Source: Mycolicibacterium chubuense (lineage in GTDB: Bacteria > Actinomycetota > Actinomycetes > Mycobacteriales > Mycobacteriaceae). From it: a stretch of DNA of 60,685 nt. The position numbers and the translations under genes were made by a program. The notes under the pieces are model-generated. The model saw only the letters and a program-made list of their open reading frames with translations. It was not told the DNA's origin and did not search any database. Numbering within the stretch: the stretch's first letter is position 1; every line of letters begins with the position of its first letter. The DNA lies in the NCBI RefSeq assembly GCF_001044255.1, contig NZ_JYNX01000039.1, forward strand, positions 1 to 60,685. The letters run 5' to 3'. Shown here piece after piece: positions 1 through 60,685 of this stretch.

Positions 1-1
1 C

Positions 2-559
2 CCACGTCTGAAGCTCGGTACCGGGCGGGCGGCTCGGCGGCTCGTCGGCGGTGGATCCACTGGTGGGTTCGGCGCCGCCCCCGGGGGTGGCTTCGGCGCG
101 GATCCGGTCGCGTTGACGTCCGCCGACACACCGATGGACACGCCCGAGGCGGCGGCGTTCGGCGACGGGGTCGCGGTGCGGCTGCCCGACGGGACCGTGG
201 TGATGGCGCCGAACGCGGTGGCCGCCAGCGCGGTGCGGCATGCCCTGACCCAACTCGGCGTGCCGTATCAGTGGGGCGGGACGACGCCGGGCCAGGGCCT
301 GGACTGCAGCGGTCTGACGCAGTGGGCGTACCGCGAGGCGGGGCTGACCTTGCCGCGGTTGGCCCAGGAGCAGGACATCGGCGCGGCCGTGGCGCCCGGG
401 TCGCTGCTGCCCGGCGACCTCGCGGTGTGGGACGGCCACGTCGCGATGATCGTGGGCGACGGCACGATGATCGAGGCCGGTGACCCGGTCAAGCTCTCGC
501 CGATCAGGACGACGAACCTGAGTCAGGGGTTCCAGGGGTTCTGGCGGCCGACCGCGTAG
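2..559 (+). CDS. NlpC/P60 family peptidoglycan hydrolase, 5' end missing
   Basis: C-terminal part of a secreted cell-wall endopeptidase. The reading frame is open to the window edge, so the true start lies upstream; a TTG at 113 is internal by this reading. The segment before the domain is rich in Gly and Ala and looks like a linker. The catalytic NlpC/P60 (C40) domain is at the C terminus: nucleophile Cys in the DCSGLTQWAY motif (codon at 305-307) and His in WDGHVAMIVG (codon at 437-439). By family knowledge it cleaves the D-Glu to diaminopimelate bond of stem peptides. The domain architecture resembles mycobacterial Rip/Rv0024-type hydrolases, but which one cannot be told without the N terminus. 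Confidence 0.85.
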   Translation, partial: PRLKLGTGRAARRLVGGGSTGGFGAAPGGGFGADPVALTSADTPMDTPEAAAFGDGVAVRLPDGTVVMAPNAVAASAVRHALTQLGVPYQWGGTTPGQGLDCSGLTQWAYREAGLTLPRLAQEQDIGAAVAPGSLLPGDLAVWDGHVAMIVGDGTMIEAGDPVKLSPIRTTNLSQGFQGFWRPTA

Positions 560-565
560 GTGCCC

Positions 566-1441
566 CTACCGGCAACCGCCCGCGTACTGGCGGGCCAACT
601 GGTCGACCCAGAGTTCCGCGGCGATCGGGTCATAGGGCGGCCCCGCTACCACGACCAGCTCGTCGACGCCGATGTCGTCCAGCTTCATGAGGTTCGCGGG
701 GGCCGACTCCTTCAGGGAGACCGACACCTTCAGGTCGCCGAAATCGCGGCCGGCCTCGCGACACATCCTGCGCAACACCGACACCCGCTCGGCGACCTCC
801 TCCACATCGGCGAGGTTGAAGCCGTACCACCCGTCTCCCCACTCGGCTACGCGCCGCAGGGCCTCGTCGGAGTTGCCGCCACAGATCACCGGGATCCAGC
901 GCCGCACCGGCTTGGGATTGACGCGCACACGGTCGAAGGAGACGAACTCGCCAGTGAAGGTCGACACGTCATCGCGCCACAGCGTGCGCATGGCCGCCAC
1001 ATACTCTTCGGTGCGCCGGGCGCGCCGCGCGAACGGCACTCCCAGCGCGTCGAACTCCTCGCGTGACCAGCCGACCCCGATGCCCAGCGAGAACCGCCGA
1101 CCGCCGCTGAGGCTATCCAGGGAGGCCGCCCGCTTGGCGGTGATGACCGGGTTGTGTTCGGGCAGCAGCAGCACACCCGTCGCCAGCCCGATCCGGTTGG
1201 TGGCAGCCGCCGCGAAGCTCAACGCGATCAGGGGATCCAGCCAGTCGGCGTCCGCCGGGACCGCCATCCGGCCGTCGGCATCGTAGGGATATATCGAGGA
1301 CGGCTCATCGACCATGACAACGTGCTCGCCGATCCACAACGTCGCGAAGCCCGATCGTTCGGCAGCCGCAGCGACCGCATCGATCACAGGTCGGGAAGCT
1401 CCTGCGCCGATGCCCAGACCGTGTAGACCGAGACTGACCAC
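566..1441 (-). CDS. LLM-class (F420-dependent type) oxidoreductase
   Basis: A 291-residue luciferase-like monooxygenase fold protein of the mycobacterial TIGR03619 type. Family features seen are LWIGEHVV near residue 36, a LATGVLLLPEHNPV strand segment, the SGGRRFSLGIGVGWSREEF block around residues 112-130 and IPVICGGNSDEALRR near 183. Members usually use coenzyme F420 (sometimes FMN) to oxidise or reduce small substrates; the substrate here is unknown. The start is GTG at 1441; no clear ribosome site precedes it, so a slightly different start is possible. It converges with the NlpC/P60 gene, with six bases between the two stops. Confidence 0.8.
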   Translation of the reverse strand: MVSLGLHGLGIGAGASRPVIDAVAAAAERSGFATLWIGEHVVMVDEPSSIYPYDADGRMAVPADADWLDPLIALSFAAAATNRIGLATGVLLLPEHNPVITAKRAASLDSLSGGRRFSLGIGVGWSREEFDALGVPFARRARRTEEYVAAMRTLWRDDVSTFTGEFVSFDRVRVNPKPVRRWIPVICGGNSDEALRRVAEWGDGWYGFNLADVEEVAERVSVLRRMCREAGRDFGDLKVSVSLKESAPANLMKLDDIGVDELVVVAGPPYDPIAAELWVDQLARQYAGGCR

Positions 1442-1508
1442 ATGCTGATCGTGGCAGCACTGCTCATCCAGCCGAGCGACGATCGGGTTGCGATACGTTA
1501 ACGACTAC

Positions 1509-1628
1509 GGTGAGCGTCACAAGTCGGCTGTCGGCCAAGAGCTGGCGCACGTCGCGGATTTCCGCTTCGCGGCCGACGAAGCTGGTGTAGTTCCCCTCAT
1601 CCCGCAGCTGGACCTCTCCCGTATGCAC
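1509..1628 (-). pseudogene. Remnant of a cyclase/AAA/LuxR-type regulator
   Basis: About 40 codons read VHTGEVQLRDEGNY directly followed by TSFVGREAEIRDVRQLLADS and RLVTLT. In the large mycobacterial regulators of the Rv0386/Rv1358/Rv2488c type, the first block lies in the adenylate-cyclase domain and the second opens the AAA ATPase domain, far downstream. Here they are joined at about 1587 and the P-loop that should follow RLVTLT is gone. I read this as an internally deleted relic; the surrounding open frame (1464-1796) has no sensible start or partner domains. The rest of the 294-base gap between the oxidoreductase and glgX holds nothing else I can name, apart from a plus-strand tail ending HYKQLFFDP at 1729. 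Confidence 0.6.
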
Positions 1629-1735
1629 ACACGCCCGTGAAGTGATCACGGTGACGTGTGCCGCACCGTCCGCGAGGACGGCATCAAACCACGCGCCTGC
1701 ACTACAAGCAGCTGTTCTTCGACCCCTAGAGCCCC

Positions 1736-3814
1736 TCAGGGGATTCGTGCAGAAGGCCCTCGGCTTCCGCCAGAGTCGTCGTGCAGATCGGCACACAGAA
1801 AGACCACCGCGTGTGCGCCCACGCGGTACGTCGTACCCGGGATGGGTTGTGCGCTAGCGAGATCTGCGACGTCGTCGGGTGGGTCGAGCGCGGTGTCGAC
1901 GATGCGGCGCCACGGCAGGTCTGGTTCGGCCACATCTGGCAACTCGAAATCCACCGGCGCTTCGGAACTGTTGAGCATCGCATGCACCATCCGCGTACCG
2001 ATGACGCTCCGGACGGTGAGCGCCAGTGTGTGGGAATCGTCTGACCAGTCGGGTTGATAGAGGCGACAGCCGTGGAACTGCACCAACGATCGGGTCAGGA
2101 ACTCCCGCAACGGCAGCCCGTGCATCACCTGCGTCATGTCGAGTTCGAGCCGCACGTCGATCAGCTTCTCCGTGAATCGGCGGACGTCGGCGTGCCGATC
2201 CGGCAATGACCAGTCGAACCAGGTCATCTCGTTGTCCTGGCAGTACGGATTGTTGTTTCCCAGCTGGGTTCGACGAACCTCGTCACCCATGACGATCATC
2301 GGCACACCCATGGCAATCAGCGTGATACCGAGCAGATTCTTGACCAACCGCGTCCGGAGACGCTCGATCTCGGGATCATCGGAGGGACCCTCAACGCCGC
2401 AATTGACGGAGTAGTTCTCGTCAGTACCGTCGGTGTTGCCGGAAAGGTTGGCCTCGTTGTGTTTTCGGGCATAGCAGACGAGGTCGTTGAGGGTGAAACC
2501 GTCGTGGCAGGCGACGAAGTTGATGCTGTGCTCGACCTCGGCGGGGCGACTGCCGAACAGGTCCGGACTGCCGAGCAGCCTGTTGGGAAGCAGCGCCACG
2601 GTGCCTCGGTCACCGCGCACGAACCTGCGGAGGTCGTCACGAAACTTGCCGTTCCACTCCCGCCAGCGATCGCCGACGAAAGACCCGAGTTGGTAAAGCC
2701 CCGCGACGTCCCAGGCCTCCGCGATCACCTTCGTGCCGGCCAGCACGGGGTCACTCTCGATCTCCCAGATGATGGGTGGATCGGCCATGGGAGCGCCGCG
2801 CTCGTCGCGCGTCATAGCCGAGGCGAGGTCGAACCGAAAGCCGTCCACATGCATCTGGTCCACCCAGTGATGCACCGCGTCGACGATCATGCGTCGCACC
2901 ACAGAGTTGTTGGCATTGATGGTGTTTCCGCACCCGGTGAAGTCCAGGTACCTCGCGGGGTTCACCGGATCGAGGATGTAATAGGTCTCGTTGTCCAGCC
3001 CGCGCCAGCAGAACGTGGGACCGTCGGGGCCGTCCTCGGCCGTGTGGTTGAACACCACGTCCAGGATCACCTCGATGCCGGCTCGGTGCAGTTCCTTGAC
3101 CATGGTCCGGAACTCGTTCAAGGCGTCTACCGGATCACCGGTCGAGGCGTATGCGGCATGTGGGGCGAAAAACGACACCGGGCTGTAGCCCCAGTAGTTG
3201 ACCAGACCCGCGGGTGCGTCCTGCGGATCGAAAGCCAGAACCGGCATCAACTCCACCGCCGTGATGCCCAACGAGCGCAGGTAGGGAATCTTGGTCACCA
3301 GCCCGGCGTAGGTACCGGCCAGCTCAGGCCCGAGCCCGCTGTTCGGGTGGGCGGTGAAGCCCCGGACGTGAAGTTCGTAGATGACGGTGCGCGCGAACGG
3401 CCGCCCCAAGGGGACATCTCCTTCCCAATCGTAGCCAGACAGATCGCACACGACGCTCTTCATCGCCGTACGCGTATCGCGATCCGCGCGCGCCTCAGCC
3501 ATCCGGTCGTAGGCCGCCGGCACCGCCACCGCGAGGCCGTACGGATCAAGGAGGATGGCCGAGGAGTCTCCGACGCGCCACGCGTAGACCTGGCCCTGCC
3601 CGACGTCGGGCACGAACACGTGCCAGTAGTAGGCGGTCCGGTTCCGCATGCGGTCGAGGCGTATCACGCGCTCCGGCCGCGCGTCGTCCACGTCGTCGAA
3701 CAGCAGCAGTTCGAGCGCCCCCTTGGTGCGCGACCACACCGAGAAGTTGGTGCCGCCGTCGATCCGACGGGCACCCAAAGGATACGCGCGGCCCGCGGCC
3801 GCACTTCGATCCAT
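1736..3814 (-). CDS. glgX: Glycogen debranching enzyme (GlgX/TreX family)
   Basis: Cytosolic GH13 isoamylase-type enzyme of 692 residues that hydrolyses alpha-1,6 branches of glycogen. It has an N-terminal CBM48-like segment (about 11-110), then the barrel with region I DVVFNHTAE (252-260), region II DGFRFDLA with nucleophile Asp329, region III VIAEAWD with acid Glu366, and region IV ACHDG with Asp438. Length fits the family (about 700). The open frame runs upstream to 4228, but that part is low-complexity Arg/Gly shadow of the neighbouring gene; the ATG at 3814 begins the conserved YPLGARRIDGGTNFSVW block. It is not beside treY/treZ, so it may be a stand-alone debranching enzyme. Confidence 0.9.
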   Translation of the reverse strand: MDRSAAAGRAYPLGARRIDGGTNFSVWSRTKGALELLLFDDVDDARPERVIRLDRMRNRTAYYWHVFVPDVGQGQVYAWRVGDSSAILLDPYGLAVAVPAAYDRMAEARADRDTRTAMKSVVCDLSGYDWEGDVPLGRPFARTVIYELHVRGFTAHPNSGLGPELAGTYAGLVTKIPYLRSLGITAVELMPVLAFDPQDAPAGLVNYWGYSPVSFFAPHAAYASTGDPVDALNEFRTMVKELHRAGIEVILDVVFNHTAEDGPDGPTFCWRGLDNETYYILDPVNPARYLDFTGCGNTINANNSVVRRMIVDAVHHWVDQMHVDGFRFDLASAMTRDERGAPMADPPIIWEIESDPVLAGTKVIAEAWDVAGLYQLGSFVGDRWREWNGKFRDDLRRFVRGDRGTVALLPNRLLGSPDLFGSRPAEVEHSINFVACHDGFTLNDLVCYARKHNEANLSGNTDGTDENYSVNCGVEGPSDDPEIERLRTRLVKNLLGITLIAMGVPMIVMGDEVRRTQLGNNNPYCQDNEMTWFDWSLPDRHADVRRFTEKLIDVRLELDMTQVMHGLPLREFLTRSLVQFHGCRLYQPDWSDDSHTLALTVRSVIGTRMVHAMLNSSEAPVDFELPDVAEPDLPWRRIVDTALDPPDDVADLASAQPIPGTTYRVGAHAVVFLCADLHDDSGGSRGPSARIP

Positions 3815-3903
3815 CGCTTCATTGTGGACCGAGTCGGGCCGCCAGTGGCGACCCAGACGAAACTCACCTTGGCGATCTCGAACAGGTGATGCGGCACGTG
3901 GTG

Positions 3904-3924
3904 AGCGGCATCCGGGATGCCGCT
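3904..3924. repeat. Perfect 10-bp inverted repeat with one-base centre
   Basis: AGCGGCATCC and its exact complement GGATGCCGCT are separated by a single G. It lies in the 131-base gap between the acyltransferase stop (3946) and the glgX start (3814). No T-run follows in the direction of transcription, so an operator for glgX is as likely as a terminator. Confidence 0.5.
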
Positions 3925-3945
3925 GCCGCGAAACACCGCCCCCCA

Positions 3946-4755
3946 TCATCCCAGGATCGGAAAGCGACGCCGTGCTGCGAGTCCGTCGAGGCCCGCTTGC
4001 ATCGCGGCCCTGACATACTCGTCGACCTCGCCCACGTTCGGGTTCTCCCCGAAGCGCGCCTCGATGTCGATCGGGGGCAACACCTGCGTGACGATTTTGG
4101 TGGGGAGCGGAATGTTGATCGGAAGTACCACGCTGAGGCCGAACGGGAATCCGACGGTGACAGGCAGGATATTCGTCCGAAAGAGCTTGCGCTCCAGGGC
4201 TGTCAGCCGCAGCGCACGCGCCAGCCACGTCCCCCTGGTGAGGTAGAACTGGTTCTCCTGACCGCCGATGGACACCGCGGGAACGATGGGAACGCCGGCC
4301 TCGATCGCGGTGGTCACATAGCCGGTCCTTCCGCCGAAGTCGATGACGTTCTCGCGCAGGGTCGGGCGGTAGACGTCGTAATCACCGCCGGGAAAGACCA
4401 ACACCGGGGCCCCGGTCGCGAGTGCCTCGGCGGCGTGCTCGGGCGTCGCTCGGATGACACCGGTCCGCTCGAAGAAGTCGGCAACCGGTCCGCGGAAGAA
4501 GTTGTCGTGCGCGAGGACGTAGAGCGGCCGGTCGTATCCGAACGCCATGTAGTAGTCGACCGCGATCACCGACAGGTCGAAGGTGACGATCCCGCCGGAG
4601 TGGTTCGCCACCACCAGGGACGGTCCGGCCGGTATGTTCTCCAAACCCATGACCTGAGAGCGGAAGTACGTCTTGACAATCAGGCGGGTCAGATCCACGA
4701 CGCGGCGGGTCAGATCCCCGTCCCACTTCGCGACCGCCGAAGTCGAGTCAGCCAT
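3946..4755 (-). CDS. Lysophospholipid/MGAT-like acyltransferase
   Basis: A 269-residue member of the PlsC-type acyltransferase superfamily, closest in pattern to the MGAT-like branch. The acceptor motif is VANHSGGIVTFD, where the catalytic His and the Asp are seven residues apart rather than four, as in glycerolipid PlsC enzymes of the HX4D class; block III is VFPGGDYDVYRP. A basic, hydrophobic N-terminal stretch (LTRLIVKTYFRSQVMG) suggests membrane contact. It probably transfers an acyl chain from acyl-CoA to a lipid acceptor that I cannot name. It is on the same strand as glgX, 131 bases upstream, and divergent from the two small genes at 4997 and 5322. Confidence 0.8.
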   Translation of the reverse strand: MADSTSAVAKWDGDLTRRVVDLTRLIVKTYFRSQVMGLENIPAGPSLVVANHSGGIVTFDLSVIAVDYYMAFGYDRPLYVLAHDNFFRGPVADFFERTGVIRATPEHAAEALATGAPVLVFPGGDYDVYRPTLRENVIDFGGRTGYVTTAIEAGVPIVPAVSIGGQENQFYLTRGTWLARALRLTALERKLFRTNILPVTVGFPFGLSVVLPINIPLPTKIVTQVLPPIDIEARFGENPNVGEVDEYVRAAMQAGLDGLAARRRFPILG

Positions 4756-4996
4756 CGGCTCACCCCGTCATCATGTTCCCGCCGTGACCGCCGTGGCCCC
4801 GTGCACAGTGGCACTCTGCGGGTCTGCCCGACGGGCTGATGTTACGCCGCCTCCGCGACCGGAGGCGAATGTTCGCTGTCGCGCTTCGAATGAGATCCGC
4901 GAGGGTCACGCCAACCGGTGCCCAAAGACTCTAGCTCCGGCCACCCGCCGGGCCGATTATCAAGTGATCCAACGATTCCGATCTCAGGAGGGCGCC

Positions 4997-5320
4997 ATGA
5001 CTGAAACCACCTCAAAGAACAAGTCCGACGCCGCCGCGACCGCCCACACGGTGGCCGAGCGCGCGGCTGGTTTGTCCGACGACGTGCTCAGATCGGTCGA
5101 AGCCGGCCAGCGGGCCGCAATCGAGGCGGTGCGCAAGTTCGTCGATACCGTCGACGAAGCGCTTCCCGCCAAGGAGGATCACCCGGCGCGGCGCGAAACC
5201 GTGATCGACGCGGCCCTGGACATGGCCGACCGACTCGTCACCACGCAGTACGAGTTCCTGCGCAGCGTCGTCCACAGCGCAGATCGATCGCTGCGCAAAT
5301 CCGACGACTCGCACAGCTGA
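4997..5320 (+). CDS. Small helical protein, phasin-like
   Basis: A 107-residue protein with no recognised domain name. It is almost wholly helical and amphipathic (LRSVEAGQRAAIEAVRKFVD and ETVIDAALDMADRLVTTQYE), a pattern shared with phasins and other surface-coating proteins of lipid bodies. That is only a resemblance. ATG at 4997 is well supported by AGGAGG six bases upstream. The 240 bases before it are the divergent promoter region shared with the acyltransferase; GATTAT near 4953 is a possible -10 box. Confidence 0.7.
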   Translation: MTETTSKNKSDAAATAHTVAERAAGLSDDVLRSVEAGQRAAIEAVRKFVDTVDEALPAKEDHPARRETVIDAALDMADRLVTTQYEFLRSVVHSADRSLRKSDDSHS

Positions 5321-5321
5321 C

Positions 5322-5507
5322 ATGGCTGATCGCACCGAGCTGGCCGAACTGGCCGACCAGGTCGCCGCGGCGCTCCTGAAGGCCATCGCCAGTGCCGCGC
5401 CGAAGAGCCAGTCAACGGATGGGGTGCTGCATTTGGCGCAGGCTTACGCGCTGGTCGTCTCGGCCGAGTCCGACAAGGCACCACAGCCTCCGATCACAGC
5501 GAACTGA
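5322..5507 (+). CDS. Small conserved-looking protein
   Basis: A 61-residue protein (LADQVAAALLKAIASAAPKS in the first half). Its ATG starts one base after the stop of the 107-residue gene, which implies translational coupling and joint function. It is alanine-rich and helical; no domain is recognised. It ends 14 bases before the convergent fadD stop. Confidence 0.6.
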   Translation: MADRTELAELADQVAAALLKAIASAAPKSQSTDGVLHLAQAYALVVSAESDKAPQPPITAN

Positions 5508-5520
5508 CTGTCCGCGCGGC

Positions 5521-7359
5521 TCAGTCGTAGAGACGTGCGATGACGTCGGCGGAGTTCTTCACGATGACGTTGCGCTTCGCTTTCAGACTCGGCGTGAGAT
5601 CGCCTGCGGCGATCGACAGTTCGCGATCGAGGATCGCGAAACGCTTGATCTGCTCCCACCGGTTGAGTTGCTCGTTGAGACTGTCGACATACCCGGCGAT
5701 CAACTCCCGCGTCGCGTCGTGCCGCGCGATGTCAGCGAAGGACAGGTCGCCCAGACCGTTCCTGGCCGCCCAGTCGGCGATCGCCTCGCTGTCCAGACTC
5801 ACCAGCGCCACACAGTAGGGCCGCTCCTCGCCGTCCACGATCATCTCGCTGACGTACGGGCACACGGCCTTGAACGCCGCCGCAACCGCCGACGGCGCCA
5901 CGTACTTCCCCTGAGATGTCTTGAACAGGTCCTTCTTCCGGTCGGTGATACGCAGGAAGCCGTCGTCGTCGAGTGCTCCGACGTCACCGGTGCAGAACCA
6001 GCCATCCGCATCGAGCGCTTCGGCGGTGGCGGCCGGCAGATCGTGATAACCGGTCATCACACCCGGACTGCGCAGCAGGATCTCGCCGTCATCGGCGATC
6101 CTGGCTTCCGTGCCGGGAAAGGGCAGTCCGACGGTGCCGAAGCGATAAGCGTTGGGCCGGTTGATGAACGATGCCGCCGCCGTCTCGGTGAGGCCGTAGC
6201 CCTCGAGCACGATGATGCCGACCGCGTCGAACCACTGCGCGATGTCGTGGTTCAGCGGCGCCGCGGCCGAGACGAAGAACCTCAACCGGCCGCCGAATCG
6301 CTGCCGGATCGTCGAGAACACCAACCGGTCGGCGAGCGCGTGCTGCACCGCCAGCATCGGCGACAGGCTCCGGCGTTCCTCCCTGGCCTTCGACGCCTGG
6401 ACTCCCACGCCGATCGCCCAGTCGAAGATGCGCTTCTTGATCCCGCCTTCGTCGGTGATCATGTTCTGGATCCGGGCGTGTGCCTTCTCGAAGATCCTGG
6501 GCGCGGCGGCCATGAACGTCGGGTGCACGGTCGCGAGGTTGTCCACGATCCTGTCGACCCGACCGTCGATCGCCGTCGGGAAGCCGACGATCAGCGGCAG
6601 CGCGAGCATCACCTTGCCGAACGCGTGGGCCAACGGCAACCACAGGAAGTTCAGGTCGTCGGCGCTCAGGAGGCCCAGGTCGTCGATGGCCGCGGCGGTG
6701 TACGTCCACGCGCGGTGAGGAAGGCGCACCCCTTTGGGACGGCCGGTGGTTCCCGAGGTGTAGATGATGCTGGCCAGGTGGTCGGGCCGGATGGCGTTCA
6801 CCCTCTGCTCGATGACGTCGGCAGACTCGGCGAGCAGTCGCCCACCGAGTGCCTCGAGTTCGTCGAGCGTGATCACGAAGTCGCCGTCGCCCTGCCGATT
6901 GATGGGGCCGTCGATGATCACGACCTTGCGCACGTCGGGCAACTCCGCGCGGTGCTCGAGCAGCTTGTCGACCTGTGTCTGGTCTTCGGCGACCACGACG
7001 CGACTTCCCGAGTTGGCGACGATGAACGCGACATCGCGGGCATTGGTCGTCGGATAGACGGTGGTGGTGGCGGCACCGGCACACAGCACCGCGAAGTCGA
7101 CCAGCACCCAGTCGTAGCGCGTCGACGAGGCCAGCGCGACCCGATCCTCGGGGGCCACGCCCAAGGCGACCAACCCGGCCGCGATGGACCGGACGCGATC
7201 CCCCACCTGCTGCCACGTGACGGTCGTCCAGCCGCCGTTGCCGGGGAACCGGAACGCCTCGGCATGCGGGGTGGCCGCGACGCGGTCGCGGAACAGGTGT
7301 GCGACGGACGGCGCCTGGTCGCAGATCGTGCCGATGTCGGCTGTGCTCGGCCTTGCCAC
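5521..7359 (-). CDS. Long-chain fatty acyl-CoA/AMP synthetase (FadD)
   Basis: An adenylate-forming enzyme that activates long fatty acids with ATP and CoA. Visible motifs are the P-loop YTSGTTGRPKGV, the A5 motif GYGLTETAA, the GWFCTGDVG block with the ribose-binding Asp, and the hinge ITDRKKDLFKTSQGKYV with the C-terminal Lys region. GTG at 7359 gives 612 residues, the usual size for the FACL/FadD15 class, and starts just before the conserved APSVAHLFRDRV segment. Upstream codons as far as 7512 would overlap the divergent gene at 7457 and read as noise. Which of the many mycobacterial FadD proteins it matches cannot be settled by eye. Confidence 0.88.
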   Translation of the reverse strand: MARPSTADIGTICDQAPSVAHLFRDRVAATPHAEAFRFPGNGGWTTVTWQQVGDRVRSIAAGLVALGVAPEDRVALASSTRYDWVLVDFAVLCAGAATTTVYPTTNARDVAFIVANSGSRVVVAEDQTQVDKLLEHRAELPDVRKVVIIDGPINRQGDGDFVITLDELEALGGRLLAESADVIEQRVNAIRPDHLASIIYTSGTTGRPKGVRLPHRAWTYTAAAIDDLGLLSADDLNFLWLPLAHAFGKVMLALPLIVGFPTAIDGRVDRIVDNLATVHPTFMAAAPRIFEKAHARIQNMITDEGGIKKRIFDWAIGVGVQASKAREERRSLSPMLAVQHALADRLVFSTIRQRFGGRLRFFVSAAAPLNHDIAQWFDAVGIIVLEGYGLTETAAASFINRPNAYRFGTVGLPFPGTEARIADDGEILLRSPGVMTGYHDLPAATAEALDADGWFCTGDVGALDDDGFLRITDRKKDLFKTSQGKYVAPSAVAAAFKAVCPYVSEMIVDGEERPYCVALVSLDSEAIADWAARNGLGDLSFADIARHDATRELIAGYVDSLNEQLNRWEQIKRFAILDRELSIAAGDLTPSLKAKRNVIVKNSADVIARLYD

Positions 7360-7456
7360 GTCTTGAACGTAGGTACGACGCTTCGTGGTGCTGTAGAGGA
7401 CAAAGACACCGATCTGATGGGGCTGCGCTCCAGGGCGTGTCGTTAGGCTGTGCCGC

Positions 7457-8707
7457 ATGGCTGCAGACATCGTGCCGATCGGGCTGAGCTTGACCAAGGG
7501 CGACGTGTACACCCTGTGGGCGCCGCGGTGGCGCGCCGACGGCGACGAATGGGAGGCGTTCCTCGGTAAGGACGAGGACCTCTATGTCTTCGACACGGTC
7601 GCGGACCTGGCGGCGTTCGTCCGGACCAGCACCGACAACGACCTCGTCGACCACCCCGCGTGGGAGAAGCTGACCGAGGCCAACGCGCATTCGCTGACGC
7701 CCGCAGAGGAGCACTCCTACGACCTCGCCGGCTTCGAGGAGATCCTGTCGAACAAGCCGACCGACGACAGTGTGCGCACGCTGCACCGCGCCCTGGCGGT
7801 CGTGTCGTCGATCGGGTCGGTGTGCGAGATGCCCGCCGTCACGAAGTTCTTCAACGGCAACCCGGTGCTCGGCACCGTCGGCGGCGGAGCCGAGGCCTAC
7901 GCCGGCCGCGCCGGGCGCAAGCGGTGGGCCGAGATCGAGAAGATCATCAACCGCGGGTGGGACCCCGTGATCGAGGCGCTCGACGAGATCATCACCAAGC
8001 CCGAGGTCGACGCCGCAGCCGTCCAGAAGGCACAGGAAGAACTCGACGCGCCGGCCCCCGAGATCGACGAGGACGACGTGGTGATCGACGACATCGTCGA
8101 CACCGAGGAGGAGGCCGACGAGCTGACCGCGGTCGCCGAGACCAAGGTGCTCGGCAGCGACGAGGACTTCTGGGCGCGCGTCGGCATCGACCCGGTCCGC
8201 ATCATGACCAGCGGCGGCACCTTCTTCACGCTGCGCTGTTACCTCGACGACCGGCCCATCTTCCTGGGCCGCAACGGGCGCATCAGCGTCTTCGGCTCCG
8301 AGCGGGCGCTGGCGCGCTATCTCGCCGACGAGCACGACCACGACCTGTCCGACCTGGCCACCTACGACGACATCCGCACCGCCGCCACCGACGGCTCGCT
8401 GCGCGTCGAGGTCACCGACGACAACATCTACGTGCTGTCCGGGATCGTCGACGACCTCGCCGAGGGCCCCGACGCACTCGATCACGACCAGCTCGAGCTA
8501 GCGGTCGAGCTGCTGCGCGACATCGCCGACTACGCCGACGACACCAACGTGGCGGCCAAGCTCGACAAGAACACCGCGCTGGGCCGGCTGATCTCCTACT
8601 CGCTGGACCCGGCGTCGGTGTCACGGCCGAACGCGCCCTACGCCGAGGCCGTCACCCAGTGGGAGTCGCTGGAGCGGTTCGTCGAATCCCGTCTGCGGTC
8701 CGAGTGA
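7457..8707 (+). CDS. Conserved mycobacterial protein, Rv3311-like
   Basis: A 416-residue, strongly acidic cytosolic protein with no catalytic motif that I recognise. Its middle (about 200-222) is an Asp/Glu-rich linker between two similar halves: both contain a WAPRW/FTLRCYLDD-like strand, then a FGS/FD-type turn and an LA.FV or LARYLADEHD helix, which hints at an internal duplication. Size and position beside add match M. tuberculosis Rv3311, which some databases label a primosomal protein; I see nothing to support that label. ATG at 7457. Confidence 0.75.
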   Translation: MAADIVPIGLSLTKGDVYTLWAPRWRADGDEWEAFLGKDEDLYVFDTVADLAAFVRTSTDNDLVDHPAWEKLTEANAHSLTPAEEHSYDLAGFEEILSNKPTDDSVRTLHRALAVVSSIGSVCEMPAVTKFFNGNPVLGTVGGGAEAYAGRAGRKRWAEIEKIINRGWDPVIEALDEIITKPEVDAAAVQKAQEELDAPAPEIDEDDVVIDDIVDTEEEADELTAVAETKVLGSDEDFWARVGIDPVRIMTSGGTFFTLRCYLDDRPIFLGRNGRISVFGSERALARYLADEHDHDLSDLATYDDIRTAATDGSLRVEVTDDNIYVLSGIVDDLAEGPDALDHDQLELAVELLRDIADYADDTNVAAKLDKNTALGRLISYSLDPASVSRPNAPYAEAVTQWESLERFVESRLRSE

Positions 8708-8754
8708 TTTGGGCGTCGTTGGTCGCGCTGACGTTGACCAACGACGCCGAAATC
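8706..8754. terminator. Bidirectional hairpin between facing genes (family copy 1)
   Basis: Arms GATTTGGGCGTCGTTGGT (8706-8723) and ACCAACGACGCCGAAATC (8737-8754) pair with one mismatch. The element starts inside the stop codon of the Rv3311-like gene and ends one base before the stop of add. Near copies lie at 15244 and 53776. Confidence 0.75.
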
Positions 8755-8755
8755 G

Positions 8756-9844
8756 TTAACCGATGAGGACGGCGTAGCGGGGTTTGATGACCTCATCGAT
8801 GATCGCCAGCCGCTCGTCGAAGGCGATGAACGCCGACTTCATCGCGTTGATCGTGAACCGCTCGAGATCGCTCCACCCGTAGCCGAACGCCTCCACCAAC
8901 CGCAGCATCTCCAGGCTCATCGTGGTGTCACTCATCAGCCGGTTGTCGGTGTTGACGGTGACCCGGAACCGCAGCCGGGCCAGCCGGTCGAACGGATGCT
9001 CGGCGATGCTGCCCACCGCGCCGGTCTGCACGTTCGAGCTCGGGCACATCTCGAACGGGATGCGCTTGTCCCGCAGCAGCGACGCCAGCCTGCCCAGTTG
9101 CGCGGCGCCGTCCTCGTCGACGGTGATGTCGTCGACGATGCGGACGCCGTGGCCGAGCCGGTCGGCGCCGCAGAACGCGATCGCCTCGTGGATGGACGGC
9201 AGCCCGAACGCCTCGCCGGCGTGGATGGTGAAGCGCGCGTTGTTGCTGCGCATGTACTCGAACGCGTCGAGGTGCCGGGTGGGCGGGTAGCCCGCCTCGG
9301 CGCCGGCGATGTCGAAGCCCACCACACCCTTGTCGCGGAACCGGATGGCCAGCGCCGCGATCTCGCGCGAGCGTGCGGCGTGGCGCATCGCCGTGACCAG
9401 GCACCGCACCACGATCGTGTGGCCCTGCGCCGCGGCCGCCTTCTCCCCGTCGGCGAACCCGGCCAGCACCGCGTCGACGACGGCGTCCAGCGACAGTCCC
9501 CCGTCGATGTGCAGTTCGGGAGCGAACCGGATCTCGGCGTAGACGACGTTGTCGCGGGCCAGGTCCTCGACGCATTCCAACGCCACCCGGTGCAGGGCGT
9601 CGGGGGTCTGCATGACGCCGACGGTGTGAGCGAACGGCTCGAGGTAGCGAACCAGCGAGCCGCTGTGCGCGGCGGTGCGGAAGAACGTCGCGAGCGCGTC
9701 GACGTCGTGGGCGGGCAGCTGGTCGTAGCCGTACTCCTCAGCCAGGTCGAGCACCGTCTCCGGACGCAGCCCCCCGTCGAGGTGGTCGTGCAGCAGCGCC
9801 TTGGGCGCCTGCCGGATGGTCTGCAGCGTCAACGGTGTCGTCAT
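8756..9844 (-). CDS. add: Adenosine deaminase
   Basis: A 362-residue zinc amidohydrolase converting adenosine or deoxyadenosine to inosine forms in purine salvage. Zinc and catalytic motifs are present: HDHLDGG near residue 19 (HxH), TIHAGE with the catalytic Glu, [10 protein letters not shown], and [10 protein letters not shown] near residue 305 in the place of the usual metal-binding Asp strand. ATG at 9844 has GAGGAG upstream. It is the last gene of cdd-deoA-add, ten bases after the deoA stop. Confidence 0.95.
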
Positions 9845-9854
9845 CTGGCTCTCC

Positions 9855-11150
9855 TCACGTGATCCGGTCGATAATCAGCGGCCGCGTCGGGGGCGCCTGG
9901 TCACCCACGCTCCAGGCGCCGTCGAGTTCGGACAGTGCGGAGGCGAAGCGCTCCGGGGTGTCGGTGTAGAGCGTGAAGAGCGCCTCACCGGCGGCGACGG
10001 GTTCACCCGGCCTGCGGTGGATGCGCATCCCGGCGCCGAACTGCACGCGCTCACCCGGGGCCGAGCGGCCCGCCCCGAGCCGCCACACCGCCAGTCCCAC
10101 GGCCATTGCGTCGATGTCTCCCATCGTGCCACCGCGGGGCGCCGTGACGGTCTCACTGTGGGCACCGATCGGCAACGGCGCCTCGAGGTCGCCGCCCTGG
10201 GCGGCGATCAGCGCGCGGAACCGGTCCATCGCCGAGCCGTCGCGCAAGGTCTGCGCCGGGTCGACGGCGTCCAGGCCGGCCGCGTCGCACATCTCCCGCG
10301 CCAGCGCGACCGTCAGCTCGACGACGTCGTCCGGGCCGCCGCCGGCCAGCACGTCGAGCGACTCGGCGACCTCGACCGCGTTGCCGACCGTCCGTCCGAG
10401 CGGCACCTCCATGTCGGTCAGCAGCGCCCGGGTCGTCAGCCCGTGCTCGCGGCCGAGGTCGACCATCGTGCGGGCCAGCTCGCGGGACTCGGCCTCGGTG
10501 GCGAGGAACGCCCCCGAGCCCACCTTGGTGTCGAGCACCAGCGCCGCGGCGCCCTCCGCGATCTTCTTGCTCATCACCGAGCTCGCGATCAGCGGCAGCG
10601 ATTCGGTGGTGCCGGTGACGTCGCGCAGCGCGTAGATCTTGCGGTCCGCGGGAGCCAGCTCGCCGGCGGCGAAGATGGCCGCCCCGGTCTCGCGGAGTTG
10701 TTGGCGGATCTGGGTTTTCGTGATCTCGGCGGTGAAGCCCGCGATGGACTCGAGCTTGTCGAGGGTGCCCCCGGTGTGGCCCAGGCCGCGTCCGGCAGCC
10801 TGCGGAACCGCACCCCCGCAGGCCATCACGACCGGCACCAGCGGGATGGTGATCTTGTCCCCGACCCCGCCGGTGGAGTGTTTGTCCACGGTCGGGCGAC
10901 CGACGTCGGAGAAGTCGAACCGCTCCCCCGACGCCACCATCGCGGCGGTCCAGCGCGCGATCTCGTGCCCGGACATCCCGCGCAGGAAGATCGCCATCAG
11001 CAGCGCCGCCATCTGACCGTCGGTCACCCGGTCGTGGGTGTAGGCGTCGATCACCCAGTCGATCGCCGCGTCGGACAGCGTCCCGCCGTCGCGCTTGGTC
11101 CGGATGACCGACGGAGCGTCCAGATGCGCGCCGAAGGTGTTCGGGGTCAC
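9855..11150 (-). CDS. deoA: Thymidine phosphorylase
   Basis: A 431-residue enzyme splitting thymidine or deoxyuridine with phosphate. The family signature is [17 protein letters not shown], with the phosphate-binding and glycine-rich loops, followed by [20 protein letters not shown] at 11150 is preferred: AGGAAA lies six bases upstream, the first residues ([20 protein letters not shown]) match the family start, and it overlaps the cdd stop by four bases (GTGA), a sign of coupling. The longer open frame to 11432 is a shadow of cdd. Confidence 0.95.
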
Positions 11151-11563
11151 GGTGTTTCCTCGCCCGCCGCACGGGCCAGATCGTCGGGTCCGAACGCGTC
11201 GGGCAGCAGCTCCCCCAGCGGCCGGGGTCCCGAGGGGTGGTCGATGAGCATGGCCGCTCCCCCGTGCTCGAACAGCACCTGGCGGCACCGGCCACACGGC
11301 ATCAGCAGCTCCCCGTCGGGCCCCACACACGACAGCGCGACCAGCCGTCCGCCGCCTCCGGAGACCAGGGCGCAGACCACTGCGCACTCCGCACAGAGAC
11401 CCAGGCCATATGAGACATTTTCCACATTGCATCCGGTCACTATTCGGTAATCGTCGGCCAGCGCGGCCGCTCCGACCCGAAACCGCGAGTAGGGCGCGTA
11501 GGCATGCTTGGATACCTCGATGGCGTTGCGGCGCAACGCATCCCAGTTGATTTCGATGGTCAC
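11147..11563 (-). CDS. cdd: Cytidine deaminase
   Basis: A 138-residue zinc enzyme converting cytidine or deoxycytidine to uridine forms. It has the fold signature CNVENVSYGLGLCAECAV, with the catalytic CAE, and the second zinc site PCGRCRQV. GTG at 11563 (AAAGG about nine bases upstream) aligns with the start of known mycobacterial enzymes; ATG at 11605 would add 14 unlikely residues. It is the first gene of the pyrimidine/purine nucleoside salvage operon and diverges from sdhC. Confidence 0.93.
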   Translation of the reverse strand: MTIEINWDALRRNAIEVSKHAYAPYSRFRVGAAALADDYRIVTGCNVENVSYGLGLCAECAVVCALVSGGGGRLVALSCVGPDGELLMPCGRCRQVLFEHGGAAMLIDHPSGPRPLGELLPDAFGPDDLARAAGEETP

Positions 11564-11657
11564 GTCAGGCCCTTTCGGCCGGTTCTGAATCCATTCCGAA
11601 CCCATCGATTCCGAACCGGCAGTATCAGATAGGACACCCTAATTTCGGCCGCTGGAC

Positions 11658-11673
11658 GTGGGCATACGCCCAC
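11658..11673. promoter_or_regulatory. Dyad in the cdd/sdhC divergent region
   Basis: GTGGGC and GCCCAC flank a four-base centre (ATAC). It sits in the 217 bases separating the cdd start from the sdhC start and could be a binding site for a regulator of either operon. Around it are A/T-rich stretches (CAGTATCAGATAGGAC at 11620 and TACAAAGGAGATTAGAGT at 11693) that may hold the promoters. Confidence 0.4.
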
Positions 11674-11722
11674 ACGCTAGTTCGTTCGACAGTACAAAGG
11701 AGATTAGAGTCGCCCCGAGGTT

Positions 11723-11750
11723 GGAGATCCTTGTCCACGGGCAAGTCTCC
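11723..11750 (+). promoter_or_regulatory. Leader hairpin upstream of sdhC
   Basis: GGAGA..CTTG pairs with CAAG.CTCC around a loop, about 30 bases before the sdhC start and ahead of its GGAGGG ribosome site. It lies in the likely 5' untranslated region; a role in regulation is inference. Confidence 0.35.
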
Positions 11751-11780
11751 GGGCGTCCACCGATGGCGTTGGAGGGACAC

Positions 11781-12209
11781 ATGAGTACGGCGACATCATC
11801 AGAGTCCGGCATAGCCGCACCGCGCTCGCAGCCGTCGCGCCGGCGCACCCTGTACCGCGGGGATCCCGCGATGTGGTCGTGGGTTCTGCACCGGATCACC
11901 GGCGCCTCGATCTTCTTTTTCATGTTCGTCCACGTGACCGACACCGCCCTGGTGCGGGTCAGTCCGGAGGCCTACAACCAGATCATCGACACCTACAAGA
12001 CTCCGATCATCGGCCTGATGGAGATCGGCCTGGTGGTGGCGGTGCTCTTCCACGCGCTCAACGGCGTGCGGGTGATCCTGATCGACTTCTGGTCCGAGGG
12101 GCCGCGCCACCAGCGCACGATGCTGTGGGTGGTGGCGGGCGTCTTCCTGGCGATCATCATCCCGACCGTTGCCGTGATCGGCATGCACATGGTGGAGCGT
12201 TTCCTGTGA
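11781..12209 (+). CDS. sdhC: Succinate dehydrogenase cytochrome b556 subunit
   Basis: A 142-residue membrane anchor of complex II. It has three hydrophobic helices (about 36-56, 73-95 and 113-138) and the conserved SWVLHRITGASIFFFMFVH segment, in which the His residues contribute to haem binding and the Ser/Arg to the quinone site by family knowledge. ATG at 11781 has GGAGGG seven bases upstream; upstream in-frame codons to 11658 lack such a site. It is the first gene of sdhCDAB and overlaps sdhD by four bases. Confidence 0.93.
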   Translation: MSTATSSESGIAAPRSQPSRRRTLYRGDPAMWSWVLHRITGASIFFFMFVHVTDTALVRVSPEAYNQIIDTYKTPIIGLMEIGLVVAVLFHALNGVRVILIDFWSEGPRHQRTMLWVVAGVFLAIIIPTVAVIGMHMVERFL

Positions 12210-12694
12210 CCGCGACCGTCCGGGGCGAGAACCCCTACGACCACATCTCCGACAGGGGCGGCGACGCTCCGGTCATGCTGCGCAGCAAGGACCGGCCCCC
12301 GAGCCTGGACAACCCGCGTGCACCCCGGCGCAGGAGCGGCATGCCCAACTTCGAGAAGTACGCGTGGCTGTACATGCGCTTCTCGGGACTGGTGCTGATC
12401 TTCCTGGTGCTCGGCCACCTGTTCATCGGCCTGGTGTGGGACGGCGGCGTCTACCGGATCGACTTCAACTACGTCGCGCAGCGCTGGGACTCGCCGTTCT
12501 GGCAGACCTGGGATCTCGCGATGCTGTGGCTGGCGCAATTGCACGGCGGCAACGGCATGCGCACGATCATCGCCGACTACAGCCGCAAGGGTTCCACCAA
12601 GTTCTGGCTCAACACGATTCTCGCAGTGTCGCTCGTCTTCACGCTGGTGCTCGGCACCTATGTGCTGGTGACGTTCGACGCGTCCATCTCGTGA
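12206..12694 (+). CDS. sdhD: Succinate dehydrogenase hydrophobic anchor subunit
   Basis: A 162-residue second membrane anchor of complex II. The first 50 residues are hydrophilic and basic (RSKDRPPSLDNPRAPRRR), followed by helices at about 53-75, 100-118 and 137-156. The GTG at 12206 overlaps the sdhC stop as GTGA, which fixes the start. With SdhC it carries electrons to menaquinone. Confidence 0.92.
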   Translation: MTATVRGENPYDHISDRGGDAPVMLRSKDRPPSLDNPRAPRRRSGMPNFEKYAWLYMRFSGLVLIFLVLGHLFIGLVWDGGVYRIDFNYVAQRWDSPFWQTWDLAMLWLAQLHGGNGMRTIIADYSRKGSTKFWLNTILAVSLVFTLVLGTYVLVTFDASIS

Positions 12695-12716
12695 TCTCGT
12701 CCGGCAGGGAGTGACT

Positions 12717-14471
12717 GTGATTACCGAACATCGCTATGACGTGGTGATCGTCGGCGCCGGCGGCGCCGGCATGCGCGCCGCCGTGGAGGCCGGCCCGCGG
12801 GTCCGCACCGCGGTGCTGACCAAGCTGTACCCGACCCGGTCGCACACCGGCGCGGCGCAGGGCGGCATGTGCGCCGCACTGGCCAACGTCGAAGAGGACA
12901 ACTGGGAGTGGCACACCTTCGACACCGTCAAGGGCGGTGACTACCTGGCCGACCAGGACGCCGTCGAGATCATGGCCAAGGAGGCCATCGACGCGGTGCT
13001 CGACCTCGAGAAGATGGGGATGCCGTTCAACCGCACCCCCGAGGGCCGCATCGACCAGCGCCGCTTCGGTGGGCACACCCGCGACCACGGCAAGGCCCCG
13101 GTGCGGCGCGCGTGTTACGCCGCCGACCGCACCGGCCACATGATCCTGCAGACGCTGTACCAGAACTGCGTCAAGCACGACGTCGAGTTCTTCAACGAGT
13201 TCTACGCGCTCGACATCGCGATGACCGAGACGCCGTCGGGCCCGGTGGCCACCGGCGTCATCGCCTACGAACTGGCCACCGGTGACATCCACGTCTTCCA
13301 CGCCAAGGCGATCGTGTTCGCCACCGGCGGCTCCGGCCGGATGTACAAGACCACGTCGAACGCGCACACGCTCACCGGCGACGGCCTGGGCATCGTCTTC
13401 CGCAAGGGACTTCCGTTGGAGGACATGGAGTTCCACCAGTTCCACCCGACGGGTCTGGCGGGCCTGGGCATCCTCATCTCCGAAGCCGTGCGCGGCGAGG
13501 GCGGCCGCCTGCTCAACGGCGAGGGCGAGCGGTTCATGGAGCGCTACGCGCCCACGATCGTCGACCTCGCGCCCCGCGACATCGTGGCCCGTTCGATGGT
13601 GCTCGAGGTGCTCGAAGGCCGCGGCGCCGGGCCGAACAAGGACTACGTCTACATCGACGTGCGCCACCTCGGCGAGGACGTGCTCGAGGCCAAGCTGCCC
13701 GACATCACCGAGTTCGCCCGCACCTACCTGGGCGTCGACCCGGTCAAGGAACTGGTGCCCGTCTACCCCACGTGCCACTACGTGATGGGCGGCATCCCGA
13801 CCACCGTCAACGGACAGGTGCTCCGGGACAACACGACCGTCGTGCCGGGCCTCTACGCCGCCGGCGAGTGCGCGTGCGTGTCCGTCCACGGCGCCAACCG
13901 ACTGGGCACCAACTCGCTGCTCGACATCAACGTGTTCGGCCGCCGCGCCGGCATCGCCGCCGCGAATTACGCACTCGGACACGACTTCGTCGAGATGCCG
14001 GACAAGCCCGCCGAGATGGTGGTCGGCTGGGTCGGCGACATCCTCTCCGAGCACGGCAACGAGCGCGTCGCCGACATCCGCGGTGCCCTGCAGCAGTCGA
14101 TGGACAACAACGCCGCGGTGTTCCGCACCGAGGAGACGCTCAAGCAGGCGCTCACCGACATCCACGCGCTCAAGGAGCGGTACGCGCGGATCACGGTGCA
14201 GGACAAGGGCAAGCGTTACAACAGCGACCTGCTGGAGGCGATCGAGCTCGGCTTCCTGCTCGAGCTCGCCGAGGTGACGGTCGTGGGTGCGCTCAACCGC
14301 AAGGAGTCGCGCGGCGGGCACGCCCGCGAGGACTACCCCAATCGCGACGACACCAACTACATGCGCCACACCATGGCGTACAAGGAAGGAACGGAGCTGC
14401 TCAGCGACATCCGGCTCGACTACAAGCCGGTGGTGCAGACGCGCTACGAGCCGATGGAACGGAAGTACTGA
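12717..14471 (+). CDS. sdhA: Succinate dehydrogenase flavoprotein subunit
   Basis: A 584-residue FAD subunit oxidising succinate to fumarate. It has the dinucleotide fold VVIVGAGGAGMRAAVEAG, the covalent-FAD segment RSHTGAAQGGMCA (His attachment), the HQFHPTG substrate loop, and the catalytic RGEGGRLLNGEGERFM and HGANRLGTNSLLD blocks. Two GTG codons compete, at 12711 and 12717. The second gives the expected start (MITEHRYDVVIVG) and a normal distance to AGGGAG, so I chose it. It overlaps sdhB by one base. Confidence 0.96.
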   Translation: MITEHRYDVVIVGAGGAGMRAAVEAGPRVRTAVLTKLYPTRSHTGAAQGGMCAALANVEEDNWEWHTFDTVKGGDYLADQDAVEIMAKEAIDAVLDLEKMGMPFNRTPEGRIDQRRFGGHTRDHGKAPVRRACYAADRTGHMILQTLYQNCVKHDVEFFNEFYALDIAMTETPSGPVATGVIAYELATGDIHVFHAKAIVFATGGSGRMYKTTSNAHTLTGDGLGIVFRKGLPLEDMEFHQFHPTGLAGLGILISEAVRGEGGRLLNGEGERFMERYAPTIVDLAPRDIVARSMVLEVLEGRGAGPNKDYVYIDVRHLGEDVLEAKLPDITEFARTYLGVDPVKELVPVYPTCHYVMGGIPTTVNGQVLRDNTTVVPGLYAAGECACVSVHGANRLGTNSLLDINVFGRRAGIAAANYALGHDFVEMPDKPAEMVVGWVGDILSEHGNERVADIRGALQQSMDNNAAVFRTEETLKQALTDIHALKERYARITVQDKGKRYNSDLLEAIELGFLLELAEVTVVGALNRKESRGGHAREDYPNRDDTNYMRHTMAYKEGTELLSDIRLDYKPVVQTRYEPMERKY

Positions 14472-15241
14472 TGAGCGCACCAGTTCTCGACAAGCAGGAC
14501 ACCCCGCCCGTTCCCGAGGGCGCGGTGATGGTGACCCTGAAGATCGCGCGGTTCAACCCCGAGTCGCCCGACGACGCGGGCTGGCAGAGCTTCCGGGTGC
14601 CGTGCCTGCCGAGCGACCGGCTGCTCAACCTGCTGCACTACGTGAAGTGGTACCTCGACGGCACGTTGACGTTCCGCCGGTCGTGCGCCCACGGGGTGTG
14701 CGGGTCGGATGCGATGCGCATCAACGGCGTCAACCGGCTGGCGTGCAAGGTCCTGATGCGCGACATGCTGCCGAAGAACCCGAACAAGCAGCTCACCATC
14801 ACGATCGAGCCGATCCGCGGCCTGCCGGTGGAGAAGGACCTCGTCGTCGACATGGAGCCGTTCTTCGACGCCTACCGGGCGATCAAGCCGTACCTGATCA
14901 CGTCGGGTAATCAGCCCACCCGCGAGCGCATCCAGAGCCAGACCGACCGCGCCCGCTACGACGACACCACCAAGTGCATCCTGTGCGCCTGCTGCACCAC
15001 CAGCTGCCCGGTGTACTGGAGCGAGGGGTCCTACTTCGGTCCGGCGGCGATCGTCAACGCGCACCGGTTCATCTTCGACAGCCGTGACGAGGGTGCCGCC
15101 GAGCGCCTCGACATCCTCAACGACGTCGACGGGGTGTGGCGCTGCCGCACCACGTTCAACTGCACCGAGTCCTGCCCGCGCGGCATCGAGGTGACCAAGG
15201 CCATCCAAGAGGTCAAGCGCGCGTTGATGTTCGCGCGCTAG
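14471..15241 (+). CDS. sdhB: Succinate dehydrogenase iron-sulfur subunit
   Basis: A 256-residue electron-transfer subunit of complex II. The [2Fe-2S] cluster motif is SCAHGVCGSDAMRI, with Asp at the third position as in E. coli SdhB; the [4Fe-4S] motif is CILCACCTTSCP; the [3Fe-4S] and adjoining cysteines are in CRTTFNCTESCPRG. ATG overlaps the last base of the sdhA stop. It is the last gene of the operon and is followed directly by a hairpin. Confidence 0.95.
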   Translation: MSAPVLDKQDTPPVPEGAVMVTLKIARFNPESPDDAGWQSFRVPCLPSDRLLNLLHYVKWYLDGTLTFRRSCAHGVCGSDAMRINGVNRLACKVLMRDMLPKNPNKQLTITIEPIRGLPVEKDLVVDMEPFFDAYRAIKPYLITSGNQPTRERIQSQTDRARYDDTTKCILCACCTTSCPVYWSEGSYFGPAAIVNAHRFIFDSRDEGAAERLDILNDVDGVWRCRTTFNCTESCPRGIEVTKAIQEVKRALMFAR

Positions 15242-15243
15242 GC

Positions 15244-15292
15244 GATTTCGGCGTAGTTCGTCACGCCTGCGTTGACGAACGACACCGAAATC
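15244..15292. terminator. Bidirectional hairpin after sdhB (family copy 2)
   Basis: Arms GATTTCGGCGTAGTTCGTCA (15244-15263) and TGACGAACGACACCGAAATC (15273-15292) pair with two mismatches. It begins three bases after the sdhB stop and overlaps the stop of the facing AI-2E gene. Confidence 0.75.
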
Positions 15293-16382
15293 ACGACTCC
15301 GCGGCGCGCTCTGCGACCTGTTCGTCGTAGTACCGCAGGATCACCGCCACGGCGGCGGCCACCGGTACCGCGAGGAACGCCCCGATCACGCCGAACGTCG
15401 AGGCGCCCAGCGTCACCGCGAGCAGCACGATCACCGCGTGCAGCTTCATCGACTTCGCCTGCAGCCACGGCTGCAGCACGTTGCCCTCGAGCTGCTGCAC
15501 CGCCACGATGATCGCCAGCACGATCAGCGCGTTCACCGGACCGTTGGCGACCAGCGCGATGAGCACCGCCAACCCGCCGGCGACGAAGGCGCCCACGATC
15601 GGCACGAAGCCGCCGATGAACGTCAGGATCGCCAGCGCGTAGGCCAGCGGCACACCGAGGATCACGAGCCCGATCCCGATCAGCACCGCGTCGATCAGGC
15701 TGACGATGGCCTGCGTCCGGATGAACCCGCCCAGGGTGGCCCACACCCGCTCGAGTATCGTCGCGACGTGCGGCGCCGCGGGCAGCCCTACGGTGCGGCG
15801 CAGCCACGGGAGGAAGCCCGGCCCGTCCTTGAGCAGGAAGAACGTCACCACCACCGCGGTGAAGAAGGTGACCAGCGCCGACGTCGCGGCGCCGACGCCG
15901 GTGAACAGTCCCGAGGCGATCTTGGCGCTGCTGGAGTTCAGGGTGTCGTTGATCGCGTCGACCGCCGAATTCAGTTGTGCGTCACTGATGTTCAGCGGCG
16001 GCCCGTCCAGCCAGTCCCGCACCTGCACGACGCCGGCGGTGGCCTGCTCGGCGAGCTCGGCGGCCTGGTCGACGATCGCGGGCGCGACCGCGGCGATGAC
16101 ACCCGCCACGACGACGATCGCCGCGGCGAGCACCAGCAGGACCGCGACCGCCGGCGGGACGCCTCTGCCGCGCAGCCAGCGCACGGGCGGCCACAGCACC
16201 GTGCACGCGATCAGCGCCAGCACCACCGGCAGCAGGATCACCCACGTCTTGCCCACCACCCACGAAAGCACCCACAGCGCCGCGGCCACCGCGACGAGTT
16301 GCACCGCCGCGGTCGCCGCCGACCTCAGGTGCGCGCTGTAGACCGGCCCTCGACGCGTGACGTCCGTGGTGTTGTCCTGCAC
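15291..16382 (-). CDS. AI-2E family transporter (PerM/YdiK type)
   Basis: A 363-residue integral membrane protein with about eight hydrophobic helices. Helix pairs near 27-65 and 78-104 come first, then a soluble linker (about 105-160), then the conserved second half with the QLEGNVLQPWLQAKSMKLHA segment typical of this family near residue 295. Members export small molecules or protons; the cargo here is unknown. GTG at 16382 follows AAAGGG. It is downstream of, and on the same strand as, the alpha/beta hydrolase, with a 28-base gap. Confidence 0.85.
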   Translation of the reverse strand: MQDNTTDVTRRGPVYSAHLRSAATAAVQLVAVAAALWVLSWVVGKTWVILLPVVLALIACTVLWPPVRWLRGRGVPPAVAVLLVLAAAIVVVAGVIAAVAPAIVDQAAELAEQATAGVVQVRDWLDGPPLNISDAQLNSAVDAINDTLNSSSAKIASGLFTGVGAATSALVTFFTAVVVTFFLLKDGPGFLPWLRRTVGLPAAPHVATILERVWATLGGFIRTQAIVSLIDAVLIGIGLVILGVPLAYALAILTFIGGFVPIVGAFVAGGLAVLIALVANGPVNALIVLAIIVAVQQLEGNVLQPWLQAKSMKLHAVIVLLAVTLGASTFGVIGAFLAVPVAAAVAVILRYYDEQVAERAAES

Positions 16383-16410
16383 CAGCCCTTTCTACCCAAC
16401 GCCGCGGATT

Positions 16411-17271
16411 TCACCGCCAACGGCGGGCGAGGAAGTCGCGGATCAGCTCCGTCACCTCGGGCAGGTCGCTCTCGAGCAGGAAGTGCCCGCCGTCGCGGAG
16501 ATGAATCTCCGGGTCGACGGCGTCCTCGGCGAACGCGCGGGCACCGTCCGGGCCGAAGAAGGGATCCTTGTCACCCCAGACCGCCAGCAGCGGAACCGAA
16601 CTCGTGCGCAGGTAGTCGTGCAGGACGGGATAGAGCCGGGGATTGCTGGCGTAGTCCAGGAACAGCGCGAGCTGGATCGCGTCGTTGCCGGGACGCGACA
16701 GCAGGGCGTAGTCGTGGTGCCAGGTGTCGGGACTGACGACGCTCGGGTCGGGCACGCCCGCGAGGTACTGCATCCGGGTGGCCTCGAAGGACAGGAACTG
16801 CCGCAGCAGTCCGGCTGTCTCCGGCGTCTGCTCGCGCTGGTAGTTCCAGACGGCCTCCCAGCCCTCGGGGACGAAGCCCGCGTCGTAGCCGTTGCCGTTC
16901 TGGGTGATGATCGCGGTGACGGCGTGCGGATCGCGCAGCGCCAGCCGCCACCCCACCGGGGCGCCGTAGTCCTGTACGTACATCGCGTACGTCGCCACCC
17001 CGAGTTGGGCGAGCAGTCCGGCGGTCAGGTCGGCCAGGGCGTCGAAGGTGTAGTCGAACTCCTCGGCCGGCGGCGCATCGGAGTACCCGAACCCCAGGTA
17101 GTCGGGCGCGATGACGCGATAGCGGTCGGCCAGCTCCGGGATCAGGTCGCGGAACATGAACGAGCTGGTGGGAAAGCCGTGCAGCAGCACGATGACCGGA
17201 GCGTCCGGGTGGCCCGCCTCGCGATAGAAGATCTCGTGGCCGGCCACGGTGGCGTAGCGATGGTGGACCAT
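16411..17271 (-). CDS. Alpha/beta hydrolase, haloalkane dehalogenase/epoxide hydrolase-like
   Basis: A 286-residue soluble hydrolase. It has the oxyanion segment LLHGFPTSSFMFRDL near residue 30 and a nucleophile elbow VQDYGAPVGW with Asp rather than Ser, which points to the dehalogenase/epoxide hydrolase branch. The acid lies near GDKDPFFGPDG and the His is in DGGHFLLESD near residue 265. Substrate unknown. The ATG at 17271 has GGGAG upstream; open codons beyond it are shadow of the divergent gene. It faces a CGNR-type regulator 85 bases away, with a shared inverted repeat across both starts. Confidence 0.85.
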   Translation of the reverse strand: MVHHRYATVAGHEIFYREAGHPDAPVIVLLHGFPTSSFMFRDLIPELADRYRVIAPDYLGFGYSDAPPAEEFDYTFDALADLTAGLLAQLGVATYAMYVQDYGAPVGWRLALRDPHAVTAIITQNGNGYDAGFVPEGWEAVWNYQREQTPETAGLLRQFLSFEATRMQYLAGVPDPSVVSPDTWHHDYALLSRPGNDAIQLALFLDYASNPRLYPVLHDYLRTSSVPLLAVWGDKDPFFGPDGARAFAEDAVDPEIHLRDGGHFLLESDLPEVTELIRDFLARRWR

Positions 17272-17360
17272 GACTAACTCCCTTTCGACTTTTTGATGGT
17301 TATTCCAGTGAACCCCGCTGCGGTGTAACCTGTCAACAGGAGTTTGGAGGTTAGTCATGG
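17268..17360. promoter_or_regulatory. Divergent promoter with inverted repeat across both starts
   Basis: CCATGACTAACTCC (17268-17281) and GGAGGTTAGTCATGG (17346-17360) are inverted copies differing by one inserted base. Each arm contains a start codon and its ribosome site. The core between them holds A/T-rich promoter sequence and TGTCAACA. Confidence 0.5.
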
Positions 17361-17863
17361 ATCTGTACGCGACGACCGCGCGCGACGAAGCACTGCTGCT
17401 CGACCTGCTCAACACCACACCGGTCATCGACGGCACCGCCACCGACCTGCTCCCCGACCTCGCCACCGCGGCTGCGTGGTTGGCGGACCACGGCGTCGCC
17501 GCCACCGACGACGAACTCGCCGACCTGGTCGCCGCCCGCCAGGAGCTGCAGGCCGTCGTCCGCGGTGACCGCACCTCGTCGGCGCTGCAGCCCTTCCTCG
17601 ACCGCGTCCGCCTGCATCCCGTCGCCACCGAGGGCGGCATCGACTGGCGGCTGACCGACGCCACCGGCGCCGCCAGGGCCGTCCTCGCCTGGGACGGCCT
17701 GCGGATCGCCGGCCCCGGGCGGCTGCGGCCCTGCGCCAACGACGAGTGCCGACTCTTCCTGATCGACCGCAGCAAGCCGAACACCGCCCGGTGGTGTTCG
17801 ATGGCGATCTGCGGCAACCGGATGAAAGCACGTCGTCACTACCGGCGTACCCACGCGGTCTGA
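17357..17863 (+). CDS. CGNR zinc-finger (ABATE-type) regulator
   Basis: A 168-residue protein of the ABATE/CGNR family, thought to be transcription or stress regulators. The N-terminal ABATE-like region (about 10-110) begins LLLDLLNTTP. The C-terminal zinc finger has four cysteines: CANDECRLFLID, then WCSMAICGNRMKARRHYRR, which includes the CGNR signature and a basic helix for DNA contact. ATG at 17357 has GGAGG. It diverges from the alpha/beta hydrolase and is the natural candidate for its regulator. Confidence 0.88.
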   Translation: MDLYATTARDEALLLDLLNTTPVIDGTATDLLPDLATAAAWLADHGVAATDDELADLVAARQELQAVVRGDRTSSALQPFLDRVRLHPVATEGGIDWRLTDATGAARAVLAWDGLRIAGPGRLRPCANDECRLFLIDRSKPNTARWCSMAICGNRMKARRHYRRTHAV

Positions 17864-17880
17864 TCCTGCATGCTGCTCAG

Positions 17881-18699
17881 GTGCTGTTGCTGAGCGAGCT
17901 GACCGGGACCGCCGTGCACGGGCCCGACGGTCGACCGGTGGGCCGCGTCCTCGACCTGACGGTCAGCCTCGCCGATCCGAGCCCGCTGCCGCTGATCGAC
18001 CGCGTGCTGATCCGGCCGTCACACCCGCCGGACCTGCTGGTGCCGTGGTCAGCGGTGTCGGCGGTGCAGCAGGGCGCGCTGTCGGTCGCCGCCGATCCGG
18101 CCGGCTACGCGATCGGATCGGTGTCCGCCGCCCTCGACGACGACGAGATCCTGCTGGGACGCGACGTCCTCGACACCCAGATCGTCGACATCGGCGAACA
18201 GCGACTGGCCCGGGTCGCCGACGTGGTGCTCGCCCGCACGCCGGACGGGCACGTGGAGGTCGTCGGCGCGGAGGTCGGGTTCGGCGCCGTGCTGCGACGA
18301 CTCGGCCTGCGCCGGCTGGCCGCCCGCGCCGGTCCGGACGCCGTCGCCTGGAGCGATCTGCACCTGACCTCCGAACGCGGCCACGCGGTGCAACTCGCAA
18401 CCCCGCGGTCGGCGGTGCACCACCTCGACGCCCGCGCCCTCGCCACACTGGTGAGCCGGCTGGACACCGATGCGGCCACCGAGGTGCTCACGGCGCGGGA
18501 TCCGTCCGCGGCCGCCGAGGTGGTCCGCGTCGGCCCCGCGGCCGTCGGCGAGCGCGTGCTGCGGGCGCTGCCCGACACCACGGCCGCGCAGATCGTCGCC
18601 GCCATGCCCGCCGAGCACGCCCGCCACTGGCGCCGCCGGCTCGCCCGCCCCCGCGCCCGGCGGTTCCTGCGCTCGCACGTCTGGCCGCGCCGCGCGTGA
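17881..18699 (+). CDS. PRC-barrel plus MgtE-N-like protein, partner of the metal transporter
   Basis: A 272-residue soluble protein. Residues about 3-55 and 98-140 look like PRC-barrel strands (GTAVHGPDGRPVGRVLDLTV, and DTQIVDIGEQRLARVADVVL). The C-terminal 180-265 is a helical MgtE N-domain pattern (LATLVSRLDTDAATEVL, LPDTTAAQIVAAMPAEHA). MgtE N-domains sense Mg2+ in channel proteins, but there is no pore here. GTG at 17881 is the first sensible start after the CGNR stop; a TTG six bases later is possible. The stop overlaps the transporter start as GTGA, so the two are almost certainly a functional pair. Confidence 0.75.
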   Translation: MLLLSELTGTAVHGPDGRPVGRVLDLTVSLADPSPLPLIDRVLIRPSHPPDLLVPWSAVSAVQQGALSVAADPAGYAIGSVSAALDDDEILLGRDVLDTQIVDIGEQRLARVADVVLARTPDGHVEVVGAEVGFGAVLRRLGLRRLAARAGPDAVAWSDLHLTSERGHAVQLATPRSAVHHLDARALATLVSRLDTDAATEVLTARDPSAAAEVVRVGPAAVGERVLRALPDTTAAQIVAAMPAEHARHWRRRLARPRARRFLRSHVWPRRA

Positions 18700-19928
18700 C
18701 CCGACGCAGAGGTCTGGCCCTCGGCGGGCTGATGGCCGTCGTCGGCCCGGGGCTGCTCGCCGGGCTGTCCGACGACGACCCGGCCGGCATCACCACGTAC
18801 TCGGTGCTCGGCGCCGACCACGGCTATCAGCTGCTGTGGGTACTGCTGCTGTCGACCGTCGCGCTGGTGATGTTCCACGGGCTGGCGGCCCGGATGGGCG
18901 TGGTCACCGGCCAGGGCCTGATCGGCCTGGTGCGTCAGCGCTACGGCGTGCGGGTGGGCGGCACGGTGCTGATCGCCCTGGTGATCGCCAACATCGGCAC
19001 CACGTGTGCCGAATTCGCCGGTATCGCAGCCGGTTTCGAACTGTTCGGGATCAGCCGCTACATCAGCGTGCCCGCCACCGCGGTGATCGTGTCGATGCTG
19101 GTGCTGCGCGGCAGTTTTCACCGCGTCGAGCACGTGCTGCTGGCGTTGTCGACGGTGTTCCTCGCCTACATCGCCTCGGGCGTGCTGGCCCGGCCGGACT
19201 GGGGCGCCGCCGCGAAGGGTCTGGTGGTGCCGAGCATGCCGATGAACGGCGCGACGATCGCGATCGTGACCGCGACCGTCGGGACGACGCTGGCGCCCTG
19301 GGGGTTGTCGTTCATCCAGTCCTATGCGGTCGACAAGAAGCTGCGCACCGAGGATCTGGCGCTCGAGCGCATCGACGTGGTGACCGGGGCGGTGCTCACC
19401 GGCGTGATCGGGTTCTTCGTCGTGGTGGCGTGCGCCGCGACGCTGCACCGCGAGGGCCGCTCGATCACCGATGCCGCCGACGCCGCGGTCGCGCTGCAGC
19501 CGCTGGCCGGCGACACCGCGGCCACGCTGTTCGCCGTCGGCCTGATCTGCGCGGCGCTGCTGGCCGCCTCCGTGCTGCCGCTCTCGACGGCCTACTCGGT
19601 GTGCGAATACGCCGGCGTCGAAGCGGCGCTGGACGATCCGATCAGTGAGGCGCGCACGTTCTACGTCTCCTTCGGTCTGGTGACCGCGCTGGGCGCAGTC
19701 GCCGTGCTCATCCCCGGCGCGCCGCTGGTGACGATCCTGGTGGGCACGCAGGTGCTCAACGCCGTGCTGTTGATCCCTCTGCTGATCGCGATGATCGGCA
19801 CCGGCCGCGATCGAGACCTGATGGGCGAGTTCACAATCGGCCGCGCAGCCACCATCGCCTATGGCATCACGACGGCGGTGGTGCTGGTCTGTGTGGCGGT
19901 ACTGGCGGTCGTCACATTCGCGGGATGA
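18696..19928 (+). CDS. NRAMP-family transporter, Mg2+-type (NRMT-like) motif set
   Basis: A 410-residue protein with about eleven hydrophobic helices. The helix-1 motif is SDDDPAGITTY instead of the DPGN of Mn/Fe transporters, and the helix-6 motif is TTLAPWGLSFIQS instead of MPHN, so the soft metal-binding Met is replaced by Ala. From the literature on NRAMP-related magnesium transporters, loss of that Met goes with Mg2+ transport. The pairing with an MgtE-N-like protein agrees. The start is fixed by the four-base overlap with that gene. Substrate is inferred, not shown. Confidence 0.82.
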   Translation: MTRRRGLALGGLMAVVGPGLLAGLSDDDPAGITTYSVLGADHGYQLLWVLLLSTVALVMFHGLAARMGVVTGQGLIGLVRQRYGVRVGGTVLIALVIANIGTTCAEFAGIAAGFELFGISRYISVPATAVIVSMLVLRGSFHRVEHVLLALSTVFLAYIASGVLARPDWGAAAKGLVVPSMPMNGATIAIVTATVGTTLAPWGLSFIQSYAVDKKLRTEDLALERIDVVTGAVLTGVIGFFVVVACAATLHREGRSITDAADAAVALQPLAGDTAATLFAVGLICAALLAASVLPLSTAYSVCEYAGVEAALDDPISEARTFYVSFGLVTALGAVAVLIPGAPLVTILVGTQVLNAVLLIPLLIAMIGTGRDRDLMGEFTIGRAATIAYGITTAVVLVCVAVLAVVTFAG

Positions 19929-19982
19929 GCGTGCGCGAAATCGCGGGTTGGCCCGGCGTGTCGCCCGCAGACCCGCACGCTC
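19927..19982. terminator. Inverted repeat after the transporter
   Basis: GAGCGTGCG (19927-19935) pairs with CGCACGCTC (19974-19982); inner CGCGGGT/ACCCGC offers an alternative pairing. It starts inside the transporter stop codon and lies before the facing glycosyltransferase stop at 20022. There is no T-run. Confidence 0.45.
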
Positions 19983-20021
19983 GCGGGGAAGGTGAGGTGC
20001 CCCCAGCTCGCCGAAGGAAGG

Positions 20022-21245
20022 TCAGGCGAGGTGGGACACCACGATGTCGGCACCGCGGCGCACGCCGCCTGTGGCGGCGAAGCCGGCGGCGACAGCCTGC
20101 GCACCGGCCGTCATCGTCATCGCAGCGCCGATCGCCTTCCGCAGTCGCGGGACGCTGAGGCGGCGGGCCGGCAGCCGGGTCCCGCACCGCGCCACCTGCA
20201 CCCTGCGCGCCACCTCGAACTGATCACGGCCAAAAGGCACGGCGCAGACCGGGATCCCCCGACCCAGCGCCTTCTGCGTGACGCCCATACCGCCGTGGGT
20301 GACCACGCACACCGCACGGTCGAGCACCGCGGAGTGGGGTACGAACCGCGCCAGCGTGACCCCGCGCCGGGTCCGCACCGCGTCGGTGTCGCCGGCCGGG
20401 CTGGTCGCGACCACGTGCACCGGCCGGCCGTCGAGTGCGTCGATGGTGGCGCGGATCAGTGCCTCGTCTGCCTGGTGCACCGACGACGTCGTCACCAGCA
20501 CCACCGGCTGATCGATGTCGTCGAGCCAGGACGGCGGCCGCTGCAGCGACGGATCGAAGGACGCCGGGCCGATCATCGACACCGAGGCGCCCCAGTTGGT
20601 GTGCTCGTACTCGAACGGCTTGCCGGTGGCCACCAGCAGGCCGGGCGCCCGGCGCAACAGGTCGTCTGCCGAGCGCACCGGCGCCAGCCCCAGAGCCTCG
20701 CGGACCGGACGCATGCCCCGGGCGAGCGGCCGGTCCAACAGCGGCCCGGTGACCAGCCCGATGCCCCAGTCCCGCACCCGGCCCACCGGGCCCCGCATCG
20801 GCGCCGCGCCCGCGCCGAACGGCGGCGACCCCGGCGATCGCAGATACGGGACGAACGGGGACAGCACCACCCACGGCCGCGTCTGCGCCTCGGCCGCCGC
20901 CATCGCGCCCCAGCAATTCGCGTCGAGAACCATCACATCAGGCTCGACGTCACGCACCGCCGCCTGGAAATCCCCCACCTCCAGCACAGCGCGCCGGGTC
21001 AGCACCTCGACGGTGCTGGCGACCGACCGCATCATCGAATCGGTGAACGGGTCGATGCTCTGCAGCGCCTCGATCCCCGGATGCACCGGCGCGGCGGTGA
21101 ACCCCAGCTCGCCGGCCAGGTCGACGCCCGCGGCCAGCGTCCGGAGGTGCACCTGGTGCCCGCGGGACGCCAACTCCGTCAGCAGGGCACAGAACGGGAA
21201 CAGGTGCCCCAGGGCGGGCGAGGTGTAGGCCAGTACTACCGCCAC
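20022..21245 (-). CDS. GT1-family glycosyltransferase (UGT/MGT type)
   Basis: A 407-residue GT-B fold enzyme using nucleotide sugars on a hydrophobic acceptor. The N-terminal acceptor half opens LAYTSPALGHLFPFCALL, with the catalytic-type His of this family. The C-terminal donor half has VVTHGGMGVTQKALGRGIPV and the FGRDQFEVARRV segment that corresponds to the DQ of the UGT signature. It diverges from idi and adjoins the carotenoid genes, so a carotenoid or other isoprenoid acceptor is a reasonable guess. ATG at 21245. Confidence 0.8.
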   Translation of the reverse strand: MAVVLAYTSPALGHLFPFCALLTELASRGHQVHLRTLAAGVDLAGELGFTAAPVHPGIEALQSIDPFTDSMMRSVASTVEVLTRRAVLEVGDFQAAVRDVEPDVMVLDANCWGAMAAAEAQTRPWVVLSPFVPYLRSPGSPPFGAGAAPMRGPVGRVRDWGIGLVTGPLLDRPLARGMRPVREALGLAPVRSADDLLRRAPGLLVATGKPFEYEHTNWGASVSMIGPASFDPSLQRPPSWLDDIDQPVVLVTTSSVHQADEALIRATIDALDGRPVHVVATSPAGDTDAVRTRRGVTLARFVPHSAVLDRAVCVVTHGGMGVTQKALGRGIPVCAVPFGRDQFEVARRVQVARCGTRLPARRLSVPRLRKAIGAAMTMTAGAQAVAAGFAATGGVRRGADIVVSHLA

Positions 21246-21277
21246 GGCGCACCGATCCGCGCCGGGTGCGGCGCCGA

Positions 21278-21832
21278 ATGCCTGTCATGGCGTCTGCGAA
21301 CACCGCTGAACTGGTCGTCCTGGTCGACGAGGAAGGCCGACCCATCGGCTCGGCCGACAAGATCGGGGTCCACCACGAGTCCACGCCGCTCCACCTGGCG
21401 TTCTCCTGCTACCTGTTCGACCAGGCAGGCAACGTGCTGCTGACCCGGCGGGCCCTGCACAAACGCACGTTCCCCGGCATCTGGACGAACTCCTGCTGCG
21501 GCCATCCCGCGCCGGACGAGTCGATGCCCGACGCGGTGCAGCGCCGCGTGCGCGAGGAACTCGGGGTCGGCATCGCCGACCTGGAGTGCGTGCTGCCCGA
21601 TTTCCGCTACTACGCGGTGGCCGCCGACGGCGTGGTGGAGAACGAACTGTGCCCGGTGTATCGCGGCCGCGTCGAAGGTCCGGTGCGCGCCGACCCGGCC
21701 GAGGTCATGGACTACGAGTGGGTGCCGTGGGAGCAGGCCTGCAGCGCGGCCCGCCTGCCGTGGGCGATCAGCCCCTGGGCGGTCGAACAGATCCCGCTGC
21801 TCGAGGCGGCCGGCGTCGGACAACGCACCTAG
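21278..21832 (+). CDS. idi: Isopentenyl-diphosphate delta-isomerase (type I)
   Basis: About 184 residues. A Nudix-fold enzyme interconverting IPP and DMAPP, the starter for carotenoid synthesis. It has TPLHLAFSCYLFD, the catalytic Cys in TNSCCGHP, the Nudix-like RRVREELGV helix and the catalytic Glu in GVVENELCPVYRG. ATG at 21278 or 21287 are both possible; neither has a clear ribosome site. It is the only plus-strand gene of the island and overlaps the Rieske gene stop to stop through a shared CTAG. Confidence 0.93.
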   Translation: MPVMASANTAELVVLVDEEGRPIGSADKIGVHHESTPLHLAFSCYLFDQAGNVLLTRRALHKRTFPGIWTNSCCGHPAPDESMPDAVQRRVREELGVGIADLECVLPDFRYYAVAADGVVENELCPVYRGRVEGPVRADPAEVMDYEWVPWEQACSAARLPWAISPWAVEQIPLLEAAGVGQRT

Positions 21833-22839
21833 TTCCTCAGCTCGAAGAGCCGCTCGGCGTAGGCCAGGTCGTCGCGCCACAGCTTGGTGGCAGCGCGTCG
21901 CATCAACGGCCGGATCAGCGGTGCGGCCACCAGCCCCTTGCCGAAGTGGGTGCGGTCGGAGTGGGCGATCACCGCTTCGACGACCGCGGTCCTGGGCCGG
22001 CCGTCGGGTCCGGGGCCGAGCGGGGTGGCGTGGGTCTCCACCACACTGCCCTGGCCCTCACCCTCGATGATGCGCATCGACACGGTGCGCGGACCCGGTG
22101 TGGTGAACTCCGCGATCACCGGGACGCCGAGGCGGCCGATGCGGAACGTGACGTCGACGACGAAGCGGTCCAGCGCGTCGGGCAGGTCGTCGTCGGCGGG
22201 CGGGGCGCTGAGCACCTTGAGCTGCGTGAACGAGTACGGATGGAACCAGGCGCCGTGCCACGGGTCCAGCCGGTTGGAGACCACATCGGCCGGTTCGCAC
22301 ACGCCCTCGAGCCGGGTGACAGCCGAGATCGCGGGTTCACCGGGGCGCGGCATCGGCGGGGGTGCGTCGGCGGCGGCGACGCCGGCGGGATCGGCGTGCT
22401 CGTCGAGGCGCACCCAGCACAGCACCCCGTCGTCGTGCGCCGGATACGGCTTCCACGTCCCGTGCCTGCGGTCGGCCAGCCGCAGACCGTGCCACGGGCA
22501 CACCAGGGTTCCGCACTCCACCGGAGCCGTCGCCAGATCGGCGCCCAGGTGCGGGCAGGCCCGCGGGGCGACCAGCAGTCCGCCGTCGGCGCCCCGCCAC
22601 GCCACCAGCTCCCGTCCGGCCACCGTGGTGCCCAGCGCCGAGTCGCTGACCGACGAGCTCGCGGCGAACGCGAACCAGTTGCCGCCCGGTTTGCGCTGCG
22701 CGCGCCGCAGCGCCGCGGAGATCAACGCGGGATTGGCGTCGGCGTAGGTCGGTGTCTGCGCAGCCCAGTCGATCGCCGGCAGCACCTCGAACGGCCACGC
22801 CGCGGCCAGCCTGCCGCGCCACCCCGTCTGCTCGCTCAC
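21829..22839 (-). CDS. Rieske [2Fe-2S] protein of the carotenoid cluster
   Basis: A 336-residue protein with a Rieske domain in the middle (about 95-150): CPHLGADLATAPVE then LVCPWHGLRL, giving the Cys-His and Cys-His ligand pairs. The C-terminal half (about 190-330) resembles the catalytic or DUF5914 part of Rieske oxygenase-like proteins (VVSNRLDPWHGAWFHPYSFT), but I cannot point to a clear mononuclear iron triad. GTG at 22839 overlaps the crtU-like stop by four bases, so it is coupled and probably acts with that enzyme in late carotenoid modification. Confidence 0.82.
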   Translation of the reverse strand: MSEQTGWRGRLAAAWPFEVLPAIDWAAQTPTYADANPALISAALRRAQRKPGGNWFAFAASSSVSDSALGTTVAGRELVAWRGADGGLLVAPRACPHLGADLATAPVECGTLVCPWHGLRLADRRHGTWKPYPAHDDGVLCWVRLDEHADPAGVAAADAPPPMPRPGEPAISAVTRLEGVCEPADVVSNRLDPWHGAWFHPYSFTQLKVLSAPPADDDLPDALDRFVVDVTFRIGRLGVPVIAEFTTPGPRTVSMRIIEGEGQGSVVETHATPLGPGPDGRPRTAVVEAVIAHSDRTHFGKGLVAAPLIRPLMRRAATKLWRDDLAYAERLFELRN

Positions 22840-24359
22840 CGGCCCGCACCTCCGCCCGTCGTCGCCAGGCGCCGCAGCAGCGCCGAGCGTCCCTGGTTGG
22901 GCACCGTGTGCAGCGGATGCCCGGCCAGCCCGAAGCGGCCCAGCAGCTCGTTGGCCGCGGCCCACCCCGTCGTCGCGGCGCGTTCCATCAGCGCGACGGG
23001 CAGATCGATGCGAATTCCGTCACCCGCCAACATGATTCGCGGATCCGGCGTGCGGACGGTGGGACGGTCGGCGAAGTCGCCAGGCGCGAACCGCGGGCAG
23101 TCGCCGCGATGCAGCAGCCGCTCGTCGACGATGGAGGCATCCATCGTTTCAGGGTAGAGATCGTGCATGCGTGCGATCAGCCCGTCCCGGACCGTGTCGA
23201 GCGGGTCGGTCACCGAGTAGGCGTGCAGTTCGACGACCGAGCCGCCCGTGCGGGCCGCCCACTGCGCCGCCTCCCGTTCATACCGTTCCACCACACTGAC
23301 ATTGTCCAGCGGCTCCCGCCCGCCCGTCCCGACGAACGCGGCTCGGTCTGCCCGCACGGGGCGGTCCAGCCACAGCCGCAGCACCACGAACGGCGGCGCG
23401 GTGCCCATCCCGGCGACCCGGCCGCGCCATGGGGCGTTCCCCAGCCAGGGCGAGGCCGCCACGACGCGCCGCAGCCCGGCGACGTCGGTCGCCAGCACCA
23501 CGCCGTCGGCGGGCAGCCGGTCCGTCGCCGTCGTCACCGCCAGCCCGCCGTCGTCGGCGAGTGCGTCCACCGCCGCGCCGGTGTGGAAGGTGACCCCGCG
23601 GCCCTGGAGGTAGTCGCGCAGCGGATCCCACAGCGCCACATCGAAATTGGCGTTCGCCACGTCGAAGATGAGGCCCTCGCTGGAACCGAGGAAATAGATG
23701 TGGAACATCGTGACGAGCTCACCGGCCGACAGCGCCTCGGGCCGGGCGAAGAAGCTGCGCGCGAACACCTCGAACGCCAGGTGTCGCGCGGCGTCGGGGA
23801 AGTTGATGTCACGCAGGAACCTCGCGGCGTCACGGTCGTCGAGCAGCCGGTAGGTGTCCGGCACCGACACCGTCGCCAGCGGCGCCGCCGCCTTCGCGTC
23901 GAGACGGATCAGGTCGCGCAGCCGGAAGGTGGGACTGCGCAGCGCGAACGCCAGCGCGTTCAGCGGCGGCGTCTGGGGCAGCCCGCGGAACGTGTCCTTG
24001 CGCCCGGCGCCGTCGATCAGCGGGTAGTCCTCGACCGGCGTCAGCGCAGCCAGGGCGGGATCCGCGCGCCGCAGCAGCGCGCGCAGGTTGTAGTACTGCC
24101 GGAAGAAGGCGTGGAAGCCGCGGTTCATCCCGGTCTGTGAGCCGTCGGACAGCGTTTCGGTCCAGCCGCCCACCCGGCCGCCCAGATAGTCGCACTGCTC
24201 GACGACGTCGACGGCGACGCCGCGTTCGGCCAAGCCGGTGGCGGCGGCCAGGCCGGCGATACCGGCTCCGACCACGACGACGCGCGGCCGTTCACCGTGC
24301 CCGTTGACCGCGCTGCGCCCCGGATGCCCGGGCCACGTCTGACGGCGCGGATCGGTCAT
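22836..24359 (-). CDS. crtU: CrtU-like carotenoid desaturase/methyl-shift oxidoreductase
   Basis: A 507-residue FAD enzyme of the carotene desaturase superfamily. The dinucleotide fold VVVVGAGIAGLAAATGLAE is near residue 26, and the block GMNRGFHAFFRQYYNLRALL near residue 85 is the pattern I associate with isorenieratene synthase (CrtU/CruE), which turns beta rings into aromatic rings. The C-terminal FAD strand is IMLAGDGIRIDLPVALMERA. ATG at 24359 lies 14 bases after crtB; longer frames are shadows. Function depends on a cyclised substrate, yet no cyclase is in the window, so the exact reaction stays open. Confidence 0.75.
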   Translation of the reverse strand: MTDPRRQTWPGHPGRSAVNGHGERPRVVVVGAGIAGLAAATGLAERGVAVDVVEQCDYLGGRVGGWTETLSDGSQTGMNRGFHAFFRQYYNLRALLRRADPALAALTPVEDYPLIDGAGRKDTFRGLPQTPPLNALAFALRSPTFRLRDLIRLDAKAAAPLATVSVPDTYRLLDDRDAARFLRDINFPDAARHLAFEVFARSFFARPEALSAGELVTMFHIYFLGSSEGLIFDVANANFDVALWDPLRDYLQGRGVTFHTGAAVDALADDGGLAVTTATDRLPADGVVLATDVAGLRRVVAASPWLGNAPWRGRVAGMGTAPPFVVLRLWLDRPVRADRAAFVGTGGREPLDNVSVVERYEREAAQWAARTGGSVVELHAYSVTDPLDTVRDGLIARMHDLYPETMDASIVDERLLHRGDCPRFAPGDFADRPTVRTPDPRIMLAGDGIRIDLPVALMERAATTGWAAANELLGRFGLAGHPLHTVPNQGRSALLRRLATTGGGAGR

Positions 24360-24373
24360 GCGTGGACCACCCG

Positions 24374-25321
24374 TCACACGCTCCCGTGGCGGATCCGCGC
24401 CGCCCAAGACTTGCCGAGCCCGGCGGCCGCGACCACCGCGCGGCGGGGCTTGCCGACGGTGGCGCGCCGGCCGAAGATCTCGAAGTCCACGGCCTCGATG
24501 CGATCGAGGATCTCCGAGTACAGCGTCGAGGCGGCCGCGACGCACGGCCGCGACGCCGGCGCCAGCATCCCGATGCCGGGCTTGGCCTTCTCGTAGACCT
24601 CGCGGGTGCGCGCGTGCTGCTCGGCCAGCGCGGCCCGCACCCGCTGATCGGTGCGGCGGTTGGCCTGGCACCAGCGCAGCAGCTCCCGGTCCACGCCGTG
24701 GGCGGCGAGCTCATCGGCGGGCAGGTACACCCGGCCGCGATGCAGATCCTCGTCGACGTCACGGATGAAGTTGGTGAGCTGGAACGCCGTGCCCAGCGCC
24801 GCCGCGTACGGGGCGGCCTGCTCGCGCGGGACGACGGTGCCCAGCACCGGCAGCATCTGCAGCCCGATGACCTCGGCCGACCCGTACATGTACTTCTCCA
24901 GCGTGGCCCGGTCGGGGTAGTCGGTCACCGTCAGATCCATCCGCATCGACGCGAGGAAGTCGTCGAACAGATCCCAGCCGATGTCGTACTTGCGCGCGGT
25001 GTGCACCACGGCGGTCAGCACCGGATCGTCCCCGCAGGGCTGCTTCTCGACCAGCGCGTTGAACAGCCGGGTGGACAGCTGCTGCAGTTGGTCGGCGCGC
25101 TGGTCGACGGTGCGCGGGTCGTCGAGGTCGTCGAGGATGTCGTCGGCGAAGCGGGCGAAGCCGTACAGCGCGTGCACGGCGGGCCGCTGCCGCGGCGCCA
25201 GCAGCCGGGTGGCGAGGAAGAACGTCTTGCCGTAACGGGCGTTCAGCGCGCGGCACTGCCGGTAGGCCTCCCGCAGCGACGGGTCCCGGACACCGGCGGC
25301 GTCGAGCTCGGTATGGATCAT
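24374..25321 (-). CDS. crtB: Phytoene synthase
   Basis: A 315-residue enzyme joining two geranylgeranyl diphosphates head to head. Both aspartate motifs are present: DDILD (60-64) and DVDED (188-192). Also seen are RYGKTFFLATRLL near the start and the family segment GRVYLPADEL after the second motif. The ATG overlaps the crtI stop as ATGA. It is the middle gene of the minus-strand crt operon. Confidence 0.95.
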   Translation of the reverse strand: MIHTELDAAGVRDPSLREAYRQCRALNARYGKTFFLATRLLAPRQRPAVHALYGFARFADDILDDLDDPRTVDQRADQLQQLSTRLFNALVEKQPCGDDPVLTAVVHTARKYDIGWDLFDDFLASMRMDLTVTDYPDRATLEKYMYGSAEVIGLQMLPVLGTVVPREQAAPYAAALGTAFQLTNFIRDVDEDLHRGRVYLPADELAAHGVDRELLRWCQANRRTDQRVRAALAEQHARTREVYEKAKPGIGMLAPASRPCVAAASTLYSEILDRIEAVDFEIFGRRATVGKPRRAVVAAAGLGKSWAARIRHGSV

Positions 25322-26826
25322 GAGCGGTTGACCTCCGAGGTGGGCTGGCTGGCGTGCACCCCGGTGATGCGGTCCGCGGCGAGCCGCCCGGACAGGATCG
25401 CGGTCGGCACGCCGACACCGGGGACGGTCGAGGAGCCCGCGAGCACGACGTTGTCGACCCCGCGGACGGTGTTGGCCGGCCGGAACGGGCCGGTCTGGGA
25501 GAACGTGTGCGCCAGCGCGAACGGACTGCCCGCCGCCATGCCCTGCCGAGCCCAGTCGGCGGGGGTCACGACGTGCAGCACCTCCGCGTCCTCCCCGACA
25601 CCCGGCGCGCGTTTGCGCACGTCATCGAGCATCTGCTGGACGTAGGCCGGGCCGGCGGTGTCCCAGTCGACCACCCCGACGTCGGTGTTGGGCGCGGGTG
25701 CGAGCACGTAGAGCAGGTCGCGTCCGGCCGGCGCCAGCGACGGGTCGCTTGCGGTGGGGCGGGTCACCAGCAGCGAGGGGTCCCGCATGGTGCGGCCGTC
25801 GTCGATGATGTCGCGGAACGTCTGATGCCAGGCGTCGCCGAACAGGATCGTGTGGTGGCCGGCGGCCTCACCGACCGCTTCGCAGCCGACGTGCGCCACC
25901 ACCGCCGACGGCGCCGCCCGCAGCTTCAGCGGCCGGCGCGGGGTCCGGCGCACCAGGCGGTACGTGTCGGGCAGTTCGGTGGTCAGCACGACGGCGTCGG
26001 CGGGCACCCGCCCACCGTCGGCGGTGCGCACCCCGGTGACCCGGGAGCCGCTGAACTCCAGCTCGGAAACCGTTGCGTTATAGATGAATTCGACGCCGGC
26101 ATCGGCGGCCGAGGCCGCCATCGCGTCGGGCATCGCCCGCACACCGCCCTGGGGGAAGTACACGCCGGCGACGGTGTCCATGTACGCGATCACCGCGTAG
26201 GCGGCCAGTGCGCTCTGCGGCGGCACGCCGGCGTAGAGCGCCTGGAACGTGAACACCCGCAGCAGCCGCTCGTCGGTGATGTAGCGGCGCACCATGCGCT
26301 CCCAGCCACGGAACCCGCCGAGCGCGGCGAGCCGGGCCAGCTGCGGGGTCACCAGCGACAGCGGCGAGTCGAAGTTCGCGCCGATGAACCCGTCGAACTC
26401 GGTGAGGTACAGCTTGGTCAGCCATTCGCGCAGCCGCAGGTAGCCGTCGGCCTGGTCCCGGCCGGCGAAGCGCTCCACCTCGGTGGCCATCGCGGCCGCG
26501 TCGGTGTGCACGACGACCGAGCTCCCGTCGGCGAAGCGGGCCTCGTAGGCAGGATCGACCCGTTCCAACGGCAGCCGCGCCGCCAGCGAGTCGCCGACGG
26601 CGGCGAACGCGTCGTCCATGATGTCGGGCATCGTCAGCACTGTGGGCCCGGTGTCGATCCGGTAGCCGCCGATGTCCTCGCGGCCGACCCGCCCGCCCGG
26701 GTGCGCGCCGCGCTCGAGGACGGTGACCTCGCGGCCGCGGCCGGCCAGGTGCAACGCTGCCGCGAGACCCGACAGACCCGCCCCGACGACGACGACCCGG
26801 TCCGTCCGCCCGGTGACGGTGCGCAT
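25318..26826 (-). CDS. crtI: Phytoene desaturase
   Basis: A 502-residue FAD enzyme taking phytoene to lycopene in bacterial CrtI fashion. It shows VVVVGAGLSGLAAAL at 11-25, GGYRIDTGPTVLTMPDIMDD near 52, FTFQALYAGVPPQSALAAYA near 185, and the C-terminal signature SSTVPGVGVPTAILSGRLAA. ATG at 26826 shares one base with the crtE stop; the open frame beyond is shadow. Confidence 0.95.
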   Translation of the reverse strand: MRTVTGRTDRVVVVGAGLSGLAAALHLAGRGREVTVLERGAHPGGRVGREDIGGYRIDTGPTVLTMPDIMDDAFAAVGDSLAARLPLERVDPAYEARFADGSSVVVHTDAAAMATEVERFAGRDQADGYLRLREWLTKLYLTEFDGFIGANFDSPLSLVTPQLARLAALGGFRGWERMVRRYITDERLLRVFTFQALYAGVPPQSALAAYAVIAYMDTVAGVYFPQGGVRAMPDAMAASAADAGVEFIYNATVSELEFSGSRVTGVRTADGGRVPADAVVLTTELPDTYRLVRRTPRRPLKLRAAPSAVVAHVGCEAVGEAAGHHTILFGDAWHQTFRDIIDDGRTMRDPSLLVTRPTASDPSLAPAGRDLLYVLAPAPNTDVGVVDWDTAGPAYVQQMLDDVRKRAPGVGEDAEVLHVVTPADWARQGMAAGSPFALAHTFSQTGPFRPANTVRGVDNVVLAGSSTVPGVGVPTAILSGRLAADRITGVHASQPTSEVNRS

Positions 26827-27953
26827 CAGGCGGCCCTCTGCGTGCACGCGACCGCCATGTCGGCCAGCGCCGCACGGGCGAAATCGGGGATCGCGACCCC
26901 GTCGAGGAAATTCAGGGCGCGGGTGTGCCGCTCGGCGATGAGCTGCTCGATCCACTGCACCGCACCGCTGGCCACGATCAGGTTGCGCCAGTGATCCGCG
27001 GCGTCGGAGTCGATGTGCGGACGGTTCATCAGGTCGAAGAGCTGGTCGCGCAGCGGTCCGTCGGCCAGCTCGTAGGCGGCGACGATCACGCTGGTGGCTT
27101 TGCGCTCCTCCATGTCGGTGCCCGCGGATTTACCTGTCAGAGACGGGGTTCCGAACACGCCGAGGATGTCGTCGCGCAGCTGGAACGCCTCCCCGATCGC
27201 GGCGCCGTAGCCCGACAGCGCGTCGATGACAGCATCGTCGCACCCGGCCATCGCCGCTCCGATCTCCAGCGGCCGACGCACGGTGTAGTTACCGGATTTT
27301 CGACGAAGCACGTCGAGAACCTCCTCGAGAGTGGGCAGGGTGTGGGAACTGTTGACCAGATCGGAGAACTGGCCGATGGCCAGCTCGGTGCGCATGTCGT
27401 CGTAGCGGGGCCACACCCGGGCCAGGGCGTGCTGGCCGACGCCGCTGCGACGCAGCATCTGCTCGGCCCACACCAGGCACAGGTCGCCGAGCAGGATCGC
27501 CGCGGACTCCCCGAACCGGTCGGCCGAGCCGGCCAGCCCGCGGTCGCGGTGCCACCGGCCGAACGAGACGTGCGCCGACGGCCGGGCGCGGCGCAGCGGC
27601 GAGCCGTCCATGACATCGTCCTGGATCAGCGCGAACGCGTGCAGCAGCTCCAGGCTGGCCGACGCCCGCAACGCCGCGGCGTTCTCGTCGGCCCCGCACA
27701 GCCAGCCGACGTACATGAACGTCGACCGCACGTACTTGCCGCCGTCGAGGAACCCCGACAGCAGGTCACCGGCGACGTCGACATTGGCGGCCGCGAGTCT
27801 GCCGAGGCACTCGCTGCGCACGAAGTCCGCCAGGTAGTTGCGCACGCCCGCGCGCAGGTCGTCGCGCCAGGCACCCAGGCTGGTCGCCGTCGGGACTCTC
27901 GCACCCGACATGACCAGGTGTGTTCCCGCCCATTCGCCGTCCCTCAAGCTCAC
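26826..27953 (-). CDS. crtE: Geranylgeranyl diphosphate synthase
   Basis: A 375-residue trans-prenyltransferase. The first Asp-rich motif is DDVMD (112-116), followed by RRARPS; the second is RDDIL (260-264) after GEAFQL. It supplies GGPP to crtB. GTG at 27953 is favoured by GGAGGAG directly upstream, although the spacing is short; ATG at 27911 is the alternative. It is the first gene of the tight crtE-I-B-U-Rieske operon, with a 138-base gap behind the MMPL gene that contains a dyad. Confidence 0.92.
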   Translation of the reverse strand: MSLRDGEWAGTHLVMSGARVPTATSLGAWRDDLRAGVRNYLADFVRSECLGRLAAANVDVAGDLLSGFLDGGKYVRSTFMYVGWLCGADENAAALRASASLELLHAFALIQDDVMDGSPLRRARPSAHVSFGRWHRDRGLAGSADRFGESAAILLGDLCLVWAEQMLRRSGVGQHALARVWPRYDDMRTELAIGQFSDLVNSSHTLPTLEEVLDVLRRKSGNYTVRRPLEIGAAMAGCDDAVIDALSGYGAAIGEAFQLRDDILGVFGTPSLTGKSAGTDMEERKATSVIVAAYELADGPLRDQLFDLMNRPHIDSDAADHWRNLIVASGAVQWIEQLIAERHTRALNFLDGVAIPDFARAALADMAVACTQRAA

Positions 27954-28049
27954 ACTCCTCCTGGTGGTGCGTCCGGCTCGACCGCCGCGGCATCATCGAT
28001 TCGTTGCGACCCCGATCCCGGATTGGTCGGACCCGAAAATTTCCCCCCG

Positions 28050-28070
28050 GGCTGTCAGTACTTCACAGCC
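28050..28070. promoter_or_regulatory. Dyad upstream of crtE
   Basis: GGCTGT and ACAGCC flank an AGTACT core, giving a near-perfect 21-base dyad about 100 bases before the crtE start. No T-run follows it, so an operator for the pigment operon is more likely than a terminator of the MMPL gene. Confidence 0.45.
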
Positions 28071-28091
28071 AAGCACGTCCGGGGCGCGGTT

Positions 28092-30362
28092 TCACCTCGC
28101 ATGTGACGGTCTGATGCGTTCGTGCAGCCTCGCCAGCGGCGCGGGCGCCCACCAGTTCCACCGTCCCATCAGATGCATCATCGCGGGCAGCAGCACCATT
28201 CGCACCACCGTGGCGTCGATCAGCACCGCCAGCGTGAGACCGAGTCCGAACATCCGCATGAAGGAAACCTGGGCGGCGACCAGCGCACCGAACGAGATCG
28301 CCATGATCAGCGCCGCGGCCGTCACCACCCGCCCGGTGCGCGCCAGACCGACGGCGACGCTCTCGTCGTTGTCGGCGCGGGTGCGCCCGCTGGCCAACCA
28401 CAGTTCGCGGATGCGGGCGAGGAGGAACACCTCGTAGTCCATCGACAACCCGAAGGCGATACAGAACAGCAGGACGGGCATATTGGCCACCAGCGTCCCG
28501 GTGGGGGTTGTGCCCAGGGCGCCGAGATTGCCGTCCTGGAAGATCCAGACCAACGCGCCGAACGCCGCGGTCAGCGAGAGCGTGTTGAGGATCAGCGCCT
28601 TCAGCGGCAGCACCACGCTGCCGGTCAGCAGGAACAGCAGTACGAACGTCACGACGGCGACGATGCCCAGCACCGCGGGCAGCCGGGCGGTGATGGCGGT
28701 GAGGGTGTCGGCGTTGATCGCCGCGATCCCGGTCAGCTCGACCGTGCGGCCGCCGGGTCCGGGCAGGGCACGGAGGCGGTCCAGCTGCGCGTCGGATTCC
28801 GGGGTGAACAGCGGGGTGCTGCTGGCGACGGTGAGGAACGCGACACCCCGGTCCAGGCCGGAACCGGTGGCCGGCGGCCCGACCCGGGTGCCCTCGACGA
28901 ACGTGCCCGCCGGCGAGTCGACCGCCGGGACTCCCGGCAGCAGCGACGCCGACCGGGCGTAATCGGTGAAGGCACTGGGCGTCAACCCGTGGGCGTCGGG
29001 CAGCACCACGGTCACCGCGGCCTCCGAGTTCCCGGGGAACTGGGCCCGCATCAGGTCACCGACCTGACGCGACGACGCCGACGTCGGCAGCACACGGTCG
29101 TCGGGCAGACCCCACGCCACCTTCAGGAAGGGCGCCCCCAGAGCGAGGAGCAGCACCGTGGTGGCGGCCCCGATGGGCAGCGCCCGCCGGATGACGAACC
29201 GGGTGGTGCGGTACCAGAACATCTGGTCGGTCGGGCGCGGCTGGGCACGCGGCGGACCGAGGAGGCGGTGCAGATCGAATGCGTCGAGCCGGGGGCCCAG
29301 CGCCATGATGGCCGACGGCGTCACGACGATCGCCGCGAGCGCACACAGCGCCACCGTCGCCACCCCGGCGTAGGCGAAGGAGGTGAGGAAGTACATGGGG
29401 AACAGCGCCATCGCGGCCATCGACAGCGCCACCGTCAGCGCGGAGAACAGCACGGTCCGGCCCGCGGTGACCATCGTGGTGATCAGCGCCTGCTCCCGGT
29501 CGGCGCCGTCGGCCATCTCGTCGCGGAAGCGGCTGACGATCAGCAGCGTGTAGTCGACGGCCAGCGCCAGGCCCAGCGCTGTGGTGAGGTTCAGCGCGAA
29601 GATCGAGGCGGGGGTCACCATCGCCACCAGCCGCAGCACCGACAGCGACCCGACGATCGCCAGCGCGCCGACGGCCACCGGGAGCGCCGCGGCCGGCAAC
29701 CCGCGGAACACCCACACCAGGACCAGGAAGGTCAGCGGGATCGCGATCGACTCCATCAGCACCACGTCGCGCAGGGTCTGACTGTTGATCTGGGCGTACA
29801 CCATCGCCGAGCCGCCGGCCAGCACGCTCACCCCGCCGTGCCGGGGCGCGATGTCCGCGGCCACCTGGTCGGCGAGCCGTTCAGCCACCCGGGGTGCGTC
29901 GTCCTCGCCGCCGGCCAGCTCCGCCACCACCAGGCCCGAGCGGCCGTCGGCGCCCGTGAGCCCCGGCGTACCCGGAGGCGCCGTCCACGCCGACACCACC
30001 CCGACGACTTCGGGGGCGGTCCGCAGCAGCGCGACGATGTCCTCCCCGGCCGCGCGGGCGTCGGGGCTGTCCACGCCCGCGGAATCGGTGACGCCGAACA
30101 CCAGCTGCATCCCGCCTCGGCCGAACGTCTCCATCAGTGTGGTTGTCGCACGGGCGGATTCGGCGGCCGGATCCTGAAAACCCCCGGCGGACAGGCTCGA
30201 TGCGGCCGGCACGCCGAACACCGCGCCCGCGACGAGGGCCAGGGCGGCGAGCGCGAGGATTCGCCGCGGCGCGGCGATGGCGGTGAGCGCGACGCGGTGC
30301 AGCACGGTGATCCGCTTGCGGTGGCGGCCGCGCAGACCATCGGGGCGGGTCGGGATGGCCAT
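28092..30362 (-). CDS. MMPL-family RND transporter
   Basis: A 756-residue inner-membrane transporter with the MMPL double layout: a first helix (about 33-55), an extracytoplasmic loop, a helix bundle, then a second copy. The proton-relay Asp-Tyr pairs of MmpL proteins are seen in LAVDYTLLIVSRFRDE and LSMDYEVFLLARIRE. Length is short for lipid-exporting MmpL proteins, as for the compact MMPL class. It lies between a glycosyltransferase and crtE on the same strand, so export or placement of a pigment or glycolipid is possible; cargo unknown. ATG at 30362 lacks a strong ribosome site. Confidence 0.85.
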   Translation of the reverse strand: MAIPTRPDGLRGRHRKRITVLHRVALTAIAAPRRILALAALALVAGAVFGVPAASSLSAGGFQDPAAESARATTTLMETFGRGGMQLVFGVTDSAGVDSPDARAAGEDIVALLRTAPEVVGVVSAWTAPPGTPGLTGADGRSGLVVAELAGGEDDAPRVAERLADQVAADIAPRHGGVSVLAGGSAMVYAQINSQTLRDVVLMESIAIPLTFLVLVWVFRGLPAAALPVAVGALAIVGSLSVLRLVAMVTPASIFALNLTTALGLALAVDYTLLIVSRFRDEMADGADREQALITTMVTAGRTVLFSALTVALSMAAMALFPMYFLTSFAYAGVATVALCALAAIVVTPSAIMALGPRLDAFDLHRLLGPPRAQPRPTDQMFWYRTTRFVIRRALPIGAATTVLLLALGAPFLKVAWGLPDDRVLPTSASSRQVGDLMRAQFPGNSEAAVTVVLPDAHGLTPSAFTDYARSASLLPGVPAVDSPAGTFVEGTRVGPPATGSGLDRGVAFLTVASSTPLFTPESDAQLDRLRALPGPGGRTVELTGIAAINADTLTAITARLPAVLGIVAVVTFVLLFLLTGSVVLPLKALILNTLSLTAAFGALVWIFQDGNLGALGTTPTGTLVANMPVLLFCIAFGLSMDYEVFLLARIRELWLASGRTRADNDESVAVGLARTGRVVTAAALIMAISFGALVAAQVSFMRMFGLGLTLAVLIDATVVRMVLLPAMMHLMGRWNWWAPAPLARLHERIRPSHAR

Positions 30363-30430
30363 GGTGCCGAGCAGCCTGCGTCACCCGCCCCGCGCGGCGG
30401 TAGCGGCGGCGTCAATATGTCAGCGATGCG

Positions 30431-31729
30431 TCACGGGTTGGCGCAGGTGCGCGTCTTACGCTCGGTCAGCCCGTCGATGACATCGGCCAGGCCGGTGAAC
30501 CCGGGTGCGGCGGCCATCTGAGCGGCCAGCCGCGCTGAGGCCTGCCGGTACCGACCGTCGTGCAGCACCGCGAGGATCTCGCGGCGCAGCACGCGCGCCG
30601 ACGGGTGTTCGCTGCGGATCCGCCGTCCGACGCCCGACCACGCGACCCGCGCGCCCACCTCGGGCTTGTCCTCCTTGCCGCCGGTCGCGACGATGGGCAC
30701 ACCGAAGCGTAGTGCGTACTGCACGCCGCCGTATCCGCCGTTGGTCACGAAAACCGAGGTGCGCGGCAGTAATTCGTCGTAGGGAAGGTAAATTGCGGCG
30801 CGCGCGTTGGCCGGCAGGTCGGGCAGCGTGTCGAGCGGCCGGCCACCGGTGGTGACCGCCACCAGGACGTCCTCGTCGGCGAGGGCACGCAGCGTCGGCG
30901 CGATCAGTTGCTCGTAGTCGAGGTTGGCGAGGGTGCCCTGCGTGACGTGCACGACCGGGCGGCTGCCGTCCAGTTCGGACCACCATTGCGGCAGCGGCGC
31001 CTGCGATCCGGTCGCCGACAACGGTCCGGCGAAGTGCAGCGCCTCGGGCGCATCCGACCGGGGGTATTCGAACCCCGGCACGGTGAACTGGACCAGCGCG
31101 TCGGCGCGCCGCCCCCAGTCGATCATCGTGCCCGGCATGTCGACGCCGTGCAGGTCGCGGTGGAGGGCGTCGATCACGGCGTACGGCCGCCGCAGCACCC
31201 GGCGGTTCACCCCCGCCAGTACCGCGTTGCGGGGACGGTTGAGGATGCGCGCGGGCGCGAGCCCCATGCCGAACGGTGCGGTGTCGCGGCTCTCGACGCA
31301 GAGCGGGAGAACGCCGCACACGACCACGGCGGGCCGCTCGGGGCGCGGACGGTGCAGGAGAAACGCGGCGCCGACGAACGCCGGCTCGACCAGCACGGCG
31401 TCGGCCGGCCGCTCGGCGAGCGCCGCCACGAGCGCGCCGTACTGTTCGCGCGCCGGCCGCGCGAAGACGTGCTCGATGTCGAAGGCGATCGCGCGGGCGC
31501 CCTTGAGCCGGGCGCGCTGCGGGAAACTGCGCGTGAGGTCGCGGTCGTCGTAGTCCGCCTCCGGAGGCAACGGCACGAACCGCGCGCCCGTCGCGGCGAC
31601 CTTGTCCGCGAAGCGGGAACCGGTGACGAACCGGACGTCGTCGCCGCGCGCCACCAGGTGGGCGGCCACGGCAAGGAGTGGGGTCACATGCCCGTGGACG
31701 GGCACGCTCCCGATGATGATCGACGCCAT
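30431..31729 (-). CDS. GT1-family glycosyltransferase
   Basis: A 432-residue GT-B glycosyltransferase. N-terminal acceptor half: IIIGSVPVHGHVTPLLAVAA. C-terminal donor half: VVHVTQGTLANLDYEQL and FVTNGGYGGVQYALRFGVPI, in which the usual HGG is NGG. The family GxxxxD/Q segment reads ATGGKEDKPEVGARVA. Start ATG at 31729 with GGGAGGG nine bases upstream. It is 68 bases before the MMPL gene and divergent from a TetR regulator. It differs clearly from the other GT of the island (20022-21245), so the two are not a recent duplication. Confidence 0.82.
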   Translation of the reverse strand: MASIIIGSVPVHGHVTPLLAVAAHLVARGDDVRFVTGSRFADKVAATGARFVPLPPEADYDDRDLTRSFPQRARLKGARAIAFDIEHVFARPAREQYGALVAALAERPADAVLVEPAFVGAAFLLHRPRPERPAVVVCGVLPLCVESRDTAPFGMGLAPARILNRPRNAVLAGVNRRVLRRPYAVIDALHRDLHGVDMPGTMIDWGRRADALVQFTVPGFEYPRSDAPEALHFAGPLSATGSQAPLPQWWSELDGSRPVVHVTQGTLANLDYEQLIAPTLRALADEDVLVAVTTGGRPLDTLPDLPANARAAIYLPYDELLPRTSVFVTNGGYGGVQYALRFGVPIVATGGKEDKPEVGARVAWSGVGRRIRSEHPSARVLRREILAVLHDGRYRQASARLAAQMAAAPGFTGLADVIDGLTERKTRTCANP

Positions 31730-31748
31730 GACACCCTCCCGGCCGTCC

Positions 31749-31774
31749 ACTACTGTCGTGTAGTATTCATTACT
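31749..31774 (+). promoter_or_regulatory. TetR promoter with dyad, probably leaderless
   Basis: TAGTAT (31761-31766) is a good -10 box ending eight bases before the GTG at 31775. It overlaps the inverted repeat ACTAC-N6-GTAGT (31749-31764), which would let the TetR protein block both its own promoter and that of the divergent glycosyltransferase. Confidence 0.45.
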
Positions 31775-32431
31775 GTGCCACCCAAGTCAATGCCCTCTCG
31801 GGGCTCGCGCGCCTACCGATCGGAGCTGCGCGAGCAGCAGGCCCTCGCCACCCGCCAGCGGGTGCTTCAGGCCGCAGCCGAGTTGTTCGCCGCCGACGGC
31901 TACGCCCGCACCACCATGGCGAAAATCGCTGCGGCAGCCGGTGTCTCGGCCGAGACCGTGCAGGGCCTCGGACCCAAGGCCGCACTGATGGTCGCCGCGA
32001 TCGAGGATGTGGCGTTCGGTGTCACCGGCGACCAGAACATCCTCGACCTCGACCCCGGCCGCGCTCTGCTGACCATCGAGGACGTCTCCGAGGCCGTCGA
32101 CTTGGTCGTCGCGGTGCAGACCGACATCCACGAACGCACGGCCACGCTGTACCGGGCCCTCGCCGCCGGGGCGGGCGCCGACCCCGTCCTGGACCGATAC
32201 CTGTCCGACCTGACCGCCGGGGTCGGCCGGCAGCTCCGTCGGGTCGTCGACGTGTTCCGCGACCGCGGCTGGGTGCGCACCGACGTGGCCTACGACGAGG
32301 TCGTCGAGACAGCGGTGGTGCTGGCCGGCGTCGAGACGTTCCTGCGGTTCACCCATCACGACGGGCACAGCGTCGAGGCATTCCGGGAGTGGCTGCGCCG
32401 GATGCTGCGGGAGACGGTCTGCGCGCGGTGA
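31775..32431 (+). CDS. TetR-family regulator
   Basis: A 218-residue regulator. The N-terminal helix-turn-helix covers about 26-70: ATRQRVLQAAAELFAADGYA, then MAKIAAAAGVSAETVQ. The ligand domain follows and carries no named motif. GTG at 31775 fits leaderless expression; ATG at 31790 is the alternative, and neither has a ribosome site. It diverges from the glycosyltransferase/MMPL genes and is their likely repressor. Confidence 0.87.
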   Translation: MPPKSMPSRGSRAYRSELREQQALATRQRVLQAAAELFAADGYARTTMAKIAAAAGVSAETVQGLGPKAALMVAAIEDVAFGVTGDQNILDLDPGRALLTIEDVSEAVDLVVAVQTDIHERTATLYRALAAGAGADPVLDRYLSDLTAGVGRQLRRVVDVFRDRGWVRTDVAYDEVVETAVVLAGVETFLRFTHHDGHSVEAFREWLRRMLRETVCAR

Positions 32432-32438
32432 CCCCGGC

Positions 32439-32465
32439 TGTCACACAGTGCGGTGCTGCGTCGTC
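32439..32465 (+). promoter_or_regulatory. ECF41-type promoter before the decarboxylase gene
   Basis: TGTCACA (32439-32445), a 16-base spacer, then CGTC (32462-32465), eight bases before the ATG at 32474. As I recall the published ECF41 motif, it has TGTCACA at -35 and CGTC at -10. The placement in the short gap after the TetR stop supports a real promoter giving an almost leaderless transcript. Confidence 0.75.
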
Positions 32466-32473
32466 TCCCCGGT

Positions 32474-33043
32474 ATGACCACACGTATCGAACCCGTCCCC
32501 GTCCAGCGTGCCTCCCTGTTGACCCGACTGATGTGGCGCTACGCCCGCCGCCGCTTCGGCGAGGTCCCGGAACCGTTCGCCGTCTACGCCCACCACGGCG
32601 GCCTGCTGATGACGGCCGCCGCCCACGAGGGCATGCTCGAGCGGGCCTCGACGACACTGCCGGCCGACGTGCGCGAACTGGCCGTGTACTGGACCGCGCG
32701 CAAGATCGGCTGCTCGTGGTGCGTGGACTTCGGAGCCATGCTGATGCGCCTCGAGGGCCTGGACCTGTCGCGGCTCACCGACATCGACGACTACGCGACC
32801 TCACCGCTCTACTCCGACGACGAACGGGCGGCGATCGGCTATGCCGCGGCGATGACCACCGACCCGCACACCATCACCGATGAGCAGGTGGCCGACCTGC
32901 GCCGCCGCTTCGGGGACAAGGGTGTCATCGAGCTGACCTACCAGGTCGGCGTCGAGAACATGCGGGCCCGGATGAACTCCGCGCTCGGCATCAGCGAACA
33001 GGGCTTCGCCTCCGGTGGTGCGTGCCGGGTCCCGTGGCGGTGA
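32474..33043 (+). CDS. Carboxymuconolactone decarboxylase/AhpD-like protein
   Basis: A 189-residue protein of the CMD/AhpD fold. It carries the redox CxxC motif in KIGCSWCVDFGAML (near residue 80), as in AhpD-type peroxidase partners, and ends in helices (LTYQVGVENMRARMNSALGI). It probably acts as a thiol-dependent peroxidase-like enzyme. ATG at 32474 is chosen because the promoter motif ends eight bases before it; GTG at 32453 would lie inside the promoter. It is the C type of the C/O/E enzymes tied to ECF41 sigma factors, one of which is 3 kb downstream. Confidence 0.85.
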   Translation: MTTRIEPVPVQRASLLTRLMWRYARRRFGEVPEPFAVYAHHGGLLMTAAAHEGMLERASTTLPADVRELAVYWTARKIGCSWCVDFGAMLMRLEGLDLSRLTDIDDYATSPLYSDDERAAIGYAAAMTTDPHTITDEQVADLRRRFGDKGVIELTYQVGVENMRARMNSALGISEQGFASGGACRVPWR

Positions 33044-33067
33044 CGCCCCAGGTGTTTCAATCGTCGG

Positions 33068-33697
33068 ATGACCCGCGATGAGCCTCCGGCCGGTGCAGGC
33101 GGGCGACCTCGCGACGCCACGATCGACGAGCGCGTGCTGGCCACGACCCGCGAGTTGCTTCTCGAGGTCGGCTGGGACGACCTCAGTGTGCGAATGGTGG
33201 CGACCCGGGCCGGCGTGGGCCGCGCCAGCCTGAGCCGCCGCTGGACCTCCAAGGCCGAACTCGTGCTGCATGCGATCCTCGGCGAAACCCCGGATCTGAC
33301 ACCGTTTTCCGGCACCGACCTGACCGGCTGGGTCGAGTGGGTGGTGCGCGGCAGCCATCAGCTGTTCAACCGGCGCGACGTCAACGAGGCGGTACCGGGG
33401 CTGCTGCTGGCGCTGCGCGAGAACGACGACATGCGAAAAGCCTTGTGGGCGAACTTCAGTACGCCCGCGGTCGCACTGTTCGCCGAGCATCTGGCGGCCG
33501 ACACACCGGCCCGGCGCCGGCGTGCCGAGCTTAATGCCCGCGCGGTGCTGGTGATGGCCGCCGGGGCGGCACTGTTCCTGAACACCGTCGCCGTCGACGA
33601 CGATTCCGAGGCGCTACGGCGCCGGATTGCCGAGCTGCTGTCGACGAGCATCGGCGACACTCCCCCGCGCCGAGGCGATGATCGCCGCCCGCGGTGA
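33068..33697 (+). CDS. TetR-family regulator
   Basis: A 209-residue regulator with the helix-turn-helix at about 20-65 (RVLATTRELLLEVGWDDLSV, then VATRAGVGRASLSRRW). It begins 24 bases after the decarboxylase stop and probably shares its transcript. Its last 84 bases overlap the 3' end of the facing epimerase gene, an unusually long tail-to-tail overlap in which both frames look like real protein. Confidence 0.85.
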   Translation: MTRDEPPAGAGGRPRDATIDERVLATTRELLLEVGWDDLSVRMVATRAGVGRASLSRRWTSKAELVLHAILGETPDLTPFSGTDLTGWVEWVVRGSHQLFNRRDVNEAVPGLLLALRENDDMRKALWANFSTPAVALFAEHLAADTPARRRRAELNARAVLVMAAGAALFLNTVAVDDDSEALRRRIAELLSTSIGDTPPRRGDDRRPR

Positions 33698-34630
33698 CCG
33701 CCACTGCATCCCGAGATCGCGCAGCGTCGTGGTGTCGTCGGTCGGTGTGGCCGCCAGCAGCAGGATCGCCGCCTCGTAACTCAACCCGTCGGGCAGCGCG
33801 ACGTGGCGTGCGAGAACATCGGTGGCGCGGGCGGCGGCGAGCAGCACGGGTGCCGGCACCGGGACCCGGCGGATCCGCCGGCCGAGACCGGTCTGCAGCG
33901 CGTCGATCATCTCGTCGAATCCCAGCAGTTCCCCGCCGCACACATAGCGGCGCGGGCCCCGGCCGGGGCGCATCACCCGCGTGTGCACCTCAGCGACGTC
34001 GCAGACGTCGATCATCTGCATGCCGCCCCGTAGCCGCGGCGCGACGGCCCAGCGCACGATCGGCGCCCACCCGCGTTCGGTGACCCCCGGCGCGGTGCCG
34101 AACGCCGGACCGACGACGCTGGACGGATAGGTCACCACGACGGGGGCGCCGTCGTCCTGCAGCCGACGCGCGACCCGGTCGGCGTACGCCTTGGTCTTGG
34201 CGTAGGCGCTGCGCCCCACCGCGGTCGGGGTCTGCGGTGAGATCACGCCGTCGGTCGGCGGGAAGAGGGCACTGTAGCTGCTCACGGTCAGCACCGGGTC
34301 CAGCCCACGCTCGACCGCCCGATGCAGGATCGCCTCGGTCGCGAAGGCATTGACGTCCCACATCAGCCGCACCCGCCGCTCGTCGGTGCCGACGACACCG
34401 GCCGCGTGCACGAGCGCCTCACAGCCGTCGAGGAACGCGACAACGTCTGCCTCACAACAGATGTCGCCGACCGTCACGGCTACCGACCCCGCGGCGCGCA
34501 GCCGGTCGAGCACGGGCGCACCCGCCTCACCCGGCGGCACCAGCAGGCGCAGCCGATGGCCGGCCGCCAGCAGCGCGCGCGCCGTGTGCGCCCCCACGTA
34601 CCCGGTTGCCCCGGTGACCGCGATGTCCAG
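33614..34630 (-). CDS. NAD-dependent epimerase/dehydratase (extended SDR)
   Basis: A 338-residue protein with a Rossmann fold. Reading from 34630 gives LDIAVTGATGYVGAHTARAL, which holds the full GxxGxxG cofactor motif. The active-site Ser/Tyr/Lys pattern is seen in VSSYSALFPP and SAYAKTKAYADRV (YxxxK). The only start that keeps the cofactor loop is CTG at 34630, with GGAGG at a normal distance; a stop codon lies upstream, and GTG at 34597 would cut the loop. Substrate unknown. This is the E type of ECF41-linked enzymes, beside the sigma gene cluster and divergent from the flavin oxidoreductase. Confidence 0.8.
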   Translation of the reverse strand: MDIAVTGATGYVGAHTARALLAAGHRLRLLVPPGEAGAPVLDRLRAAGSVAVTVGDICCEADVVAFLDGCEALVHAAGVVGTDERRVRLMWDVNAFATEAILHRAVERGLDPVLTVSSYSALFPPTDGVISPQTPTAVGRSAYAKTKAYADRVARRLQDDGAPVVVTYPSSVVGPAFGTAPGVTERGWAPIVRWAVAPRLRGGMQMIDVCDVAEVHTRVMRPGRGPRRYVCGGELLGFDEMIDALQTGLGRRIRRVPVPAPVLLAAARATDVLARHVALPDGLSYEAAILLLAATPTDDTTTLRDLGMQWRSPRAAIIASARGSVADARRQQLGNPAP

Positions 34631-34673
34631 TGTTCCCGCCTCCTCGACGCCGGGGTGCTACATTACGATGCCA

Positions 34674-35876
34674 ATGGCATCGATACAAGCGTTCAGCCCG
34701 GCGACCCTGGGCCCGCTCACGCTGAAGAACCGGTTCATCAAGGCCGCCACCTTCGAGGGGGTGATGCCGCGCGGACACGTCAGTCCGGCGCTGGTGGACT
34801 TCCACGCCGAGGTGGCCCGCGGCGGCGCGGCGATGACCACGGTGGCGTACTGCGCGGTCTCCCCCGGCGGCCGGGTGCACCGCGACACGATCGTCCTCGA
34901 CGCCTCGCGCGCCCGGCAACTGCGCGCGCTGACCGACGCGGTCCACGCCGAAGGCGCCCTGGCGTGCGCCCAGATCGGTCATGCCGGCCTGGTGGCCAAC
35001 ACCCTGTCCAACCGGACGCCCACGCTGGCGCCGTCCACCCGGCTCAGCGCGCCGGCCATGGGCGTGGTGCGGGCCGCGACGGTTCACCAGCTCGACGCGC
35101 TCGTCGACGACTTCGGCGCTGCCGCAGCACATGCCGTCGACGCCGGGTTCGACGCGATCGAGATCCACATGGGCCACGGCTATCTGCTCAGCTCGTTCTT
35201 CAGCCCCAATCTCAACCGGCGCACCGACCGCTACGGCGGGGACACCGCCCGCCGGGCCGAACTCGCGCGCCGGGTCGCCGAGCGGGTGCGCCACACGGTC
35301 GGCGACACCGTCGCCGTGACCGCGAAGTTCAACATGGACGACGGTGTGCGACGCGGCTTCTGGCTCACCGACAGCCTGCCCACCGCACGGCTGCTGGAGA
35401 GCGACGGACATCTCGACGCGCTGCAGCTCACCGGCGGCAGCTCACTGGCCAACCCCATGTACTACTTCCGCGGAGACGTCCCGCTCGACGAGTTCATCGC
35501 GTCCCAACCGCGCGCCGTCGGCCTCGGACTGCGGCTCATCGGCAAGCGCATGTTTCGCGAATATCCCTTCACCGAGGCCTTTTTCGCCCCGCAGGCCCGC
35601 CAGTTCCGGGCAGCACTGTCGATGCCGTTGATCCTGCTGGGCGGCATCAACCGGATGGACACCGTGACCGCGGCGCTCGACGACGGTTTCGCGTTCGTCG
35701 CGATGGCCCGGGCGCTGTTGCGAGAACCCGACCTGGTCAACAGGTTTCGCGACCGGACCGCCACGGAGGGTCTGTGTGTGCACTGCCAGAAATGCATGCC
35801 GACCGTCTACAGCGGAACTCACTGCGTGGTGCGCAGCGGTGAACCGGTGAACTTGTCCGGGTTGGCGATGTCGTAA
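34674..35876 (+). CDS. NADH:flavin oxidoreductase (old yellow enzyme family)
   Basis: A 400-residue FMN-binding TIM-barrel enzyme reducing activated double bonds. It has LKNRFIKAATFEG at the start, AQIGHAG, FDAIEIHMGHGYLLSSFFSP with the conserved His pair region, NRRTDRYGG, and the phosphate strand LGGINRMDTV. The C terminus has four cysteines (CVHCQKCMPTVYSGTHC) like the iron-sulfur site of larger dienoyl-CoA reductases, but no FAD domain follows. ATG at 34674 or 34668; TACATT just upstream may be the -10 box. Its 3' end overlaps the facing sigma gene by 58 bases. It is the O type of ECF41-linked enzymes. Confidence 0.87.
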   Translation: MASIQAFSPATLGPLTLKNRFIKAATFEGVMPRGHVSPALVDFHAEVARGGAAMTTVAYCAVSPGGRVHRDTIVLDASRARQLRALTDAVHAEGALACAQIGHAGLVANTLSNRTPTLAPSTRLSAPAMGVVRAATVHQLDALVDDFGAAAAHAVDAGFDAIEIHMGHGYLLSSFFSPNLNRRTDRYGGDTARRAELARRVAERVRHTVGDTVAVTAKFNMDDGVRRGFWLTDSLPTARLLESDGHLDALQLTGGSSLANPMYYFRGDVPLDEFIASQPRAVGLGLRLIGKRMFREYPFTEAFFAPQARQFRAALSMPLILLGGINRMDTVTAALDDGFAFVAMARALLREPDLVNRFRDRTATEGLCVHCQKCMPTVYSGTHCVVRSGEPVNLSGLAMS

Positions 35877-36727
35877 ACCGCCACCACCCGTCCGTCGCAC
35901 ACCGTCAGCGCCTGGATCCGGGGCGCGATCGCGGGCCCGTGCGCATCCCCGTCGTCGCCGCGGGAGAACACGCCCAGTTCACCGTTGACCAACCCGAGCT
36001 CGCCGCTGGTGAACAGCCGTGTCCCGTAGCGGCGCGCCAAGCCCAGGAGGAACCGCGCCACCTTGTCTCTGCCGTGGATGACCTGTGGCGCCGTCGGCGC
36101 GCGCCGGTTCGCGTCGCCGCTGAACGTGACGTCGGGATGCAGCAGCGCCACCACGGCCTCCAGATCGCCGGCCGCCATCGCCGCCATCAGCGCACCGACC
36201 ACCTCGTCGTGCTCGGCCGCCGGCGGGGGCGCCGTGGAGACGGTGCGGCGCGCCCGCGACGCGAGCTGCCTCGCCGCGGCGGGCGTGGCCCCGAGAACGT
36301 CGGCGATCTCGTCGAACGGCACCGCGAATCCGTCGTGCAGCACGAACGCCACCCGCTGATCGGGCGTCAGATTCTCCAGCACGACCATGGCCGCGAAGCG
36401 GGCATCCTCCCCGGCCACCACAGCGGCCAGCGGGTCGTCCCCGTCGAGCGTCGTCACCACCGGTTCGGGCAGCCAGGTGCCGGCGTAGGTCTCGCGCCGG
36501 TGGGCCGCCGATCGGAGCCGGTCGAGCGACAGCCGGCTGACCACCGTCGTGAGCCAGGCCCGCAGGTCGACGATCGCGGTGTCGGTCCGCCGGGCCCGGT
36601 GGGCGTCCCAGCGCAGCCAGGCATCCTGCACCACGTCCTCGGCGTCGGCGAACGTGCCGGTGAGGCGGTAGCCCACGGCGAGCAGGTAGGGACGCAGCTC
36701 TTCGAAGTCCTCGACCCGCGCGGTCAT
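35819..36727 (-). CDS. sigJ: ECF41-type sigma factor (SigJ-like) with SnoaL-like C-terminal domain
   Basis: A 302-residue sigma factor. Region 2 (about 5-70) reads VGYRLTGTFADAEDVVQDAW; region 4 (about 105-160) reads LENLTPDQRVAFVLHDGFAV and EIADVLGATPAAARQLASRA. A SnoaL-like domain (about 175-295) follows and ends with DIANPDKFTG, the NPDK motif that is typical of ECF41 factors, whose fused domain replaces an anti-sigma factor. Size and next genes agree with M. tuberculosis SigJ (Rv3328c). ATG at 36727. It probably drives the decarboxylase promoter at 32439. Confidence 0.9.
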   Translation of the reverse strand: MTARVEDFEELRPYLLAVGYRLTGTFADAEDVVQDAWLRWDAHRARRTDTAIVDLRAWLTTVVSRLSLDRLRSAAHRRETYAGTWLPEPVVTTLDGDDPLAAVVAGEDARFAAMVVLENLTPDQRVAFVLHDGFAVPFDEIADVLGATPAAARQLASRARRTVSTAPPPAAEHDEVVGALMAAMAAGDLEAVVALLHPDVTFSGDANRRAPTAPQVIHGRDKVARFLLGLARRYGTRLFTSGELGLVNGELGVFSRGDDGDAHGPAIAPRIQALTVCDGRVVAVYDIANPDKFTGSPLRTTQ

Positions 36728-36750
36728 GACATCGAGGGTAGTACCCCTCA

Positions 36751-36777
36751 AACGCAACGAAATCCGAAGCTGTGAAG
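36751..36777 (-). promoter_or_regulatory. Possible weak ECF41-type promoter of the sigma gene
   Basis: Read on the minus strand: CTTCACA, a 16-base spacer, CGTT, located 24-50 bases before the sigma ATG. It matches the strong site at 32439 in spacing and in eight of eleven motif bases. Weak on its own. Confidence 0.3.
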
Positions 36778-36853
36778 TTGATGAATCGACGGAATCAGTC
36801 AATAGTGATCGGGTTCACAACCGATTCCGGCTGATTTCGACCGAGGAGGGCCC

Positions 36854-38575
36854 GTGGTCAAGCACGAAGTGATTCACGGTGAAGGCACCGTGGAGAGCAA
36901 GGGACTCAAGGGCGGCGCCCTCGGGCTGGTGTCGAGCATCGTGGTGGGGATGGCCTCGACGGCGCCGGCCTACAGCCTGGCCGCCACGCTCGGCCTGATC
37001 ATCGCCAGCGGGGGCGCGCTGTTGTCCGGTGTGAAGGCGCCTGCCATCGTGCTGATCTCCTTCATCCCCATGTACCTGATCGCGGTCGCCTACCAGGAGC
37101 TCAACAAAGCCGAACCGGACTGCGGCACGACCTTCACCTGGGCGTCGCGCGCCTTCGGCCCGGTCGTCGGCTGGCTGGGCGGCTGGGGCATCATCGCCGT
37201 CGACGTCATCGTGATGGCCAACCTCGCGCAGATCGCCGGGGCCTACTCCTTCACCTTCGCCGGGGACCTCGGCTGGGACTCGGCGGCCACGCTGTCCGAC
37301 AGCACGTTCTGGTCCACCGTCGCCGGTGTCATCTGGATCGCGGTGATGACCTACATCTGCTACCGCGGCATCGAGGTGTCGGCGCGCCTGCAATACGCAC
37401 TGCTGGGCATCGAGGTGGTCGTGCTGATCGGGCTGTCGATCGTCGCGCTGGTCAAGGTGTACACCCGCACCGCAGAGAGCTACTCGCTGATGCCGTCACT
37501 GTCCTGGTTCTGGCCCGGCGGACTGGACTTCAGCACCGTCATCGCGCCGGCGATCCTGACCACGATCTTCATCTACTGGGGCTGGGACACCGCCGTCGCG
37601 TGCAACGAGGAGTCCGACGACCCCGGGCGCACCCCCGGCCGGGCCGCCGTCATCTCGACCTTCCTGCTGCTGGCCACCTACGCGCTGGTGAGCGTCGCGG
37701 CCGTCGCGTTCGCCGGTGTCGGCACCGACGGGATCGGGCTGGGCAACCCGGACAACTCGGCCGACGTGTTCGCCGCGATCGGACCGGATCTGTTCGGCGA
37801 CAGTGCGCTCGGGCACATCGGGATGCTGCTGCTGTCGGCGTCCATCCTGACCTCGGCGTCGGCGTCGACGCAGACCACGATCCTGCCGACCGCGCGCACC
37901 ACGCTGTCGATGGGCGTCTACCGCGCCCTGCCCGAGTCGTTCGCGAAGATCCACCGGCGCTACCTGACTCCGACCACGTCGACCATCGCGATGGGCGTGG
38001 TGTCGGCGATCTTCTACGTGCTGTTCACCGTGATCAGCACCAACCTGCTGACCGCGCTGATCGGCTCGGTCGGGCTGATGATCGCCTTCTACTACGGGCT
38101 GACCGGTTTCGCCTGCGTCTGGTTCTACCGAAAGACGTTGACGCGCAACACCCGTGACCTGGTGATGCGCGGGGTGGTGCCGCTGCTGGGCGGCATCGTG
38201 CTCCTCGTGGTCTTCGTCTACGGCCTGCTGCAGTACGCCAAGCCGGACTGGCTCACCGACGACGACGGCAACAACGTGACCATCTTCGGCGTCGGCGCCG
38301 TCGCGGTGGTGGGCATCGGCGCGCTGGTCCTGGGCCTGGTGCTCATGGTGGTCTGGCGGTTCATGTCGCCCGACTTCTTCAAGGGCGTGACGCTGCCTCG
38401 TCGCAGTCACGACCTGGTGCTGGAGACGGTGCCCGATCAGGAGGCGGCGGTGCCCCGCTTCGGTCTGCCCGACGCCGGCGACGTGCCCACGATCATCGCC
38501 AAGGATCTGTCCAACCTGCCGCCCGGCGAGAAGGCGATCGACCCGCTGACCGGCCACGAGTACACCAAGAACTGA
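36854..38575 (+). CDS. APC-family amino acid/polyamine permease
   Basis: A 573-residue membrane protein with about twelve to thirteen helices and a 50-residue hydrophilic C-terminal tail. The APC features are the first-helix glycine motif (GLVSSIVVGMASTAPAYSLA) and EPDCGTTFTWASRAFGPVVG. Later, IYWGWDTAVACNEESDDPGR and ILTSASASTQTTILPTARTT are shared closely with the next gene. GTG at 36854 follows GAGGAGGG. Substrate is not shown by sequence; the downstream catabolic genes suggest amines or amino acids. Confidence 0.87.
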   Translation: MVKHEVIHGEGTVESKGLKGGALGLVSSIVVGMASTAPAYSLAATLGLIIASGGALLSGVKAPAIVLISFIPMYLIAVAYQELNKAEPDCGTTFTWASRAFGPVVGWLGGWGIIAVDVIVMANLAQIAGAYSFTFAGDLGWDSAATLSDSTFWSTVAGVIWIAVMTYICYRGIEVSARLQYALLGIEVVVLIGLSIVALVKVYTRTAESYSLMPSLSWFWPGGLDFSTVIAPAILTTIFIYWGWDTAVACNEESDDPGRTPGRAAVISTFLLLATYALVSVAAVAFAGVGTDGIGLGNPDNSADVFAAIGPDLFGDSALGHIGMLLLSASILTSASASTQTTILPTARTTLSMGVYRALPESFAKIHRRYLTPTTSTIAMGVVSAIFYVLFTVISTNLLTALIGSVGLMIAFYYGLTGFACVWFYRKTLTRNTRDLVMRGVVPLLGGIVLLVVFVYGLLQYAKPDWLTDDDGNNVTIFGVGAVAVVGIGALVLGLVLMVVWRFMSPDFFKGVTLPRRSHDLVLETVPDQEAAVPRFGLPDAGDVPTIIAKDLSNLPPGEKAIDPLTGHEYTKN

Positions 38576-38635
38576 CGTCTCACAGGTTTTTCGCACTGTC
38601 CTGCCAGGAGGCTCGCAGGACCGTATATTGCGCGC

Positions 38636-40147
38636 ATGGCAATCACCTCCGAACCGTCGACCCCTGCTGTCGGCAGCAAGGGGCTGCAGGCCGGTGCGCT
38701 CGGCCTCGTCGGCAACGTCGTCATCGGTCTGGCGGCGGTGGCGCCAGCCTACAGCCTGGCCGCCACGCTCGGCTACGTCGTGCTGGAGGTCGGCGAGAAG
38801 GCGCCGTCGATGTTCGTGCTGGCGTTCATCCCGATGCTGCTGGTGGCGTTCGCCTACAAGGAGCTCTCGCAGGAGACCCCGGACTGCGGCACGACGTTCA
38901 CCTGGGGCACCAAGGCTTTCGGCCCGTGGATCGGCTGGATCGGCGGCTGGGGGCTGGCCGTGTCGGCCATCATCGTGCTGGCCAACGTCGCCGAGATCGC
39001 CGCGATCTACCTCTACAACTTCCTCGGCCTCGACGATCTGGCCGACAACACCTTCGCCACAGTCGGATTGGGATGCTTCTTCATCGTGTCGATGACGCTG
39101 GTGTCGGCCCGCGGCATCGTCGTCAGCGAGCGGGTGCAGAACATCCTGATCGCCGTCCAGTTCGGCGTGCTGATCATCGTCAGCGTCATCGCACTGGTCC
39201 GGGTGTTCTCCGGAACCGCCGGCGCGCAGGCGATCAGCCCTCAGCTGTCGTGGCTGTGGCCCAGCGGATTGGACACGTCGTCGATCGCCGCGGCGGTGAT
39301 CCTGTGCATCTTCATCTACTGGGGTTGGGACGCCTGCCTGGCCGTCGGTGAGGAGACCAAGGATCCCGGCCGGACGCCGGGCATCGCTGCGGTCATCACC
39401 ACGCTGATCCTGGTGTGCACCTATGTGCTGGTGGCTTACGCACTGCAGTCGTTCGCCGGATTCGGTGAGGTCGGCATCGGGCTGAACAACGCGATGAACT
39501 CCGACGACGTGCTCACCGTGCTCGGCGAACCGGTGGCGGGCACGATCGCCGCGTCCGCGCTGCTGCTCACCGTCTCGGTGTCGGCGCTGTCGTCGACGCA
39601 GACCACCATCCTGCCCACCGCGCGCGGCACGCTGTCGATGGCCGTCTACGAAGCCATCCCGAAGCGGTTCGCCAACGTGCATCCGCGCTACATGACGCCG
39701 GCGTTCGGCACGATCGTGATGGGTCTGGCCGCCCTGTTCTTCTACCTGCTGCTGAAAGTGTTGTCGGAGAACGCCCTCGCCGACTCGGTGGCCTCCCTCG
39801 GGCTCGCGGTCGCGTTCTACTACGGCATCACCGCGTTCGCCTGCGTCTGGTATTTCCGCCGGACGCTGTTCAGCTCGGTGCGAAATCTGTTCTTCCGCGG
39901 CATCTTCCCGCTGCTGGGCGGCCTCGCGATGGCGGCGGCGTTCGTGATCAGCGCCAAGGACATGATCGCGCCGGACTACGGCTACACCGCGTTCGGTCCC
40001 ATCGGCGGGGTATTCGTGCTCGGGGTCGGCATGCTGGTGCTCGGCATCCCGTTGATGCTGGCGTGCTTCGCGTTCGGCACGAAACGCTTCTTCCGCGGCG
40101 AGACGCTCAACGCATCCACCGAAGTCCAAGTACCCGACGTCTACTGA
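38636..40147 (+). CDS. APC-family permease, paralogue of the preceding gene
   Basis: A 503-residue permease with about twelve helices. It shares blocks with its neighbour (VAPAYSLAATLGYV, CGTTFTWGTKAFGPWIGW, IYWGWDACLAVGEETKDPGR, SSTQTTILPTARGTLSMAVY) but lacks the long C-terminal tail, so the pair arose by an old duplication. ATG at 38636; TATATT about ten bases upstream may be its own -10 box, and the gap to the first permease is only 60 bases. It leads into the stress-protein gene nine bases later. Confidence 0.87.
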   Translation: MAITSEPSTPAVGSKGLQAGALGLVGNVVIGLAAVAPAYSLAATLGYVVLEVGEKAPSMFVLAFIPMLLVAFAYKELSQETPDCGTTFTWGTKAFGPWIGWIGGWGLAVSAIIVLANVAEIAAIYLYNFLGLDDLADNTFATVGLGCFFIVSMTLVSARGIVVSERVQNILIAVQFGVLIIVSVIALVRVFSGTAGAQAISPQLSWLWPSGLDTSSIAAAVILCIFIYWGWDACLAVGEETKDPGRTPGIAAVITTLILVCTYVLVAYALQSFAGFGEVGIGLNNAMNSDDVLTVLGEPVAGTIAASALLLTVSVSALSSTQTTILPTARGTLSMAVYEAIPKRFANVHPRYMTPAFGTIVMGLAALFFYLLLKVLSENALADSVASLGLAVAFYYGITAFACVWYFRRTLFSSVRNLFFRGIFPLLGGLAMAAAFVISAKDMIAPDYGYTAFGPIGGVFVLGVGMLVLGIPLMLACFAFGTKRFFRGETLNASTEVQVPDVY

Positions 40148-40156
40148 GGAACCGCC

Positions 40157-41017
40157 ATGCATCTGACCGTCGGCTACCTTGCCACCCCGACCGGCGACGA
40201 CGGCGTCGCGCTGGCCAGTGCGCTCGCGCGGACCTTCGACGCCAGCGTCGACGTCCTGTTGGTGGTTCGCGAAGAACTGCCCGACGGCCATCCCGGGCGC
40301 CTGGAATACCAACGTCTGCTCGTCGAGCGGGGCGAGCAGTGGGTGGCCGGTGCGGTGGCCACGCTCGCGCGCGACGGGGTGCACGCCGAGTCGTCGGTGA
40401 CCGTCGGAGAGTCGTTCGCGCAGACGCTGGTTGACTACGCGCAGGAGAAGTCCTCGGACCTGATCGTGGTCGGGGGTGCGCGCGACGGGTTCTTCGGTCG
40501 GCACACCATCGGCCCTGTGACCGGGGCGTTGCTGCACTCCTCGCCGATCCCGGTGGCGCTGGCGCCGCGCGGCTACGCCGAGGATCCGGACGAGAGGTTC
40601 ACCGCGGTGACCGCCGCGGTGCCCACCAAGCCGGGCGACGACAACCCGCTGCCGTTCGCGATCACGCTGGCCAGCGCGGCCGGTCTGGGGATCCGGATGC
40701 TGTCGCTGGTGTCGGCGGAGAACTTCGCCGAGGCGGGCAGCGCGCGGGAGGTGCGGCAGCTGCAGGTCGCCGCGGCTGAAGAGAACCTCGCCGTCGCGGC
40801 GCGCGCGCTGCCCGACTCGCCGGAGATCGAGTCGCTGGTCGCCGACGGCATGACGCTGGAGTCGGCGCTGAAGAAGCTCAACTGGGACGACGGCGACCTG
40901 TTGGTCGTGGGCTCGTCCCGGTTCGCCGCACCGCGCCGCATCTTCCTGGGGTCGACGGCCGCGCGCATCCTCGCCGGGGTCGACGTGCCGGTGATCGTGG
41001 TGCCGCGCGACGAGTAA
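40157..41017 (+). CDS. Universal stress protein, tandem Usp domains
   Basis: A 286-residue cytosolic protein with two Usp folds (about 1-145 and 150-286). Each ends in a nucleotide-loop-like stretch: VVGGARDGFFGRHTIGPVTG in the first and VVGSSRFAAPRRIFLGSTAA in the second. Tandem Usp proteins often bind ATP and modulate transporters or stress responses. ATG at 40157 with GAGGA upstream. Its position nine bases after the permease suggests joint control and perhaps direct regulation of transport. Confidence 0.88.
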   Translation: MHLTVGYLATPTGDDGVALASALARTFDASVDVLLVVREELPDGHPGRLEYQRLLVERGEQWVAGAVATLARDGVHAESSVTVGESFAQTLVDYAQEKSSDLIVVGGARDGFFGRHTIGPVTGALLHSSPIPVALAPRGYAEDPDERFTAVTAAVPTKPGDDNPLPFAITLASAAGLGIRMLSLVSAENFAEAGSAREVRQLQVAAAEENLAVAARALPDSPEIESLVADGMTLESALKKLNWDDGDLLVVGSSRFAAPRRIFLGSTAARILAGVDVPVIVVPRDE

Positions 41018-41030
41018 CCGCGCCGTTTCC

Positions 41031-41094
41031 CCGCGGAAGCGCATTCCGGGCTGCGATCCGGTAGGCGATCACGACCAGGAATGCTATTCCGCGG
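41031..41094. terminator. Long bidirectional hairpin
   Basis: CCGCGGAAGCGCATTCC (41031-41047) and GGAATGCTATTCCGCGG (41078-41094) pair with a small internal mismatch around a 30-base loop. It lies between the stops of the facing stress-protein and aldehyde dehydrogenase genes. Confidence 0.7.
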
Positions 41095-41099
41095 TCGCC

Positions 41100-42596
41100 T
41101 CAGCGCTTGGTGAAAATGGTTCGGTGCCAAGCCTTGTCGACCACGCCGGTGATGTCGCTCATGACGTGCTTGATCGACAGGTACTCCTCGAGCGAGTACT
41201 GGCTCATATCCTTGCCGAATCCCGACGCACCGAACCCACCGTGCGGCATCTCCGAGATGATCGGGATGTGGTCGTTGATCCACACACACCCGGCGTGGAT
41301 CTCCCGCGACGCGCGCTGCGCGCGATAGACGTCGCGTGTCCACGCCGAGGCCGCGAGCCCGTAGGCGGTGTCGTTGGCCTGCCGGATCGCGTCGTCGTCG
41401 TCGGTGAACGACCGCACCGTCAGCACGGGACCGAAGATCTCGTCGCGGTACACCTCCGACTGCTCGGACACGTCGGCGATCAGCGTCGGCCGGTAGAACG
41501 AGCCCGGTCCCTCCGGCGCCACGCCGCCGGTCACGATGCGCCCGCCCTCGCCGGGCGCGCGCGCCACCATGTCGGCCACCTTCGCCCGGTGCGCCAGCGT
41601 GATCAACGGGCCGAGATCGGTGTCGGGATCCTGCGGGTCGCCGACGACGATCTTGCCCATCACCTCGGCGACCCCGGCGACGAAGTCGTCGTACACCTCG
41701 CGGGCGACGATCGCGCGGGTGGCGGCGGTGCAGTCCTGCCCGGTGTTGATCAGCGACCCGGCGACCGCGCCCTGGATCGCGGCGTCGAGATCGGCGTCGT
41801 CGAACACGACGAACGGTGCCTTACCGCCCAATTCGAGCTGGGTGCGGTGCCCGTGCACCGCGGCCGCGGCCATCACCTTGCGCCCGACGGCCGTCGACCC
41901 GGTGAACGTCACCATGTCGACGTCGCGATGCCCGGCCAGCGCGGTCCCCACGTCGGCGCCCGCGCCGGTCACCACATTCAGCACACCGGGCGGCAGCCCG
42001 GCCTCGCCGGCCAGCCGGGCCAGCGTCAGCGTGGTCAGCGGCGTGATCTCGGCGGGCTTGATCACCACGCTGCAGCCGGCGGCCAGCGCGGGCAGCACCT
42101 TCCACACCGCCATCTGCAGCGGATAGTTCCACGGGGTGATCGTCGCGACCACGCCGACGGCCTCGCGGCGGATCGACGACGTGTGATCGCCGGAGTACTC
42201 CCCCGATGCCTTGCCCTCGAGATGGCGGGCGGCGCCGGCGAAGAAGTCGATGTTGTCGACGCTGCCGGGGACGTCGAACTCGGTGGCCAGCCGGACGGGC
42301 TTGCCGGTCTGGCTGACCTCCTCGGCCACCAGCGTGTCGGCGGCCTCGTCGGCGAGCACGGCCAGCTTCGCCAGCACGGCCGAGCGCTCGGCCGGGGTGG
42401 CCCCGGCCCAGCCGGGCAGCGCCGCCCGCGCCGAGCCGACCGCGCGGTCGACATCGCCGGGTGAGGCCAGCGCCATCTCGGCCACCGGCTCGCCGGTCGC
42501 CGGGTTGATCACGGAGTGTGTGGCGCCGCCGGTCCGCACCGGTGCGCCATCGATCCAGCTGCCGGCCAGATCCCTCGAAGACGAAACCACGGTCAT
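41100..42596 (-). CDS. Aldehyde dehydrogenase, aminobutyraldehyde/betaine aldehyde type
   Basis: A 498-residue NAD(P)-dependent dehydrogenase. The cofactor region has ITPWNYPLQMAVWKVLPALA; the catalytic Glu is in LELGGKAPF (about 250) and the catalytic Cys in NTGQDCTAATR (about 285); the C-terminal segment is EMPHGGFGASGFGKDMS. The GGFGASGFGKDMS ending and the neighbouring aminotransferase fit an enzyme that oxidises 4-aminobutyraldehyde from putrescine, but the substrate is inference. ATG at 42596; further upstream codons run into the promoter region. It diverges from the Lrp-type gene. Confidence 0.87.
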   Translation of the reverse strand: MTVVSSSRDLAGSWIDGAPVRTGGATHSVINPATGEPVAEMALASPGDVDRAVGSARAALPGWAGATPAERSAVLAKLAVLADEAADTLVAEEVSQTGKPVRLATEFDVPGSVDNIDFFAGAARHLEGKASGEYSGDHTSSIRREAVGVVATITPWNYPLQMAVWKVLPALAAGCSVVIKPAEITPLTTLTLARLAGEAGLPPGVLNVVTGAGADVGTALAGHRDVDMVTFTGSTAVGRKVMAAAAVHGHRTQLELGGKAPFVVFDDADLDAAIQGAVAGSLINTGQDCTAATRAIVAREVYDDFVAGVAEVMGKIVVGDPQDPDTDLGPLITLAHRAKVADMVARAPGEGGRIVTGGVAPEGPGSFYRPTLIADVSEQSEVYRDEIFGPVLTVRSFTDDDDAIRQANDTAYGLAASAWTRDVYRAQRASREIHAGCVWINDHIPIISEMPHGGFGASGFGKDMSQYSLEEYLSIKHVMSDITGVVDKAWHRTIFTKR

Positions 42597-42720
42597 GGCC
42601 CACACCGTATCGTTTGATACACGAGAAACGCTACGCATTACCTCAGCTTCGGCCACCTACAACGATTGATTTCATGGTCATGGTTGCTTGAAACGACGGA
42701 TTCCGTGCACAATCTGAGTC
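42597..42720. promoter_or_regulatory. Divergent control region, dehydrogenase/Lrp
   Basis: Contains GTATC-N4-GATAC (about 42607-42620) near the dehydrogenase start and TTTCA...TGAAA around 42671-42694 on the Lrp side. The tandem dyads suit a multimeric Lrp-type protein wrapping the region and controlling both directions. Confidence 0.45.
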
Positions 42721-43242
42721 ATGGTCAACCCGGGGGTCCCGCACGCCGTCGGCCCCGTCTCGTTCCGCGTCAACCAGTCGCGACCCGGTGCCGCCTTCCA
42801 GCTCGACGAGCTCTCCAAGGCGATCATCGAGAAGCTGCAGCAGGACGGCCGCCGTTCCTATGCGGGCATCGGGAAGGCCGTCGGCCTGTCCGAGGCCGCG
42901 GTGCGCCAGCGCGTGCAGCGCATGGTCGACGCCGGGGTGATGCAGATCGTCGCGGTCACCGACCCGATGCAGCTCGGCTTCGCCCGGCAGGCCATGATCG
43001 GCGTCCGCTGCACCGGTGACACCACCAAGATCGCCGAGAAGCTCGCCGCCCTCGAGTCGGTCGACTACGTGGTGCTGACCGCGGGCTCGTTCGACGCCAT
43101 CGTCGAGGTCGTGTGCGAGGACGACGACCACCTCCTTCAGCTACTCAACACCCAGATCCGTGCGTTACCGGGAGTGATATCCACAGAGACCCTCGTTTAC
43201 CTGAAACTCGTTAAGCAGCAATACAATTGGGGAACCCGATGA
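42721..43242 (+). CDS. Lrp/AsnC-family regulator
   Basis: A 173-residue regulator. Winged helix at about 28-75: LDELSKAIIEKLQQDGRRSY, then GLSEAAVRQRVQRMVDAGVM. The ligand-binding RAM domain (about 90-165) contains VLTAGSFDAIVEVVCEDDDH. ATG at 42721. The stop overlaps the aminotransferase start (ATGA), so it is cotranscribed with its probable target. The effector is likely an amino acid or amine of the pathway. Confidence 0.9.
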   Translation: MVNPGVPHAVGPVSFRVNQSRPGAAFQLDELSKAIIEKLQQDGRRSYAGIGKAVGLSEAAVRQRVQRMVDAGVMQIVAVTDPMQLGFARQAMIGVRCTGDTTKIAEKLAALESVDYVVLTAGSFDAIVEVVCEDDDHLLQLLNTQIRALPGVISTETLVYLKLVKQQYNWGTR

Positions 43243-44627
43243 CAATCATTTCCGAAACCGAACAACCGACGACAAGCAAACTCGCCGCAACGGCCAAGCG
43301 CCACCTGTGGGGGCATTTCGCCCGCCACGGCGCGGACATCACCCCGCCGATGATCATCCGCGGCGAGGGCGTCCACATCTACGACGACCAGGGCAAGCAG
43401 TACATCGACGGGCTCTCGGGCCTGTTCGTGGTACAGGTCGGGCACGGCCGCAAGGAGCTCGCCGAGGCGGCGGCCAAGCAGGCCGAGCAGCTGGCGTTCT
43501 TCCCGCTGTGGTCCTACGCCACGCCCAGCGCGGTCGAGCTGGCCGAGCGCCTGGCTGGCTACGCCCCGGGCGACCTGAACCGCGTCTTCTTCACCACCGG
43601 CGGCGGCGAGGCCGTCGAGAGCGCCTGGAAGCTGGCCAAGCAGTACTACAAGCTGACCGGCAGGCCCGGCAAGTACAAGGTGATCTCGCGGTCCATCGCC
43701 TATCACGGCACGCCGCAGGGTGCCCTGGCCATCACGGGCATCCCGACGTTCAAGGCGCCGTTCGATCCGCCGACTCCTGGCGGTTTCCGGGTGCCCAACA
43801 CCAACATCTACCGCGCGCCCGAGCAGTTCAGCAACGACCCCAAGGCGTGGGGACGCTACTGCGCCGACCGCATCGCCGAGGCCATCGAGTTCGAGGGCCC
43901 CGACACCGTCGCCGCCGTGTTCCTGGAGCCGGTGCAGAACGCCGGCGGCTGCTTCCCGCCGCCGCCCGGATACTTCGAGCGGGTCCGCGAGATCTGCGAC
44001 GAGTACGACGTGCTGCTGGTCTCCGACGAGGTGATCTGCGCCTACGGCCGCATCGGTTCGATGTTCGCGTGCAACGACTTCAACTACGTGCCGGACATCA
44101 TCACGTGCGCGAAGGGCCTGACGTCGGGCTACTCCCCGATCGGCGCGATGATCGCCAGCGACCGGCTCTTCGAGCCGTTCAACGACGGCCACACCGTGTT
44201 CGGGCACGGCTACACCTTCGGCGGGCACCCGGTGTCCTCTGCGGTCGCACTGGCCAACCTCGACATCTTCGAGCGCGAGGGCATCAACGCCCACGTCAAG
44301 GAGATGGCGCCGGCCTTCCGCGCGACGCTGGAGAAGCTGTACGACCTGCCGATCGTCGGCGACGTCCGCGGCGAGGGCTTCTTCTACGGCATCGAGTTGG
44401 TCAAGGACAAGACCACCAAGGAGACCTTCAACGACGAGGAGTCCGAGCGGCTGCTGCGCGGCTTCCTCACTCCCGCACTGTGGGAGGCCGGTCTGTACTG
44501 CCGCGCCGACGACCGCGGCGACCCAGTCGTGCAGCTGGCTCCCCCGCTGATCAGCGGGCAGAAGGAGTTCGACGCGATCTACGACGTGCTGCACAACGTG
44601 CTCGGCGAGGCCAGCCGCCGGATGTAG
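43239..44627 (+). CDS. Class III aminotransferase (omega-aminotransferase)
   Basis: A 462-residue PLP enzyme. It has FTTGGGEAVESAWKLAKQYY, the YHGTPQGALAITG segment, the PLP-aspartate strand LLVSDEVICAYGRIGSMFAC and the Schiff-base Lys in TCAKGLTSGYSPIGAM (about residue 294). The type matches M. tuberculosis Rv3329 and SpuC-like putrescine/omega-amino acid:pyruvate aminotransferases. With the divergent aldehyde dehydrogenase it could convert putrescine to 4-aminobutyrate. ATG at 43239 overlaps the Lrp stop; TTG at 43227 is unlikely. Confidence 0.9.
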   Translation: MTIISETEQPTTSKLAATAKRHLWGHFARHGADITPPMIIRGEGVHIYDDQGKQYIDGLSGLFVVQVGHGRKELAEAAAKQAEQLAFFPLWSYATPSAVELAERLAGYAPGDLNRVFFTTGGGEAVESAWKLAKQYYKLTGRPGKYKVISRSIAYHGTPQGALAITGIPTFKAPFDPPTPGGFRVPNTNIYRAPEQFSNDPKAWGRYCADRIAEAIEFEGPDTVAAVFLEPVQNAGGCFPPPPGYFERVREICDEYDVLLVSDEVICAYGRIGSMFACNDFNYVPDIITCAKGLTSGYSPIGAMIASDRLFEPFNDGHTVFGHGYTFGGHPVSSAVALANLDIFEREGINAHVKEMAPAFRATLEKLYDLPIVGDVRGEGFFYGIELVKDKTTKETFNDEESERLLRGFLTPALWEAGLYCRADDRGDPVVQLAPPLISGQKEFDAIYDVLHNVLGEASRRM

Positions 44628-44637
44628 CCACTCCTTT

Positions 44638-44704
44638 CTCGCCGAGATTGCGTTCCGTGCGGCCACATCAGCGAAAACGGCGCGTGGAATGCAATTTCGG
44701 CGAG
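44638..44704 (+). terminator. Long hairpin after the aminotransferase
   Basis: CTCGCCGAGATTGCGTTCC (44638-44656) and GGAATGCAATTTCGGCGAG (44686-44704) pair fully if two G-U pairs are allowed. It begins ten bases after the stop and ends twelve bases before the ATG of the next plus-strand gene. Its GCATTCC/GGAATGC tip resembles the hairpin at 41031. Confidence 0.6.
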
Positions 44705-44715
44705 ACTGGGCGGTA

Positions 44716-45714
44716 ATGAAACCGCCGATCAATCCCGTGCGCTGGCAGGCCCCGCCGGTGCGGCCCCTGCCCCCGTTCCCGAGCGCCGACGTCACGCTGG
44801 TCCCCGTGCCGGGCGGCGAGCCCGAGGACGTCGTCACCGACGACGACGGCCGGTTGTGGGTCGGCGCGATGGACGGCGGCATCGTGCGGCTGGAACCCGA
44901 CGGCACAGCGCCGGTCGTCGTCGCCAACACCGGGGGTCGGCCACTGGGTCTGGGCTTCGCGCGCGACGGGCGGCTGCTGATCTGCGACAGCCCCCGCGGG
45001 CTGCTGGCCCTGGATCCCAGCACCGGCCGCATCGAGACCCTGGTGGACTCGATCGCGGGCCGGACGCTGCAGTTCTGCTCCAACGTCACCGAGACACCGG
45101 ACGGCGCAATCTATTTCACCGAATCCACGTCGCACTTCACCGTCGCGAACTATCTCGGCGCGATTCTCGAAGCCCGCCCGCGCGGCGCCCTGCACCGCCT
45201 CGACCCCGACGGCACCGTGACGACCGTCGTCGACGGGCTGTACTTCGCCAACGGCGTGACGCCCACCGCGGACGGCACCGCGCTGGTGGTCGCCGAAACC
45301 CAGGGCCGACGGCTGTCGACGTACTGGCTGAGCGGACCGCGCGCGGGTGAGTTCACCCCGCTGGCCGAACACCTGCCCGGGATGCCGGACAACCTGTCGA
45401 CCGGCCCGGACGGGCGGATCTGGTGCGCCATGGTCACGCCGGCCAACCCGGTCGCCGACCGGCTGGCCGCCGGGCCCCCGCTGCTACGCCAGGCGGTGTG
45501 GCGGCTGCCCGCGCGCCTGCAGCCCAAGCCCGTCTCCGTCGTGTGGGTGGTCGCGTTCGACCCCGGCACCGGTGCGGCCGTGGCCGGCATGCGCACCACC
45601 CACCCGCACTTCAGCATGGTGACCGGCATGGTGGAACGCGACGGCCGGCTCTGGATGGGCAGCATCGGTGCGCCGTACCTCGGCCGGATCGGCGTCGCCG
45701 CGACCGCGCTCTGA
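44716..45714 (+). CDS. SMP-30/strictosidine synthase-like beta-propeller protein
   Basis: A 332-residue six-bladed propeller protein. Repeated blade strands are seen: VVTDDDGRLWVGAMDGGIVR, LGLGFARDGRLLICD, TETPDGAIYFTESTS, FANGVTPTADGTALVVAETQ, and LSTGPDGRIWCAMVTP. Family members are lactonases or related hydrolases; no signal peptide is visible. ATG at 44716 is preferred to 44689, which lies inside the hairpin arm. Substrate unknown. Confidence 0.82.
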   Translation: MKPPINPVRWQAPPVRPLPPFPSADVTLVPVPGGEPEDVVTDDDGRLWVGAMDGGIVRLEPDGTAPVVVANTGGRPLGLGFARDGRLLICDSPRGLLALDPSTGRIETLVDSIAGRTLQFCSNVTETPDGAIYFTESTSHFTVANYLGAILEARPRGALHRLDPDGTVTTVVDGLYFANGVTPTADGTALVVAETQGRRLSTYWLSGPRAGEFTPLAEHLPGMPDNLSTGPDGRIWCAMVTPANPVADRLAAGPPLLRQAVWRLPARLQPKPVSVVWVVAFDPGTGAAVAGMRTTHPHFSMVTGMVERDGRLWMGSIGAPYLGRIGVAATAL

Positions 45715-45731
45715 CCCCTGCGCCAAAGCGG

Positions 45732-45772
45732 TTCCTGCCAGCGGGCAGCCAATTCCTGCCAGCGGAAATGAA
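45732..45772 (+). promoter_or_regulatory. Direct repeats before the first small secreted gene
   Basis: TTCCTGCCAGCGG occurs twice with CTGCC cores at 45735 and 45756, exactly 21 bases (two helical turns) apart, followed by GGAAATGAA. The same spacing recurs before the second copy of the gene. Confidence 0.5.
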
Positions 45773-45835
45773 CGCGCTGACCTGCTGGTTCTTCAGTGCA
45801 GATCACCACGATCGCCACAAGAGAAGAGCAGGACC

Positions 45836-46138
45836 ATGAAGAGCTTCACGATCACCACCGCCGCCGCCGCCGCCGGGCTGGCCGCCGCCGTCCTCGGACT
45901 GGCCGCGCCCGCCGTCGCCGCCCCCACCGGAGGCAACGCCGCCGACACCATCAGCGCGCTCGAAGCGCAGGGCAACCGCGTCATCGTCACCCGCCAGTCC
46001 AGCACCCCGCTGGATGAGGCCTCGGTCGTGTCCATCCATCGCGGCCCGATCATGCGCCAGAGCATCCCGATCCCCGACTCGATCGGCAACGGCAGCCGCT
46101 CGGTCAGCAGTCAGACCGTCTACGTCACCATCAAGTAG
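45836..46138 (+). CDS. Small secreted protein, tandem copy 1
   Basis: A 100-residue protein with a Sec signal peptide (about 1-29: a Lys, a long Ala/Leu core, cleavage after AVAA). The mature part has DTISALEAQGNRVIVTRQSS, then PLDEASVVSI and a C-terminal QTVYVTIK. No cysteine or known domain. This pattern recurs in small exported mycobacterial proteins of unknown role. ATG at 45836 with AGCAGGA upstream. The second copy follows 243 bases later. Confidence 0.8.
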   Translation: MKSFTITTAAAAAGLAAAVLGLAAPAVAAPTGGNAADTISALEAQGNRVIVTRQSSTPLDEASVVSIHRGPIMRQSIPIPDSIGNGSRSVSSQTVYVTIK

Positions 46139-46146
46139 CAGTGACG

Positions 46147-46175
46147 CGGGGCACCTCCGGAGCGGCGGTGCCCCG
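46147..46175 (+). terminator. Hairpin after copy 1
   Basis: CGGGGCACC and GGTGCCCCG pair across an 11-base loop. It is clearly the sibling of the terminator after copy 2, but it has no T-run, so termination may be weak and both genes may share a transcript. Confidence 0.6.
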
Positions 46176-46210
46176 ACATCACAATTCGGCGCCTCCCAAC
46201 AGCCCCATTT

Positions 46211-46248
46211 CTGCCAGACACCGTCGAAATCCTGCCAAGAGAAATGAA
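46211..46248 (+). promoter_or_regulatory. Direct repeats before the second small secreted gene
   Basis: CTGCC cores at 46211 and 46232, again 21 bases apart, followed by GAGAAATGAA. The following 130 bases up to the ATG contain TTATACC and ATATAAC, possible -10 boxes. Confidence 0.5.
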
Positions 46249-46381
46249 AGTCCGCCGCGGCCGGTTATACCCGGCGGACCTGATTCACACCACGAAATCC
46301 GGTCCGGCACATATAACTTCACACAGTCAGAACCGCGCGACTCGCTCCACGGCTCCGACCCGACTTCAGGGGAGAGCACCC

Positions 46382-46684
46382 ATGAAAACCCTCACGATCA
46401 CCACCGCCGCCGCAGCCGCCCTCACCGCGGGCGTGCTCGGACTGGCCGCCCCCGCGCTGGCTGCCCCGTCGGGCGCCGGCAGCGCCGCCGACACGATCAG
46501 CGCGCTGGAAGCGCAAGGCAACCGCGTCGTCGTCAACCGGCAGAGCAACGCTCCGCTCGACGAAGCCTCCGTTGTCTCCGTCACCCGGGGTCCGGACGTC
46601 CGCCAGTCGGTACCGAACGCCACCTCCAACGGTGACAACAACCGCTCGGTGAGCAACCAGACGGTGTACGTCAACGTGCGCTAG
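46382..46684 (+). CDS. Small secreted protein, tandem copy 2
   Basis: A 100-residue paralogue of the gene at 45836 with the same layout: signal peptide to about 28 (ALAA cleavage), DTISALEAQGNRVVVNRQSN, PLDEASVVSVTRGPDVRQSV and a final QTVYVNVR. The mature proteins are mostly identical in the first 45 positions and diverge in the Ser/Asn-rich linker before the end. ATG at 46382 with GGGGAGA upstream. Confidence 0.82.
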   Translation: MKTLTITTAAAAALTAGVLGLAAPALAAPSGAGSAADTISALEAQGNRVVVNRQSNAPLDEASVVSVTRGPDVRQSVPNATSNGDNNRSVSNQTVYVNVR

Positions 46685-46702
46685 CACGACAGACAGCATG
46701 AA

Positions 46703-46734
46703 GGGGCACCTCCGGACGGAGGTGCCCCTTTTTT
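46703..46734 (+). terminator. Strong intrinsic terminator
   Basis: GGGGCACCTCC and GGAGGTGCCCC form a perfect 11-bp stem with a GGAC loop, followed by six T. Textbook rho-independent form, rare in mycobacteria. It separates copy 2 from the facing 51-residue gene. Confidence 0.9.
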
Positions 46735-46744
46735 GCCGTGTGTC

Positions 46745-46900
46745 TCAGACTGCGCGCAGCGGCGGCGGGGGGACGGCGGTCCGGGACTGGAAGGACGGGT
46801 GCCTGCGCATCGCCTCTTCGATGGCCCGGGCCCGTCGGTCGGCGGCACTGCGGGCCGCATGCGACTGCAGATCGATCACCGTGGCGGTATTCGTCATCAT
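46745..46900 (-). CDS. Small protein, 51 residues
   Basis: Starts ATG-ATG at 46900/46897 with GGAAGGG upstream. The protein has VIDLQSHAARSAADRRARAI, then EEAMRRHPSFQSRTAVPPPP and a final LRAV. A basic helix is followed by a Pro-rich tail. Third codon positions are overwhelmingly G or C, as in its neighbours, which supports coding. No domain recognised. It lies 121 bases after the phosphoesterase gene on the same strand; that gap holds only A/T-rich likely promoter sequence. Confidence 0.6.
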   Translation of the reverse strand: MMTNTATVIDLQSHAARSAADRRARAIEEAMRRHPSFQSRTAVPPPPLRAV

Positions 46901-47021
46901 CAACGCCCTTCCGCTGAATGCCTTGGATTTCTTCAGCGTGCCCGGCCCACCTGAGCGTCTTCGTCAGTGTTGGCCGTGAACTTGATGAGAGAAATAACCC
47001 AACGGGCCGGGCAGTAAACAC

Positions 47022-48170
47022 TCAGGTGCGCAATGTCAGCACGCTGATGTCCGGCCGCGTGCCCACCCGCAGCGGCGGACCCCAGAACCCCGCCCCGCGG
47101 GTGACGTAGAGCTGGGTGTCCCGCACCGTCGACAGCCCGGCCAGGACCGGCTGCGCCAGCTCGACGGCGTAGTGGAACGGCCACATCTGGCCGCCGTGGG
47201 TGTGGCCGGACAGCTGCAGATCCACCTGCCGCTGCGCGGCTTCGGCCACCTGAACCGGCTGGTGAGCAAGCAGAACGGTCGCCGTCGAGGGATCGACGCC
47301 GCGCAGCGCACGGCCGAAGTCGGGCGGATCCGACCGCGACTCCCCCGCGATGTCGTTGACCCCGGCCAGATCGAACGCCGCCGCCCCGCGCCGGATCCGG
47401 GTGTTCTCGTTGCGCAGCACCTGCAGCCCGAGTCGCTCGAGTTCACGCAGCCACGATGTGGTGCCGTCGACGAAGTATTCGTGGTTGCCGGTGACGAAGA
47501 ACGTGCCCTCCCGGGAGACCAGGTCGGCCAGCGGCGCCGCCGCCGGCCCGAGCTGCTCGACGGTGCCGTCGACCAGGTCGCCCACCACGGCAACCAGGTC
47601 GGGCTCGGTCTCGTTGATCATTCGCACGATCCGCTCGGTGTGTGCGCGGCCCAGCAGCGGCCCGAGATGAATGTCGGAGACCACCGCGACCCGGAACCCG
47701 TCGAACGCCGCGTCCAGACGCGGCAACCGCACCGGGACCCGCAGCACGTCGGGCGCCCCCATCGCGGTCGTGACGCCGACACCGGTGACACCCACCGCGG
47801 CGGCCCCCGCGGCCATCGCTCCGGCGCGCGCGAGGAATTGCCGCCGGTCCAACCCGGGCGTCGGCTCTGCCGGCGCCCGGCGCCGCCGCAGCCAGGCCAC
47901 CAGCCGAACCGGCTCGATGACCAGCAGCGCCAGGAACAGGTAGACCAGCAGGCCGAACCAGACGTAGCCGGGCCAGGCGAACCAGCCCGACTGCTCGATT
48001 CCGGTCACCCGCGGCAGCACCAGCGTGAGCACCAGCAGCGCGGTCAGGCCCAGCAGCGCGAGCGTGAGGATGCGACGCCGCCGGCCCGGTCCGGTGGTGT
48101 CCCTGATCGTGCGGAACCAGACGTAGAACGTCATCAGCCCGAGGATCGAGCCGAGAACGAGGATGAACAT
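47022..48170 (-). CDS. Membrane-anchored metallophosphoesterase
   Basis: A 382-residue protein. Three hydrophobic helices lie at about 1-20, 35-53 and 65-90. A twin-arginine-like segment (LDRRQFLARAGAMAAGAAAV) follows near 108. The catalytic domain then has the metal motifs SDIHLG, GDLVDG, GNHEYF and SGHTHGGQ in the usual order. By topology the enzyme domain should be outside the membrane. Substrate unknown. ATG at 48170 follows AAGGAC. It diverges from dacB. Confidence 0.87.
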   Translation of the reverse strand: MFILVLGSILGLMTFYVWFRTIRDTTGPGRRRRILTLALLGLTALLVLTLVLPRVTGIEQSGWFAWPGYVWFGLLVYLFLALLVIEPVRLVAWLRRRRAPAEPTPGLDRRQFLARAGAMAAGAAAVGVTGVGVTTAMGAPDVLRVPVRLPRLDAAFDGFRVAVVSDIHLGPLLGRAHTERIVRMINETEPDLVAVVGDLVDGTVEQLGPAAAPLADLVSREGTFFVTGNHEYFVDGTTSWLRELERLGLQVLRNENTRIRRGAAAFDLAGVNDIAGESRSDPPDFGRALRGVDPSTATVLLAHQPVQVAEAAQRQVDLQLSGHTHGGQMWPFHYAVELAQPVLAGLSTVRDTQLYVTRGAGFWGPPLRVGTRPDISVLTLRT

Positions 48171-48334
48171 GGGCGTCCTTTTGCGGGCGGCGCGGGCGGC
48201 TCGGGGCGGTCTCCCCAGGGTAGTGATCGCCGCGGCGGCGCTACCCGGAGAAGTCACATTCGAAACACTGGCCACACCCGTCACCCGCGTGGCTCCCGGG
48301 CCGGACCCGTTCGATCGCCTAATCTGCAACATCG

Positions 48335-49552
48335 ATGGCGACCTTGACGAAGATCTCGACACGCGCGTCTGCGCTGGTCACGGCCGTGATGCTGGCGCTG
48401 GCCCCGGTCGCCGCCGCCCAACCCGCGCCGGCACCGGAGGCCAACACCTGCCCCTACAAGGAGTCGACGCCGCCGGCGGTCGACGCGTCCGAGATCCCCG
48501 AGTCGGGCGACCCGCCGGGACCGCTGCCCGTGCCGGCCAAGCCGATGGGCGGCGACGCGCTGTCGGGCTGTGGCGTGATCACCGCGCCGGGTACTCCCCC
48601 GCTGCCCAACGACGTGTCCGCCGAGGCCTGGCTGGTGGCCGACCTCGACAGCGGCGACGTCATCGCCGCGCGCGACCCGCACGGCCGCCACCGCCCCGCC
48701 AGCATCATCAAGGTGCTCATCGCGATGCAGGCCATCCGCGACCTTCCTCTGCACAAGGTCGTGGCGGGCACGCAGGACGACGCCAACGCCGAGGGCACTA
48801 GGGTCGGCGTCGGCGAAGGCGGGTTCTACTCGATCAACGACCTGCTGCACGGGCTGCTCATGCACTCCGGCAACGACGCCGCGCACGCGCTGGCGATGCA
48901 GCTCGGCGGCATGGACACCACGCTGACCAAGCTCAACACCCTCGCAAACAAGCTCGGCGCCCGGGACACCCGCGTCGCGACACCGTCAGGGCTGGACGGC
49001 CCCGGCATGAGCACGTCGGCCTACGACATCGGGCTGTTCTACCGCTACGCGTGGAACAACCCCGTGTTCGCGAACATCGTTCACACCCAGGAGTTCCAGT
49101 TCCCCGGCCGGGGCGACGGCGGGTATCCGATCGAGAACGACAACAAGCTGCTGGCCAACTATCCGGGCGCGCTGGGCGGCAAGACGGGCTACACCGACGA
49201 CGCCGGGCAGACGTTCGTCGGCGCCGCCGACCACGACGGACGGCGCCTGGTCGCGGTCCTGATGCGCGGCACCCGCCAGCCGATCGCGCCGTGGGAACAG
49301 GCCGCGCACCTGCTCGACTACGGCTTCGCCACCGCGCCGGGCACCAAGGTGGGCGATCTGGTGGAGCCCGACCCGTCGCTGGCAGAACCGAAGGCCGACC
49401 CTGCCGCCGCGGCGACGACGAACAAGGCCAGCGCCACACTGCCCGACGTCGACGCGATGCCGGTGCGGGTCGGCGTGGGCGTCGTCGGCAGCGTCATCGT
49501 GTTCAGCCTCATCATGGGGGCGCGGGCACTCAACCGCAGACCCCAGCACTAG
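48335..49552 (+). CDS. dacB1: D-alanyl-D-alanine carboxypeptidase (DacB1-type)
   Basis: A 405-residue penicillin-binding protein that trims D-Ala from peptidoglycan stem peptides. It has a signal peptide (1-28), a Pro-rich stretch, then the serine-enzyme motifs SIIK (catalytic Ser near residue 127), SGN in [10 protein letters not shown] and KTG in [11 protein letters not shown]-terminal helix (about 375-395) anchors it to the membrane. Size and neighbours match M. tuberculosis Rv3330. TAATCT about 11 bases upstream may be its -10 box. Confidence 0.93.
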
Positions 49553-50589
49553 CGCTTGCGCCACCGCGAAAGGCTCAGCGCGCCAAGCGCTCCGGCCGCC
49601 GCGGCGGCACCCGCCTGCCACGGCGCGAGACCGGGCCGGGTGATGATGCGGTTCCGGATGACCGCCGGGCCCGGCGCCGGAATCGGCGCCTCGGCCAGGT
49701 TCTCCGCGGTGGTGGCCGCCCATGCGGTGGAGAACAGGATCAGCCGCGCGGTGATGTAGGCGAACACCATCAGACCGAGCACCGGCCCGAACGTCGCGCC
49801 CGCAGGACCGGTCAGCACCGTTTTCAGGTAGATCGAGGCCACCAGCTTGAAGATCTCGAAGGCCACCGCGGCGATCAGACCGGCGCGCACGCTGCTGCGG
49901 AAGGTGGCCGACTCGCGCGGCAGCCGGGCGATCATCCACGTGAACAGCAGCCACGACACGAGGATCGACACCGCGATGGACGCCACCCGCAGCAGCACGG
50001 TCAGCACCGTGGAATCCGGGAAGCCCAGCCAGTTCAGCACGTTCTCCACGATCGAGGAGTTGCCCAGCGCCGACAGCGCGACCGTGACGACGATCGCGGC
50101 GAACGTCGACAGCAGCGCCAGCAGATCCGACAGCTTCGTCTTCAGGAACCCCGGCGGCTCGTCCCGGAACAGCCCCCACATCTGGCTGAGCGCCTCGCGC
50201 AGGTTCGCCATCCAGCCCAGGCCGGCCCAGGCTGCGGTGGCCAGTCCGATGATGCCGACGGTGCCGCGGGAGTCGATCGCCGAGTCCATCAGGGTCACCA
50301 GCTGCTGGCCGAGGTCGCCGCTGACCGCCGAGCGGATCTTCGCCTCGAGCTGGTCGAGCAGTTGAGGCTCGCTGGCCAACACGAAGCCACCGATGGAGAA
50401 ACCCACCATGAGCAGCGGGAACAGCGCGAAGATCGTGAAGTAGGTGATACCGGCGGCGTAGAAGTCGCCCTTGCTGTCGTTGTAGCGCTGCTGAGCCCGC
50501 ATCACGTGGTCGAACCACGGCATCCGGGCCCGCAAGCGGTCGAGGATGCCGGGCTTCTCGTCGGACGGTGAGCCTTCCGGCGCGGTCAT
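49549..50589 (-). CDS. YihY/BrkB-family membrane protein
   Basis: A 346-residue integral membrane protein of the YihY family (once called RNase BN, a name now considered wrong). It has [20 protein letters not shown] at the first helix, about six further helices, and the conserved [20 protein letters not shown] near residue 270. Role uncertain. ATG at 50589 with GAGGAGG. The last four bases overlap the facing dacB1 stop. It lies 16 bases after trpS on the same strand, as in M. tuberculosis (Rv3335c-Rv3336c). Confidence 0.9.
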
Positions 50590-50605
50590 CGGGGCCTCCT
50601 CGGGG

Positions 50606-52073
<1,468 letters not shown>

Positions 52074-52109
52074 GGGGAAAGCGTAAGCATTGCCGTATCG
52101 TATGCAGGT

Positions 52110-52122
52110 GCATATCATATGC
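52110..52122. promoter_or_regulatory. Dyad between the MarR and DinB-like genes
   Basis: GCATA-TCA-TATGC, with further GTATGC half sites on both sides (52100-52105 and 52123-52128). It fits a MarR operator blocking both divergent promoters. Confidence 0.5.
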
Positions 52123-52124
52123 GT

Positions 52125-52736
52125 ATGCCTATATTCTCCGCTCAGCACCGCACCGCCGTGGAGACCTCGATCGAGGTCGTCTCCGGCGTCCGCAGCAGTG
52201 ATCTCGACCGGCCCACCCCGTGCTCCGGGTGGACGCTGGCCGACCTTCTCGCCCACATGACCGCGCAACACCGCGGGTTCGCCGCCGCCGCGCGCGGCCG
52301 CGACACCGACCCCGACGTCTGGCGCACCGAACCGCTGGCCGCGGCGATCGCCGCCGATCCGGTGGGCACCTACACCGCCGCCGCCCGCGACGTCCTGGCG
52401 GCGTTCGCGACCCAAGGCACCGACGAGGCGCTGTTCGCACTGCCCGATTTCGGCGCCGACGTCACCGTCGTCGGCGAGACGGCGATGGGGTTCCACTTCG
52501 TGGATTACGTGGTGCACGGCTGGGACGTCGCCGCGGCGCTGGGGACACCGTTCACGCTGCCCGACGACGTCATCGCCGCCGTCACGCCGCTGACGCTGTC
52601 GGTTCCCGACGGCGACTTCCGCGACACCGGTCTCTCCCCGTTCGCGCGGGCACTGCCGCAGACCGACGACGACGCCTTCGCGCGCCTGTTGCGCCACCTC
52701 GGACGGTCCCCGGACTGGAACCCGATCCCCAGGTAG
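52125..52736 (+). CDS. DinB-like/TIGR03086-family protein
   Basis: A 203-residue four-helix bundle protein of the mycothiol-dependent maleylpyruvate isomerase/DinB type. It has DLDRPTPCSGWTLADLLAHM with the first metal His, TAQHRGF, and GFHFVDYVVHGWDVAAALGT with the second His pair. These proteins bind a metal and often use mycothiol. ATG at 52125 or 52119; the dyad of the MarR site covers the start region. It runs into the lipase gene 12 bases later. Confidence 0.82.
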   Translation: MPIFSAQHRTAVETSIEVVSGVRSSDLDRPTPCSGWTLADLLAHMTAQHRGFAAAARGRDTDPDVWRTEPLAAAIAADPVGTYTAAARDVLAAFATQGTDEALFALPDFGADVTVVGETAMGFHFVDYVVHGWDVAAALGTPFTLPDDVIAAVTPLTLSVPDGDFRDTGLSPFARALPQTDDDAFARLLRHLGRSPDWNPIPR

Positions 52737-52747
52737 TCTTCGCGCGC

Positions 52748-53773
52748 ATGCGGGGGTTGATCATCGTCGTGGTCGCGCTGATGCTCGCGGCCCTTCTGCA
52801 TGCCGGTCCTGCGCACGCCGCGCCCGGCCGCGCGGTCGTCATCGTCTCCGGCGGTGACGCGGTCAGCCCGTTCACCACCCCTGACGACGCCTGCCGATCC
52901 GGCCTGGCGGCCGGGAACACCGACACCGCGCTGCGGGAGAACCTGCTCGCCGCAGGGCACGCCGTCTACACCTCCCCGGCGATGGCGGGCCGCGGGCCGG
53001 TCGTCGACCAGAGCGGGTTCGGCGCGTTCGGCGACTGCCCGATCACGCTGCCCGACATCATGACCGTCGACTCGACGGCATCGATCGACCTGGCCGGCGA
53101 ACACCTCGCCCGGTTCCTCACCTATCTGCACGACACCCGCGGCGTGGACGTCATCGACGTCGTCGGCCACTCGATGGGTGGGTTGTACTCGCGGGCGGCG
53201 TTCCGGGTGCTGCAAAGCCTCGGCTCACCGATCCGGATCCGTTCGCTGACCACGCTGGGCACGCCGTGGGAGGGATCGTTTCTGTCCGACTACGCCAACG
53301 GCATCACGACCCTGGCGGACTGCGCGGGCGACGCCTACTGCGAGAAGGCGTCCCTGGCGATGGCCGCGGAGGTGACCCGGCTGCAGACCGGGTCGGGCCG
53401 GGAAGTCAACCAGGGCTACCTGATGGGCCCGCAGGGCTGGAACGATTTCCAGGCCGGCGTGTTGGACGAGATTCCGGTCGTCGTCATCGGCGGGGCCCGG
53501 TTCACCCGTCCGGCGCCGGCCAACCCGATGGTGTGGCCCAACGACGGCATCGTGTCGAATCGCAGCGCGCTGGCCACCGACATCAGCGACCGGGTGCTGG
53601 CGCACCGGCGCTGCGTGTCCTTCGACGACACCCACAGCATCTACGTCTCCGACGCGGTCGGCCTGCCGTGGGAGACGGGGCTGACGTGGGATCCGCGGGT
53701 GTTCGACGTGGTGCGCGGCGCGATCGACGGCGCCGACGGCGCGCTGCAGAACCCCACGCGCATCGGCTGCTGA
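52748..53773 (+). CDS. Secreted lipase/esterase (class 2 lipase-like)
   Basis: A 341-residue exported alpha/beta hydrolase. Signal peptide at 1-25 (IIVVVALMLAALLHAG core, AHAA cleavage). The nucleophile elbow is VVGHSMGGLYSR near residue 143; the family segment LTTLGTPWEGSF follows. The Asp is likely in WPNDGIVSNRSA and the His in FDDTHSIYV. Several Cys (C47, C98 region, C198, C203) may form disulfides outside the cell. ATG at 52748. Confidence 0.85.
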   Translation: MRGLIIVVVALMLAALLHAGPAHAAPGRAVVIVSGGDAVSPFTTPDDACRSGLAAGNTDTALRENLLAAGHAVYTSPAMAGRGPVVDQSGFGAFGDCPITLPDIMTVDSTASIDLAGEHLARFLTYLHDTRGVDVIDVVGHSMGGLYSRAAFRVLQSLGSPIRIRSLTTLGTPWEGSFLSDYANGITTLADCAGDAYCEKASLAMAAEVTRLQTGSGREVNQGYLMGPQGWNDFQAGVLDEIPVVVIGGARFTRPAPANPMVWPNDGIVSNRSALATDISDRVLAHRRCVSFDDTHSIYVSDAVGLPWETGLTWDPRVFDVVRGAIDGADGALQNPTRIGC

Positions 53774-53775
53774 GC

Positions 53776-53824
53776 GATTTCGGCGTCGTTGGTCGCGCTC
53801 AGCGTGACCTACGACGCCGAAATC
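53776..53824. terminator. Bidirectional hairpin between facing genes (family copy 3)
   Basis: GATTTCGGCGTCGTTGGTC (53776-53794) and GACCTACGACGCCGAAATC (53806-53824) pair with one mismatch. It starts two bases after the lipase stop and overlaps the stop of the facing exonuclease gene, just as copies at 8706 and 15244 do. Confidence 0.78.
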
Positions 53825-54635
53825 ACGCGTAGGTGACGGTGACGGGGCAGTGATCGGACCAGCGCAGCGCGTAGGCCGCGGGCCGCTCGGTGTGCACCGC
53901 AGCCACCCGCGCGGCCAGTCCCGGCGTCGCGAGCTGATAGTCGATGCGCCATCCCGCGTCGTTGTCGAACGCCTTGCCCCGCCACGACCACCACGCGTAC
54001 GGCCCCGCCTCGTCAGGGTGCGCGGCCCGCACGACGTCGACCCAGCCGGTGGCCAGCAACTCGCTGAGCCAGCGGCGCTCATCGGGCAGGAACCCGGCCT
54101 TCTTGACGTTGCCCTTCCAGTTCTTGATGTCGTTCTCGGTGTGGGCGATGTTCCAGTCGCCGCCCAGCACCGCGTCGCGGCCCGCCGCCCGCAGCACGGC
54201 CATCCGGTCGGCCACCGCGGCCATGAACCGCTCCTTCTCGCGCTGCCGCTCGGTGTCGGCCTCCCCCGTCGGGAAGTACACGCTGCCCACCGTCACCCCG
54301 GCCGTGTCGACCTCGATGTAGCGTCCGTGCGAGGCGAATTCTCCTGCACCGCAACCGATCCGAACATCATCGTGCGGCGTGCGGGACAGCACCGCCACAC
54401 CGTTGCGCCCCTTGACGTGCGGCGCGGCCGACGCGAGGTGCCACCCCTCGGCGAGCACCGGGGCCAGCGCGTCGGCCAGCTGCTCGTCGTCGGCGCGGGT
54501 CTCCTGAAGGCACACGACGTCGGCGGGAGTCTGCGCCAACCACGGCAACAGGCCACGGTTGTCCTCGGAGCGCTGCTTCACCGCCGCCCGGATGCCGTTG
54601 ACGTTGACGGTGCTGACTGTGAGGGGACGCGTCAC
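53823..54635 (-). CDS. xthA: Exodeoxyribonuclease III / AP endonuclease
   Basis: A 270-residue DNA repair nuclease of the ExoIII family. It has STVNVNGIRAAV at the start, the metal-binding Glu in LQETRADDEQ, GGDWNIAHTENDIKNWKGN with the catalytic Asp/Asn, and the terminal WRIDYQL and WSDHCPVTV (catalytic Asp-His). GTG at 54635 gives the correct N terminus; codons beyond it belong to the divergent promoter region. Confidence 0.93.
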   Translation of the reverse strand: MTRPLTVSTVNVNGIRAAVKQRSEDNRGLLPWLAQTPADVVCLQETRADDEQLADALAPVLAEGWHLASAAPHVKGRNGVAVLSRTPHDDVRIGCGAGEFASHGRYIEVDTAGVTVGSVYFPTGEADTERQREKERFMAAVADRMAVLRAAGRDAVLGGDWNIAHTENDIKNWKGNVKKAGFLPDERRWLSELLATGWVDVVRAAHPDEAGPYAWWSWRGKAFDNDAGWRIDYQLATPGLAARVAAVHTERPAAYALRWSDHCPVTVTYA

Positions 54636-54696
54636 GGCCGTCGACCCTAGCGGCCGTTCTTGCGGTACCGCCGGTATCACCTTAATGTCGGGCGCT

Positions 54697-55527
54697 ATGA
54701 GGCAACGCGATCCGATCCACCTCGGCTCCGGCGAGCCGGTGCTGCTGCTGCACCCGTTCATGATGTCGCAGAACGTGTGGAAGAACGTCGCGCCCGCACT
54801 CGCCGAGACCGGTCGCTACGAGGTGTTCGCGCCCACCATGGCGGGCCACAACGGCGGCCGCAAGAACCGGTCCTGGCTGCTCGACAGCTCCACACTGGCC
54901 GACGACGTCGAACGCTGGCTCGACGAGATCGGCTGGGACACCGCCCACATCGTCGGTAACTCGCTGGGCGGCTGGGTGGCCTTCGAGCTGGAGCGACGCA
55001 ACCGCGCGCGCTCGCTGATGGGCATCGCACCGGCCGGCGGCTGGCACCGCTGGACACCGGCCAAGTACGAGATCGTGTTCAAGTTCGTGATGGGCTTCCC
55101 GGTGTGGCTGACCGCCAAGGCGCTCGGCCCCCGCGCGGCGCGGCTGCCCGGCGCCCGGGCGGCGGCGAGCGTGCCGTGCAGCGCCACCCGCGACGGCATC
55201 AGCGACGAGGACATGCTCGACATCATCGACGACGTCACCCACTGCCCGGCCTACTACCAGCTGCTGGTCAAGGCGCTGCTGATGCCGGGGTTGATGGAAC
55301 TCGCCGACACCGGCATCCCGACCTCGCTGGTGGTTTGTGAGAAGGACCGGGTGCTGCCGCATCCGCGGTTCACCAACCACTTCCGCAAGCATCTGCCGCG
55401 CGACGTCGGCGTCACCGAACTCGACGGCGTGGGCCACATCCCGATGTTCGAGGCGCCGCAGCGGATCGCCGAGCTGATCCGCGATTTCCTCGACGAGCAG
55501 ACGGGCTCGCAGCGCGCCATCGGCTGA
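54697..55527 (+). CDS. Alpha/beta hydrolase
   Basis: A 276-residue soluble hydrolase. It has VLLLHPFMMSQNVWKNVAP near residue 14, the nucleophile Ser in IVGNSLGGWVAFEL near 89, the acid in VCEKDRVLP near 216 and His in DGVGHIPMFEAP near 250. ATG at 54697 or 54685. Substrate unknown. It is upstream of, and on the same strand as, the riboswitch-controlled methionine genes. Confidence 0.85.
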   Translation: MRQRDPIHLGSGEPVLLLHPFMMSQNVWKNVAPALAETGRYEVFAPTMAGHNGGRKNRSWLLDSSTLADDVERWLDEIGWDTAHIVGNSLGGWVAFELERRNRARSLMGIAPAGGWHRWTPAKYEIVFKFVMGFPVWLTAKALGPRAARLPGARAAASVPCSATRDGISDEDMLDIIDDVTHCPAYYQLLVKALLMPGLMELADTGIPTSLVVCEKDRVLPHPRFTNHFRKHLPRDVGVTELDGVGHIPMFEAPQRIAELIRDFLDEQTGSQRAIG

Positions 55528-55566
55528 ACCCGGTGGCACCCGGTCGCCGGGGTGCGTTATTCTTCG

Positions 55567-55690
55567 TGACGGTTCTGAGTGCCAGCGCACAGCCCCGGCT
55601 TGCTGGCCGGCAACCCTCCAACCGCGGTGGGGTGCCCCGGGTGACGACCAGGTTGAGTAGCCGATCTCGGCTATAAGGCAAGCGCGGGTC
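55567..55690 (+). promoter_or_regulatory. SAM-IV riboswitch
   Basis: Shows the conserved pieces of the actinobacterial SAM-IV aptamer in order: CTGAGTGCCAGCG, AGCCCCGGCTTGCTGGCCGG, CAACCCTCCAACCGCGGTGG, GGTGCCCCGGGTGA, then a variable hairpin (TAGCCGATCTCGGCTA) and AAGGCAAGCGCGGG. It lies 40 bases before metY. Downstream, AACGGG-CCC-CCCGTT (55699-55713) forms a hairpin just before the GGAGGAG ribosome site and may be part of the switch. Binding S-adenosylmethionine should lower metY-metX expression. Confidence 0.92.
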
Positions 55691-55730
55691 CGCCGTGAAA
55701 CGGGCCCCCCGTTCATGGAGGAGACATCGA

Positions 55731-57083
55731 ATGAGCCTCGACAACGGCTTCGACGACCCCACAAGTCGCTGGGCGTTCGAGACCAAGCAGGTGCACGCGG
55801 GGCAGGCGCCCGACGCCGCCACCGGCGCACGCGCCCTGCCGATCTACCAGACCACCAGCTACGCGTTCCGGGACACCGACCACGCCGCGGCGCTGTTCGG
55901 GCTGGCCGAGCCGGGCAACATCTACACCCGCATCATGAACCCGACGCAGGACGTCGTCGAGCAACGCATCGCGGCGCTCGAGGGTGGGGTCGCGGCGCTG
56001 CTGCTGGCCTCCGGCCAGGCCGCCGAGACGTTCGCGATCCTCAACCTCGCCAACAGCGGCGACCACATCGTGTCGTCCCCGCGGCTGTACGGCGGCACCT
56101 ACAACCTGTTCCACTACACGCTGCCCAAGCTGGGCATCGAGGTCAGCTTCGTGGAGAACCCGGACGACCCGGAGTCGTGGCGGGCGGCGGTGCGGCCGAA
56201 CACCAAGGCGTTCTTCGCCGAGACGATCTGCAACCCCCAGATCGACGTGCTCGACATCCCGTCGGTGTCCGCGGTCGCGCACGACAGCGGTGTCCCGCTG
56301 ATCGTCGACAACACCATCGCCACCCCCTACCTGATCCAGCCGATCAGCCACGGCGCCGACATCGTCGTGCACTCGGCCACCAAGTACCTGGGCGGGCACG
56401 GCACCACGATCGCCGGCGTGATCGTCGACAGCGGCACCTTCGACTGGACCAACGGGCGCTTCCCCGGTTTCACCGAGCCGGATCCCAGCTATCACGGCGT
56501 GGTGTTCGCCGAACTCGGCCCGCCCGCCTACGCGCTCAAGGCGCGCGTGCAGCTGCTGCGGGACCTCGGCTCGGCCGCGTCGCCGTTCAACGCGTTCCTG
56601 ATCGCCCAGGGCCTGGAGACGCTGAGCCTGCGCGTCGAGCGGCACGTGGCCAACGCCCAGCGCGTCGCCGAATACCTCGCCGGCCACCAGGACGTCATCT
56701 CTGTGAACTACGCCGGGCTGCCCAGCTCACCCTGGTACGAGATCGGGAAGAAGCTGGCGCCCAAGGGAACCGGTGCGGTGCTCGCGTTCGAACTGGCCGG
56801 CGGCATCGCCGCGGGCAAGGCGTTCGTCGACGCGCTGACACTGCACAGCCATGTCGCCAACATCGGTGACGTGCGCTCGCTGGTGATCCACCCCGCCTCG
56901 ACCACCCATCAGCAGCTCTCCCCCGAGGAGCAGCTCGCCACCGGCGTGACGCCCGGGCTGGTGCGGCTGGCGGTCGGCATCGAGGGCATCGACGACATCC
57001 TCGCCGACCTCGAGCGGGGCTTCGCGGCCGCCCAGCAGGTCGGCGCCACCGCCGATGCGCAGGTCCTCGAGGTCCAGACGTGA
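55731..57083 (+). CDS. metY: O-acetylhomoserine sulfhydrylase
   Basis: A 450-residue PLP enzyme making homocysteine from O-acetylhomoserine and sulfide (called metC in M. tuberculosis, Rv3340). It begins [15 protein letters not shown], has [35 protein letters not shown], and the PLP-binding Lys in [14 protein letters not shown] (about residue 218). The ATG at 55731 has GGAGGAG and follows the riboswitch. It overlaps metX by four bases. Confidence 0.96.
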
Positions 57084-58207
57084 CGATCGTGGATGTGGCG
57101 AACGAACGCGTGGCGCTGCCGCCCGAGGGTGAGATCGGCATCGTCGACATCGGACCGCTGACGCTGGAGAACGGCGCCGTCCTCGACGACGTCTCGATCG
57201 CGGTGCAGCGGTGGGGCGAGTTGTCGCCCAACCGCGACAACGTCGTGGTGGTCCTGCACGCGCTGACCGGTGATTCGCACATCACCGGGCCCGCCGGGCC
57301 GGATCATCCGACGCCGGGTTGGTGGGACGGGGTGGCCGGCCCCGGCGCCCCGATCGACACCGACCGGTGGTGCGCGATCTCGACCAACGTGCTGGGCGGG
57401 TGCCGCGGCTCGACGGGCCCGAGCAGCATTGCGCCCGACGGAAAGGCCTGGGGGTCAAGGTTTCCCGTCACCACGGTGCGTGACCAGGTGGCCGCCGACG
57501 TGGCGGTGCTCGAGCGGCTGGGCATCACCGAGGTGGCCGCTGTGATCGGCGGCTCGATGGGCGGCGCCCGCGCGCTCGAGTGGATCGTCACCCATCCCGA
57601 CAATGTCCGCGCCGCGCTCGTGCTCGCAGTTGGCGCGCGCGCCACGGCCGATCAGATCGGCACGCAGAGTAGCCAGGTCGCGGCGATCACCTCCGACCCG
57701 AACTGGTGCGACGGCGACTACCACGACACCGGCCGCTCCCCAGACGCCGGCATGGAGATCGCGCGCCGGTTCGCGCATCTCACCTACCGCGGCGAGGCGG
57801 AACTCGACGAGCGGTTCGGCAACGCCGCGCAGCCCGGCGAGGACCCGACCACCGGCGGGCGGTACTCGGTGCAGAGCTACCTGGAGTATCAGGGCCGAAA
57901 GCTGGTGGCGCGCTTCGACGCCGGTACGTACGTCGCGCTGACCGACGCGCTGTCCAGCCACGACGTGGGGCGCGGCCGCGGCGGGATCGAGGCGGCACTA
58001 CGCGGCTGCCGGGTGCCCACGGTCGTCGGCGGCATCACCTCCGACCGGCTGTATCCGCTTCGGCTGCAACAGGAACTGGCCGATCTGCTACCCGGCTGTG
58101 ACGGGCTGGATGTCGTGGACTCGATCTACGGGCACGACGGCTTCCTCGTGGAGACCGACGCGGTGGGCAAGCTGATCCGGCGCACGCTGGAGTTGGCCGC
58201 GCGGTGA
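57080..58207 (+). CDS. metX: Homoserine O-acetyltransferase
   Basis: A 375-residue alpha/beta hydrolase-fold enzyme that acetylates homoserine with acetyl-CoA to feed metY (metA/Rv3341 in M. tuberculosis). It has [29 protein letters not shown], the nucleophile Ser in [14 protein letters not shown] (near 155), and the catalytic Asp/His near [10 protein letters not shown] and [11 protein letters not shown] at 57080 overlaps the metY stop (GTGA). Confidence 0.96.
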
Positions 58208-58935
58208 GCGGTTCGGCCGAACAGCGTTCGCTGTCCTTCGGCGCGGAGGCCGCCGCCTACGAACGCGGTCGCCCGTCCTACCCGCCGGAGGCGATCGACT
58301 GGCTGCTGCCTCCTGGCGCGCGCGACGTACTCGATCTGGGCGCGGGTACGGGCAAGTTGACCACCCGGTTGGTCGAGCGCGGTCTCGATGTCGTTGCCGT
58401 GGACCCGATTCCGGAGATGCTGGAACTGCTGAGCAGCTCGCTTCCCGACACACCGGCGCTGCTGGGCACCGCCGAGGAGATCCCGCTGGCCGACGACAGC
58501 GTGGATGCGGTGCTGGTCGCGCAGGCGTGGCACTGGTTCGACCCCGAGCGGGCACTCAAGGAGGTGGCACGCGTGCTGCGGCCCGGCGGCCGCCTGGGTC
58601 TGGTGTGGAACAACCGCGACGAACGGCTGGGCTGGGTGAAGGATCTCGGCCGGATCATCGGCCACGAGGTGGATCCGTTCAGCCAGACCGTGGACTTGCG
58701 CGCACCGTTCACCGAGGTCGCCCGCCACCAGGTCGAGTGGACCAGTTACCTGACGCCGCAGGCGCTCATCGATCTGGTCGCCTCGCGCAGCTACTGCATC
58801 ACCTCCCCGGAGCAGGTGCGCACCCGCACGCTCGACCGGGTGCGCGAACTGCTCACCACGCACCCCGCACTCGCGAACAGCACGGGCCTGGCGCTGCCGT
58901 ACGTGACGGTGTGCGTGCGCGCCACGCTGTCCTAG
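58204..58935 (+). CDS. Class I SAM-dependent methyltransferase
   Basis: A 243-residue methyltransferase. SAM-binding motif I is [15 protein letters not shown] near residue 42, motif II is [14 protein letters not shown], motif IV is [16 protein letters not shown], and the post-motif strand is [14 protein letters not shown]. It overlaps metX by four bases (GTGA), matching Rv3342 downstream of metA. Substrate unknown; shared control with SAM-related genes is implied by the operon. Confidence 0.9.
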
Positions 58936-58956
58936 CGCTCGGCGAAAGCGCCGCGC

Positions 58957-60159
58957 TCAGGCCGCCTTCGTGCGCTCCCGGATCGCGGTGCGCAGGCCCC
59001 GCTTCGGCGTGCCGGGGCTGCGTTCGATGCGTCGGAAGCGCCGCTCGGAGTGCGTCTCGGGCGCATCGTCGCTGTCAGCCTTCAGGTACTTGTCGGGCAG
59101 CGCGAGTTTGAGAATCGTCCAGAACGACTGCCAGTACTGCCGGAGCAGCGGCCCGGTGGTGTAGGGCAGGTCGTACTTCTCGCACAGCTCTTTGATCCGC
59201 ACGCTCATCTCGGCGTACCGGTTACTGGGCAGGTCCGGAAACAGGTGGTGCTCGATCTGGTAGCACAGGTTGCCGCTCATGAACGCCATGACCGGGCCGG
59301 CGTGAAAGTTGGCCGAGCCGAGCATCTGTCGCAGATACCACTCACCGCGGGTCTCGTTCTCGAACTCCTCCACGGTGAACTTCTCCGCCCCGTCGGGGAA
59401 GTGCCCGCAGAAGATCACCATGTAGGCCCAGTAGTTGCGGATCAGGTTGGCCACCGCATTGCACTTCAGCGTGTGCTTCCAGTTGGTTCCGGTCAGCGCC
59501 GGGAACACGATGTAGTCCTTGCCGACCTGCTTGCCGATCTTGCGGCCGATGACCTTGAGGTCCCTGCGCACCTCGCCGATCGACTTCTCGCCCTTGCGGT
59601 ACTTGGTCACTTCGACGCCGTGCAGGGCGACACCCCACTCGAACAGCGTGCCCAGCATGAGGTTGTAGATCGGGTTGCCGATCATCCACCGTTCCCATTT
59701 CTGGTCCCGGGTGAGTCGCATGATGCCGTAGCCGATGTCGTCGTCGAGTCCGACGACGTTCGTGTACTTGTGGTGGATGAAGTTGTGGGACTTCTTCCAC
59801 TGCACCGAGGGCGACGTGGTGTCCCACTCCCACTCGGTGGAGTGAACCTCCGGATCGTTCATCCAGTCCCACTGCCCGTGAGTGATGTTATGGCCCAACT
59901 CCATGTTCTCGATGATCTTCGCCGACGCCAGCATCGCCGTCCCCGCGACCCGCGCGATCCGGCTGCTGCTGGCGAACAGTGCGATGCGGCCGCCGGCGGC
60001 CAATGCCCGCTGCAGCTGGATGGTGCGCCGGATGTAGCGAGCGTCGCGCTCACCGCGGGACTCCTCGATGTCGGCGCGGATCTGGTCGAGTTCCGCCGTG
60101 AGCTGCTCGATGTCCTCATCGGTCAGGTGCGCGTAGACCTTGATGTCGGTGATCGCCAT
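58957..60159 (-). CDS. desA3: Membrane fatty acid desaturase (DesA3-type)
   Basis: A 400-residue di-iron acyl-CoA delta-9 desaturase. The three His boxes are present: GHNITHGQWDW (HxxxH), HNFIHHKYTN (HxxHH) and QIEHHLFPD (HxxHH). Hydrophobic helices are modest, as in related proteins. The start at ATG 60159 has TGAGGAG upstream. It follows the ferredoxin reductase gene after ten bases, the Rv3230c-Rv3229c arrangement, in which the reductase supplies electrons. It converges with the methyltransferase gene. Confidence 0.92.
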   Translation of the reverse strand: MAITDIKVYAHLTDEDIEQLTAELDQIRADIEESRGERDARYIRRTIQLQRALAAGGRIALFASSSRIARVAGTAMLASAKIIENMELGHNITHGQWDWMNDPEVHSTEWEWDTTSPSVQWKKSHNFIHHKYTNVVGLDDDIGYGIMRLTRDQKWERWMIGNPIYNLMLGTLFEWGVALHGVEVTKYRKGEKSIGEVRRDLKVIGRKIGKQVGKDYIVFPALTGTNWKHTLKCNAVANLIRNYWAYMVIFCGHFPDGAEKFTVEEFENETRGEWYLRQMLGSANFHAGPVMAFMSGNLCYQIEHHLFPDLPSNRYAEMSVRIKELCEKYDLPYTTGPLLRQYWQSFWTILKLALPDKYLKADSDDAPETHSERRFRRIERSPGTPKRGLRTAIRERTKAA

Positions 60160-60169
60160 GGAAGTCTCC

Positions 60170-60685
60170 TCAGATCTTGATGGTGCAGTCGCCGGATGCG
60201 GTGGACACACATGTCTGGATGCGGTCACCCGCACCGTGTTCCTGCCCGGAGCGGATGTCCCGGACGTGCCCCTCCTCGAGCGGGAGCACACAGGTCTGGC
60301 AGATGCCCATCCGGCAACCGAACGGCATCTGGATCCCGGCGTCTTCGCCGGCCTGCAAAATGGTTGTCGCACCGTCGATCTCGGCGGACTTGTCCGAGAT
60401 CCCGAAGTGCACGGTGCCGCCCTCGCCGCCCTTGTCGGTGGCGGCGATCGTGAACCGCTCCATGTGGAGCTGATCGGCCAGACCGTTGTCGTCCCAGACC
60501 TTCTCGGCAGCATCGAGCATCGCCGAGGGGCCGCACACCCATGCTGAACGCTCCTGCCAGTCCGAGACGATCTCGTCGAGTTCGGTCAGCTCGACCTTGC
60601 CGTCTTCCTGGGTGAGCTGCAGATGCAGGCGATAGCCTCGCTGTCGGCTCTCCAGTTCGCGCAGCTCGTCGTGGAAGATCACCGA
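60170..60685 (-). CDS. Flavin/ferredoxin-type oxidoreductase, N terminus missing
   Basis: C-terminal 171 residues of the electron-transfer partner of the desaturase (Rv3230c-like). The visible part includes the end of the NAD-binding domain (SAWVCGPSAMLDAAEKVW) and a plant-type [2Fe-2S] ferredoxin domain with CRMGICQTC and a last Cys in IQTCVSTASG. The frame continues past the window edge; GTG at 60682 is internal. Confidence 0.9.
   Translation of the reverse strand, partial: SVIFHDELRELESRQRGYRLHLQLTQEDGKVELTELDEIVSDWQERSAWVCGPSAMLDAAEKVWDDNGLADQLHMERFTIAATDKGGEGGTVHFGISDKSAEIDGATTILQAGEDAGIQMPFGCRMGICQTCVLPLEEGHVRDIRSGQEHGAGDRIQTCVSTASGDCTIKI

Follow-up and report, generated by a model that had tools for sequence, protein, structure and literature searches.

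Two putative regulatory units in one mycobacterial locus: a SigJ-CMD pair and a TetR-SDR-OYE cassette

The 60,685-nt stretch of Mycolicibacterium chubuense DNA analysed here (the window) carries, within 4.3 kb of a gene for an ECF41-type sigma factor, members of all three COE classes of ECF41 partner genes, namely a carboxymuconolactone decarboxylase-like gene (C), a flavin oxidoreductase gene (O) and an epimerase gene (E). According to the available part of Wecke et al. 2012 (PMC3426412), ECF41 sigma factors use the consensus TGTCACA-N16-CGTC and COE genes are their only detectable targets, with Oxidored_FMN and Epimerase among the domains that define the O and E partners. This raises the question of whether the sigma factor governs all three genes, as proposed in a preliminary description that saw in them a complete local regulon, or only some of them. 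Pfam, NCBIfam, ORF coordinates and a motif search placed every gene named in that description, as well as the motif, where it had located them:

32439..32465, + strand: ECF41/SigJ-type promoter TGTCACA-N16-CGTC, 8 nt 5′ of the CMD ATG (32474)
32474..33043, + strand: CMD-like/AhpD-like CxxC protein (CMD), 189 aa, with CSWC; 129 of 148 genomes have an orthologue, a few of them partial or broken
33068..33697, + strand: TetR-family regulator of the putatively inserted cassette (TetR2), TetR_N 45 bits (Pfam)
33614..34633, − strand: NAD-dependent epimerase/3beta-HSD-like SDR, Pfam Epimerase
34663..34685, no strand assigned: operator-like near-palindrome TTACGATGCCAATGGCATCGATA between SDR and OYE, running over the ATG of OYE
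34674..35876, + strand: NADH:flavin oxidoreductase of the OYE family, 400 aa, Oxidored_FMN 161 bits (Pfam)
35819..36727, − strand: SigJ-type ECF41 sigma factor (sigJ), with sigma2, sigma4, SnoaL_2, the WLPEP linker motif and the NPDK motif

The gene order is CMD> TetR> <SDR OYE> <sigJ, with alternating strands, so the genes do not form a single unit. tetR2 begins 24 nt past the end of CMD, its 3′ end shares 84 nt with SDR, and the 3′ end of OYE shares 58 nt with sigJ. SDR probably starts at a CTG (34633) preceded by GAGGAGG, the first GTG being at 34597; several homologues cover 99% of the length of the resulting 339-aa form in alignment. No clear G+C anomaly marked an insert (0.65–0.75 across 30000 to 39000). 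Among 190 plasmid records with a match, none reached 80% query coverage and the best reached 26%.

The sigma factor and its CxxC neighbour

Sigma70_r2, Sigma70_r4_2 and SnoaL_2 all passed their Pfam cut-offs in the sigma factor, which scored 400 bits against the NCBIfam SigJ model PRK09636 (cut-off 271) and 235.7 bits against the SigX4 model TIGR02957, under that model's cut-off of 323. It matched the structure of M. tuberculosis SigJ (5xe7) over near full length (E 1.7e-124), with its TWLPEPV and NPDKF aligned to those of 5xe7 and a fifth motif residue F in both proteins. WLPEP in the linker and an NPDKL-type motif in the extension are given as ECF41 hallmarks in the available part of PMC7730460, which also mentions, second-hand, the H2O2 sensitivity of an M. 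tuberculosis sigJ mutant. The earlier assignment to ECF41 was thereby borne out by a subfamily model, motifs and a structure match. A Pfam scan of eight genes, from GT to permease, found none that was anti-sigma-like; ECF41 activity is held by the fused SnoaL extension, as reviewed in the available part of PMC8999054.

An autoregulatory promoter of sigJ was rejected, with the promoter motif upstream of sigJ in none of 118 genomes, and by this sequence criterion sigJ does not appear to be autoregulated. In M. tuberculosis, a SigJ-dependent promoter is reported to lie upstream of sigI. Among the COE genes of the locus, CMD alone has TGTCACA-N16-CGTC in front of it.

The CMD protein had no Pfam match at E≤0.001. 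Its NCBIfam matches were to peroxidase-related families and all fell below cut-off (TIGR01926, 45 bits against 81.8), and its solved AhpD/CMD-type relatives were weak matches, with E from 3e-8 for the best to 3e-5. The CxxC motif of the preliminary description is present, and the decarboxylase label derives from these sub-cut-off and weak structural matches. CMD is probably a CxxC redox-type protein and, given the promoter conservation described below, a probable SigJ target.

A promoter kept at a fixed distance from CMD

In the window alone, the motif is weak evidence, with an expectation of 0.24 (spacers 15–17) and an occurrence in 21 of 100 shuffles. In the scan of the genome suggested in the preliminary description, the CMD site was the single exact N16 copy in 5.9 Mb, but the reversed-pattern control also gave 1, and other Mycobacterium genomes contain 0 to 9 exact copies each. 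With one mismatch permitted, the scan returned 52 sites, about as many as the 43 of the reversed control. Such loose scans being uninformative, the search for further SigJ targets was dropped and we claim none.

Conservation was then read from 148 Mycobacterium genomes, the window's own included. CMD orthologues were present in 129, the other 19 lacking one at the level used and being left out of the promoter counts, and SigJ orthologues in 118, to which G086 (placed in the sigJ group on the strength of a SigJ fragment cut by the end of its contig) and G089 were added. GTCAC[A/G]-N16/17-CGTC-N8/9-ATG preceded CMD in 119 of the 120 loci with sigJ. Within these 119, [N]GTCAC[A/G]-N16-CGTC was followed by N8 in 113 and by N9 in five, and one locus had a spacer of 17 with N8; the −35 element varied at its two end letters and was exactly TGTCACA in 64. 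The sole exception, G089, reads GGTCACA-N16-CGCC-N8-ATG, and both its CMD and its SigJ are in pieces (67% identity). Because the bipartite motif is kept at the same distance across loci, we regard the CMD promoter match as real, and a chance origin was rejected. This makes the CxxC gene a likely direct target of the sigma factor, as had been proposed.

The nine CMD loci without sigJ all carry TGTCACA-N16-CATC-N8-ATG. They form one clade (support 0.97) in the CMD(+SigJ) tree, so the change from CGTC to CATC counts as one correlated change and not nine. This tree leaves out G076, for which each gene's coordinates were merged from two matches, and G134 (sigma) and G045 (CMD), which are partial matches; G089 is absent from both the tree and the gap counts. 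Second CATC sites conserved in three of the sigJ-less genomes were dropped, as by eye they look like in-frame coding sequence. The clade offers a natural experiment on which −10 base a given ECF41 sigma reads.

The fixed 8-nt distance is too short to accommodate a leader that carries a ribosome-binding site, for which reason the CMD mRNA of Mycobacterium is probably leaderless or near-leaderless. A literature search on leaderless ECF41 targets in mycobacteria returned one paper, on Sinorhizobium. For mycobacterial SigJ, these results yield a sharp prediction, with CMD as the core target and a fixed spacing between promoter and ATG.

CMD and sigJ lie convergently on one contig in all 118 genomes. 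Of 81 genomes searched in other genera of the family, 44 gave no match to CMD and 33 gave one at E≤1e-50; the motif was present in 23 of 26 fetched CMD loci, 21 of those 23 having no ATG in the next 14 nt, and a convergent sigma lay inside the fetched flank in 20 of the 26. Among the papers available for searching, Wecke et al. alone came up for a carboxymuconolactone decarboxylase together with sigJ in mycobacteria.

The space between CMD and sigJ is at most 150 bp in 77 of the 118 genomes and 0.5–4.9 kb in the other 41. Clustered by protein, with family names taken from one representative per cluster and several inserts outside the scan, the inserts of relatives include a pyridoxamine-oxidase-like protein (15 genomes, Pfam below cut-off), a PE-family protein (nine), an AraC regulator (nine, with an alpha/beta hydrolase in eight and a methyltransferase in three), a steroid 5-alpha-reductase-like protein (seven) and single cases, for example a gamma-glutamyltransferase and a metallophosphatase. 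Since so many gaps hold other, unrelated inserts, the presence of E and O genes in this gap is no evidence for their control by SigJ.

A TetR-SDR-OYE cassette with its own candidate operator

Orthologues of OYE with 77–97% identity were found in 14 other genomes. Two of these, G054 and G082, hold the cassette between CMD and sigJ as the window does. In the remaining 12 the cassette lies elsewhere, with tetR2 in 12 of 12 and SDR in 11 of 12 (two as split matches), and the 10-kb regions around these standalone cassettes contained neither CMD nor SigJ; two of the 12, G093 and G136, lack sigJ altogether. tetR2-SDR occurs in a further seven genomes, of which five show no OYE in the 6 kb read and two have it in fragments. 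The cassette is thus present in at least 22 sampled genomes, beside sigJ in three and away from it in 19 others, a lower bound because those without OYE were found only via exact operator matches. Co-occurrence of the four genes in mycobacteria, put forward earlier as a check, was rare, only three of 118 sigJ-CMD pairs holding the cassette.

By their joined proteins, the cassettes of the window, G054 and G082 fall into a single clade (support 1.0), whereas by CMD+SigJ G082 groups with empty-slot genomes. The cassette was thus inserted once, long ago, and lost again from some genomes, or else the locus was exchanged.

Within 250 nt upstream, a relaxed ECF41 motif was found before 0 of 15 OYE, 0 of 21 SDR and 0 of 22 tetR2 genes, against a background of 7 in 896 window stretches, and an ECF41-type promoter for any of the three was rejected. 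Close to the start of tetR2, 13 of 22 cassettes, that of the window (TTCAAT) among them, carry a TTSAAT box, which may be a promoter element of tetR2 itself. No named TetR family in NCBIfam scored above its cut-off for TetR2. From these comparisons it is more likely that SDR and OYE belong to a cassette independent of SigJ.

What the cassettes share is a 23-bp block over the OYE start, kept in 15 of 15 OYE loci with the consensus TTTCGATGCCAATGGTATCGAAA, in which 14 of 23 columns are invariant and CCAATGG occurs in all; in most of these loci it is overlapped at the left edge by a hexamer resembling TATATT or TACATT. The element is an imperfect palindrome (7–10 of 11 pairs). For 12 of the 15 loci, at most 4% of shuffles reached its symmetry; the three other loci were the window, at 7%, L077, at 27.5%, and L081, at 79.5%, so conservation supports an operator more than symmetry does. 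The core CGRTRCCAATGGYAYCG had 24 exact sites in the 148 genomes against one for the reversed control, 21 of them within a cassette: 14 at OYE starts and seven at SDR starts of cassettes without an intact OYE, the remaining three being elsewhere, without a cassette gene. The pattern was built from OYE-start loci, and the seven SDR-start sites were not used in building it. The element thus follows tetR2-SDR even without OYE, as fits an operator of TetR2, and the copy at 34663–34685, a cassette-specific candidate operator, is most likely the TetR2 operator.

Two units, competing readings and known systems

Taking these observations together, we consider it very probable that the locus holds two independent regulatory units, one in which SigJ directs CMD and one in which TetR2 represses SDR and OYE. 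The first would be the ancestral convergent pair CMD> <sigJ. SigJ, probably constitutively expressed, would be restrained by its fused SnoaL domain until a signal relieves it, whereupon the released factor would guide RNA polymerase to TGTCACA-N16-CGTC and a leaderless or near-leaderless CMD mRNA would be initiated. The second would be the TetR-SDR-OYE cassette, as an insertion into the gap of this pair. Here we infer that TetR2 is the protein bound to the 23-bp element at the start of OYE; TetR2 would keep the two divergent genes, SDR and OYE, repressed until released by a ligand, which may be a substrate of either enzyme.

The complete regulon originally proposed, with SigJ controlling CMD, OYE and SDR, draws on the proximity of all three COE classes to the ECF41 gene and on the defining domains of the O and E partners. 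It is highly improbable given that OYE and SDR lack even the relaxed motif, that the cassette occurs elsewhere without sigJ or CMD nearby and that so few sigJ-CMD pairs hold it; the two enzyme genes sit in a separate TetR cassette with its own operator-like element. More room is left for a partial capture in this lineage, by which the SigJ promoter would read through CMD into tetR2, giving more repressor and less SDR and OYE. CMD and tetR2 share a strand, and the 24-nt gap between them, about 35 nt in G054, permits co-transcription, which could leave the two units less than fully independent. Where an insert has a called gene, the first such gene lies on the CMD strand in 29 of 40 cases, a count from related genomes whose events are not independent. 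The genes behind this count are ORFs called by length and codon-position G+C without a gene finder, a procedure that missed the minus-strand SDR genes of the three slot cassettes. Against it stand the gap of about 277 nt in G082 and the TTSAAT box as a possible promoter of tetR2 itself, and we rate this capture as possible but unlikely. The regulator, described earlier as a second input, is likelier to be the cassette's own repressor than an input to CMD, read-through from CMD into tetR2 being the part of that suggestion that may hold. In the same tentative vein, the gap 3′ of CMD could be a recurrent landing site that places incoming genes downstream of a SigJ-dependent promoter, an idea to which we give little credence; if true, the first gene captured in this lineage is a repressor, through which SigJ would act indirectly and negatively on SDR and OYE.

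It is also conceivable that SigJ is a mere neighbour and that CMD is transcribed with another ECF41 paralogue or with several sigma factors. Scoring 15 of 47 candidates in the genome gave at least five sigma matches at E≤0.001, and the sigJ-less clade retains TGTCACA-N16, with CATC; since this −35 element is kept there, promoters of the CMD type may be recognised by a further sigma as well. However, the −10 element CGTC is kept almost throughout the loci with sigJ and altered in every locus without it, and the CMD-sigJ pair is conserved across genera, which makes this reading quite improbable, more so than the partial capture. The two-unit reading also corrects an inference of guilt by neighbourhood, as an unrelated insertion can bring all three COE classes close to an ECF41 gene.

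TetR-family repressors that control adjacent divergent enzyme genes are a known type, and the cassette resembles it in having a regulator beside a divergent enzyme pair and a conserved near-palindrome over a start. The sigma factor in turn is like M. tuberculosis SigJ in an orthologous match that runs nearly end to end, WLPEP and NPDKF included. The SigJ-CMD pair finds its counterparts in Ecf41Bli-YdfG of Bacillus licheniformis and Ecf41Rsp-RSP_0606 of Rhodobacter sphaeroides, which, in the available part of PMC3426412, share with it the fused C-terminal extension, a CxxC carboxymuconolactone decarboxylase-like target (a probable one for SigJ) and TGTCACA-N16-CGTC, with a single detectable target. 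It differs from them in a target mRNA that is probably leaderless, with N8 to the ATG as compared with the 31–32-nt 5′UTR given there for ydfG and RSP_0606, in its convergent gene order and in the TetR-SDR-OYE cassette that occupies the gap.

Insertions between CMD and sigJ

The gap between the CMD-like/AhpD-like CxxC protein gene (CMD) and the convergent ECF41 sigma gene sigJ is a recurrent insertion site, with extra DNA present in 41 of 118 genomes and a gene content of several unrelated kinds.

Loci with an insert in the CMD-sigJ gap
loci within the range L145-L269
L031 and L032
33044-35876, the insert in the window, carrying tetR2 (+), SDR (-) and OYE (+)

At the far end of this cassette, the 3′ end of OYE overlaps the 3′ end of sigJ on the opposite strand by 58 nt (35819-35876), and the NPDK codons of sigJ fall inside the overlap. 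Because the OYE proteins of 11 standalone cassettes, located away from sigJ, align only as far as residue 388-390 of 400, and that of a twelfth only to residue 328, insertion probably added the tail of OYE here. Where OYE is fragmented or absent (L275, L276; L271-L274, L277), the cassette retains tetR2, SDR and the 23-bp operator-like element, as if OYE were its dispensable part. SDR probably starts at a CTG codon (34633) preceded by GAGGAGG; read by eye, this codon is shared by G054 and G082, the genomes with the cassette likewise placed between CMD and sigJ, and differs in other cassettes.

Surroundings of sigJ

On the minus strand of the window, a TANNNT-like hexamer, TACCCT (about 36735-36740), precedes the start codon of sigJ by 7 nt, suggesting housekeeping, near-leaderless expression of sigJ; similar hexamers were seen by eye upstream of sigJ in some relatives. 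Beyond it, the region 36854-40138 contains a permease gene beside sigJ, followed by a second permease-like stretch (38669-40138) with 48% identity to the first, and a permease adjoins sigJ in many relatives as well.

The CMD promoter where sigJ is absent or decayed

Nine Mycobacterium genomes with CMD and without sigJ, which form one clade, have a CMD promoter in which CATC replaces CGTC; its TGTCACA element, its 16-nt spacer and the 8 nt to the ATG are all unchanged.

CMD loci of the sigJ-less genomes
L146, L150, L159, L164, L181, L189, L222, L227, L259

The stretch examined beyond the end of CMD was 400 bases, and in six of the nine it includes the start of the permease gene. The pair is present in decayed form in L308 (genome G089), where the matches to CMD and SigJ are both fragmented and the −10 part of the CMD promoter reads CGCC. 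In the sigJ-less clade, the CMD promoter has perhaps been taken over by another ECF sigma factor.
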